A stretch of DNA of 33,724 nucleotides from Longimicrobium sp. Its GTDB lineage: Bacteria > Gemmatimonadota > Gemmatimonadetes > Longimicrobiales > Longimicrobiaceae. The translations under genes and the position numbers were made by a program. Below the pieces are notes generated by a model. It worked only from the letters and a program-made list of their open reading frames with translations. It was not told where the DNA came from and did no database searches. How positions within the stretch are numbered: position 1 is the first letter of the stretch; every line of letters starts with the position of its first letter. The stretch covers positions 1 to 33,724 of the forward strand of contig DASUYB010000123.1 in the NCBI GenBank assembly GCA_036377595.1, in the 5' to 3' direction. Below are positions 1 to 33,724 of this stretch, one piece after another.

Positions 1-432
1 GGCGAACAAGGAGGCATCCCCGAAGCTATAGGGGGCACTGCAGGTAGTCCCCACAACCGCCCAGGCAGGTGCGAAGAGCCGGCCTCCATGTCGCCCGGGA
101 GAAACCGCTCCAGGAGGTTTTTACACAGTCTGGGCCGGCCACACCGCAACCAGCGTCCGCGCAGGAGGTTGCAGGCCGAAGGATCTATCGCCGCGTCCGC
201 ACGACGGCCGGGGATGAGGACGGGTGCTTCGTGCGATATCCAGGAAAATCTCCCAGCCGGTTGGCGGGGTGCGGATGCCGGATGTCCCTGAAACGGTGCC
301 GGATATCCCCATTTCATTCCAGCGGCGAGGCGGTGCGATGACATTCGTTTACAGGGGATCCATCCCCGGCGGCGTGGGACCGCACGCGCCGGCTCGCGCC
401 CGGACGACCACCTCCATCTCCAGAGGCACCCC
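1..432. other. Non-coding left edge upstream of RiPP precursor
   Basis: No convincing gene is seen here. Several short frames are open on both strands, but none combines a ribosome site with a recognisable protein. A dispersed repeat lies at 171-192. The last 20 bases hold the ribosome site of the RiPP precursor gene. I could not identify a convincing promoter. A short frame in the first 30 bases (ending in a TAG around 28-30) could be the tail of an upstream gene but cannot be judged. Confidence 0.5.
171..192 (+). repeat. Dispersed repeat, copy 1 (GGCCGAAGGATCTAT core)
   Basis: These 22 bases match 18478-18499 at 21 of 22 positions. The shared core is GGCCGAAGGATCTAT. Both copies lie in non-coding DNA. 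The copy here lacks the left arm (GTCATCCTGAAG) seen before the second copy at about 18431. Confidence 0.6.
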
Positions 433-726
433 ATGAAGAAGCACCGGCTGGACCTCGACGCGCTCGGCGTGGAATCGTTCACCACCAACGGCCCCGCGGC
501 GCGCGCCGGCACCGTCGTGGCGTTCGACGCGGGCACCGTGAACACCAGGGATGTCAACAACACCTGCAACTTCGTCTGCTGGAACACCATCGATTGTCCC
601 GGCGACACCGATCACACCGCCTGCCTGGAGTGCTTCACCGAGGGAAACACCTGCACGCAGCTGACCGACTGCCGCTACCCCACGCAGCTGGAGACCTGCA
701 CCACCTGCGAAACCACGGCCTGCTGA
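433..726 (+). CDS. Cys-rich RiPP precursor, pinensin-like leader
   Basis: This encodes a 97-residue peptide. Its first 16 residues (MKKHRLDLDALGVESF) resemble the leader of the pinensin-type lanthipeptide precursors of Bacteroidota, recognised by the pattern LxLDxLxVESF. A Thr/Asn/Gly/Ala linker follows to about residue 40. The C-terminal half is a presumed core with ten cysteines and many Thr residues, ending in TTAC. This composition suits lanthionine formation by Thr dehydration and Cys addition, but no LanB, LanC, protease or transporter gene is in the window, so modification is inferred. The start is supported by AGAGG a few bases upstream. A GC hairpin follows the stop. The neighbouring kinase operon converges on it. 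It could alternatively be an unmodified Cys-rich secreted peptide. Confidence 0.75.
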   Translation: MKKHRLDLDALGVESFTTNGPAARAGTVVAFDAGTVNTRDVNNTCNFVCWNTIDCPGDTDHTACLECFTEGNTCTQLTDCRYPTQLETCTTCETTAC

Positions 727-741
727 GCGGGAGATGAACGA

Positions 742-777
742 CGAGGGCGCGGCCCCGCTCCGGGTGCCGCGCCCTCG
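742..777. terminator. Hairpin between convergent genes
   Basis: A perfect 12-bp stem (742-753 with 766-777, arm CGAGGGCGCGGC) encloses a 12-base loop. It sits between the RiPP precursor stop at 726 and the kinase stop at 818, so it could serve both strands. There is no T-tract. Confidence 0.5.
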
Positions 778-817
778 CCCGCTCCGGGACGGAAGCCCGG
801 TCCATCCCCCCTCTCCT

Positions 818-2929
818 TCACCCTGCCGGCACACCTGCGAGCTGGGGGATGCGCAGCCGGACGCGCACGCCGCCGCCCTCGGGCGAGGTGATGCGCAGCG
901 ACGCGCCGGCGCCGTAGTGCTGGCGCAGGCGCGCGGCCGTGTTGCGCAGCCCGATCCCCGCCCGCGCGCGCGTCCAGCCGGCGGGAAGGCCCGCGCCGGT
1001 GTCGCGCACCTCCACGCACAGCGCGCCGTCGCCCGCCAGACGCGCGCGGATGGTCAGCGTCACCGGGCGGCGCGTGGGGCCCAGGCCGTGGCGGATGGCG
1101 TTCTCCACCAGCGGCTGCAGCACCAGGTGCGGCACCAGCGCCTCCCGCGCTGCCGGCGCCACCGCGATCCGCACCCGCAGTCGCTCGCGGTAGCGCACCC
1201 GCTCGATGGCCAGGTACCGCGCCAGGAACCCCAGCTCCTCGCGCAGCGTCACCAGCTGCGCGTCGGAGCGGCGCAGCGTGCGCCGCAGCAGCCGCGACAG
1301 GCGCCGCAGCACGTCCACGGCGTCGTCCGCGTCCTGCTGCAGCAGCGCCGACACAGAGTTCAGCGCGTTGAAGAGGAAGTGGGGATGGAGCTGCCCCTTC
1401 AGCGCGCGCAGCTGCGCCCCGCGGAGCTGCGTCCGCAGCCTCAGCGCGCGCGTGGCCGCCTCGCCCACCGCGCGGAAGTAGACCACCGCCTGCCCGAACG
1501 CCGCGCACCCCGCGTACAGCGGGAGGTACGTCGTCGCCCCTTCCCAGAAGATCACGGAGAACGGCGGCGGACGGGGGAGGAGCCAGTGGCGGAGCGCAAT
1601 GCGGACGGCGCCGGCCGCGATCATCAGCAGCGCCCCGGCCAGCAGCAACGCCGCGGCCCCGCGGCCCGGTCGCTCTCGGAGCCGGACGCGGCCGCCGGCC
1701 CACACCGCCGAGGGCGCCAGCAGCATGGCCGGCACGTCGAGGATGGCCGCGCTGGCGGCGGCCGCGCGCAGCGAGAACGGCTGCCCGCCCACCCATTCCG
1801 GGGCGTAGCGGGCGAGCAGCCAGCGCGCGGCCATGCCCACCGCGGCCAGCGCCACCCACGCCAGCAGGTAGGCCGCCGCCAGCCGGGCGGTGGGCCGGGG
1901 GATCTCCTCCGTCCACGGCGCCGCCGGCGGCTGCGGCGCGGCCGCCTCCCCGCCGCTCCACCCGGCGGGGATCGCCATCTCGTCGCCGGCCGACGCGCCG
2001 TCGCGCGCGGGCCGCACGGCGATGCGGAACCACGGCCGCCCCTCCCGCGCCCACCCGGCGAGGTCGACCGCGAGCCGGCCGGGACGGTCCGCGTGGCGCG
2101 CCAGCAGGCGCTCGAGCGGCGCCTGCAGCTCGCGGCGGTGCACCGGCGCCCGGCGCAGCGCGCACGGCAACGCGGCGTTGAAGTCCACCCCCTCCGCGCG
2201 GCAGGCGCCCTCCACCGCGGCGCAGGCGCGCATGCACTCCACCTCCTCGTCTACGCTCACGGGGTCGCCCGGCCGCCCGTGCAGCGCCAGCCGCAGGTAG
2301 TCGCCCAGCCGGCAGACGGCGGCGTCGGCGCGATGCGGGTCCATGCGCGCCGTGTCGGCGATGCGCCGCAGCGCGCGCAGCAGCAGGCGCGGGTTGACGC
2401 CGGCGCGCACCGAGCGCAGCTCCTGGTCGGCCACCTCCGCGCGCAGCCGCGCCAGACGCCGCTCGTCGCCATCCAGCCGCAGCGCGGCCTTGAGCGCGTA
2501 TCCGGCAGCCACCGCAGCTACCGCGCCCGGCACGGTGGACGGGAATACGGCCAGCTGCATCAGCGGTACGTAGCGCCAAACTGGAAAGACGAGTGTGATG
2601 GCCAGCAGCGCCAGCTGCCGTGCGCCCAGCACGGCCAGGGCGCCCAGCACCACCCGCCCCAGCGTGTCGCGGCGCAGCGGCACGCGGAACGCCACGGCGA
2701 TGGCCGCGGCATAGGCGGCCATCCATCCCAGCTCGTCCCACGCGGCCGCGGCCAGTCCCACCGGCCACTCCGGGTCGCCGGGCGGCAGGATGGTAAGCAT
2801 CAGCGCCACGTGCCCCGCCATCAGCGCCGCCCAGAGCAGCGCCAGCGCGGCCCATACGCCGCGCCTGCGGAAGGCGCCGGCGACGGTCGGCGTGTCGGGC
2901 GGGGCGGGTCCCGCGCGGCGCCGGCTCAC
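818..2929 (-). CDS. LytS-type sensor kinase with internal degenerate kinase half
   Basis: This 703-residue inner-membrane kinase should phosphorylate the LytTR regulator encoded just upstream. The GTG start overlaps the regulator's stop by four bases (GTGA), which implies translational coupling. The C-terminal half is a complete LytS/YehU-type kinase: membrane helices about 349-374, 424-446 and 463-486, phosphoacceptor motif LHPHFLFNALNS (His517), N box LVLQPLVENAIRHG (602-615) and G box DTGAGLP (643-649). The N-terminal half repeats the plan in decayed form: helices in 25-150, then GVNPRLLLRAL at 177-187, where the His is replaced by Arg181, and QAPLERLLARH at about 269-279, where the N-box Asn is Arg. 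No G box is seen in that half. An internal duplication that produced a pseudokinase is my reading. The ligand is unknown. Confidence 0.85.
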   Translation of the reverse strand: MSRRRAGPAPPDTPTVAGAFRRRGVWAALALLWAALMAGHVALMLTILPPGDPEWPVGLAAAAWDELGWMAAYAAAIAVAFRVPLRRDTLGRVVLGALAVLGARQLALLAITLVFPVWRYVPLMQLAVFPSTVPGAVAAVAAGYALKAALRLDGDERRLARLRAEVADQELRSVRAGVNPRLLLRALRRIADTARMDPHRADAAVCRLGDYLRLALHGRPGDPVSVDEEVECMRACAAVEGACRAEGVDFNAALPCALRRAPVHRRELQAPLERLLARHADRPGRLAVDLAGWAREGRPWFRIAVRPARDGASAGDEMAIPAGWSGGEAAAPQPPAAPWTEEIPRPTARLAAAYLLAWVALAAVGMAARWLLARYAPEWVGGQPFSLRAAAASAAILDVPAMLLAPSAVWAGGRVRLRERPGRGAAALLLAGALLMIAAGAVRIALRHWLLPRPPPFSVIFWEGATTYLPLYAGCAAFGQAVVYFRAVGEAATRALRLRTQLRGAQLRALKGQLHPHFLFNALNSVSALLQQDADDAVDVLRRLSRLLRRTLRRSDAQLVTLREELGFLARYLAIERVRYRERLRVRIAVAPAAREALVPHLVLQPLVENAIRHGLGPTRRPVTLTIRARLAGDGALCVEVRDTGAGLPAGWTRARAGIGLRNTAARLRQHYGAGASLRITSPEGGGVRVRLRIPQLAGVPAG

Positions 2930-3702
2930 CGGGTGAAGAAGGCGCGCACGCGGTCGCGGTAGCGCCGGCTGGAGACCAGGCGGGTGCCATCGCGCAGCAC
3001 CAGCTCGTACTCCGTCCCCGACCACGGGCGCATGGCGGTCACGAAGTCGAAGTTGACGATGGCCGAGGCGCGGATGCGCACGAAGCGCGCGGGGTCGAGC
3101 TTCTCTTCCATCCCCCCCAGCGTGTCACGGAGGAGGTACGCGCGCCTGCCGGCGTGCAGCGACACGTAGTTGTCGGCCGACTCGATCCACTCGATCTCCG
3201 CCGCCGGCACGAACAGGTACTGGCCGCCGCTGCGCACCATGAAGCGGGTGGGATATTCCCGCGGCGCGCGCACCGTCTCCAGCAGCGCCTGCAGCCGCGC
3301 CTGGAAGCCCGCCAGCCGCCGCGTGCGGATCACCTCGCGCGCGCGCCCCAGCGCGGCGGCGAAGCGTGCGGCGTCGTACGGCTTGAGGAGGAAGTCGAGC
3401 GCCTGCACCTCGAACGCGCGCACCGCGTGCTGGTCGAGCGCGGTGACGAAGACGGTGACCGGCATCCGCTCCGGCCCCACGCGCGCGATCACCTCGAAGC
3501 CGTCGATCCCGGGGATCTGGATGTCGAGGAACACCAGGTCCGGCCGCAGCTCGGCGATGGCGCGGGCCGCGTCGATCCCCTCGTCGCATGCGCGGACGAC
3601 CACCACGTCCGGCTCCGGCTCCAGCAGCCGCTGCAGCCGCTCGCGCGCCAGCGGCTCGTCCTCCACGATCAGCGCGGTGATCCGCTCGTCCGGCAGGTGC
3701 AT
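2926..3702 (-). CDS. LytTR-family response regulator
   Basis: This 258-residue transcription regulator pairs with the downstream kinase. Residues 8-125 form a receiver with phosphoacceptor Asp60 (VFLDIQIPG), acidic residues in IVEDE, and Lys107 (LLKPYD). Residues 152-257 form a LytTR DNA-binding domain (FMVRSGGQYLFVP, IEWIESADNYV, near-terminal SSRRYRDRVR). The ATG at 3702 is preceded by AAGGA at five bases, which fixes this start although the frame stays open upstream. In the family the usual His of the RIHRS-type motif is often conserved; here it reads VRIRASAIVN. LytTR regulators often control extracellular peptide or surface functions. The target here is not visible, though the RiPP precursor and the NRPS are the nearest candidates. 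Confidence 0.92.
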   Translation of the reverse strand: MHLPDERITALIVEDEPLARERLQRLLEPEPDVVVVRACDEGIDAARAIAELRPDLVFLDIQIPGIDGFEVIARVGPERMPVTVFVTALDQHAVRAFEVQALDFLLKPYDAARFAAALGRAREVIRTRRLAGFQARLQALLETVRAPREYPTRFMVRSGGQYLFVPAAEIEWIESADNYVSLHAGRRAYLLRDTLGGMEEKLDPARFVRIRASAIVNFDFVTAMRPWSGTEYELVLRDGTRLVSSRRYRDRVRAFFTR

Positions 3703-4064
3703 CGGGGTCCTTCGGGGGATCACGACGAGGAAGATCTTCGCGGTTTGAGGCGCTGCCCGGGCACGCGCGAAAGGCAGCCACCCGCGCCGCCGCCTCATCG
3801 GCAAGCAGTTGAAGCCTCGCGCAGTTTGCGAGGCTTTCCAATGTTCCAGCCGCGGGTTTACCCGCCCGTTCCGAAGCAGCCGCCGGCCACCTACAACCGC
3901 GCCAGCACGATCGCTCGTGACACGCGCGGACGCCGGCATGGCGATCCTGGACGCCCGGTCCGACAGAAGGAAGTCTCTCAAACGATAGCGCCGCCTGCCT
4001 CCGCGCGAACAGCGGGCGGGGACAGGCGGCAGCTTTTCGGGGATGGATGGAGAAGGCGCCGGCG
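3703..4064. other. Gap between NRPS and LytTR operon
   Basis: This 362-base stretch has no gene. It contains a two-hairpin element at 3812-3865 and otherwise unremarkable GC-rich DNA. The gap is long enough to hold a separate promoter for the regulator/kinase operon, but no clear hexamers were found. Confidence 0.5.
3812..3865. repeat. Two-hairpin intergenic element, copy 1
   Basis: Hairpin 1 has a perfect 9-bp stem (AAGCCTCGC 3812-3820 with 3828-3836). Hairpin 2 is GCGGGT-TT-ACCCGC (3852-3865). They are joined by about 15 bases. The same layout, with a different first stem, recurs at 21981-22032. Hairpin 1 lies downstream of the NRPS stop on the minus strand and could also end its transcript. 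Confidence 0.55.
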
Positions 4065-7000
4065 TCAGCCCCCGGCGGCGGCGGTGGCCACGGCGTCGCC
4101 CAGCGCGGCGGCGATGGAGCCGGCCAGGCGCACCGCCAGGTCCTCCACGAACGGATGCTGGAGGATGGTCCCATGGCTCCCCCCCATGCGGTGCACCGTC
4201 GTCCCCCCCAGCGCGCGCGAGCTCCAGTACTCCACCGCGCCGTCGCGGGGAAGCGCGCGCTCGCTGGCCGCGGTGCGCACGTACGTCAGGTGCCCGTCGT
4301 ACGCGGGGGGATCGTAGTCCACCAGCGCGCCCAGGTTCGCGCGCCGCACGCGGGTGAGCGTCAGCACCTCGTCCACCCGCGACGCGGGGAGGAGCTTCGG
4401 CGACTTCACCACCCGCACCGCCTCGGTCGCCTGCTCGCGGTGGGGGAGATGGCGGATCTTCTCGATCCGCACCAGCGACGCGGCGGCCCAGCCGATCAGG
4501 TCCGCCACGATGCGCTGGAGGACGCGCGCGTGGTCCAGCGCATCGCCGGCCCGGTCGCGCGGGGTGGGAACGCCGGTGTCGAGCAGCGCCACCATCGCCA
4601 CGTCGTACCCCGCGGCGCGCATCTGCCGCCCCATCTCCCACGCCACCAGCCCGCCGAACGACCATCCGCCCAGCAGGTACGGCCCCTCCGGCTGCAACTC
4701 GCGCACGGCCGCGGCGAAGTACGCGGCGATCTCCGGGACCGTCTCCAGCGGCATCAGCCCGTCGTCCGTCCCCCGCGCCTGCAGCCCGTACACCGGCTGG
4801 TCCGCGCCCAGCAGCCCGGCGAGATGGTGATAGCACACCACGTGGCCGCCCCCCGGCGGCGCCAGGAAGAGCGGCGGCCGCGCGTCGTCCGCGTGCGCCG
4901 GGAGATGGAGGGGGATGAGGGGCGGCTTGCTCTGCGCGCGCCCGCCGGTCAGCGCGCCCGCCAGCCGCGCGACCGTCGGCGCGTGGAGGACGGCGGCCAG
5001 CGGCATCTCCATCTCCAGCTCCGAGCGCACGCGCGCCGCCAGCCGCGCGGCGATGATCGAGTGGCCGCCCAGGTCGAAGAAGTCGTCGTGGATCCCCACG
5101 CGCTCCATCCCCAGCACGTCGGCCCAGATCGCCGCGAGCTTCGCCTCCAGCGGCGAGCGCGGCTGCGTCGCCCGCCCCGCCGCCGTCTCGTCCGCGGGGG
5201 CGTCGGGGAGGGCGCGGCGGTCGACCTTGCCGCTGGTGGTGCGGGGGAGCGCGGCTAGCCAGGCGAACGCGGCCGGCACCATCGCGTCGGGCAGCCGCTC
5301 GCGAAGGTGCTGGCGCAGCTCCGCCGCCGTCGGCCGCGCCTCGTCCTCCTTCGCCACCAGCCAGGCGGCCAGCCGCCGCGACTCGCCCTCGCCGCGCGCG
5401 TCGACCGCGGCCTCGGCCACGGACGGGTGCGCGGCCAGCGCCGTCTCCACCTCGGCCGTCTCGATGCGCACGCCGCGCACCTTCACCTGCGCGTCGCGGC
5501 GGCCCAGGTGCTCCAGCGTGCCGTCGTCCAGCCACCGCCCCGCGTCGAGCGTGCGGTACATCCGCGACCCCGGCGGCCCGTACGGATCGGGGCGGAAGCT
5601 CTCCGCGGTCAGCGCCGGCCGCCCCGCGTACCCCCGCGCCACCCCCGCGCCGGCCAGCCAGATCTCCCCCGCGACGCCGATGGGCGACGGGCGCAGCTCC
5701 GCGTCGAGCACGTACGCGCGGCCGTTGGAAACGGGCGCGCCGATGGACATCCGCCGCACCTCGCGCGGGATCTCCCACGCGGTCGAGTAGGTGGTGTCCT
5801 CCGTCGGCCCGTAGACGTCGATCACCCGCTCCACCACCCCCGTCGCGTACAGGGCGCGGGCGAGCGCGAGGGGGACCGCCTCGCCGCCGATCATCAGCAC
5901 CCGCACGGTGGCGGGAAAGCGCCGCTCGCGCAGCATCTCCGCCGCGACCGAGGTGACCATGAACGCCAGGCGCGGCTCGCGGCCCGCGGGGATCGCCTCG
6001 AGCGGGCCGCCGGTGAGCACCAGCGCGCCGCCCCACGACAGCGGTCCCCACATCTCCATCAGCGTGGGATCGAAGGTGACGGTGCTGTGGGCGAGCACGC
6101 GCGCGCGGTCCTCTTCCGCCACCGTCCGCCGCACCCAGTCCAGCAGGGCCACGCCGCTGCGATGCTCGATCTCCACCCCCTTGGGGCCGCCGGTGGATCC
6201 CGAGGTGGTGATGACGTAGGCCAGGTTCTCCGGCGCGAGGGGGACGTCCGGGTCCGCCGCGCTCTCGCGCGACAGGTCGGCCGCGTCCAGGGCGATGGCC
6301 ATCACCCCGCGCGCGTCCTCCAGCGCCCCGCGCGAGGCGGCGTCGGTGAGCACGGCCGCCGCCCCCGCGCCGCGCAGCACCGCCGCCACGCGCGCCGGCG
6401 GGTGCGTGGGATCGAGCCCGACGTACGCGGCGCCGCTCTTCATCACCCCCAGCAGCGCGGCCACGAGATCCGGCGTGCGTTGCATGCAGACACCCACGCG
6501 CGCCTCCGGCCTGGCTCCGAGACGGCGCAGGCGGTGGGCGATGCGGTTCGCGCGCGCGTTCAGCTCACCGTACGTCACCGACACGTCCGCGCCGAACTCG
6601 ATGGCGATCGTATCCGGCCGCTCGCGGGCGATCCGCTCGAACGCGTGGTGGATGCACCCGGCGGGGATGGGGGATTCCGTGCGGTTCCAGTCCTCCGTGA
6701 TGCGCTGGACCTCGCCCGCGTCGTGGATCGCCACCGCGGCGAGCGGCTGATTGGCGTCCGCGACGAAGCCGGCGAGCATCGCCTGCAGGCGGCGGAGGAG
6801 GCGCGCGGCGGTCGCCGGCTCGTAGAGGGCAGCGGAGAACTGCAGCTCCAGGTGCAGCCGGCCGCCCATCTCCTCGGCCAGCAGCGTCATGTCGAACGGC
6901 GAGGTGCCGGTGTCGACCACCTCGAACGCCATCTCCGCGCCGGGAAAGGCGGGCGGCACGGCGGCGTGGTCGCCGTAGACGACCAGCGACTGCACCAGCG

Positions 7001-8147
7001 GTGGCCGCGAAGGCTCGCGCCGCGCGCCGGCGATCTCCACCGTGCGGTCGAACGGCAGCCGCGCTCGCTCGGTGGCGCCCACCACGCCGCGGTGCGCGCG
7101 GCGGATGGCCTCGCGCACCGTCGGCGCGCCGCCCAGCCGGAAGCGCAGGGGGACGGTGTTGGCGAAGAAGCCGACCATCCCCTCGATCTCCGGCGTCCAG
7201 CGGTTGGCCACCAGGGTGCCGAGGAGGAAGTCGTCCGCGTCCGCGTGGCGGTGCAGCACCGCCGCCCACGCGGCGGCGAAGACGGCGAACGGCGTTGTCC
7301 CCTCGCGCCGGGCCAGCGCGCGCAGGCTGGCGGTGAGGTCGGGGGAGAGATCCGCGGCCGCCTTCGCGCCGCCATACCCCTGCAGCGGCGGGCGGGGGAG
7401 GTCGGGGATGATCTCGAAGACGTGCGGCGCGCCGTCCAGCTCGCGGCGCCAGTGCTCCACGTCCGCCGCCAGCGCGCGCTCGTCCAGCGCCTTGCGCTGC
7501 CACGACGCGAAGTCGCGGAACCGCGCCGGGAGCGGGGGGAGATCGGGCGCCGTCCCCGCCAGCTCGGCGGCGTAGAGGATGCCCAGCTCTCGCCGCAGGA
7601 TCGCCGTCGACCACCCGTCCCCCGCGATGTGGTGGAGCGCAACCACCAGCACGTGCTCGCGCGCGGCGACGCGGACGAGCAGCGCGCGCAGCAGCGGCCC
7701 GCGCGCCAGGTCGAACGGCCGCGCGGCGTACTCGCCCACGAGCCGCAGCGTCTCCGCCTCGCGCTCGGACTCGGGGAGATCGGAGATGTTGGCGATCTCC
7801 CAGCCGAAGTCCGGCTCCGGCTGCGTGACCTGCACCGGCTCGCCGTCCGCCTCGCCGAACGTCATCCGCAGCGCGTCGTGCCGCGCCACCAGTCCGCGCA
7901 GCGCCGCCTCCAGCGCGGCGGGAGACAGATCGCCGCGGATGCGGTAGCCGATGGGGATGGTGTAGACGGCGGCGTCCGGCGCCATGCGGTGGAGGAACCA
8001 GAGCCGGCGCTGCTCGCGCGTCAGCGGCACCGGGCCGTCGGGCGCGCGGGGGATGGCACCCGCCGTGGCGCCGCGCGACAGCATCATCTCCAGCAGCGCG
8101 CGCTTGGCCCGCGAAAGGCCGGCGAAGCGGTCCGGAAGCTCGGTCAT
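4065..8147 (-). CDS. Single-module nonribosomal peptide synthetase, C-A-PCP-TE
   Basis: This 1360-residue cytoplasmic enzyme would activate one amino acid, join it to an upstream donor and release the product. The condensation domain (about 38-470) has active-site HHIAGDG (172-178). The adenylation domain (about 495-980) has TSGSTGGPKG (648-657), FDPTLMEMW with Asp693, which suggests an alpha-amino-acid substrate, YGPTED (779-784) and Lys974 in TTSGKVDR. The usual YRTGD reads YRTLD (864-868): Gly becomes Leu, but the Asp is kept. The carrier Ser is 1030 (FFDLGGHS). The thioesterase has GWSFGG (Ser1163), Asp1190 and His1325. A condensation domain in a lone module implies a partner synthetase or an acyl donor encoded elsewhere. 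No MbtH-like protein, phosphopantetheinyl transferase or exporter is in the window. The product cannot be predicted. Confidence 0.93.
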   Translation of the reverse strand: MTELPDRFAGLSRAKRALLEMMLSRGATAGAIPRAPDGPVPLTREQRRLWFLHRMAPDAAVYTIPIGYRIRGDLSPAALEAALRGLVARHDALRMTFGEADGEPVQVTQPEPDFGWEIANISDLPESEREAETLRLVGEYAARPFDLARGPLLRALLVRVAAREHVLVVALHHIAGDGWSTAILRRELGILYAAELAGTAPDLPPLPARFRDFASWQRKALDERALAADVEHWRRELDGAPHVFEIIPDLPRPPLQGYGGAKAAADLSPDLTASLRALARREGTTPFAVFAAAWAAVLHRHADADDFLLGTLVANRWTPEIEGMVGFFANTVPLRFRLGGAPTVREAIRRAHRGVVGATERARLPFDRTVEIAGARREPSRPPLVQSLVVYGDHAAVPPAFPGAEMAFEVVDTGTSPFDMTLLAEEMGGRLHLELQFSAALYEPATAARLLRRLQAMLAGFVADANQPLAAVAIHDAGEVQRITEDWNRTESPIPAGCIHHAFERIARERPDTIAIEFGADVSVTYGELNARANRIAHRLRRLGARPEARVGVCMQRTPDLVAALLGVMKSGAAYVGLDPTHPPARVAAVLRGAGAAAVLTDAASRGALEDARGVMAIALDAADLSRESAADPDVPLAPENLAYVITTSGSTGGPKGVEIEHRSGVALLDWVRRTVAEEDRARVLAHSTVTFDPTLMEMWGPLSWGGALVLTGGPLEAIPAGREPRLAFMVTSVAAEMLRERRFPATVRVLMIGGEAVPLALARALYATGVVERVIDVYGPTEDTTYSTAWEIPREVRRMSIGAPVSNGRAYVLDAELRPSPIGVAGEIWLAGAGVARGYAGRPALTAESFRPDPYGPPGSRMYRTLDAGRWLDDGTLEHLGRRDAQVKVRGVRIETAEVETALAAHPSVAEAAVDARGEGESRRLAAWLVAKEDEARPTAAELRQHLRERLPDAMVPAAFAWLAALPRTTSGKVDRRALPDAPADETAAGRATQPRSPLEAKLAAIWADVLGMERVGIHDDFFDLGGHSIIAARLAARVRSELEMEMPLAAVLHAPTVARLAGALTGGRAQSKPPLIPLHLPAHADDARPPLFLAPPGGGHVVCYHHLAGLLGADQPVYGLQARGTDDGLMPLETVPEIAAYFAAAVRELQPEGPYLLGGWSFGGLVAWEMGRQMRAAGYDVAMVALLDTGVPTPRDRAGDALDHARVLQRIVADLIGWAAASLVRIEKIRHLPHREQATEAVRVVKSPKLLPASRVDEVLTLTRVRRANLGALVDYDPPAYDGHLTYVRTAASERALPRDGAVEYWSSRALGGTTVHRMGGSHGTILQHPFVEDLAVRLAGSIAAALGDAVATAAAGG

Positions 8148-8209
8148 CGCGATGGAGGGCGGGCCGGGAGGCTCGGGACTGGATGGGGAGAGCGCGTGGG
8201 CGCCGTACC

Positions 8210-8238
8210 AGTTTACCGCGCGCGGGGGGTTGGATCAA
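8210..8238 (-). promoter_or_regulatory. Candidate sigma-70 promoter of NRPS
   Basis: On the minus strand TTGATC (8238-8233) and TAAACT (8215-8210) are 17 bases apart. Each matches the sigma-70 consensus at four of six positions. Transcription would start near 8203, giving a leader of about 55 bases. No clear Shine-Dalgarno sequence precedes the ATG at 8147. Confidence 0.4.
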
Positions 8239-8334
8239 CGTTCGACGCGGCCCCGTTCTGGCGTGCTGATGAGCGATCGTCGGCAATGCGAACGCGAGGG
8301 CGCGAAGACTGCCGGAGAAGATCCCGAATCGGTC

Positions 8335-8363
8335 TTGACGTTCCGGTTCGATCTGTACAGATT
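8335..8363 (+). promoter_or_regulatory. Candidate promoter of toxin-antitoxin operon
   Basis: TTGACG at 8335-8340 is a five-of-six match to the -35 box. A weak -10 (TACAGATT region, 8356-8363) follows at 15 to 17 bases, depending on the register. It lies about 45 bases before the small upstream gene of the pair. Confidence 0.4.
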
Positions 8364-8406
8364 CGTGGCCCCTGCCCCTGCTCACTTTGCACATTGGGAG
8401 GGATTC

Positions 8407-8601
8407 ATGCCGACGCACGCGAAGGAGCAGGACATCCCGACGATCGACTACGACGACCCGGAGGAGCGCGCACTCGAGGCGCGGCTGATCGCGGCCGGCT
8501 ACAGGATGCCGACGAAGTCGCTCGATCGCCCGCGGCAGGCGGTGAAGAAGCGTCCGTGGTGGAAGGCGTTCTTCGTCCGACTCTTCCGCCTGAACCAGTA
8601 G
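8407..8601 (+). CDS. Small protein upstream of PIN toxin, putative antitoxin
   Basis: This encodes 64 residues. The ATG at 8407 has GGGAGGG just upstream, which decides the start. It ends two bases before the PIN-domain gene, the usual arrangement of an antitoxin before a VapC-type toxin. The N-terminal half is acidic (IDYDDPEERALEARL). The C-terminal third is basic and aromatic (KKRPWWKAFFVRLFRL). I do not recognise an AbrB, RHH, PhD or MerR-like DNA-binding fold in it. The basic tail could contact DNA or RNA, or the acidic part could fill the toxin's active site, but both ideas are inference from position and charge. A candidate promoter lies at 8335-8363. Confidence 0.65.
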   Translation: MPTHAKEQDIPTIDYDDPEERALEARLIAAGYRMPTKSLDRPRQAVKKRPWWKAFFVRLFRLNQ

Positions 8602-8603
8602 CC

Positions 8604-9086
8604 ATGGTGTTCTGGGACACGAGCGCGCTCGTCAAGGCGTATACGGTCGAGCCCGGGACCCCAACGGTGCAGGCGGCCCTGCAGGCTCTTGTGCGCAGAT
8701 CCTCCGTGACCCCGTTCGTCGCGCTGGAGACGCTCACCGTGCTGTCCAAGCTGTTGCGGAGCGGCACCTTTTCCGCGGCGGACTACAACCGGGCGCGGCT
8801 GGAATTCCACCGCGACTATCCGCGGCGGTTCGTCCGCCTGGGCGTGAGGCGCCATGTCCGCAGCCACGCGCTGAGCCTGGCGGAGAAGCATCGCAAGGCT
8901 GGCGTTGGCGCGCTGGACATCCTCCATCTCGCCTGCGCGCTGGACGTGAAGGCTCGGGCGCATCCCCGCCCCGCCGTGTTCGCCGTGGCGGACGGGCCGC
9001 TGCGGCGGATCGCCACGCTCGAAGGGGTGCGCACCTTCGACCCCGAGGCGCAGTCCGTCTCCGACCTCATGCGGGCTCTTCGTTAG
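8604..9086 (+). CDS. PIN-domain RNase, VapC-type toxin
   Basis: This 160-residue protein has the PIN-domain layout of VapC toxins, Mg-dependent RNases that cut tRNA, rRNA or mRNA. The N-terminal WDTSALVK supplies Asp5. The other acidic residues of the site are likely Glu42 (VALETLTV), Asp105 (GALDILHLACAL) and Asp130 (VADGPLRRIA). The length is somewhat above the roughly 130-140 residues usual for VapC. The ATG follows the small upstream gene by two bases, so the pair is probably co-translated. A strong hairpin at 9142-9172 closes the operon. The RNA target cannot be read from the sequence. Confidence 0.85.
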   Translation: MVFWDTSALVKAYTVEPGTPTVQAALQALVRRSSVTPFVALETLTVLSKLLRSGTFSAADYNRARLEFHRDYPRRFVRLGVRRHVRSHALSLAEKHRKAGVGALDILHLACALDVKARAHPRPAVFAVADGPLRRIATLEGVRTFDPEAQSVSDLMRALR

Positions 9087-9141
9087 CCTCCATCTCCATC
9101 CCCGCGACGCACTCTGTCGCAGCCACGCTCGCCGTCAGGCT

Positions 9142-9180
9142 CCGCCCCGTCCGCAAACTCCGGACGGGGCGGTCGCGTTT
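9142..9180 (+). terminator. Terminator after PIN toxin gene
   Basis: A perfect 12-bp stem (9142-9153 with 9161-9172, arm CCGCCCCGTCCG) has a 7-base loop and is followed by TCGCGTTT. It begins 55 bases after the toxin stop. Confidence 0.7.
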
Positions 9181-9282
9181 CGCGGCCAACGGCGGACGCG
9201 GGTGGCGAGCCGCACCGGACTCTCCATCCCCCTTGCCGAGCGCACCTTGAACGCGTCGGCGGCGGGAATGCCCGCCGCCCGC

Positions 9283-9323
9283 GGGGCGCGCCGGCCCCCG
9301 CGAACGCCGGACCGGCGCGCCCC
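9283..9323 (+). promoter_or_regulatory. Long GC hairpin in hsp20 leader
   Basis: A perfect 12-bp stem (9283-9294 with 9312-9323, arm GGGGCGCGCCGG) encloses 17 bases. It ends about 53 bases before the hsp20 start and does not cover the ribosome site. Whether it is in the mRNA leader depends on an unseen promoter. It is too stable for a ROSE-type thermometer. Confidence 0.4.
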
Positions 9324-9376
9324 GCCCGCGGCCACGCGGCCGCGCGACGAGGACCCTGGGACGAGGGGAGGGATGT

Positions 9377-9832
9377 ATGCCGCTGATCCGCACCAATCGC
9401 AGCCTTGCGCCGCTCGACGAGATGACGCAGGTGACCAACCGCCTGCGCCGCCTCTTCGACACGCCGTTCGACCTGGAGCTGTTCCCGCAGCCGGTGGGGT
9501 GGCTTCCCGCCGTGGAGATCACGGAGATGGCCGAGGAGCTGCTGCTGACGGCGGAGCTGCCGGGGATGACGAAGGAGGACGTGGAGCTCTTCGTGGAGAA
9601 CAACGTCCTGACCCTGCGCGGCGAGAAGAAGCAGGAGTGGACCGAGGACGACCGCGACCGCAGGGTGCACCTGTGGGAGCGCACCTACGGCACCTTCACC
9701 CGCGCGTTCACGCTGCCGCGCGAGGTGGAGGCCGAGAAGATCCGGGCCGAGTTCCTCGACGGCGTGCTGACGCTGCACCTGCCCAAGACCGAGAAGGCCA
9801 TGGGCCGCAAGATCGAGATCACGGCGATGTGA
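9377..9832 (+). CDS. hsp20: Hsp20-family small heat-shock protein
   Basis: This 151-residue ATP-independent holdase binds unfolding proteins in the cytoplasm. The alpha-crystallin domain spans about 44-140 and includes VEITEMAEELLLTAELPGM, VLTLRGEKK and the family signature DGVLTLHLPK. A short C-terminal tail carries an I-x-I motif (IEI), used for oligomer assembly. The ATG at 9377 follows GGGGAGGG at four bases. An overlapping ATG four bases earlier is out of frame. Two hairpins follow the stop. A CBS-domain gene follows on the same strand after 82 bases. Confidence 0.95.
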   Translation: MPLIRTNRSLAPLDEMTQVTNRLRRLFDTPFDLELFPQPVGWLPAVEITEMAEELLLTAELPGMTKEDVELFVENNVLTLRGEKKQEWTEDDRDRRVHLWERTYGTFTRAFTLPREVEAEKIRAEFLDGVLTLHLPKTEKAMGRKIEITAM

Positions 9833-9840
9833 TCCCGAAC

Positions 9841-9890
9841 GCCGCCGGGCCGGGTTCCCTGCGGCCCGGCGGCGCGTCCCCTGACGCGCC
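9841..9890 (+). terminator. Two tandem hairpins after hsp20
   Basis: Stem 1 is a perfect 12 bp (9841-9852 with 9862-9873). Stem 2 is GGCGCGTC-CCCT-GACGCGCC (9871-9890), 8 bp. They share bases 9871-9873, so both cannot form fully together. There is no T-tract. They lie between hsp20 and the CBS gene and could end or attenuate the transcript. Confidence 0.5.
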
Positions 9891-9914
9891 GCGCGGGCGG
9901 CGCGGAGGTGACCG

Positions 9915-10358
9915 ATGAAGGCGAGAGACCTGATGAGCACCGAGCCGGTGGCGGTGACGCCGGGCGACCCGCTGCTCCGCGCCGCCTGCGCCATGCGCGA
10001 CCTGAACGTGGGGATGGTGCCGGTGGTCGACAGCCGCGAGGAGATGCACGCCGTGGGCGTGATCACCGACCGCGACATCGTGGTGCGCCACGTGGCCGCG
10101 GGGCACCAGCACGCCTGCACCTGCGGCCACGTGATGTCGCGCGCGCCGCTGGTGTGCGTTGCCCCCGACGCGTCCATCGGCGACGTGATGCGGCGGATGG
10201 CGGTGCACCGCGTGCGCCGCGTGCTGGTGATCGCCCACGGGCGGCTCGTCGGCGTTGTGTCCGCGGCCGACATCCTGGCGCGCGAGCGGCGCGTGGCCCC
10301 CGACTTCGTGGAGAAGGTGCTGGAGCAGATCGCCGAGCCGGAGCTGGCTTCGGTGTGA
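9915..10358 (+). CDS. Two-CBS-domain protein
   Basis: This 147-residue soluble protein is made only of a CBS pair (Bateman module), which usually binds adenosine nucleotides or S-adenosylmethionine. CBS1 covers about 1-62 (DLMSTEPVAVTPGD, GVITDRDIV). CBS2 covers about 73-124 (VMSRAPLVCVAPD, GVVSAADIL). No effector domain is attached, so it probably acts by binding a partner or as a nucleotide sensor. GGAGGTG before the ATG supports the start. Stand-alone CBS pairs are often stress-linked, and hsp20 lies just upstream. Confidence 0.93.
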   Translation: MKARDLMSTEPVAVTPGDPLLRAACAMRDLNVGMVPVVDSREEMHAVGVITDRDIVVRHVAAGHQHACTCGHVMSRAPLVCVAPDASIGDVMRRMAVHRVRRVLVIAHGRLVGVVSAADILARERRVAPDFVEKVLEQIAEPELASV

Positions 10359-10374
10359 TCCACCATCACCCCAT

Positions 10375-10438
10375 GACCTCACGCGGAGCGCGGAGAAAGC
10401 GCTGCTCGCTCGGCGTCTCCGCGGCTCCGCGTGAGGCC
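10375..10438. repeat. Octamer palindrome (ACGCGGAG family), complete copy
   Basis: The left arm holds ACGCGGAG (10381-10388) plus a shortened second unit. The right arm holds the reverse units CTCCGCGG and CTCCGCGT (10417-10432). The ends read CCTCACG and CGTGAGG, so the whole folds into a hairpin with about 20 loop bases. Half copies occur at 18560-18583, 28444-28467 and 33326-33341. Confidence 0.7.
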
Positions 10439-10556
10439 ATCTTCGACGGGACAGGATGGAGACGGATTCGCGCGGGTGTCGTTTCCGGGGCGTGACGTGC
10501 GTTCTCCAGATTGAGCCTCCCGCTCGTCGCCCCATCCCCCAGCCCGAGACGACGCC

Positions 10557-10823
10557 ATGACCTCCCCGCTCCCGTCCGCCCGACGCCGCCGCACTGCCGC
10601 GCCCGACCTGGTGGTGCGCTGCCCCGCGTGCGGCCGCGAGGCGCGGGCCGAGGCGGTGCGCTCGCCGGGCGGGTGGGTGCACGCCGGCGCCATCCGCATG
10701 GAGACGCTGCTCGACCACGTGGAGTGCGACCTGTTCGCCCTCTCCGCCGAGTTCGGGCGCGTCGCGCTGTCCCACTCCCGCATCCGCATCGCCGCGATCT
10801 TCGGGGAGTCAAGATCGAGCTAA
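10557..10823 (+). CDS. Hypothetical small protein with CPxC motif
   Basis: This encodes 88 residues. After a basic, disordered N-terminus (1-15) comes VVRCPACGREARAEAV with Cys22 and Cys25. A third cysteine is at Cys57 (HVECDLF), so a metal site is possible but incomplete. I do not recognise a family. The ATG lacks a strong ribosome site, which weakens the call. Other frames here are also open because of the GC bias. Its neighbours are an octamer palindrome upstream and a large nested inverted repeat downstream. Confidence 0.45.
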   Translation: MTSPLPSARRRRTAAPDLVVRCPACGREARAEAVRSPGGWVHAGAIRMETLLDHVECDLFALSAEFGRVALSHSRIRIAAIFGESRSS

Positions 10824-10860
10824 TACCGGCTGCCGCAATTGATCGTGCATTCGGATCGAC

Positions 10861-11040
10861 GTCATTCCGAGCGGCGCCGCTGCTCCGAATCTTCAATCGC
10901 GCTGATGCCAGGCGGCGCCCGAGGAATCTGTGGCATGGGTCCGGGCGACAGGCGGACTGTGGCTCGGGAGCCGGCCACAGATTCCTCAGGCGCCACGGCT
11001 CGGCATGGAGGATAGGTCGGTGCGGCGCCTTCGGAATGAC
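10861..11040. repeat. Nested inverted repeat of 180 bases
   Basis: The outer arms are GTCATTCCGA plus GGCGCC (10861-10878) and GGCGCC plus TCGGAATGAC (11024-11040), with a small indel. The inner arms are 21 bases each (10914-10934 and 10974-10994) with one mismatch and the core GAGGAATCTGTGGC. The element folds into a long branched hairpin. Confidence 0.7.
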
Positions 11041-11114
11041 ATTCCTTCCGGCAATACACAGCTGATCCGGAAATTCGGTATAAGTCTGCCTCTCCCATCG
11101 GTTTGGGAGAGGTT

Positions 11115-11167
11115 GAAAAATGGAGATGGGCGAGACGGCAGTTTTGTCTCGCCCATCTCCATTTTTC
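11115..11167. terminator. Bidirectional terminator with perfect 22-bp stem
   Basis: Arms 11115-11136 and 11146-11167 are perfectly complementary over 22 bp, with a 9-base loop. The outer five A/T pairs supply an A-tract on one side and a T-tract on the other, so it can terminate in both directions. It lies 42 bases past the stop of the DAG-kinase-like gene, which reads towards it on the minus strand. Confidence 0.85.
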
Positions 11168-11208
11168 GGGTGAGGGCCCCATCCGGCGGCCCGCGCATCG
11201 GTACGTCG

Positions 11209-12171
11209 TCAGCGGGGGACGAGGACGTGGATGCCGCCGGGGACGGAGCGCGCCCGCAGCGGGGTGGCGGCCAGCGGCTCCCCGTCGGCCTCGGTGACCA
11301 CGATGGGATCGCTCTCGACGACGACGTCGCTGGCCTGCAGGAAGATCATCCGGTCGTCGCCGCCGAAGCGCTGGCGGTACAGGCGCCAGAGCATCATCGC
11401 CGCGTGCGTGGCCGTGCGCGGCGCGAAGATGCATACGTCGAGCTTGCCGTCGCGGTGCGTGCCGCCCGGGGCCAGGCGGAAGCGCAGCGTCTGCGGGTTG
11501 GTGACCACCATCCCCATGTTGGCCACCAGCACCATCGACGCGTCGAGCTCCAGCTCCTGCCCGTCGGCCACGATGCGGTAGCGCGCCGCCGGCGGCGACG
11601 ACGCCACCTTCAGCACCGCGTAGATGTAGGCGCCGAACCCCCAGCGGTCCTTGAGCTCGCGCGTGGCCAGCGCCACGATCTCCGCGTCCACCCCCGTCCC
11701 CGCCGCCACGGCGAAGTAGCGCCCCTCGGCCACCTGCCCCAGGTCCATCGGCGTGGTGTCGCCGTTGACGACGACGTCCACCGCGTGCTCCACCGAGCGG
11801 GGGATGCCCAGGTTGAAGGCGACCTGGTTCCCCGTGCCCTTGGGGATGATCCCCAGCGGCACGCCGGTGCCCACGAGCCCGGTGATCACCTCGCCCACCG
11901 TGCCGTCGCCGCCCACGGCGATGACGGCGCGGTACCCTTGGGCGGCGGCCTCGCGCGCGAAGCGCTCGGCGTCGCCGGGGCCGCGCGTCTCCACCACCTC
12001 GAACGGGCTGCGGCGCACGGCGAAGGCGCCCGCCAGCAGCCGCAGCACGCGGTCGGTGTCGGCCTGGCCCGCGACGGGATTGAGCACGACCAGGTTGCGC
12101 CCGGCGTTGGCGGCCGCCGCCACGGGGTCGAGCAGCGCGGTGGGGTCGTACGTGGCTAGCGGATGATCCAT
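11209..12171 (-). CDS. Diacylglycerol kinase catalytic-domain protein
   Basis: This 320-residue protein belongs to the DagK/YegS-like lipid kinase family, which phosphorylates diacylglycerol or related lipids at the inner membrane. The catalytic domain starts near 25 (LVVLNPVAG). It has the nucleotide-binding VGGDGTVGEV (86-95) and IPKGTGNQVA (109-118). The C-terminal beta domain ends in VVTEADGEPLAATP and IHVLVPR. The chosen ATG lies within the last codons of pgi, giving a 16-base overlap and likely co-transcription. Its ribosome site is weak. The exact lipid substrate is unknown. The terminator at 11115-11167 follows. Confidence 0.88.
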   Translation of the reverse strand: MDHPLATYDPTALLDPVAAAANAGRNLVVLNPVAGQADTDRVLRLLAGAFAVRRSPFEVVETRGPGDAERFAREAAAQGYRAVIAVGGDGTVGEVITGLVGTGVPLGIIPKGTGNQVAFNLGIPRSVEHAVDVVVNGDTTPMDLGQVAEGRYFAVAAGTGVDAEIVALATRELKDRWGFGAYIYAVLKVASSPPAARYRIVADGQELELDASMVLVANMGMVVTNPQTLRFRLAPGGTHRDGKLDVCIFAPRTATHAAMMLWRLYRQRFGGDDRMIFLQASDVVVESDPIVVTEADGEPLAATPLRARSVPGGIHVLVPR

Positions 12172-13571
12172 TCGTCGCGCTTGGGCTCCCGCCCGTCCCA
12201 TTCCTGTTTGAACGTCTCGTATCCCTTCCGGCCCATGATGCCGTAGGTCAGCTCCTTCCCCAGCTCCACCCCCGGCTGGTCCATCGGGTCGATGCCGTAG
12301 AAGTGGCCCGCATACACGGTGGCGATCTCCAGCAGCATGAACACCCCGCCCAGCGAGCGCGCGTCCACCCGCGGCAACTCGATGGTCATGTTCATCCGTC
12401 CCCGCTTCGTCAGCGCCGCCTCCGTCGCCATCCGCTCGGTGCGCAGCAGCTCGTTCAGCGTGTGCCCGCCGAGATACGCCAGCTCGCCCAGGTCGGGATG
12501 GAGGTTGGGGATCTCCAGGTCCACGGGCGACTCGCGCACGGCCAGGAAGGTGATGGTCTTGTCGAACGCGCCCTCCACGTACTCCTGCACCTGCGAGTGC
12601 TGGTCGGTCGCGCCGAGCGCCTTCGCCGGCGTGGGGCCGACGAACACGTCCTGCCCCGCGCGGCTCTTCTGCTTCCCCAGCGACTCCGCCCAGAGCTGCC
12701 GGAACCAGTCGGCCACGTCCTTCAGCGGGTCGGAGTACGGCATCATCACGTGCACGTTCGCCCGCTTCTCCGTGTCCGCCAGGTACTGGAGCGCGGCGAA
12801 CACCCCCGCCGGATTGCGCGCCAGCTCGTCCCCGTCGCAGCGATCGCGCATCTCCGCCGCGCCGGCCAGCAGCGCGCGGACGTCGATCCCCACCATCGCC
12901 GCGGGGAGGAGGCCCACGGCGGAGAGGACGGAGAAGCGCCCGCCGACAGAGGGGGGGATGGGCAGCGTGGCGATCCCCTCCGCGTCGGCGATCTGGCGCA
13001 GCACCCCCTTCTTCGGGTCGGTGACGAAGAGGAGGTGGCGCACGTAGCCGTCGTCGAGCTCCACCTGCAGCCGTTTGCGGATGATGAGGTACTGGCTCAT
13101 CGTCTCCGCGGTGCCGCCGCTCTTGGAGATGACGAGGAAGAGCGTGCGGCGGATGTCGAGCCGGTCCAGGAAGGGGGCGATGGTGGCCGGGTCGATGTTG
13201 TCGAGCACGTACAGGCGCGGGAAGAAGTCGCGCTCCTCGTCCGTGAGCTCGTTCCAGAACGGGTGCAGCAGCGCCGTGCGCAGGGCGATGGTGCCCAGCG
13301 CGCTCCCGCCGATCCCCAGCACCACGATGGTGCTGAACGTCTGCCCCAGCCCGTCGGCGAACTTCTCGATGGCGGCGACGGTCTCCTGCTCGTCGGGAAG
13401 CGCGTAGAAGCCCAGCTCGCCGGACCGGCGCCGCTCCTGCGCGTCGGCGTGCGCGGCGCGGAAGCGCTCGCCCATCGCCTCGAGGCGCGCGGGGTCGATC
13501 CCGTGGCCGCCGCCCAGCCGCGGGGCGAGCATGTTGTTGTAGTCCAGCACGATCGCGTCGCCGCCCATCAT
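12156..13571 (-). CDS. pgi: Glucose-6-phosphate isomerase
   Basis: This 471-residue cytoplasmic enzyme interconverts glucose 6-phosphate and fructose 6-phosphate in glycolysis and gluconeogenesis. The phosphate-binding motifs are GIGGSALGT (86-94) and ISKSGGTAET (148-157). The catalytic residues are likely Glu296 (LWAESLGK), His325 (DQHSQVQ) and the Lys in QPGVELGK (about 443). The length suits the shorter bacterial form. Two adjacent ATG codons (13571 and 13568) are possible; AGGGG sits better for the second. It overlaps the next gene by 16 bases. Pyruvate kinase lies further upstream on the same strand but is separated by two other genes. Confidence 0.95.
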   Translation of the reverse strand: MMGGDAIVLDYNNMLAPRLGGGHGIDPARLEAMGERFRAAHADAQERRRSGELGFYALPDEQETVAAIEKFADGLGQTFSTIVVLGIGGSALGTIALRTALLHPFWNELTDEERDFFPRLYVLDNIDPATIAPFLDRLDIRRTLFLVISKSGGTAETMSQYLIIRKRLQVELDDGYVRHLLFVTDPKKGVLRQIADAEGIATLPIPPSVGGRFSVLSAVGLLPAAMVGIDVRALLAGAAEMRDRCDGDELARNPAGVFAALQYLADTEKRANVHVMMPYSDPLKDVADWFRQLWAESLGKQKSRAGQDVFVGPTPAKALGATDQHSQVQEYVEGAFDKTITFLAVRESPVDLEIPNLHPDLGELAYLGGHTLNELLRTERMATEAALTKRGRMNMTIELPRVDARSLGGVFMLLEIATVYAGHFYGIDPMDQPGVELGKELTYGIMGRKGYETFKQEWDGREPKRDEWIIR

Positions 13572-13698
13572 CCACCCCTGTCGTGAAACTCTGATTGCAT
13601 CCCTGCCAGCTCCTCACCGGCAAGCCATCCAACGGAGACCGTCGGTGCGACGAGCAACTTTGTGCGCGGCCGCGGGCGGCCCCCTTCCCCCCGGCCCC

Positions 13699-13732
13699 CT
13701 CCCCCGCTTCGCAGGGGCGGGGGAGAACTCAG
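13699..13732. repeat. C-run/G-run repeat, copy 1
   Basis: The core CTCCCCCGCTTCGCAGGGG is followed by a G-run and GAGAACTCAG. The same arrangement recurs at 19021-19053 with a small indel in the G-run. Confidence 0.65.
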
Positions 13733-13768
13733 CGCGGTGAGCCGATGCCTGTGCCGACGCTGAGGTCT

Positions 13769-13815
13769 CCCCTCCCCCATCCCTCCCCCCTCGTGGGGGA
13801 GGGATGGGGGAGGGG
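13769..13815. repeat. Perfect 21-bp C-rich/G-rich palindrome
   Basis: Arms 13769-13789 and 13795-13815 are perfectly complementary, with a 5-base loop CTCGT. One strand is almost pure C and T, the other G and A. It lies 78 bases past the channel gene stop on the minus strand and may terminate that transcript. Confidence 0.7.
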
Positions 13816-13893
13816 GGGGAAGATCGCTGCGGCAACACCCGCGCCCGCCCGCCGCGTCAGCGTCCGCCCCCGCCGCAGGCCTCCCCCCGCCGA

Positions 13894-15825
13894 TCACTCC
13901 TCCGCCAGCACGATCACCTGGTCCGCGGCGGTGAAGCTGATCTGCTCGCCCTTCTTCGGGTTCAGCTTCACCCCGAACGCCTTGGCGGGGTCGAGCGCGT
14001 CGCCGTGGATGCGGTAGCCCATGGCCACCTGCCCCTGCCGCGCGGCCGCCTCCACCACGGTGTAGAAGTTAACCGGCCGCCCCGGCTCCACGTAGTCGCC
14101 CGCCGGCTTCAGGTAGATCTCCGAGCCCTCGGGGTCGAACAGGTCGCGGAAAACTACCGCCAGCTCCTTGTTCTCGGAAATCTGGGAGAGGAGGAGACTC
14201 ACCAGGTTGTCGCTGACGATGAAGTCGTCGGCGCGTGTCACCTGCGCCAGCTCGCGGTTGCGGATGTCCAGCATCTCGCTGACGATGGAGAAATCCTGGG
14301 CCAGCCGGTCCTGGAGGTCGCGCAGGTGCAGCAGGGTGATGAGCGTGCGCGCGTCGGCCTGCTGCGCCGCGTCCACGTCGCCGTTGGCGCGGCCGTCGGT
14401 GCTGCTCAGCACGATGATGTGGTCGTACGTGTCCACCTCCAGCGCGTCCAGCGTCCTCCGGTCCGTCGTGTCCCCCCGCCGCAGCGTGACGGCGAGGTTG
14501 GAGAGCTGGCGGTCGCCCATCCGCCCCGCGTCCTCGCGCGCCTGCGCCACCTCTTCGCTGTCGCCGACGACCAGCGCGGTGCTCCCCGGGCCCACGTAGG
14601 CGTCCAGCTCGCCCAGGATGGCGCCCGCGCGGTCGTTCCACCCCAGCACCAGCGTGCGCTCCGGCGCCCGCTCGCGCGGCTGCGCGCTGCGGATGGCGTC
14701 CTCGTCCACCGGCGGGCGGCCGTTGCCGGAGAGCCTGATCGTGTCGTCGTCCTGCGAGACGGCGATCACCCGGTCGTCCGCGCCCAGCCGCGTGTCCATC
14801 GGCGGGTTGAGCTTGATGCCCCCGTTGGAGAAGCGCACCCCGATCACCGCCGAGTCGTCGTACGCCATCAGCGCCTCGGCGAAGGTGTTCCCCGCCAGCG
14901 ACGGCTCGTGCTTGAAGTAGATCTCGTCGCCGCCGTAGTCCATCAGCTCCGTGTACGCCACCGAGAGCCCGGACTGGCGGCAGGTCTGCGCCGTCACCCG
15001 CGCGATCAGGTCGCCCGCCAGCACCAGCTCCACCTCGTCGCCGCCCACCATCTTCGCCACCTCGTGGTTGCGCGGGTCGCGGATGACGGTGACCACGTGG
15101 TACGGCTCCCTGCGCCGGTTGGGGTTGTTGGTGATGGCCAGGATGGCCTTGATCACGTGCGCGTCGGGGTCGTCGCTCTCGGGCGGGAGGATGATGATCG
15201 ACTTGGCCCCGTGCGGGTTCACGATCTCCAGGTCGGCCAGGTCGATGGGGCTGCCGGTGCGGAAGACCAGGCGCGTGCGCCCCGTATCGGCCACGCGCGC
15301 GCGGATCTCGTCCTGCATCTCCACCGCGTCGCGCTCGGCCAGGATGGCGATGCAGGAGCGGCGCTGGTTCTCGTTCGCCTGCACCAGCTCGGAAACGATG
15401 GTGAAGATCTGCGCCGACCATCCCAGCACCACCGTGTGCCCCTGCTCGGCCACGAACGAGCGCCCCTTCCGCAGCTCGTCCAGCTTCCCCTCGATCCCCG
15501 CCGACAGCACGCCGATCAGCGTGCTGACGATGAAGATGCCGCCCAGCGTGATGGCCAGCATGGCGAAGAGGAAGGGCCACGGCCCCGCGTCGCCGCCCAT
15601 GGTGCCGCTGTCGAGCGTGCGCATCAGCCCCGCCCAGGCCACGTCCAGGAAGCCGCGGTGGTCGGGGTCCACGCCGCTCACCACCACGATCAGCGAGACC
15701 ACGGCGATGAGCAGGACGGAGACGACGAACAGCCACAGGATCAGCACGGCGGGCCCGCGGGCCATGGTGTTGTCGAACCAGTAGCGCAGCCGCTGGCGCG
15801 TGGAGATGCGGGTCGATGTGGACAT
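13894..15825 (-). CDS. CASTOR/POLLUX-type ion channel with RCK domains
   Basis: This 643-residue membrane protein resembles the CASTOR/POLLUX/DMI1 ion-channel family known from plants, with bacterial homologues. The first helix is about 24-50 and the second about 84-111. Between them lies a pore segment (FLDVAWAGLMRTLDSGT, 59-75). A first Rossmann-type regulatory domain begins at HTVVLGWSAQ (130-139) and a second near TLVLGWNDRAGAILGEL (about 391). Two RCK modules on a two-helix pore unit suggest a tetrameric, ligand-gated cation channel. The ion is unknown. No canonical TVGYG potassium filter is seen. Its neighbours, a PhnP-like hydrolase and pyk on the same strand, do not explain its role. 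Confidence 0.88.
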   Translation of the reverse strand: MSTSTRISTRQRLRYWFDNTMARGPAVLILWLFVVSVLLIAVVSLIVVVSGVDPDHRGFLDVAWAGLMRTLDSGTMGGDAGPWPFLFAMLAITLGGIFIVSTLIGVLSAGIEGKLDELRKGRSFVAEQGHTVVLGWSAQIFTIVSELVQANENQRRSCIAILAERDAVEMQDEIRARVADTGRTRLVFRTGSPIDLADLEIVNPHGAKSIIILPPESDDPDAHVIKAILAITNNPNRRREPYHVVTVIRDPRNHEVAKMVGGDEVELVLAGDLIARVTAQTCRQSGLSVAYTELMDYGGDEIYFKHEPSLAGNTFAEALMAYDDSAVIGVRFSNGGIKLNPPMDTRLGADDRVIAVSQDDDTIRLSGNGRPPVDEDAIRSAQPRERAPERTLVLGWNDRAGAILGELDAYVGPGSTALVVGDSEEVAQAREDAGRMGDRQLSNLAVTLRRGDTTDRRTLDALEVDTYDHIIVLSSTDGRANGDVDAAQQADARTLITLLHLRDLQDRLAQDFSIVSEMLDIRNRELAQVTRADDFIVSDNLVSLLLSQISENKELAVVFRDLFDPEGSEIYLKPAGDYVEPGRPVNFYTVVEAAARQGQVAMGYRIHGDALDPAKAFGVKLNPKKGEQISFTAADQVIVLAEE

Positions 15826-15889
15826 GGGAGATGGGATGAGACGGGTGGGAGGATGGAGACGAGGAGAACGGCGGAGAAAGTGGAGGCGG

Positions 15890-16666
15890 TCAGACCTCCA
15901 CGTCCAGCCCGTCGTACGCGGCGAACACGCCCGGGGGGAGGCGCTCGTCGAGCTCGGCGGCGCTGGTGCGGTGGCTCAGATGGGTGAGGTAGGTGCGCTC
16001 GGCGCCCAGCCGCGCGGCCGTCTCGCACGCCTCCTGTACGCTGAAGTGCGTGGGGTGCGGCGTGTCGAACCAGAGCGCGTTGAGCACCAGGACGCGGACG
16101 CCGCGCAGCGCCTCCTCGGTCCGCGGCGGCAGCAGCTTGGCGTCGGTGATGTAGCCCAGGTCGCCGCAGCGGAAGCCGTGCACCTTGGCGTAGCCGTGCG
16201 GCACGGGAAGGGGGAGGAGCGAAAAGCCGGCGATCTCCAGCGGCTCGTACGAGCGGTAGTAGTGCAGCTCCGCCTCGGGCTTGCTCGTTCCCTCGATGGG
16301 CCGGATCGACGCGTCGAACACGTAGCCGAAGCGCGAGGCGAGGACGGCGGCGTCCTGCTCGTGCGCCCACACGTCCAGCGCGTGCCCGCCGCGCTCCGAG
16401 AACACGCGCAGGTCGTCGACCCCGTGCACGTGGTCGGCGTGGGTGTGCGTGTAGTACACCGCGTCCACGTCGCGCACCCCCGCCGCGACCAGCTGGAGGC
16501 GCAGCTCCGGCGGCGTGTCGACCAGCAGCCGCCGCTCGCCGTCGACCAGGAGCGCCGCGTGGCGCGTCCGCTTGTCGCGGGGGTCGGCCGAGTGGCAGAC
16601 GGCGCAGCGGCACCCGATCACCGGCACGCCGAACGAGGTGCCGGTGCCGAGGAAGCGGAGGATCAT
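15890..16666 (-). CDS. PhnP-like metallo-beta-lactamase-fold hydrolase
   Basis: This 258-residue protein resembles the PhnP type of phosphodiesterases, which hydrolyse cyclic phosphates such as 5-phosphoribosyl 1,2-cyclic phosphate. It opens with LGTGTSFGVPVIGC, then Cys19, Cys21 and Cys24 in CRCAVC (a structural zinc site in PhnP) and DPRDKRTR. The metal motif THTHADHVHG gives His74, His76, Asp78 and His79. Later motifs are PVPHGYAKV, GYITDAK and LTHLSHRT. No phn genes are nearby, so a role in phosphonate breakdown is not supported and the substrate may differ. The frame stays open upstream through the heptamer array, but only low-complexity residues are encoded there, so the ATG at 16666 is preferred. 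Confidence 0.88.
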   Translation of the reverse strand: MILRFLGTGTSFGVPVIGCRCAVCHSADPRDKRTRHAALLVDGERRLLVDTPPELRLQLVAAGVRDVDAVYYTHTHADHVHGVDDLRVFSERGGHALDVWAHEQDAAVLASRFGYVFDASIRPIEGTSKPEAELHYYRSYEPLEIAGFSLLPLPVPHGYAKVHGFRCGDLGYITDAKLLPPRTEEALRGVRVLVLNALWFDTPHPTHFSVQEACETAARLGAERTYLTHLSHRTSAAELDERLPPGVFAAYDGLDVEV

Positions 16667-16686
16667 ACGGACAGTGCCCAGGACGG

Positions 16687-16777
16687 CAGTGCCCAGTGCC
16701 CAGTGCCCGGTGCCCAGTGCAACAAAGCCGGGACCGCGGGGATCTCCCTGGGCACTTGGCACTGGGCACTGGGCACT
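16687..16777. repeat. Heptamer array CAGTGCC with inverted partner
   Basis: Five direct units lie at 16687-16721: CAGTGCC three times, then CGGTGCC and CAGTGCA. After 28 bases come four inverted units at 16750-16777 (GGGCACT, TGGCACT, GGGCACT, GGGCACT). The two arrays can pair into a long hairpin. The right end touches the pyk stop codon (16778-16780), so it may act as its terminator. Confidence 0.85.
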
Positions 16778-18193
16778 TTAGATCACCTCGACCTGCAGGA
16801 GATTCGTCGTCCCCGGCACGTGCATCGGATAGCCGGCGGTCACCACCACGCGGTCGCCGCGCTTGGCCAGGCCGCGCTTGACCGCCTCCTCGCGGCCGCA
16901 CGCCAGGTTCTCCTCGAACGTCGACTCGGGGGTGCACAGGATGGGGATCACCCCCCACACCAGGCCGAGCTGGTTGTAGGTGCGCTCGGTGTCGGTCAGC
17001 GCCAGGATCGGCACCGGGGGACGGAAGGAGGAGACCACGCGCGCCGTGCTCCCGCTGCTGGTGAAGGTCAGGATCAGCGGCGCCTGCAGCCGGCGCACCG
17101 CCTCCACCGTGGCGCCGGCGATCGCCCGCGCGGTGGTGATCTCGCCGTCGTGGCGCTCCAGCGGGAAGTCGTAGTGCGGGCCCGCCTCCAGGATGTGCGA
17201 GTTCTCGATCTCCTGGGCGATGCGCGCCATCGCCTGCACCGCCTGGATGGGGAAGCGCCCCGTAGCCGTCTCGGCGGAGAGCATCACCGCGTCGGTGCCG
17301 TCGATGATGGCATTGGCCACGTCCGAGGCCTCCGCGCGCGTGGGGCGCGGGTTCTCGATCATGCTCTCCAGCATCTGCGTGGCGGTGATCACCGGGCGGC
17401 TGCTGACGTTGCACAGCTGGATCATCCGCTTCTGCGCCAGCGGCACCTGCTCGAACGGCAGCTCCACGCCCAGGTCCCCGCGCGCCACCATCGCCACCGC
17501 GGCGGCGTCGACGATCGCCTGCAGGTTCTGCAGCGCCAGCCCCTTCTCCACCTTCACCACGACGAGCGGGCCGCCCTTCGGGATGCGGCGCGCCAGGTCC
17601 AGCACGTCCTCGGCCGAGCGCACGAAGGAGAGGGCGATGTAGTCCACCTTCTGCTCCAGCGCGAACTCCAGGTCGCGCAGGTCCTTCGGGGTCAGCGAGG
17701 GAACGGAGATGCGCGTCGTCGGGAGATTGATCCCCTTGTTCGAGGTCAGCTCGCCGCCGTGGATCACGCGCATGGCCACGCGGGGTGATTCCACCTCCTC
17801 GACGATCAGCTCCATCAGCCCGTCGGCCAGCAGCACCACCTCGCCCACCTCCACGTCCTCGGCCAGCTCGGCGAAGGTGGTGGGGAGCTCGCCCGGCCCG
17901 GCCACGGCCTCGGGCGCGAAGATCACGCGGTCGCCCGGCTTCAGCTCCACGGGCTCGGGAAGCACGCCCACGCGGATCTTGGGGCCCTGGAGATCACCGA
18001 GCACGGCGATGGGGCGGCCGCACTGCCGCGACACCTCGCGCACGTTGCGGATGGTCTCGGCGTGCCGCTCCAGCTCGCCGTGCGAGAAGTTGATGCGCGC
18101 CACGTCCATCCCGGCCTCGATCAGCGCGCGGATGCGCTCGGGAGACCACGACGACGGGCCCAGCGTGCAGACGATCTTGGTGCGTCGAACCAT
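16778..18193 (-). CDS. pyk: Pyruvate kinase
   Basis: This 471-residue cytoplasmic enzyme transfers phosphate from phosphoenolpyruvate to ADP, the last step of glycolysis. The N-terminus VRRTKIVCTLGPSS and RINFSHGE are typical. Further motifs are DLQGPKIRVG, VARGDLGVELP, TQMLESMIENPRPTRAEASDVANAI and DAVMLSAETATG. The usual IEK site appears as VKVEKGLALQN. The C-terminal allosteric domain runs from about 350 to the end (TSSGSTARVVSSFRP, PMHVPGTTN). The ATG at 18193 is chosen because the family begins here; the open frame upstream is low-complexity. Its stop touches the inverted heptamer array. This and pgi are the only glycolytic genes in the window. Confidence 0.97.
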   Translation of the reverse strand: MVRRTKIVCTLGPSSWSPERIRALIEAGMDVARINFSHGELERHAETIRNVREVSRQCGRPIAVLGDLQGPKIRVGVLPEPVELKPGDRVIFAPEAVAGPGELPTTFAELAEDVEVGEVVLLADGLMELIVEEVESPRVAMRVIHGGELTSNKGINLPTTRISVPSLTPKDLRDLEFALEQKVDYIALSFVRSAEDVLDLARRIPKGGPLVVVKVEKGLALQNLQAIVDAAAVAMVARGDLGVELPFEQVPLAQKRMIQLCNVSSRPVITATQMLESMIENPRPTRAEASDVANAIIDGTDAVMLSAETATGRFPIQAVQAMARIAQEIENSHILEAGPHYDFPLERHDGEITTARAIAGATVEAVRRLQAPLILTFTSSGSTARVVSSFRPPVPILALTDTERTYNQLGLVWGVIPILCTPESTFEENLACGREEAVKRGLAKRGDRVVVTAGYPMHVPGTTNLLQVEVI

Positions 18194-18430
18194 CGGTCCA
18201 TCCGGAAGCGGCGTGGGGCACGCCGCCGGGGGCAAGGAGCGGACCTGCGGTGGGAACAGGCGCGCGAGGGATTCCTCGGTAAACTGGCCCCCGCCGCGCC
18301 GGGGGTGCAAGGGGTCGGGGCGAGTTTGTTACCGTTGCTTCCAAATTCGGGCGGATGATTCCGCGGTGACCACGGCCCGAAGTCCCCACCTCTGCGGACC
18401 CGTGGGATCGCACCAGTGCTACCCTCCGAG

Positions 18431-18499
18431 GTCATCCTGAAGCGGGCCACACCGTCCTTTCGTCCTGGACGATGGCGGCAGGCCGAAGGATCTATTGCC
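18431..18499 (+). repeat. Dispersed repeat, copy 2 (GTCATCCTGAAG ... GGCCGAAGGATCTAT)
   Basis: This begins GTCATCCTGAAGCGGGCC and ends with the core at 18478-18499 shared with 171-192. Its two ends are partly complementary (ATCCT and AGGAT with flanking G/C), so it is a loose palindrome. The left arm is missing at the first copy. Confidence 0.55.
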
Positions 18500-18559
18500 A
18501 GTCGCTACACAACCGCCGACGGGTCGCGCGGAATCCACCGCCCTCAACAGAAGGGCCTC

Positions 18560-18583
18560 ACGCGGAGACGCGGAGGCGCGGAG
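18560..18583 (+). repeat. Octamer array ACGCGGAG, half copy
   Basis: Three tandem 8-base units: ACGCGGAG (18560-18567), ACGCGGAG (18568-18575) and GCGCGGAG (18576-18583). They are preceded by GCCTC and followed by AACTCA. No inverted partner is present. Confidence 0.7.
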
Positions 18584-18656
18584 AACTCACTGCGGCCGCC
18601 CGATCACCGGCCGGGGGTTTGCGTCAGCGGGGGGCGAACCGATCTGCGGAGGAGTG

Positions 18657-18968
18657 ATGGCGAAGACGGTGTGGTGCGTGTTCGAGCGGCTGCCGCACGA
18701 GAAGTGTCCCGCGCTGTCGGCCGTCTGCGCGTCGGCCGAGGTGGCGGAGGAGATGGTGGAGATGGGGCGCCGCGAGAAGGAAGCCGACGGCGAGCCGGAG
18801 AGCGAGTGGACCGTCACCCCGTGGACCGTGCTGGACCGCCAGGTCGCCAAGATCGACCGCGCCGACCAGATCAGCCACGTCCTCGACCCCATGCGCGGGG
18901 CGCTGGCCTACCCGGCGGCGGGCGAGGAGAGGGAGAAGAAGCAGAAAAAGACCCGGGCGAAGAAGTAG
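18657..18968 (+). CDS. Hypothetical protein, 103 residues
   Basis: The ATG is preceded by GCGGAGGAGTG, a strong ribosome site, which makes this a credible gene. The protein begins MAKTVWCVFERLPHEKC. It has an acidic helical middle (EVAEEMVEMGRREKEADGE), a tryptophan-bearing stretch (SEWTVTPWTVLDRQ), and ends in a Lys-rich tail from about 92. There is no signal peptide or membrane helix. I do not recognise a family. It is a single-gene unit between the repeat-rich gap upstream and a C-run/G-run repeat downstream. Confidence 0.65.
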   Translation: MAKTVWCVFERLPHEKCPALSAVCASAEVAEEMVEMGRREKEADGEPESEWTVTPWTVLDRQVAKIDRADQISHVLDPMRGALAYPAAGEEREKKQKKTRAKK

Positions 18969-19020
18969 CGCGGGAGACCAGCATCTCCGCGGCCGCCAGG
19001 CTGGCCCCCTCCCCCGGCCC

Positions 19021-19053
19021 CTCCCCCGCTTCGCAGGGGAGGGGAGAACTCAG
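19021..19053. repeat. C-run/G-run repeat, copy 2
   Basis: This shares CTCCCCCGCTTCGCAGGGG and the trailing GAGAACTCAG with 13699-13732. It lies between the convergent hypothetical gene (stop 18968) and the erythromycin-esterase-family gene (stop 19148), so it may end transcripts. Confidence 0.65.
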
Positions 19054-19147
19054 TGCAGCACAGACGTCGGCCCACGGCACGGATACAGGGCGGCAGTCGC
19101 GAAGCGACTTCATGCTTTTGTTGCCGTGAATTTATTCGCCCGGCCCA

Positions 19148-20938
19148 TTATCGCCCCGGCCGCGGCAGCAGGCGCGACGGGGTGGTGTGGTCGAAGTAGA
19201 TCAGCGCGTCGAAGCGGCCAGCCACGCGCCGCTCGATGAACTGGACGTCCATCGCGCCGGCGCCGATCTCGCGGAAGAGGTGCGGCTCGGCCAGCCACGC
19301 ACCGTCGCGCTCCCGCGCCGCGCCGCGCAGGTCCAGCACCAGGCGCGGCATCCCCACGCGTCTCAGCACGGACTCCACGCTTCCCGGCGCCGGCGCGGCC
19401 GCGGGATACGCCCGCAGCCCGCGCGAGCCGACGGCGGTGTAGTCGCCCTCGCCGAACGCGAAGCCGAAGACGCGGTACGCGCTGCCGAACCGCCGGTCCA
19501 GGTACCCGCCCATCCATGCGCCATCGCGCGCGACGTGGCCGTTGTGCGCCCACAGCGCGATGCGCGTCCCCGGCGGCTGGTGGGCGACGATCCAGGCGAC
19601 GTTCACCGCCATGCTGCTGTCGCGCGACGCGCCGTTCGGCAGGTCCATGCTGGCCGCCTGCTCCACGATGCGCGCGTTCTGCTCCGCCCACGCCACCTGC
19701 ATCGAGTCGAAGCGCGTCAGGTAGCTCGCGCGGTTCGCGGCCAGGTGCGCCACCACGCGCGCGGCCGCATCGCGCCACGCGGGCGCCATCGCCGCGACCG
19801 CGGGCCGGCCGCGCCGCATCCCCGCGGTGGCGCTGTCGGCGAGCGCGTAGGCGCTGTCGACGGTGGGGAGGAACGCGGGATCGGCGCGGGCGACGAACGC
19901 GCGCACGCTGTCGGCGGCCACGCTTGCGTACTGCATGTCGAATCCCCAGAACTCCACCCGCCCGCGGCCGGAGGCGTTGTACGCGCGCATCCACTCGATC
20001 AGCGCCAGCACCTCCTCGGTGTTCCACGTCCAGAAGTACAGCCCCGCCAGCGCCGCGCGCGGGTCGCCGCGGCCGGTCAGCACGTACTCGTTCACGCGGC
20101 GCGCCTCGGGCATGTTGGCCTCGATGGCGAACACGGTCACCCCCTCGCGCTCCACCATCCACCGCACCAGCCGGTGCTTGGCGCGGAAGAACTCGCGCGT
20201 GCCGTGCGTCGCCTCGCCCAGCGCCACGATGCGCGCGCCCTCCACCAGCGGGTGGAGCGCGCGGAGATCGGCGTCCCCCGCCGTCGGATCGTCCGTCGCC
20301 AGAGAGATGGCGTGGCGGCGCACCCACGCGGCCTGCGCCGGCGCCGGCTCCCACGCGCGGATCGACGCGGGATCGAAGGGAACGCCGTCGAGCGCGATCT
20401 CCACGTCGTCGTACCAAACGCTTCCGTCGCCGGCGTAGAGCGCGCCGAACATCACCCCCGTGGCCGCGCTGTCCACCGGCAGCTCGATCTCGTAGCGCGT
20501 CCACGGCGTGGTTCCCTTCGCGCCGCGGCCCATCATGTTGTCGAATGCGAGCGGCCGGTTCGCCGGACCATCCACGCGCATCCAGAACGCCGCCTGCCCC
20601 GTGGTCACGTCCGCGGTGCGGATCCAGCCGCGCAGCCGCACCCGCTTCCCGCGCGCCAGGGCGATGGGAATCGTCTGGTTCGCGACCGCGAAGCCGCTTC
20701 CGGTGGGATCGCGCGAGATGCGCAGGCTGAACCGCCCGCCGTGCGCCGCCGCGCTGTCCAGCGCGAACGCGAAGCCGGCGCCCCCGCCGGTGGACCACCG
20801 CGCCGGACGCGCCGGATCGACGAGCGATCGTTCCTCGAAGCCGAAGTTGGCGCTGCCCTGCGCACGCAGCGGAACCGCGGCGGCGCCGAGCACCACGATC
20901 GCGAGGCAGGTGCAGGTACGGAGGAGGGGATTGGACAT
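19148..20938 (-). CDS. Secreted erythromycin-esterase-family protein with N-terminal jelly-roll-like domain
   Basis: This encodes 596 residues. Residues 1-26 form a signal peptide (hydrophobic LAIVVLGAAAV, cut near LRAQ). About 30-185 looks like a carbohydrate-binding-type beta domain (NFGFEE at the start, SVWYDDVEIALDG at the end). The erythromycin-esterase-like domain follows from about 205. It has VALGEATHGTREFFRAKHRLVRWM, with the expected Glu242, His245 and His255, then FAIEANMPEAR and ALWAHNGHVARDG. Family members include macrolide esterases, but many secreted homologues have unknown substrates, so resistance is not claimed. The ATG at 20938 is chosen because it starts the signal peptide; the frame is open 39 codons further upstream. 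Confidence 0.85.
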   Translation of the reverse strand: MSNPLLRTCTCLAIVVLGAAAVPLRAQGSANFGFEERSLVDPARPARWSTGGGAGFAFALDSAAAHGGRFSLRISRDPTGSGFAVANQTIPIALARGKRVRLRGWIRTADVTTGQAAFWMRVDGPANRPLAFDNMMGRGAKGTTPWTRYEIELPVDSAATGVMFGALYAGDGSVWYDDVEIALDGVPFDPASIRAWEPAPAQAAWVRRHAISLATDDPTAGDADLRALHPLVEGARIVALGEATHGTREFFRAKHRLVRWMVEREGVTVFAIEANMPEARRVNEYVLTGRGDPRAALAGLYFWTWNTEEVLALIEWMRAYNASGRGRVEFWGFDMQYASVAADSVRAFVARADPAFLPTVDSAYALADSATAGMRRGRPAVAAMAPAWRDAAARVVAHLAANRASYLTRFDSMQVAWAEQNARIVEQAASMDLPNGASRDSSMAVNVAWIVAHQPPGTRIALWAHNGHVARDGAWMGGYLDRRFGSAYRVFGFAFGEGDYTAVGSRGLRAYPAAAPAPGSVESVLRRVGMPRLVLDLRGAARERDGAWLAEPHLFREIGAGAMDVQFIERRVAGRFDALIYFDHTTPSRLLPRPGR

Positions 20939-21070
20939 CGGTATGAACGAAAGAGGATGGGTCGATCGAAATCGGCCTGCTGAGAGCGAAGCTATCCGCG
21001 TCGTGTCCGCCCGCCAATCGCCGATGCGGCGGACGAGACGAATTGATGCGCGCACCTGCCCAGAACGCCA

Positions 21071-21102
21071 CGGGGCCGTCCCTCGTTGGAAGGACGGCCC
21101 CG
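21071..21102 (-). terminator. Terminator after clpP
   Basis: A perfect 11-bp stem (21071-21081 with 21092-21102, arm CGGGGCCGTCC) has a 10-base loop. It lies 24 bases beyond the clpP stop on the minus strand. Confidence 0.65.
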
Positions 21103-21125
21103 CGGCGATTCCCGTCTGACGACGA

Positions 21126-21755
21126 TCAGTCCAGCTCGCCGACGTTGTTGATGACCTTGCCGACCAGGCCGTAGTCCACCGCCTGGTGGGCGTCGAGCCA
21201 GAAGTTGCGGTGGGTGTCGGTCTCGATGCGCTCGAACGGCTGCCCCGTCTCGCGCGCGAAGATCTTGTTGATCCGCTCGCGCATGCGCAGGATCTCGCGC
21301 GCCTCGATCTCCACGTCCGACGCCATGCCGCTGGCGCCGCCGGCCGGCTGGTGCAGCAGGAAGCGCGTGTTGGGCAGCGCGAACCGGTCCTCGCGCGGCA
21401 CGGAGACGTAGATCAGCGCGCCGGCGCTGGCCACCCACCCGGTGCCCACCATCCGCACCCGCGGCTCGATGAAGCGGATCACGTCGTGGATGGTGTCGCC
21501 GCTCTCCACGTGCCCGCCCTGCGAGTTGATGAAGATGGTGATGGGGTCGTTGCCGTCGGCCGCCATCGCCAGCAGCTGCCCCATCACGTGCGAGACGAGC
21601 TTCTGGTTGATCTCGCCGCTGATGATGAGGGTGCGCGCCTTGAACAGCCGGTCGCGCACGGCGTCGGTCATCGCGGCCGCGTTGCGGTCGGCGCCCTCCG
21701 CGGGCTGAGGCTGCGGGGTCTCTTCCCCGTCCTCTTCTTCCTGTAGCCTGTACAT
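21126..21755 (-). CDS. clpP: ATP-dependent Clp protease proteolytic subunit
   Basis: This 209-residue serine protease should form the barrel that works with an AAA+ unfoldase. The catalytic triad is Ser110 (TGWVASAGALIY), His135 (FLLHQPAGG) and Asp180 (IETDTHRNFWLD). FINSQGGHVESGDTIHD and VDYGLVGKV are typical. Residues after the nucleophile read ASAG rather than the common ASMG. A 30-residue acidic, Pro-rich N-terminus (EEEDGEETPQPQPAEG) precedes the fold and may be a propeptide. ATG 21755 is chosen, although the frame is open 18 codons further. No clpX is adjacent. It may be a paralogue of the main ClpP. Confidence 0.93.
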   Translation of the reverse strand: MYRLQEEEDGEETPQPQPAEGADRNAAAMTDAVRDRLFKARTLIISGEINQKLVSHVMGQLLAMAADGNDPITIFINSQGGHVESGDTIHDVIRFIEPRVRMVGTGWVASAGALIYVSVPREDRFALPNTRFLLHQPAGGASGMASDVEIEAREILRMRERINKIFARETGQPFERIETDTHRNFWLDAHQAVDYGLVGKVINNVGELD

Positions 21756-21809
21756 TGATCCCGTTTTCGCTGTCAGCCAGTCTACACCGCCGGACGGCGC
21801 AAGATACAC

Positions 21810-21839
21810 AGGCGGGCGCCGCCGGAACAGCGCCCGCCT
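21810..21839 (-). terminator. Hairpin upstream of clpP
   Basis: A perfect 10-bp stem (AGGCGGGCGC 21810-21819 with 21830-21839) has a 10-base loop. On the minus strand it lies between the LVIVD gene and clpP and probably ends the former's transcript. Confidence 0.5.
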
Positions 21840-21896
21840 TCCGTCACCTCGCGACCGCGCAGGTTCGGTGCCGCGCCGCTTCGCGGGGATAGTCCC

Positions 21897-21959
21897 GAGT
21901 CCTGGGTCCTGAGTCCTGGGTGCTGAGTGCTGAGTGCTGAGTGCTGAGTGCTGAGTTTA
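21897..21959 (+). repeat. Heptamer array GAGTGCT
   Basis: This is a strict period-7 array of nine units: GAGTCCT, GGGTCCT, GAGTCCT, GGGTGCT, then GAGTGCT four times and a diverged last unit GAGTTTA. Unlike the other AGTGC arrays it has no inverted partner nearby. It lies 142-204 bases upstream of the clpP start. Confidence 0.9.
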
Positions 21960-21980
21960 CACACCCAAGGCCTCCCCGCG

Positions 21981-22032
21981 AGTCCGCGAAGGCGGACTTC
22001 CTGAAGTTGCAGCGGCGGGTTTCAACCCGCCG
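21981..22032. repeat. Two-hairpin intergenic element, copy 2
   Basis: Hairpin 1 is AGTCCGC (21981-21987) with GCGGACT (21992-21998). Hairpin 2 is CGGCGGGTT-TC-AACCCGCCG (22013-22032). The layout and the second hairpin match the element at 3812-3865. It lies 34 bases past the LVIVD gene stop on the minus strand. Confidence 0.6.
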
Positions 22033-22065
22033 GCCTGACCCGCCGCCTCATCGCCCCGCCGCCTC

Positions 22066-23274
22066 TTACCTTGCCGCCGACGCGGTCGCGGGGACCAGCC
22101 GCGCGATCCAGAGGCCGGAGTTGAAGTCGGTGGCGAACACCAGCCCGTTGTGCGGCATCGCGGCCCAGGCGAAGGGGAAGTCGCGCACCGCCGCCTGCTC
22201 GTCGCTGGTGGTGAGCGACGCCAGCTCGCGGCCGCGCAGGTCGCCGCGCAGGTCGCCGGAAACGTCCACCGCGCGCAGGCCGCCGGTCCACGCCGCCACG
22301 TACATCGTGTCGTTCGCCACCCAGAACGAGTGCACGCCGCTGTTCGGCGCCGAATACGCGGCCACCTCCGCCGGCACCCCGCTGGTCACGTCCAGCACGT
22401 GCACGTAGCCGCCGGTGTCGAAGCGGCGGTTCAGGTCCGCGTTCCCGGGGAGGATCTGGTCGCCCACGAACACGTACTTCTTCCCCGCGCGGCTGGTGTA
22501 GGGGAAGGCGAAGGCGGTGTTCCCGTAGCGCTCGCCGCGCCACTGGGTGCGGTAGCGGTACTGCGTCACCATCTTCGGCTGCCGCGGCGTCCCCTCCTTC
22601 ACCCCGTTCCCCACGTCCACGATCACCAGGCCGTCGTCCCAGTAGCTCAGGTACGCCAAGCCGTCCTTCACCATCACGTCCTGCAGGAAGCGGTTGGGGC
22701 TCAGCGGGATCCCCCATCGCCCCACCTCGCGCGGGTCCTTCGGGTCGGACAGGTCGACGATCGCCATCTCCGAGCTGCCGTGGTCCACCACGTAGGCGTA
22801 GCTCCCGTCGATCCACACGTTCTGCACGCCGCCGGTGAGCGTCTCCCAGTAGTCCGACGCGGGCTTCGGGTGCGCGGGATCGGACAGGTCGAGGATGACG
22901 ATGCCGTTGCGGCGGCTGGTCGCGCCGTCGCGGGTGATGGCGGCCAGCGTGCCCTCGGCGTTCACGGAGACGGAGTTGATGCGCGCGGCGTCCACCGTCA
23001 CCGAGTCGGTCAGCTGCGGATGCGCGGGATCGGAGACGTCCCACGCGTACATCCGCCCCGCCGCGCACCCCGCGCACACGCCGAAGGTGCCCGTGTAGGC
23101 GTAGTCCTTCCCGTCCCTGCCCCGGAAGACGGCCAGCCCGGTGGTGCGCGTGTGCATCACCGGGCCGCGCCCCACCAGCTCGAAGCGCGCGGACTGCGCC
23201 CCGGCATCCGCGGCGGCCGTGGCAAGGAGCAGCGTGGGGATGAGAAAGATCGAGCGGAGGCGGATCGGGCTCAT
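22066..23274 (-). CDS. Secreted LVIVD-repeat protein
   Basis: This encodes 402 residues with an N-terminal signal peptide (IFLIPTLLLATAAADAGAQS, cut near residue 27). The mature part consists of LVIVD-type repeats that probably form a beta-propeller: MYAWDVSDPAHP, IVILDLSDPAHPK, MAIVDLSDPKDPREVG, GLVIVDVGNG, VHVLDVTSG and LRAVDVSGD. Two Cys (VCAGCAAG) occur near residue 70. Such proteins are exported, and their function is unknown. It is a single-gene unit: a nonamer palindrome and the glyQS terminator lie upstream, and a two-hairpin element downstream. The start codon is chosen because it begins the signal peptide. Confidence 0.85.
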   Translation of the reverse strand: MSPIRLRSIFLIPTLLLATAAADAGAQSARFELVGRGPVMHTRTTGLAVFRGRDGKDYAYTGTFGVCAGCAAGRMYAWDVSDPAHPQLTDSVTVDAARINSVSVNAEGTLAAITRDGATSRRNGIVILDLSDPAHPKPASDYWETLTGGVQNVWIDGSYAYVVDHGSSEMAIVDLSDPKDPREVGRWGIPLSPNRFLQDVMVKDGLAYLSYWDDGLVIVDVGNGVKEGTPRQPKMVTQYRYRTQWRGERYGNTAFAFPYTSRAGKKYVFVGDQILPGNADLNRRFDTGGYVHVLDVTSGVPAEVAAYSAPNSGVHSFWVANDTMYVAAWTGGLRAVDVSGDLRGDLRGRELASLTTSDEQAAVRDFPFAWAAMPHNGLVFATDFNSGLWIARLVPATASAAR

Positions 23275-23361
23275 GGGGGCGGCTCGGAAGCGGTGGATCG
23301 GGATGGCGGCGGCTCAACAGAACGTCCACCCCGCGCGCCGTCTGACGAAGCTTCAAAAAGA

Positions 23362-23439
23362 AGGCCTCTAACAGAGGACACAGAGGCCACGGAGGAAGAA
23401 ATCTGTTCTCCGTGCTCTCTGTGTCCTCTGTGAGAGGCT
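23362..23439. repeat. Nonamer palindrome (ACACAGAGG family), copy 1
   Basis: The left arm holds three 9-base units: TAACAGAGG, ACACAGAGG and CCACGGAGG (23369-23395). The right arm (23406-23439) reads the same units in reverse: TCACAGAGG, ACACAGAGA and GCACGGAGA on the minus strand. The element folds into a long imperfect hairpin and lies between glyQS and the LVIVD gene. Confidence 0.8.
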
Positions 23440-23454
23440 GAAGATCGTCAGAAC

Positions 23455-23493
23455 GAAGAGCGAGGCCGGTGATGCGCACCGGCCTCGCTCTTC
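23455..23493 (-). terminator. Terminator after glyQS
   Basis: A perfect 17-bp stem (23455-23471 with 23477-23493) has a 5-base loop ATGCG. It begins 26 bases past the glyQS stop on the minus strand and is followed by GTTCTG. Confidence 0.8.
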
Positions 23494-23518
23494 TCGACAC
23501 TCCGGGGGTATGCGCACC

Positions 23519-24868
23519 CTACCGGATGCGCTCTTCCAGGTAGCGCGCGATCTCGTCCTGCGAGATGCGGGTCTGCTGCATGGTGTCGCGCTCGCGGACG
23601 GTCACCGTGCCGTTCTCCATCGTCTCGCCGTCCACGGTGATCCCGAACGGCGTGCCCGCCTCGTCCTGGCGTCGGTAGCGCCGCCCGATGGCCCCCGACT
23701 CGTCGTAGAAGCTGGGGATGCCGCGCGCGCGCAGGTCCTCGTGGATCTGCGTGGCGCGCTCGGGCATCCCGTCCTTCTTCACCAGCGGGAACACGCCCGT
23801 CTTCAGCGGCGCCAGCGACGGCTTGATGGAGAGAACCACGCGCGTCTCGCCCTCCACCTCCTCCTCGCGGTAGGCGTTGGCCAGCACCGCCAGCGTCACC
23901 CGGTCGGCCCCCGCCGAGGTCTCGATGATCCAGGGGAGGTAGCGCTTGTTGGCGACCGGGTCGATGTACTCCAGCCGCTTCCCGCTGTACTCCTGGTGGC
24001 GGCCCAGGTCGAAGTCGCTGCGGTTGTGGATCCCCTCGATCTCGCCCCACCCCTCGTCGCCGATGGTGCCGCCGAAGAAGAACTCCACGTCGCCCGCCGC
24101 CTTCGCGTAGTGCGCCAGCTTCTCGTGCGGCGCGTAGCGCAGGCGGCTTTCGTCCAGCCCGATGGTGTCCAGGTGCCAGCGCCAGCGCAGCTCGCGCCAC
24201 CGCTCGAACCACTCGCCGGCGGATTCGGGCTCGACGAAGAACTGCATCTCCATCTGCTCGAACTCGCGCGTGCGGAAGGTGAAGTTCCCCGGCGTGATCT
24301 CGTTGCGGAACGCCTTGCCGATCTGCGCGATCCCGAAGGGCACCCGCTGGCGGGCGCTCTGCTGCACGTTCAGGAAGTTCACGTAGATCCCCTGCGCCGT
24401 CTCGGGGCGCAGGTAGATGACCGAGGCGGTGTCCTCGGCCGGCCCCATGAACGTCTTGAACATCAGGTTGAACTCGCGCGGCTCCGTCCACTCGCCGGTC
24501 TTGCCGCAGCTGGGGCACTGCGCGTGCTCCAGGTCGGGCGCGCCGGTCTCGGCCAGCAGCGTGTCCACGCGGAAGCGGCGGTGGCAGTTGCGGCACTCCA
24601 CCAGCGGGTCGGTGAAGTTCTCCACGTGGCCGCTGGCCTCCCACACGCGCGGGTGCATGAGGATGGCGGCGTCGAGCCCCTCGATGTCGTCGCGCATGTG
24701 CACCATGGCGCGCCACCAGGCCTCCTTCACGTTGCGCTTGAGCTCCACGCCCAGCGGGCCGTAGTCCCACACGCTGCCGGTGCCGCCGTAGATCTCGCTC
24801 GACTGGAAGACGTATCCCCGCCGCTTGGAGAGGGATACGAGCTTGTCCATGAGTTCGGTGTCCGCCAT
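23519..24868 (-). CDS. glyQS: Glycyl-tRNA synthetase, alpha2 type
   Basis: This 449-residue class II synthetase charges tRNA-Gly with glycine. It is the homodimeric (alpha2) type rather than the GlyQ/GlyS heterotetramer. The N-terminus has the family segment GYVFQSSEIYGG and WDYGPLGVELK. A zinc-binding insertion has Cys92, Cys95, Cys118 and Cys121 (ECRNC and QCPSC). Class II motif 2 is in GKAFRNEITP. EFEQMEMQFF and the C-terminal anticodon-binding domain (FPLVKKDG, YDESGAIGRRYRRQDEAGTPFGITVD) follow. The length is typical. It stands alone, with its own strong terminator. Confidence 0.97.
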   Translation of the reverse strand: MADTELMDKLVSLSKRRGYVFQSSEIYGGTGSVWDYGPLGVELKRNVKEAWWRAMVHMRDDIEGLDAAILMHPRVWEASGHVENFTDPLVECRNCHRRFRVDTLLAETGAPDLEHAQCPSCGKTGEWTEPREFNLMFKTFMGPAEDTASVIYLRPETAQGIYVNFLNVQQSARQRVPFGIAQIGKAFRNEITPGNFTFRTREFEQMEMQFFVEPESAGEWFERWRELRWRWHLDTIGLDESRLRYAPHEKLAHYAKAAGDVEFFFGGTIGDEGWGEIEGIHNRSDFDLGRHQEYSGKRLEYIDPVANKRYLPWIIETSAGADRVTLAVLANAYREEEVEGETRVVLSIKPSLAPLKTGVFPLVKKDGMPERATQIHEDLRARGIPSFYDESGAIGRRYRRQDEAGTPFGITVDGETMENGTVTVRERDTMQQTRISQDEIARYLEERIR

Positions 24869-25053
24869 GCCTGCCCTGCGTCCTTGCCAGATACAGTGAA
24901 GGCGCCTGAGCGCCGGATGATTCGGAAGATGTGGAAGCGGGGGATATTAGCCGCCCGGCGAAGCCCCTGCAATCGCGGCACGAAAAGCCCTCCGCGATGG
25001 GCGCGAAGGGCCGTGTGTCCCATGGGCCTCGCTCGTCTTCCGCGATCCTGATG

Positions 25054-25123
25054 GTCTCACGGAGAGCACAGAGGACACGGAGAACTGATTCTGTTCTCCG
25101 TGTCCTCTGTGTCCTCTGTGAGA
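25054..25123. repeat. Nonamer palindrome, copy 2
   Basis: The left arm (25054-25084) holds TCACGGAGA, GCACAGAGG and ACACGGAGA. The right arm (25094-25123) reads the same kind of units in reverse. The central loop is about 9 bases. It lies 28 bases past the HD-GYP gene... on its downstream side (minus strand) and may end that transcript. Confidence 0.8.
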
Positions 25124-25151
25124 TGCAATCTTTTTCGATGTCGATCAGACC

Positions 25152-26768
25152 TCATGCCGCGGCCAGCGCGGGCGGGGGAAGCGCGGCGGCCAGATCGAGT
25201 CGCGCGAACAGCGCGAAGAGGTCGGGGTCCAGCCGGGTGCCGGCCTCCTCCGCCATGATCGCCAGCGTGCGCTCGTGCGAGTAGCCGCGGCGGTAGGGGC
25301 GGTCGCTGGCCAGCGCGTCGTACACGTCGGCCACGCACAGGATGCGCGCGGGAAGGGGGATCTCCTCGCCGGCCAAGCCGACCGGATAGCCGCTCCCGTC
25401 CCACGCCTCGTGGTGGTGGCGCACCATCGGCCGGATGTCCCACGGGAACTCGATGTCGCCGATCAGCTCCACGCCGGCGTCGGGGTGCCGCTCGATCACC
25501 GCGCGCTCGTCGGGCGTCAGCTTCCCCGGCTTGTTCAGGATCTCCGGCGGCACCACGATCTTCCCCACGTCGTGCAGCAGCGCGCCCATCCTGAACCACA
25601 GCAGCACGTCGGCCTCCACCCCCGCCGCCCGCGCCAGCGCGCAGGCGTAACTGGCCACGCGCTCGCAGTGCCCCCGCGTGTAGCGGTCGGCGGACTCGAT
25701 CGACGCGCCCCAGGCGGCCACGATGTCGACGAAGGTGGACTCGAGCTCGCCGAGCTGGCCGGCCACTTCGGCCAGGTCGCGCCGCGCCTGCAGCCGCGAG
25801 AACAGCCGGTGCGCGCGGTTGAGCGCCTGCAGCGTCTCGCGGTGCTCGTGCCGCGTCCAGTGCAGGCGCGCCTGCTCGCGCGCGGTCTCGGCGCCCAGCA
25901 GCAGGTCGCCGCGCTCGTCGGCGATCCGCGCCGCGCGGGCCAGGTTGCGCGCCGCGGCGGGCCAGTCCCCCGTTTCGCGCGCGATCACGCCCAGGTGCTT
26001 GGAGACCTCCGCCACCGTCCCCGTGTCGCCGGTCGAGACGGCCAGCCGCCGCGCCTGCATGCAGGCCACGCGCGCCTCGCCCCAGCGCTTGCGCGCGATC
26101 AGCACCTCGATCCGGTTCCCCTCGATCTTCGCACGCCCCGCCGCGTCGCCCAGCTGTTCGCAAACCCGCAGCGCCTCGGCGAACGTGCGGTCAGCCGCGC
26201 GCCAGCGGCGCAGGTCGGTCAGCAGCATGGCCAGGTTGTTCAGCGCGTGCGGAATCGCGGGGTTCGAACCGAGCGCACGGTGGACGGCCAAGCTGGCGCG
26301 GTATCGCCGGAACGCCTCGCGGTAGTCGCCGCGGATGTTCGCGACGATCCCCAGGTTCGTCTCCGCCATCGCCACCACGAGAGTGAGCCCCGCTTCGCGC
26401 GCCTGCTCGCGGGCGAGCGCGTGCAGCCGCTCGGCGCGCTCCAGGTCGCCGCGCTCGCGCTGGATCAGCCCGAGCAGGTTGTTCGCGTGCGCCTCGCCGC
26501 CGAGGTCGCCGGCCAGTCGCGACACCGCCAGCGCCACCTCGGCGATCTCGTCCGCCACCGCGATGGCTCCCTCGTCCAGATGCGTGCGCGCGATCCACCG
26601 CAGCAGCGACGCGGCCAGCGGCTCCTGTCCGGGCGTGCGCAGCCGGAACAGGGCCGCCTCGTAGTGGTCGCGGGCGGTAGGCCGGTCGCCGTCGCGTTCG
26701 GCAACCTGGCCGGCCTCGATCAGCGCGTCGAGCGCCGTCGGGTCGGCCGGATCTTGGCTGGGGATCAT
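25152..26768 (-). CDS. TPR-repeat HD-GYP phosphodiesterase-like protein
   Basis: This encodes 538 residues. About 10-350 is a chain of TPR-like helical repeats (AHANNLLGLIQRERGDLERAERLH, AMAETNLGIVANIRGDYREAFRRYR, IPHALNNLAMLLTDLRRW). A C-terminal HD-GYP domain (about 358-520) follows. HD-GYP proteins hydrolyse cyclic di-GMP or related dinucleotides. The metal/catalytic motifs are present: His in GHCERV, HDVGK (His399, Asp400), RHPDAG, HHHEAWDGSGYP (451-462) and CVADVYDAL. There is no membrane helix or receiver domain, so input probably comes through protein contacts of the repeats. The ATG at 26768 lacks a clear ribosome site. A terminator upstream separates it from the lipoprotein gene. Confidence 0.9.
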   Translation of the reverse strand: MIPSQDPADPTALDALIEAGQVAERDGDRPTARDHYEAALFRLRTPGQEPLAASLLRWIARTHLDEGAIAVADEIAEVALAVSRLAGDLGGEAHANNLLGLIQRERGDLERAERLHALAREQAREAGLTLVVAMAETNLGIVANIRGDYREAFRRYRASLAVHRALGSNPAIPHALNNLAMLLTDLRRWRAADRTFAEALRVCEQLGDAAGRAKIEGNRIEVLIARKRWGEARVACMQARRLAVSTGDTGTVAEVSKHLGVIARETGDWPAAARNLARAARIADERGDLLLGAETAREQARLHWTRHEHRETLQALNRAHRLFSRLQARRDLAEVAGQLGELESTFVDIVAAWGASIESADRYTRGHCERVASYACALARAAGVEADVLLWFRMGALLHDVGKIVVPPEILNKPGKLTPDERAVIERHPDAGVELIGDIEFPWDIRPMVRHHHEAWDGSGYPVGLAGEEIPLPARILCVADVYDALASDRPYRRGYSHERTLAIMAEEAGTRLDPDLFALFARLDLAAALPPPALAAA

Positions 26769-26781
26769 TCGAAGGAGAAAC

Positions 26782-26830
26782 AGGCGCGGCAGGCAAAACT
26801 TCGGAGACGAAGTTCCCGTCTGCCGCGCCT
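26782..26830 (-). terminator. Nested hairpin after lipoprotein gene
   Basis: The outer stem is a perfect 11 bp (AGGCGCGGCAG 26782-26792 with 26820-26830). Inside is AACTTCG-GAGA-CGAAGTT (26797-26814), 7 bp. It lies between the lipoprotein gene and the HD-GYP gene and ends 14 bases before the latter's start. Confidence 0.6.
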
Positions 26831-26904
26831 CAGCGCAAGTGCATTGAAAGCACCGACATACGCAGTGGCGCAAGCGCAGCGCCCTGCCGCGTATCTCCAC
26901 GCTG

Positions 26905-27525
26905 CTACCGAACCATCTCACCGCTGGCGGTACGGGTTCCCGACGCACCCATGTACCCGCTCTTCTTCGTGACCGCGTAGCCCGAGAAGTGGCGGATGGT
27001 GAAGGTGGTCCGCAGGCGCAGCAGGTCGATGGTGGCCGGCCGCGTCTCGGTGACCGACACCACACCGTCGCCCAGGTCCGAGTCGTCGGCGTAGTAGCCG
27101 CCCTGGAGCGTGGTCGAAAGGAGCGCGTTCACCACGTTCGTCAGGCCGAGGTCCTGGGAGATGGTGGGCTCCTTCGCGAACACCAGCCCGTGCGGCTCGA
27201 AGCGGTACGCCACGTTCGACCCCGCCACCGCCGTCGCGGTGATCCTGGTCGACTTGCTCACCGCGCCCGCGGGAAAGGTGATGCGGAACCCCGCCTCGGG
27301 GATGCTGATGGTGCCGCCGCCGGTGCCGATGGTGGCGCTGGCAGTGTAGTCCTGGCGCAACGGTAGCAGGCGCTGCACCACGCTCAGCAGCAGCCCGTCG
27401 ACCAGGCCGCCGGAGGGGGCGGCCGGCGTGCGCAGGGTGTCATTCGAGGTGACCGAGTCGCCGCAGGCGCTGGCAGCCAGAAACAGCGCCGCGGCTGCGA
27501 TTGATCGCAGGGCCGGTGATTTCAT
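26905..27525 (-). CDS. Putative lipoprotein with ZU5-like domain
   Basis: This encodes 206 residues. The N-terminus KSPALRSIAAAALFLAASAC is a lipoprotein-type signal with Cys21 as the probable lipidated residue; the lipobox (ASAC) is loose. About 65-140 resembles a ZU5-like beta domain (GGTISIPEAGFRITFPAGAV, YRFEPHGLVFAKEP). Near the C-terminus is FTIRHFSGYAVTKKSGYMG, a segment seen in related secreted proteins. It is probably anchored in the outer membrane or periplasm; its function is unknown. The ATG at 27525 is chosen because the signal begins there. It is a single-gene unit with a nested hairpin downstream. Confidence 0.75.
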   Translation of the reverse strand: MKSPALRSIAAAALFLAASACGDSVTSNDTLRTPAAPSGGLVDGLLLSVVQRLLPLRQDYTASATIGTGGGTISIPEAGFRITFPAGAVSKSTRITATAVAGSNVAYRFEPHGLVFAKEPTISQDLGLTNVVNALLSTTLQGGYYADDSDLGDGVVSVTETRPATIDLLRLRTTFTIRHFSGYAVTKKSGYMGASGTRTASGEMVR

Positions 27526-27663
27526 GGGGCGGATCGGATGAAGGGGAATGGGTTGGGTCCGAGTAGCTGCGGCGGGACCGGCGGGAGCATCATTATGCAA
27601 TCCTTAGGCGGATCGCGCCAGAGTCTTCTGCTCCCGGATGACGTAGCAGTGCAGGATGCGTGC

Positions 27664-27692
27664 CCATCCACTGAGCGCCGCTCAGTGGATGG
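27664..27692 (-). terminator. Hairpin overlapping pyrF stop codon
   Basis: CCATCCACTGAG (27664-27675) pairs perfectly over 12 bp with 27681-27692, with loop CGCCG. The right arm contains the last pyrF codons and its TGA stop (27682-27684). It probably ends the transcript of pyrF. Confidence 0.65.
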
Positions 27693-28380
27693 AGGCCAGC
27701 TCCTCCATCGCCCGCGCGAGCGCCGCCGCCGGGTCCGCCGCGGCGGTGACGGAGCGGCCGAGGACCACGTAGTCCGCGCCCAGCCGCGCCGCCTCGGCCG
27801 GCGTGGCCACGCGTGACTGGTCGCCCGCGGCGTCGCCGGGCAGGCGGATGCCGGGGGTGAGCACCAGCATCTCCTCGCCCGCGGCGCGGCGCACGGCGGG
27901 GAGCTCGTGCACCGACGCGACGACGCCGGGGATCCCGCACTCCCGCGCCATCCCCGCCAGCCGCGCGACCTCGTCCTCCGCGCGCACGGCATCGCGCCCC
28001 CACGCCCGTGCCAGCTCCTCGTCTCCCAGCGAGGTAAGCACGGTCACGCCGAGGAGCCTGAGCCGCGCGCCCGCTGCCTCCGCCGCCGCGCGCAGCATCG
28101 ACGGGCCGCCGGAGGCGTGGACGGTCAGGAGATCGACGTCCAGCGCGGCCGCGCTCTTCACCGCGTGCGCCACGGTGTTGGGGATGTCGTGCAGCTTGAG
28201 GTCGAGGAAGACGCGAAGCCCTCGCCCGCGCAGCTCGCGGACGATCCCCGGTCCCTCGGCGGTGAAGAGCTGCAGCCCCACCTTCACGAAATCCGCCGCT
28301 GGCCCGGCGCGCTCCAGCAGCGCGAATGCGGCGGACGCATCGGGCACGTCGAGCGCCAGGATCGGGATCGGTTGCTTCAC
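27682..28380 (-). CDS. pyrF: Orotidine 5'-phosphate decarboxylase
   Basis: This 232-residue enzyme converts orotidine monophosphate to UMP, the last step of de novo pyrimidine synthesis. The catalytic Asp60-Lys62-Asp65 cluster is in FLDLKLHDIPNT. The substrate loop LTPGIRLPGDAAGDQ and the phosphate-binding YVVLGRSVTAAADP are present. The start is a GTG at 28380, set by GGAGGAG eight bases upstream. An ATG inside that spacer is out of frame and meets a stop at once. The hairpin at 27664-27692 covers the stop codon. Upstream is an inverted octamer half-repeat (28444-28467). No other pyr gene is adjacent. Confidence 0.95.
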   Translation of the reverse strand: MKQPIPILALDVPDASAAFALLERAGPAADFVKVGLQLFTAEGPGIVRELRGRGLRVFLDLKLHDIPNTVAHAVKSAAALDVDLLTVHASGGPSMLRAAAEAAGARLRLLGVTVLTSLGDEELARAWGRDAVRAEDEVARLAGMARECGIPGVVASVHELPAVRRAAGEEMLVLTPGIRLPGDAAGDQSRVATPAEAARLGADYVVLGRSVTAAADPAAALARAMEELASIH

Positions 28381-28443
28381 GTCATCTCCTCCCGGTTGGT
28401 GATGTACCGGCCGCGCGGATTCTCGATCGACTCCGCGACCTCT

Positions 28444-28467
28444 CTCCGCGTCTCCGCGCCTCCGCGT
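28444..28467 (-). repeat. Octamer array ACGCGGAG, half copy, minus strand
   Basis: Three tandem units in reverse: CTCCGCGT (28444-28451), CTCCGCGC (28452-28459) and CTCCGCGT (28460-28467), followed by GAGGC. It lies between the amidase gene and pyrF, with no partner arm. Confidence 0.7.
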
Positions 28468-28510
28468 GAGGCCGTTTGGGGGGCCTCGGAGCCGCATTGG
28501 ACGAAACAAC

Positions 28511-28537
28511 GGCCCGCCGGAGCTCGTCCGGCGGGCC
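28511..28537 (-). terminator. Terminator after amidase gene
   Basis: A perfect 11-bp stem (GGCCCGCCGGA 28511-28521 with 28527-28537) has loop GCTCG. It lies 31 bases past the amidase stop on the minus strand. Confidence 0.7.
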
Positions 28538-28567
28538 GCTGGTCTCGGCCGAGGGGCGGAATCTACC

Positions 28568-29806
28568 TCACTCCGAGGCAGGGCGCACCCCCGGGCGGTC
28601 GAAGTACGCGCGCACCGCGTCGGCCAGCTGCCGGGCGATCGTCGCCTCCATGTCGCGGTCGTTCAGCAGCTGCTCCTCGCGGTGGTTGGAGATGAACCCG
28701 ATCTCCACCAGCACCGCGGGCATGAAGCTGCCGCGCAGCACCGCGAAGTTCGCCTGCTTCACCCCGCGGTCGGGCCCGGGGTGGATGGCCCGCAGCCCGT
28801 CCTGGATGCGCTGCGCCCACTCGCTGCTCTCGCGCAGGTAGTGGTTCTGGCGCAGGTCGGTCAGGATGAACCCCAGCGCGTCGCCGTTGGCCGCGTGCTC
28901 TTCGTACTGCACCGACGCGTTCTCGAAGTTGGCCACGCGCTCCGCGTCGGCCGTCCTGGCCTCGGACAGGAAGTACGTCTCGAACCCCTTCTCCGCGCGG
29001 CTCTCGTTGGCGTTGCAGTGGATGGAGATGAAGACGGCGGGCTGCCCCGAGTCCTTCCAGCGGTTGGCGAAGCGCGTGCGGTCGTGCAGGGCGATGAGGG
29101 TGTCGCGCTCGCGCGTCATCCGCACCTCGAGGGTGGGATCGTCGCGCAGGAGGTCGGCCACCATCCGCGCCACGCGCAGGGTCACGTCCTTCTCGCGCGT
29201 GCCGTTGGGCCCGCGCGCCCCGGGATCCACGCCGCCGTGCCCCGCATCCACCACGACGAGGCGACGGTGCGGCGTGCGCGTGGCCGCCGTCTGCACCGCG
29301 GGTGGCTGGGGACGCGCGGCGGGCGGCGCCTCCGCGGACGGCCCGCCGGCGCGCACCGCCGCGTCCGCGCCGGCGTCGGCGAGGGCCACGCGCCGGACCG
29401 TGCGCGCCGCCACGTCACCGTACAGCCCGCCGCGCGACGCGTCGACCAGCGGCGTGCCGAAGAACTCCACGGGAACGAAGACGGTGCCGTTCTCGGAGTA
29501 GACGGCGTGCTCCAGCATCCGCGGCTGCCCGTCCACGCGGATCTCGGGCGAGCCGGGGGCGAAGCGCACCTCGCCGGCGCCCAGGCGGGCGACCACCGCG
29601 TCGCCCTCGTACGCCAGCTCGGCGCCCAGGCTTACCAGCGCCGAGGCGGGGAGCGCGGGATAGCCGCGGGAGCCCGACTCGCGCACCTCCACCGGCGCGC
29701 GGCCGGACTCCAGCCGCCACGCCGCGGGGCGGTTCTGGGAGAGGAGACGGGTTGTCGGGAGGGAGAGCAGGGCGGCCAGCAGGAAGGCAGTGGGTCGACG
29801 GATCAT
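28568..29806 (-). CDS. N-acetylmuramoyl-L-alanine amidase (Amidase_3)
   Basis: This encodes 412 residues. A signal peptide (about 1-24, FLLAALLSLP) exports it to the periplasm, where it cuts the amide bond between muramic acid and the stem peptide. Residues about 30-125 resemble the small beta domain found before such amidases (copper-amine-oxidase-N/AMIN-like: YPALPASALVSLGAELAYEGD, GTVFVPVEFF). A Pro/Ala-rich linker to about 195 precedes the zinc amidase, which has VVVDAGHGGVDPGA, GTREKDVTLRV, FISIHCNANES and VLVEIGFISNHREE, supplying His, Glu, His and Glu. The start overlaps the smpB stop by one base (TGATG), so the two are translationally coupled. Confidence 0.93.
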   Translation of the reverse strand: MIRRPTAFLLAALLSLPTTRLLSQNRPAAWRLESGRAPVEVRESGSRGYPALPASALVSLGAELAYEGDAVVARLGAGEVRFAPGSPEIRVDGQPRMLEHAVYSENGTVFVPVEFFGTPLVDASRGGLYGDVAARTVRRVALADAGADAAVRAGGPSAEAPPAARPQPPAVQTAATRTPHRRLVVVDAGHGGVDPGARGPNGTREKDVTLRVARMVADLLRDDPTLEVRMTRERDTLIALHDRTRFANRWKDSGQPAVFISIHCNANESRAEKGFETYFLSEARTADAERVANFENASVQYEEHAANGDALGFILTDLRQNHYLRESSEWAQRIQDGLRAIHPGPDRGVKQANFAVLRGSFMPAVLVEIGFISNHREEQLLNDRDMEATIARQLADAVRAYFDRPGVRPASE

Positions 29807-30288
29807 CAGAACTCCCTGTCCTTGAATCCGCGTTCCATGTCGCGCTCCTCGGCGCGCTCGCGCAGCGAGTCGCGCTTGTCGTGCAGCTTCTTTCCCCGCA
29901 CCAGCGCCAGCTTCACCTTGGCGATCCCGTTGCTGAAGTGGATGTCCAGCGGCACCAGCGTCAGCCCCTTCTGCTCCACCTGCCCCACCAGCTTGCGCAG
30001 CTCGCCGCGGTGCATCAGCAGCTTGCGGGGGCGAAGCGGGTCGTGGTTGAAGCGGTTCCCCTGCTCGTAGGGAGAGACGTGCAGGTTGTACAGCCACAGC
30101 TCGCCGCCGCTGAAGGTGGCGAAGGCGTCGGCCAGGTTGGCCTTGCCGGCACGCAGGCTCTTGACCTCGGTCCCCTGCAGCACGATCCCCGTCTCCCAGG
30201 TGTCGAGCACGTGGAACTCGTGGCGAGCCTTGCGGTTCTGCGCGACCACGCGGTCGCCGGACCGTTCTTTTGGTTGCGGGGAGTTCAT
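29806..30288 (-). CDS. smpB: SsrA-binding protein SmpB
   Basis: This 160-residue protein binds tmRNA and brings it to stalled ribosomes for trans-translation. Typical motifs are VAQNRKARHEFHVLDTWETGIVLQGTEVKSLR, NLADAFATF, LWLYNLHVSPYEQGN, RPRKLLMHRGEL and KLALVRGKKLHDKRDSLRER. The basic C-terminal tail (RAEERDMERGFKDREF) is the part that enters the decoding centre in the family. The ssrA gene itself is not in the window. The amidase gene overlaps its stop. A possible promoter lies so close that the mRNA may be leaderless. Confidence 0.97.
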   Translation of the reverse strand: MNSPQPKERSGDRVVAQNRKARHEFHVLDTWETGIVLQGTEVKSLRAGKANLADAFATFSGGELWLYNLHVSPYEQGNRFNHDPLRPRKLLMHRGELRKLVGQVEQKGLTLVPLDIHFSNGIAKVKLALVRGKKLHDKRDSLRERAEERDMERGFKDREF

Positions 30289-30292
30289 CTAT

Positions 30293-30320
30293 CTATTACA
30301 CGCGATGTCGGCGGAGTCAA
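30293..30320 (-). promoter_or_regulatory. Candidate smpB promoter, possibly leaderless
   Basis: On the minus strand TTGACT (30320-30315) and TAATAG (30298-30293) are 16 bases apart. The -10 ends only four bases before the ATG (30288-30286). A start about seven bases downstream would coincide with the ATG. No ribosome site precedes smpB, which agrees with leaderless translation. Confidence 0.45.
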
Positions 30321-30346
30321 TGCCGGTGAATGTTATGGCATTGCAA

Positions 30347-30543
30347 CGGAGTGCGAAAGTGCGCCAGTGCGGGAGTGCGAGAGTTCGCCAGTGCGGGAGT
30401 GCGAAAGTGCGCCGGTGCGAGAGCGTAACTGCGATATTGCGAGCCATCCATCACCCGCACCATGAGATGACACGGTTCACGGAACAGTGCGCCGGACCGC
30501 AACGATCCGGCGCACTCACGCACTTCGGCACTCACGCACTCGC
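30347..30543. repeat. Octamer arrays with AGTGC core, direct then inverted
   Basis: Ten direct 8-base units cover 30347-30426, mostly of the form GNNAGTGC (GAAAGTGC, GCCAGTGC, GGGAGTGC and variants). Four inverted units (GCACTCAC, GCACTTCG, GCACTCAC, GCACTCGC) cover 30512-30543. Between them are 85 bases with a small hairpin. The layout matches the heptamer arrays at 16687-16777, and the inverted array ends four bases before the L,D-transpeptidase stop. Confidence 0.85.
30487..30515 (-). terminator. Hairpin after L,D-transpeptidase gene
   Basis: GTGCGCCGGA (30487-30496) pairs perfectly over 10 bp with 30506-30515, with a 9-base loop. It lies 32 bases past the transpeptidase stop on the minus strand and overlaps the first inverted octamer. 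Confidence 0.55.
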
Positions 30544-30546
30544 GGT

Positions 30547-31176
30547 TCAGTAGATGAACACCGGCGTCCCCACGTCCACCTGGTGGTAGAGATACCGCGC
30601 CGCCTCGTTCGACATGCGGATGCAGCCGTGCGAGACGTTCTGCCCCAGCAGCTCGGGGTGGTTCGTCCCGTGCACGGCGATGCCCTCGCCCAGGTAGAGC
30701 GCCGTCGTCCCCAGCATCCCGCGCTCCCAGCGGCGCGGCGAATCGGCCGGGGGAATGGGCTGCTTGCGCTCGATGTACTGCCAGTCGGGCACGTACCAGC
30801 GCGGATTCTTCTCCTTGCGCTGGATGCGGAACATCCCGCGCGGGGTGGAGAACTCCCACTTCTGCCCGGCGCCCTCGAGCCGCGTTCCCGTTCCCGTCCC
30901 CACCACGGCCGACCAGAGCACGCGCGACTCCTCCATCAGGTACAGCCGGTGCTCGGCCAGCGAGATCACCACGTAGGTGCCCTCGACGTTCACCGGGGGG
31001 TCGCGGTAACGCTCGGCGCCCTCGCCGGCCACGCCGTGCTCCAGGGCCAGCGGCTCCAGCGGCAGCTGCGCCATCGCCGCCCGCGCGGACAGCGCCGACG
31101 CGCCGAGGACCAGCCCCAGCATCGCCATCCCGCGCACCTTCGCACTCACGCACTCTCGCACTTTCGCACCCCTCAT
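30547..31176 (-). CDS. L,D-transpeptidase (YkuD domain)
   Basis: This encodes about 209 residues. A signal sequence (LGLVLGASALSARAAMAQ) sends it to the periplasm, where such enzymes form 3-3 peptidoglycan crosslinks or attach lipoproteins. The YkuD active-site region is IAVHGTNHPELLGQNVSHGCIRMSNEAARYLY with the nucleophilic Cys; VISLAEHRLYLMEESR and TPRGMFRIQRKE are also typical. Three starts are possible: 31191 (ATGA overlap with the yihY-like stop), 31176 (chosen, GAGGAG four bases upstream) and 31128 (AAGGTG upstream, directly before the hydrophobic core). An octamer array lies between the last two, so the extra N-terminal residues (KVRECVSAKVRG) are repeat-derived if translated. Confidence 0.88.
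   Translation of the reverse strand: MRGAKVRECVSAKVRGMAMLGLVLGASALSARAAMAQLPLEPLALEHGVAGEGAERYRDPPVNVEGTYVVISLAEHRLYLMEESRVLWSAVVGTGTGTRLEGAGQKWEFSTPRGMFRIQRKEKNPRWYVPDWQYIERKQPIPPADSPRRWERGMLGTTALYLGEGIAVHGTNHPELLGQNVSHGCIRMSNEAARYLYHQVDVGTPVFIY
31134..31173. repeat. Octamer array with AGTGC core inside L,D-transpeptidase start region
   Basis: Five tandem 8-base units in reverse: GCACCTTC, GCACTCAC, GCACTCTC, GCACTTTC and GCACCCCT. On the minus strand these read GAAGGTGC, GTGAGTGC, GAGAGTGC, GAAAGTGC and a diverged unit, the same family as 30347-30543. The array lies between alternative start codons of the transpeptidase. Confidence 0.85.
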
Positions 31177-31187
31177 CGCACTCCTCG

Positions 31188-32135
31188 TCATTCCAGCAGC
31201 TCGCGCTGCATCCGCCGCTTGCGCATCAGGTCGTACACGTGGGCGATCTCGCCGCCCAGGATGAACACCACGGCCGAGTAGTAGATCCACAGCACCAGGA
31301 TAATCGGCGTCACCAGCGCGCCGTACACCGTGGTCCACCCCGTGGAATGCAGCACGTAGGTAGCGAACAGCCCCTTGAGCAGCTCCCACGCCAGCGAGGT
31401 GAACACCGCCGCCACGATCGCCATCCGCCAGGGCGTGCGCCGCTTGGGAAGGTAGCGGTAGATCAGCAGGAACATCAGGAAGATGAACAGGAACGCCAGC
31501 AACCGCGCCCACACCAGCTGCACCGTCTGCACGTCCAGCCACCGGCTCCCGATCAGCCGCACCCCCATCTCCTGCGCGGCGGTGAGGATCACGGTGATCC
31601 CCGTGTTGGCCACGAACAGCGTTCCCGCCACCAGCACCATCTGCAGGTCGAACACCTTCCCCTCCACGATCCCCCGCTCCTCGGGAAGGTCGAAGATCTC
31701 CTTCAGCGAGGTCCGGAGCGTGGCGATCAGCCGCGTGCTGCTCCACAGGAAGAGCACCAGGCCGATCACGCCGAAGCTGGTGCGCCCCGCCAGCACCGCG
31801 TCGATGATCTGGTAGGTGCGGTTGACGACCGACTCGGTGGGGGGGAGGATGGTGACGACGTAGTCGACCGCCGCCTTGCGCGGATCGTCGACGATGCGGT
31901 TCAGGACGATGCCGAAGATCCCCACCAGCATCAGCAGGAAGGGGATGGCCCCGAACACCACGTCGAAAGCGATCCCCCCGGCCAGGAAAAAGATCTCGTC
32001 CTCGCCGGCCTTGCGGTACAGGTGCGCGACGAAGTCTCCTCCGCCGCGCGTGACGCGCGCGAGGGCCGCCACGGCGGCCCTCGGCACGTTCACCCGGCGC
32101 GTCCAGCGCCTGCGCTCGGCGGTCGGCGGAGACAT
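31188..32135 (-). CDS. YihY/BrkB-family inner membrane protein
   Basis: This 315-residue membrane protein has about six hydrophobic helices. Family motifs include FFLAGGIAFDVVFGAIPFLLMLVG, a cytoplasmic middle, LIYRYLPKRRTPWRMAIVAAVFTSLAWELLKGLFATYV, and GALVTPIILVLWIYYSAVVFILGGEIAHVY. The family was once annotated as RNase BN in error, and its function is not settled. Its TGA overlaps the most upstream possible ATG of the L,D-transpeptidase (ATGA). Genes for a YtxH-like protein and a CheY-like regulator lie 49 and 594 bases upstream on the same strand, so a four-gene operon is likely. Confidence 0.92.
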   Translation of the reverse strand: MSPPTAERRRWTRRVNVPRAAVAALARVTRGGGDFVAHLYRKAGEDEIFFLAGGIAFDVVFGAIPFLLMLVGIFGIVLNRIVDDPRKAAVDYVVTILPPTESVVNRTYQIIDAVLAGRTSFGVIGLVLFLWSSTRLIATLRTSLKEIFDLPEERGIVEGKVFDLQMVLVAGTLFVANTGITVILTAAQEMGVRLIGSRWLDVQTVQLVWARLLAFLFIFLMFLLIYRYLPKRRTPWRMAIVAAVFTSLAWELLKGLFATYVLHSTGWTTVYGALVTPIILVLWIYYSAVVFILGGEIAHVYDLMRKRRMQRELLE

Positions 32136-32184
32136 GCGCCGTAAACTCGCGGCGGCGCGGCGCTTCCGTCAACGCCCGCCCGTC

Positions 32185-32706
32185 TCAGGCCAGGTCGCCG
32201 CGGTCCTCCTCGGTGGTGACCTCGGTGATCACGACCTCGCCGCCAGCGGCGGACGACGACGCCTCGGACGCCTCCGCATCCCCGTCGTCCGCGCCATCGC
32301 CGTCGCGGCGGGTGCGGTAGGCGCGCTTGGCGTCGTCCACGCGGCGCTGCAGCTCGCCGCGCGCGTCGCGGGCGGCGCTGCGCCCCACCTCCAGCGCGCT
32401 GCGGGCCTGGTGCACGCGCGTCTCCACCTCGCCGCGCACGGACTCGAAGGCCCCGCCCACGCGGCCGCGGGTGGCCTCCACGCGGTCGGCCACGCGGTCG
32501 CGCACGCCGGTCACCCGCCCCTCCACGTCGTCGCGCAGGCGCCGCGCGGCGCCCACGATCTCGGCCTGCGTCTCGGCGCCCGAGCGCGGGGCCAGCAGCA
32601 GCGCCACCGCGGCGCCCACCAGCGCGCCCAGCAGGAAGGTGCCGGCGCCACTCCCGCCGCCGCGCGTCTCGATCACGAAGGTCGGCAGGTCGTCGTAGTC
32701 CGCCAT
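32185..32706 (-). CDS. YtxH-like membrane-anchored protein
   Basis: This 173-residue protein has a single transmembrane segment (21-40, AGTFLLGALVGAAVALLLAP) followed by RSGAETQAEI, the usual YtxH pattern. A long amphipathic, Arg/Glu/Val-rich helical region (about 50-135: RLRDDVEGRVTGVRDRVADR) is probably a coiled coil. The tail is acidic and Ser-rich. YtxH proteins are often general-stress envelope proteins of unknown mechanism. The start lies 23 bases after the CheY-like gene stop. There is no clear ribosome site, so coupling to that gene is likely. A yihY-like gene follows. Confidence 0.82.
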   Translation of the reverse strand: MADYDDLPTFVIETRGGGSGAGTFLLGALVGAAVALLLAPRSGAETQAEIVGAARRLRDDVEGRVTGVRDRVADRVEATRGRVGGAFESVRGEVETRVHQARSALEVGRSAARDARGELQRRVDDAKRAYRTRRDGDGADDGDAEASEASSSAAGGEVVITEVTTEEDRGDLA

Positions 32707-32729
32707 GGGTGGGGTTCCGGAGAAAGGGG

Positions 32730-33128
32730 TCAGCCCTGCGCGGCCGCCGCGGCGTGGGCGCCGGGTCCGTCGTGGCGCTCCAGCGCGTGCCGCAGGCGCT
32801 TGAGATCGACGGGCTTCTGCAGGAAGAAGTCGGCCTCGCGCTGCAGCAGCCGCTCCACGCCGTCGCCCCCGCACGCGCCGGTGATCACGATGAAGGTGAC
32901 CGGGTGCGGCGCCTGCGAGCGCACCCTGCGCAGGATCTGCAGGCCGTCGGTGTCGGGAAGGTAGAAGTCGCAGACCACGGTGTCGGGGCGGAACTCGCTG
33001 AGCCGCCGGAGCCCCGCCTCGCCGTTCTCGGCCGACGCCACCGTGTAGCCCTCTTCGGACAGCAGGCTTTCCAGTGCCTCCCGCGCACCCGGCTCGTCTT
33101 CGATGACCAGAATACGTTGTGCAGCCAT
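32730..33128 (-). CDS. Single-domain response regulator
   Basis: This 132-residue protein is a stand-alone receiver of the CheY type. The acidic pair is Glu10/Asp11 in LVIEDEPGAR, the phosphoacceptor is Asp54 (VVCDFYLPDTDG), Thr83 is in FIVITGA and Lys105 in FLQKPVD. There is no output domain; the C-terminus ends in a His/Ala-rich stretch (ALERHDGPGAHAAAAAQG). It may work in a phosphorelay or bind a partner. No kinase is adjacent. It is the first gene of the probable operon with the YtxH-like, YihY-like and L,D-transpeptidase genes, which suggests an envelope-related role. ATG 33128 is preferred; the frame extends 31 codons further. Confidence 0.9.
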   Translation of the reverse strand: MAAQRILVIEDEPGAREALESLLSEEGYTVASAENGEAGLRRLSEFRPDTVVCDFYLPDTDGLQILRRVRSQAPHPVTFIVITGACGGDGVERLLQREADFFLQKPVDLKRLRHALERHDGPGAHAAAAAQG

Positions 33129-33325
33129 TGCCCTGCAACACTCGGGTGCGCGGTTCGTCCGTCGCTCGTACTGGCGAAAGGGCAATCGGCATGCCACTTC
33201 CCTGTAAACTGATGTTTTCACCAGAATGCAGCAAAGTCGTTGAAACAGGCGGATGTAGGTGGAACAAACCTTCGGCGTCCAGAGAACTGAGCGGCGTTCA
33301 TTTACATTCCTGAACAGAAGGTCTC

Positions 33326-33341
33326 ACGCGGAGGCGCGGAG
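33326..33341 (+). repeat. Octamer ACGCGGAG, two-unit half copy
   Basis: The units ACGCGGAG (33326-33333) and GCGCGGAG (33334-33341) are preceded by AACAGAAGGTCTC, much as the copy at 18560 is preceded by AACAGAAGGGCCTC. The shared flank shows that the element extends beyond the octamers. Confidence 0.65.
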
Positions 33342-33467
33342 AACAGCGGAGACGTCGGCGCCGCTCCTCCTCCGCCCGCGTTCTTCCGCTCATCCGCCGC
33401 GAAGGCTACCAGGACGAGAGCGGGGCGATCATCTGCAAAGCAGGTCCCTTGTCCCTAGGGAGGGGAT

Positions 33468-33560
33468 CCAGGAAAGGTCTCTCACAGAGGGCACGGAGAC
33501 CGCGGAGGAACTGCTTTTCTTCTCCGTGAACTCTGTGTCCTCTGTGATACTAAATCCTGG
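33468..33560. repeat. Nonamer palindrome, copy 3, with outer arms
   Basis: The left arm (33478-33509) holds TCACAGAGG, GCACGGAGA and CCGCGGAGG. The right arm (33520-33549) mirrors it. Outside these, ATCCAGGA on the left and TCCTGGT on the right add further complementarity. It lies directly upstream of the probable transposase gene. Confidence 0.75.
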
Positions 33561-33634
33561 TGAAGTGTTGCCGCAGGATGTACCATACGTATCCGAGTTC
33601 ACGTCGTTTATTTCCTCGAAAAACGGAGGACGCG

Positions 33635-33724
33635 ATGGGAGCCCGGCTGAAGGTCCAACCGCACCTGACGCAGGACGAGATCCGGGGATACTTCCTCACC
33701 AGCGAGGACGTGGTCGAGCAGAGC
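33635..33724 (+). CDS. IS630-type transposase, N-terminal fragment (cut by window)
   Basis: The first 30 codons are visible and the gene runs off the right edge. GGAGGA five bases before the ATG gives a strong ribosome site. The peptide begins MGARLKVQPHLTQDEIRGYF, which resembles the N-terminal helix-turn-helix segment of IS630-family transposases (pattern RLKVxPHLSxEEI). The catalytic DDE domain is not in view, so neither the family nor intactness can be confirmed. The upstream DNA is repeat-rich. A non-mobile winged-helix protein is the alternative. Confidence 0.5.
   Translation, partial: MGARLKVQPHLTQDEIRGYFLTSEDVVEQS

Follow-up and report, generated by a model that had tools for sequence, protein, structure and literature searches.

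Short tandemly repeated sequences (STRR) form heptamer arrays in cyanobacteria. The heptamers GGGAATC and GGGGA(C/T)T of Xanthomonas and Nostoc are intergenic, most commonly occur as four units, and combine a fixed core with variable positions (PMC4692102). They lie on the coding strand within 50 bp of stop codons and on the non-coding strand near the next start, they are rare between divergent genes, and they form facing pairs in 70 and 75 cases in two Xanthomonas genomes. Array lengths vary at the same genes between relatives, 83% of the repeats are found at the same genes in the sister species, and no function has been assigned to them (PMC4692102). Rehm et al. (2015) related this unit number to quadruplexes, which have four G-tracts (PMC4692102). 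REPs are palindromes of 20-40 bp that are sorted by a shared end sequence (PMC3733652), and REP-like hairpins without U-tracts occur in many copies behind genes and have been proposed to stabilise 3' ends (PMC13289151). The TAACTGA heptamers of the Beggiatoaceae are intergenic, occur in 2-6 copies at many places, and stand just upstream of start codons, nearly all of them direct and unpaired (MacGregor 2015, PMC4679880). The open-access literature searched contained no report on tandem repeats of Longimicrobium and none on intergenic repeats of Gemmatimonadota with a terminator; five array strings occurred there in a single paper, on a plant virus.

In this study, the octamer arrays at positions 30347-30543 of a 33,724-nt stretch of DNA (the window) are compared with these systems. 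The window forms contig C123 in the draft genome (7.2 Mb) of a soil bacterium from the Longimicrobium group (Gemmatimonadota; GC 0.70 in the sample), and the arrays lie between the stop codon of an L,D-transpeptidase gene and smpB.

Sequences and samples

The own sample consisted of the window, L123-L182 and L203-L222 (1,193,257 bp, 16,443 of them N), with contigs chosen by number and the first 20 kb or less taken from each. The G003 sample consisted of L192-L202 and L223-L242 (494,851 bp). Sequences L009-L028 were chosen for holding hits and were kept outside the own sample; together with the smpB loci L183-L191 they were added for the arm and pair, linker, U-tract, loop, wobble, both-arm and quadruplex counts. 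The orthologous-region comparison set the own sample plus L009-L028 against the G003 sample plus L183-L191. Facing order, region classes, single arrays, anchor tests and gene-end counts used the two samples alone, and the 20-shuffle test the own sample alone. Regions containing N were removed from the arm, linker, U-tract, shuffle, anchor, gene-end, quadruplex, both-arm/wobble and single-array counts. Gene calling relied on a home-made finder based on codon usage, whose stops are more reliable than its starts.

Layout of the arrays in the window

The minus strand is the sense strand of both neighbouring genes, and 5' and 3' arms are named in that sense. The features are as follows.

29806..30288, minus strand: smpB, the next gene downstream (Pfam PF01668, E 8.6e-60)
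30293..30320, minus strand: putative promoter-like TTGACT-N16-TAATAG ahead of smpB, spotted by eye
30347..30430, minus strand: 3' arm, about ten period-8 units with seven exact GCACT cores (the plus strand reads AGTGC)
30486..30516, minus strand: inner hairpin that includes the fourth core, AGTGCGCCGGATC-GTTGC-GGTCCGGCGCACT
30511..30541, minus strand: 5' arm, four AGTGC cores with period 8, beginning 6 nt past the L,D-transpeptidase stop
30547-30549, minus strand: TGA stop codon of the L,D-transpeptidase gene, the anchor of the 5' arm
30547..31149, minus strand: L,D-transpeptidase (YkuD) gene (Pfam PF03734, E 5.9e-28)
16687..16777, minus strand: second complete example, heptamer arms of AGTGCCC directly behind the pyruvate kinase stop
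21897..21956, minus strand: array of heptamers (GCACT/GGACT units), lying between clpP and an LVIVD-repeat gene
31140..31169 (within 31140-31180), minus strand: single sense AGTGCG array without an inverted partner, between a brkB-like gene and the L,D-transpeptidase gene

Read in this sense, the TGA is thus followed by 6 nt, the four-core arm, the inner hairpin, a spacer of about 55 nt, the opposite arm with its ten units (30430-30347), the promoter-like stretch and smpB. TTGACT also stands ahead of smpB in L114 and L115. The repeat finder reported 30349-30423 as a period-8 array of GAGTGCGA (9.4 copies, 70% matches) and also as a period-24 super-repeat (3.2 copies, 88%), and 30511-30541 as an inverted period-8 array of CGCACTCA (3.9 copies). 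The preliminary description counted ten direct and four inverted octamers. The ten are reached only by including degenerate units, as exact AGTGC cores number seven; the four agree with four exact GCACT cores. An extra AGTGC/GCACT couple makes up the small hairpin at 30486-30516. The heptamer arrays used there for comparison are present as well, at 16687-16720 with 16748-16777 and at 21897-21956. The single array near 31140-31180 begins just past the stop of the brkB-like gene and extends to the predicted start of the L,D-transpeptidase gene.

Excess over chance and distribution

Shuffled intergenic DNA had been named beforehand as the check on AGTGC periodicity, which clearly exceeds it: 147 AGTGC triplets at period 7 or 8 were counted in 702 intergenic regions of the own sample (174,514 bp) and 0 in each of 20 shuffles. 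Five such triplets lie in the intergenic region 30250-30546, where 0 of 2000 dinucleotide shuffles had any. In an 845-kb own sample the distance from one AGTGC to another was 7 in 87 cases and 8 in 108, with further peaks near the multiples; the other distances from 5 to 40 occurred 6 times or fewer. Over the whole genome, period-8 triplets numbered 323 forward and 273 reverse, and the reversed pattern 15 and 14, a control that is inflated by the arrays because CGTGA recurs inside GTGAGTGC arrays. The own sample (1.19 Mb) has 96 runs of at least three AGT[G/C]C, and the G003 sample (0.49 Mb) has 67 (reversed core 10 and 8); octamers were found as well as heptamers. Fourteen of the 96 and seven of the 67 fall outside the listed intergenic regions. 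The arrays did not stand out in a count of over-represented 8-mers.

The pattern AGTGC(N2-3)AGTGC(N2-3)AGTGC was used to determine the distribution. All ten genomes of the genus that were examined were positive, with 95 to 1858 matches, as were 3 of 11 in the rest of the family (143, 28 and 5 matches) and one (2 matches) among 40 genomes from elsewhere in the order. Across the phylum 43 of 395 sampled genomes matched, those outside the genus mostly with few copies and often with different linkers; the distant genome G167 gave 136 matches, but its control was equally high (149). In these surveys, too, the reversed-pattern control picks up some of the arrays. A second core word, AGTCC, accompanies AGTGC. 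Of 21 relatives, 6 have AGTCC(YR) arrays, and each of these belongs to the ten genus genomes. A scan of viral contigs gave 10 stretches, judged by run counts and GC. The core and layout common to periods 7 and 8, noted at first for the window, are therefore seen genome-wide and genus-wide. The AGTCC core, the four-core arm size and the stop-codon anchor are absent from that earlier sequence-only account.

Anatomy of the arms

Neighbouring arrays no more than 200 nt apart run AGTSC and then GSACT, facing each other, in 44 of 44 cases. Four cores are the commonest number in the 5' arm (27/63) and in the 3' arm (28/63), and this holds for either period; the array lengths given by the repeat finder are most often 31-33 nt in period 7 (45/96) and 30-32 nt in period 8 (18/61). 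Among 88 stop-adjacent arms, which were included if at least three of the first four cores were exact, the heptamer arms have exactly four full units in 27 of 43, usually followed by the half unit AGT, and the octamer arms have four units in 16 of 45 and three in 15 of 45. The two arms share their period in 60 of 63 pairs and, among heptamer pairs, their core type in 27 of 34. Loops measure 12-101 nt, and 29 of the 63 fall in the range of 19-26 nt.

In the middle units (304 heptamers, 291 octamers) conservation is 92-99% at core positions but 39-54% in the linkers; these units were not selected by sequence, but being taken between two exact cores they favour good arrays. Octamer linkers are mostly TG, AG, GA, AA and GG, and heptamer linkers mostly TA, CA and TG after AGTCC and CC, TG, CG, CA, CT and TA after AGTGC. 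Among three orthologous arms, differences affect 2 of the 64 positions in cores and 4 of the 18 in linkers (p 0.019). This strong conservation of core over linker suggests that something may also read the sequence, and it is compatible with recognition by a putative bound protein. The idea of a mechanism of growth stood in part. Several long arrays have homogeneous units, some of them being very long, and these arrays and the 24-bp super-repeat are what slippage or duplication would give; the commonest arm, however, has about four cores with mixed linkers and is not a runaway array.

The stop-codon anchor

Sorting by the nearest stop codon, as had been suggested, proved to be the key to the arrangement. 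In codirectional regions of 60-600 nt, taking the first array per strand, 50 of 54 sense AGT[G/C]C arrays lie no more than 13 nt behind the stop, where random placement within the same regions expects 7.6 (p 4e-38). Opposite-sense arrays lie near the next start in 6 of 50 cases (8.3 expected, p 0.57), and a start-codon element was set aside on this count; because starts are called less reliably than stops, the start-anchoring test and the divergent class are weakened. Single sense arrays are also anchored, 13 of 16 lying at most 11 nt past the stop, and so are 12 of 16 arrays in convergent regions; 1 of 16 in divergent regions is anchored to a start. Considering all regions, most arrays are directed away from the gene boundary closest to them (65/82 in the own sample, 51/60 in G003).

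Of the 1381 gene ends in both samples, 64 bear an anchored arm. None of 390 gene ends less than 40 nt from a codirectional neighbour has one, and 48 of 521 at 100 nt or more do. Array-bearing regions make up 13/172 of the divergent, 71/716 of the codirectional and 14/141 of the convergent class, and by this count a reduction between divergent genes is not clear. Both arms occur together in 35 of 853 codirectional regions, where about 4.5 would be expected if they were independent (65 and 59 regions per arm). One arm alone is present in 54 of 89 array-bearing codirectional regions, which is partly a threshold effect, as the thresholds overlook degenerate partners and over-count single arms. A three-frame stop insulator, in which TAA/TGA units at period 7 or 8 would place stops in all frames, was dropped as a candidate because the units AGTGCCC, AGTGCGAG, AGTGCGGG and AGTGCGAA contain no stop (by inspection).

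Folding, terminators and quadruplexes

The two complete examples in the window are predicted to fold stably, at -98.6 kcal/mol (z -3.85) for the smpB site and -75.8 kcal/mol (z -7.3) for 16687-16777. Covariation at the level of units was absent, pairing with the own arm being no better than with arms swapped within a class (p 0.32, 0.36 and 0.41), and so was the wobble asymmetry of an RNA, with A-to-G changes that preserve a wobble pair at 7/156 in 5' arms against 18/221 in 3' arms (p 0.21). Covariance models of Rfam 15 gave 0 matches at E <= 1 in 29700-31300.

TTTT lies within 12 nt of 10% of 58 and 18% of 56 array flanks in the two reading directions (background 1.3%), and is missing from more than four fifths of them. 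Canonical terminators were found past 1 of 61 codirectional gene ends with arrays and 56 of 698 without; at convergent ends the counts were 2 of 16 and 32 of 254. Some arrays adjoin a canonical terminator (L175, L179 and L213). Two matches to the Rho RNA-binding domain exceed the cut-off in the window's genome (G000:C17:8249-8470 and G000:C7:1649-1867, in open reading frames 421 and 431 aa long), which therefore possibly encodes two Rho factors.

No strand carries a quadruplex motif in 59 of 63 pairs and in 84 of 88 stop-adjacent arms; the other 4 pairs have one on the complement of the 5' arm. The four-core peak persists in the quadruplex-free pairs (25/59 5' arms, 24/59 3' arms). A G-quadruplex as the general cause was ruled out by the 59 pairs without a motif.

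Turnover between species

The smpB site retains repeats in several genomes with different words and periods. Of the loci that a search with SmpB returned, the nearest (74%) belongs to Longimicrobium sp. YPbin7 (G004), of the same genus group. The arrays are octamers (4+4) in G006 and heptamers mixing AGTGC with AGTCC in G004 and G007; G005 combines a long 3' array with two heptamer arrays in sense orientation. As the matched proteins of G004, G006 and G007 are 93.7-94.9% identical in this region, the octamer and heptamer states have given way to one another recently; in all three the hairpin extends almost to the smpB start codon. G008 (L185) has GGGAATA heptamers, starting from the stop codon TAG, opposite GCACTTTC octamers, and these arms hardly pair. 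GGGAATA resembles the GGGAATC repeat of Xanthomonas. G001 has a 3'-type array alone, and G009 an ordinary GC-rich inverted repeat without an array. In G003 the L,D-transpeptidase gene does not adjoin smpB, yet an array stands ahead of smpB (by inspection).

At other genes, a whole hairpin is present in G003 and missing in the window's genome at L158/L239 and L152/L198, and at L126/L241 the word differs between the two genomes in both arms. In 71 comparisons of orthologous regions at least four core words were found in the own genome in 9, in the other in 16 and in both in 7, which is not a clean rate, since one site compared with several genomes and another AGTCC...GGACT element are mixed in. 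The 58 hairpin loops are almost unrelated between sites (mean best score 9.4 against 8.2 for simple shuffles), and the top loop match is a remnant of an arm; a mobile cassette with a shared body was rejected on the loop comparison.

Other repeat families

Facing pairs of other arrays, with arms mostly of 22-27 nt, were seen in the window at 18560-18584, 23371-23396, 25092-25120 and 28443-28467. Their words are ACGCGGAG at period 8 and ACGGAGGNN, GCAGAGNNN and ACAGAGGNN at period 9. The first three families are densest between convergent genes (0.38, 0.35 and 0.26 per kb, against 0.05 or less between divergent genes) and in this are like bidirectional terminators. A dispersed REP- or MITE-like element, GCGAAT.AATTCGC-GGCAACAAC...CACAAAGTCC(GCCTTCGC or CTGCG)GGACT, is intergenic at L152, L227, L237, L238 and L183, sometimes as two inverted copies within 100-200 bp.

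Proposed role and competing explanations

We propose that the facing arrays are 3'-end RNA hairpins, serving as a REP-like stabiliser or a partial terminator, and we give this reading about an even chance. The position, orientation and size of the arms, the folding of the window examples and the turnover between species are the observations from which it starts. The two arrays would be the arms of a tandem-repeat stem at the 3' end of the upstream gene, with a plan that in the gene sense runs from the stop through usually 0-13 nt, about four AGT[G/C]C cores spaced by 7 or 8 nt, and a loop to about four or more GSACT units. We infer that the arrays are transcribed and that the fold matters in the cell; a transcript reaching beyond the stop codon would contain the repeat, whose arms would fold into a long hairpin that sets or protects the mRNA 3' end by blocking 3' exonucleases. 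It would halt the trimming of transcripts whose release lies further downstream, for instance through Rho, as REP-like hairpins lacking U-tracts are described to do (PMC13289151). Partial termination is an alternative job. Because most of the hairpins have no U-tract, the step acted on is more likely exonuclease attack than classical termination. A hairpin is favoured by the stop anchor, the facing order, the excess of paired arms, the matching periods and core types of the two arms, the folds in the window, and the retention of the smpB site while word and period change. Against it stand the lack of covariation and of wobble asymmetry, the many single arms, the few U-tracts, the arrays in 13 of 172 divergent regions and the different words of the two arms in G008. 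At smpB a full terminator would also be awkward, as in G004, G006 and G007 the hairpin lies near the start codon.

The strongest rival is a protein that would read four AGTSC cores at a spacing of 7-8 nt on RNA or DNA, with free linkers and a secondary role for the stem, which we consider possible though unlikely. TRAP follows a comparable logic, in that spaced triplets are read by a protein; we know of no protein that binds AGTSC arrays. The conservation of cores over linkers in middle units and in orthologous arms points to such a reader, as does the anchoring of single arms; the middle units were picked between exact cores, however, and a single-arm binder would need neither strict facing nor agreement of arm periods. 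That the arrays are mutational by-products with little or no function, made and pruned by slippage and hairpin-templated copying, is an unlikely explanation. It would account for the very long homogeneous arrays, the super-repeat, the fast turnover and the nearly unrelated loops, but not for the stop anchor, the single facing order, the size of about four cores in both periods or the maintenance of cores while linkers vary. Ordinary intrinsic terminators whose stems were enlarged by repeats are improbable: 3' flanks that are rich in T at some sites (at smpB, for example, in G007 and G006), the TTTT frequency above background and the scarcity of canonical terminators at codirectional array ends speak for them, whereas more than four fifths of the flanks have no TTTT within 12 nt and some arrays already adjoin a canonical terminator. 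Mobile hairpin cassettes that insert behind stop codons are highly improbable. The hairpins found whole in G003 only, the period switch at smpB and the Y1 transposase matches in 9 of 10 genus genomes would fit them, but the loops are hardly related between sites, no target duplication was seen by eye, and G004 (86% complete) has arrays (95 triplets) and no Y1 transposase match.

A more elaborate version, which we regard as quite doubtful, is a dedicated, sequence-specific gene-end system in which a factor reads four AGTSC cores placed directly behind the stop codon and some maintenance process rewrites both arms together, as from octamer to heptamer or from AGTGC to AGTCC, while site, arm size and facing are kept. 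If it were true, hairpins of four units anchored at the stop would serve bacteria generally as a gene-end device, with different words in several phyla and without a quadruplex.

Comparison with known repeat systems

The Longimicrobium arrays are like cyanobacterial STRR in being heptamer arrays, and period-7 arrays of AGTCC/GGACT were observed at two cyanobacterial loci, in Phormidium sp. LEGE 05292 (L066) near 4855-4880 and 5550-5590, and in Anabaena azotica (L068) near 9285-9310. They share with the TAACTGA repeats of the Beggiatoaceae intergenic heptamer arrays at many loci, and differ in being stop-anchored and often paired. Like REP and BIME elements they are multi-copy hairpins behind genes; unlike these, their stems are tandem arrays and their loops are unrelated.

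The closest likeness is to the Xanthomonas and Nostoc repeats of Rehm et al.: intergenic arrays, four units, a position after the stop, facing pairs and a fixed core. Their coding-strand position after the stop corresponds to the 50 of 54 arrays found here within 13 nt of it (7.6 expected); for their non-coding-strand position near the start the comparable count here is 6 of 50 (8.3 expected), where our start calls are less reliable. The Longimicrobium arrays differ in their words, in combining the periods 7 and 8 within a genome, and even at a single orthologous site, in carrying a quadruplex motif in 4 of 63 pairs, on the complementary strand of one arm, and in appearing and vanishing as whole hairpins where 83% of the other repeats stay at the same genes. 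We regard them as a variant of the Xanthomonas GGGAATC layout that is new in its words, its two periods and its mostly quadruplex-free sequence.

The Xanthomonas and Nostoc heptamers remain without a function, and their four-unit size had been explained by quadruplexes. A near-identical layout of four units, stop side and facing order, built from words that are mostly incapable of forming a quadruplex, points instead to a gene-end hairpin or a four-site binder. A single genus offers natural variants with two periods, several words, single and paired arms, and presence or absence at the same gene, which makes both readings of this shared layout testable.
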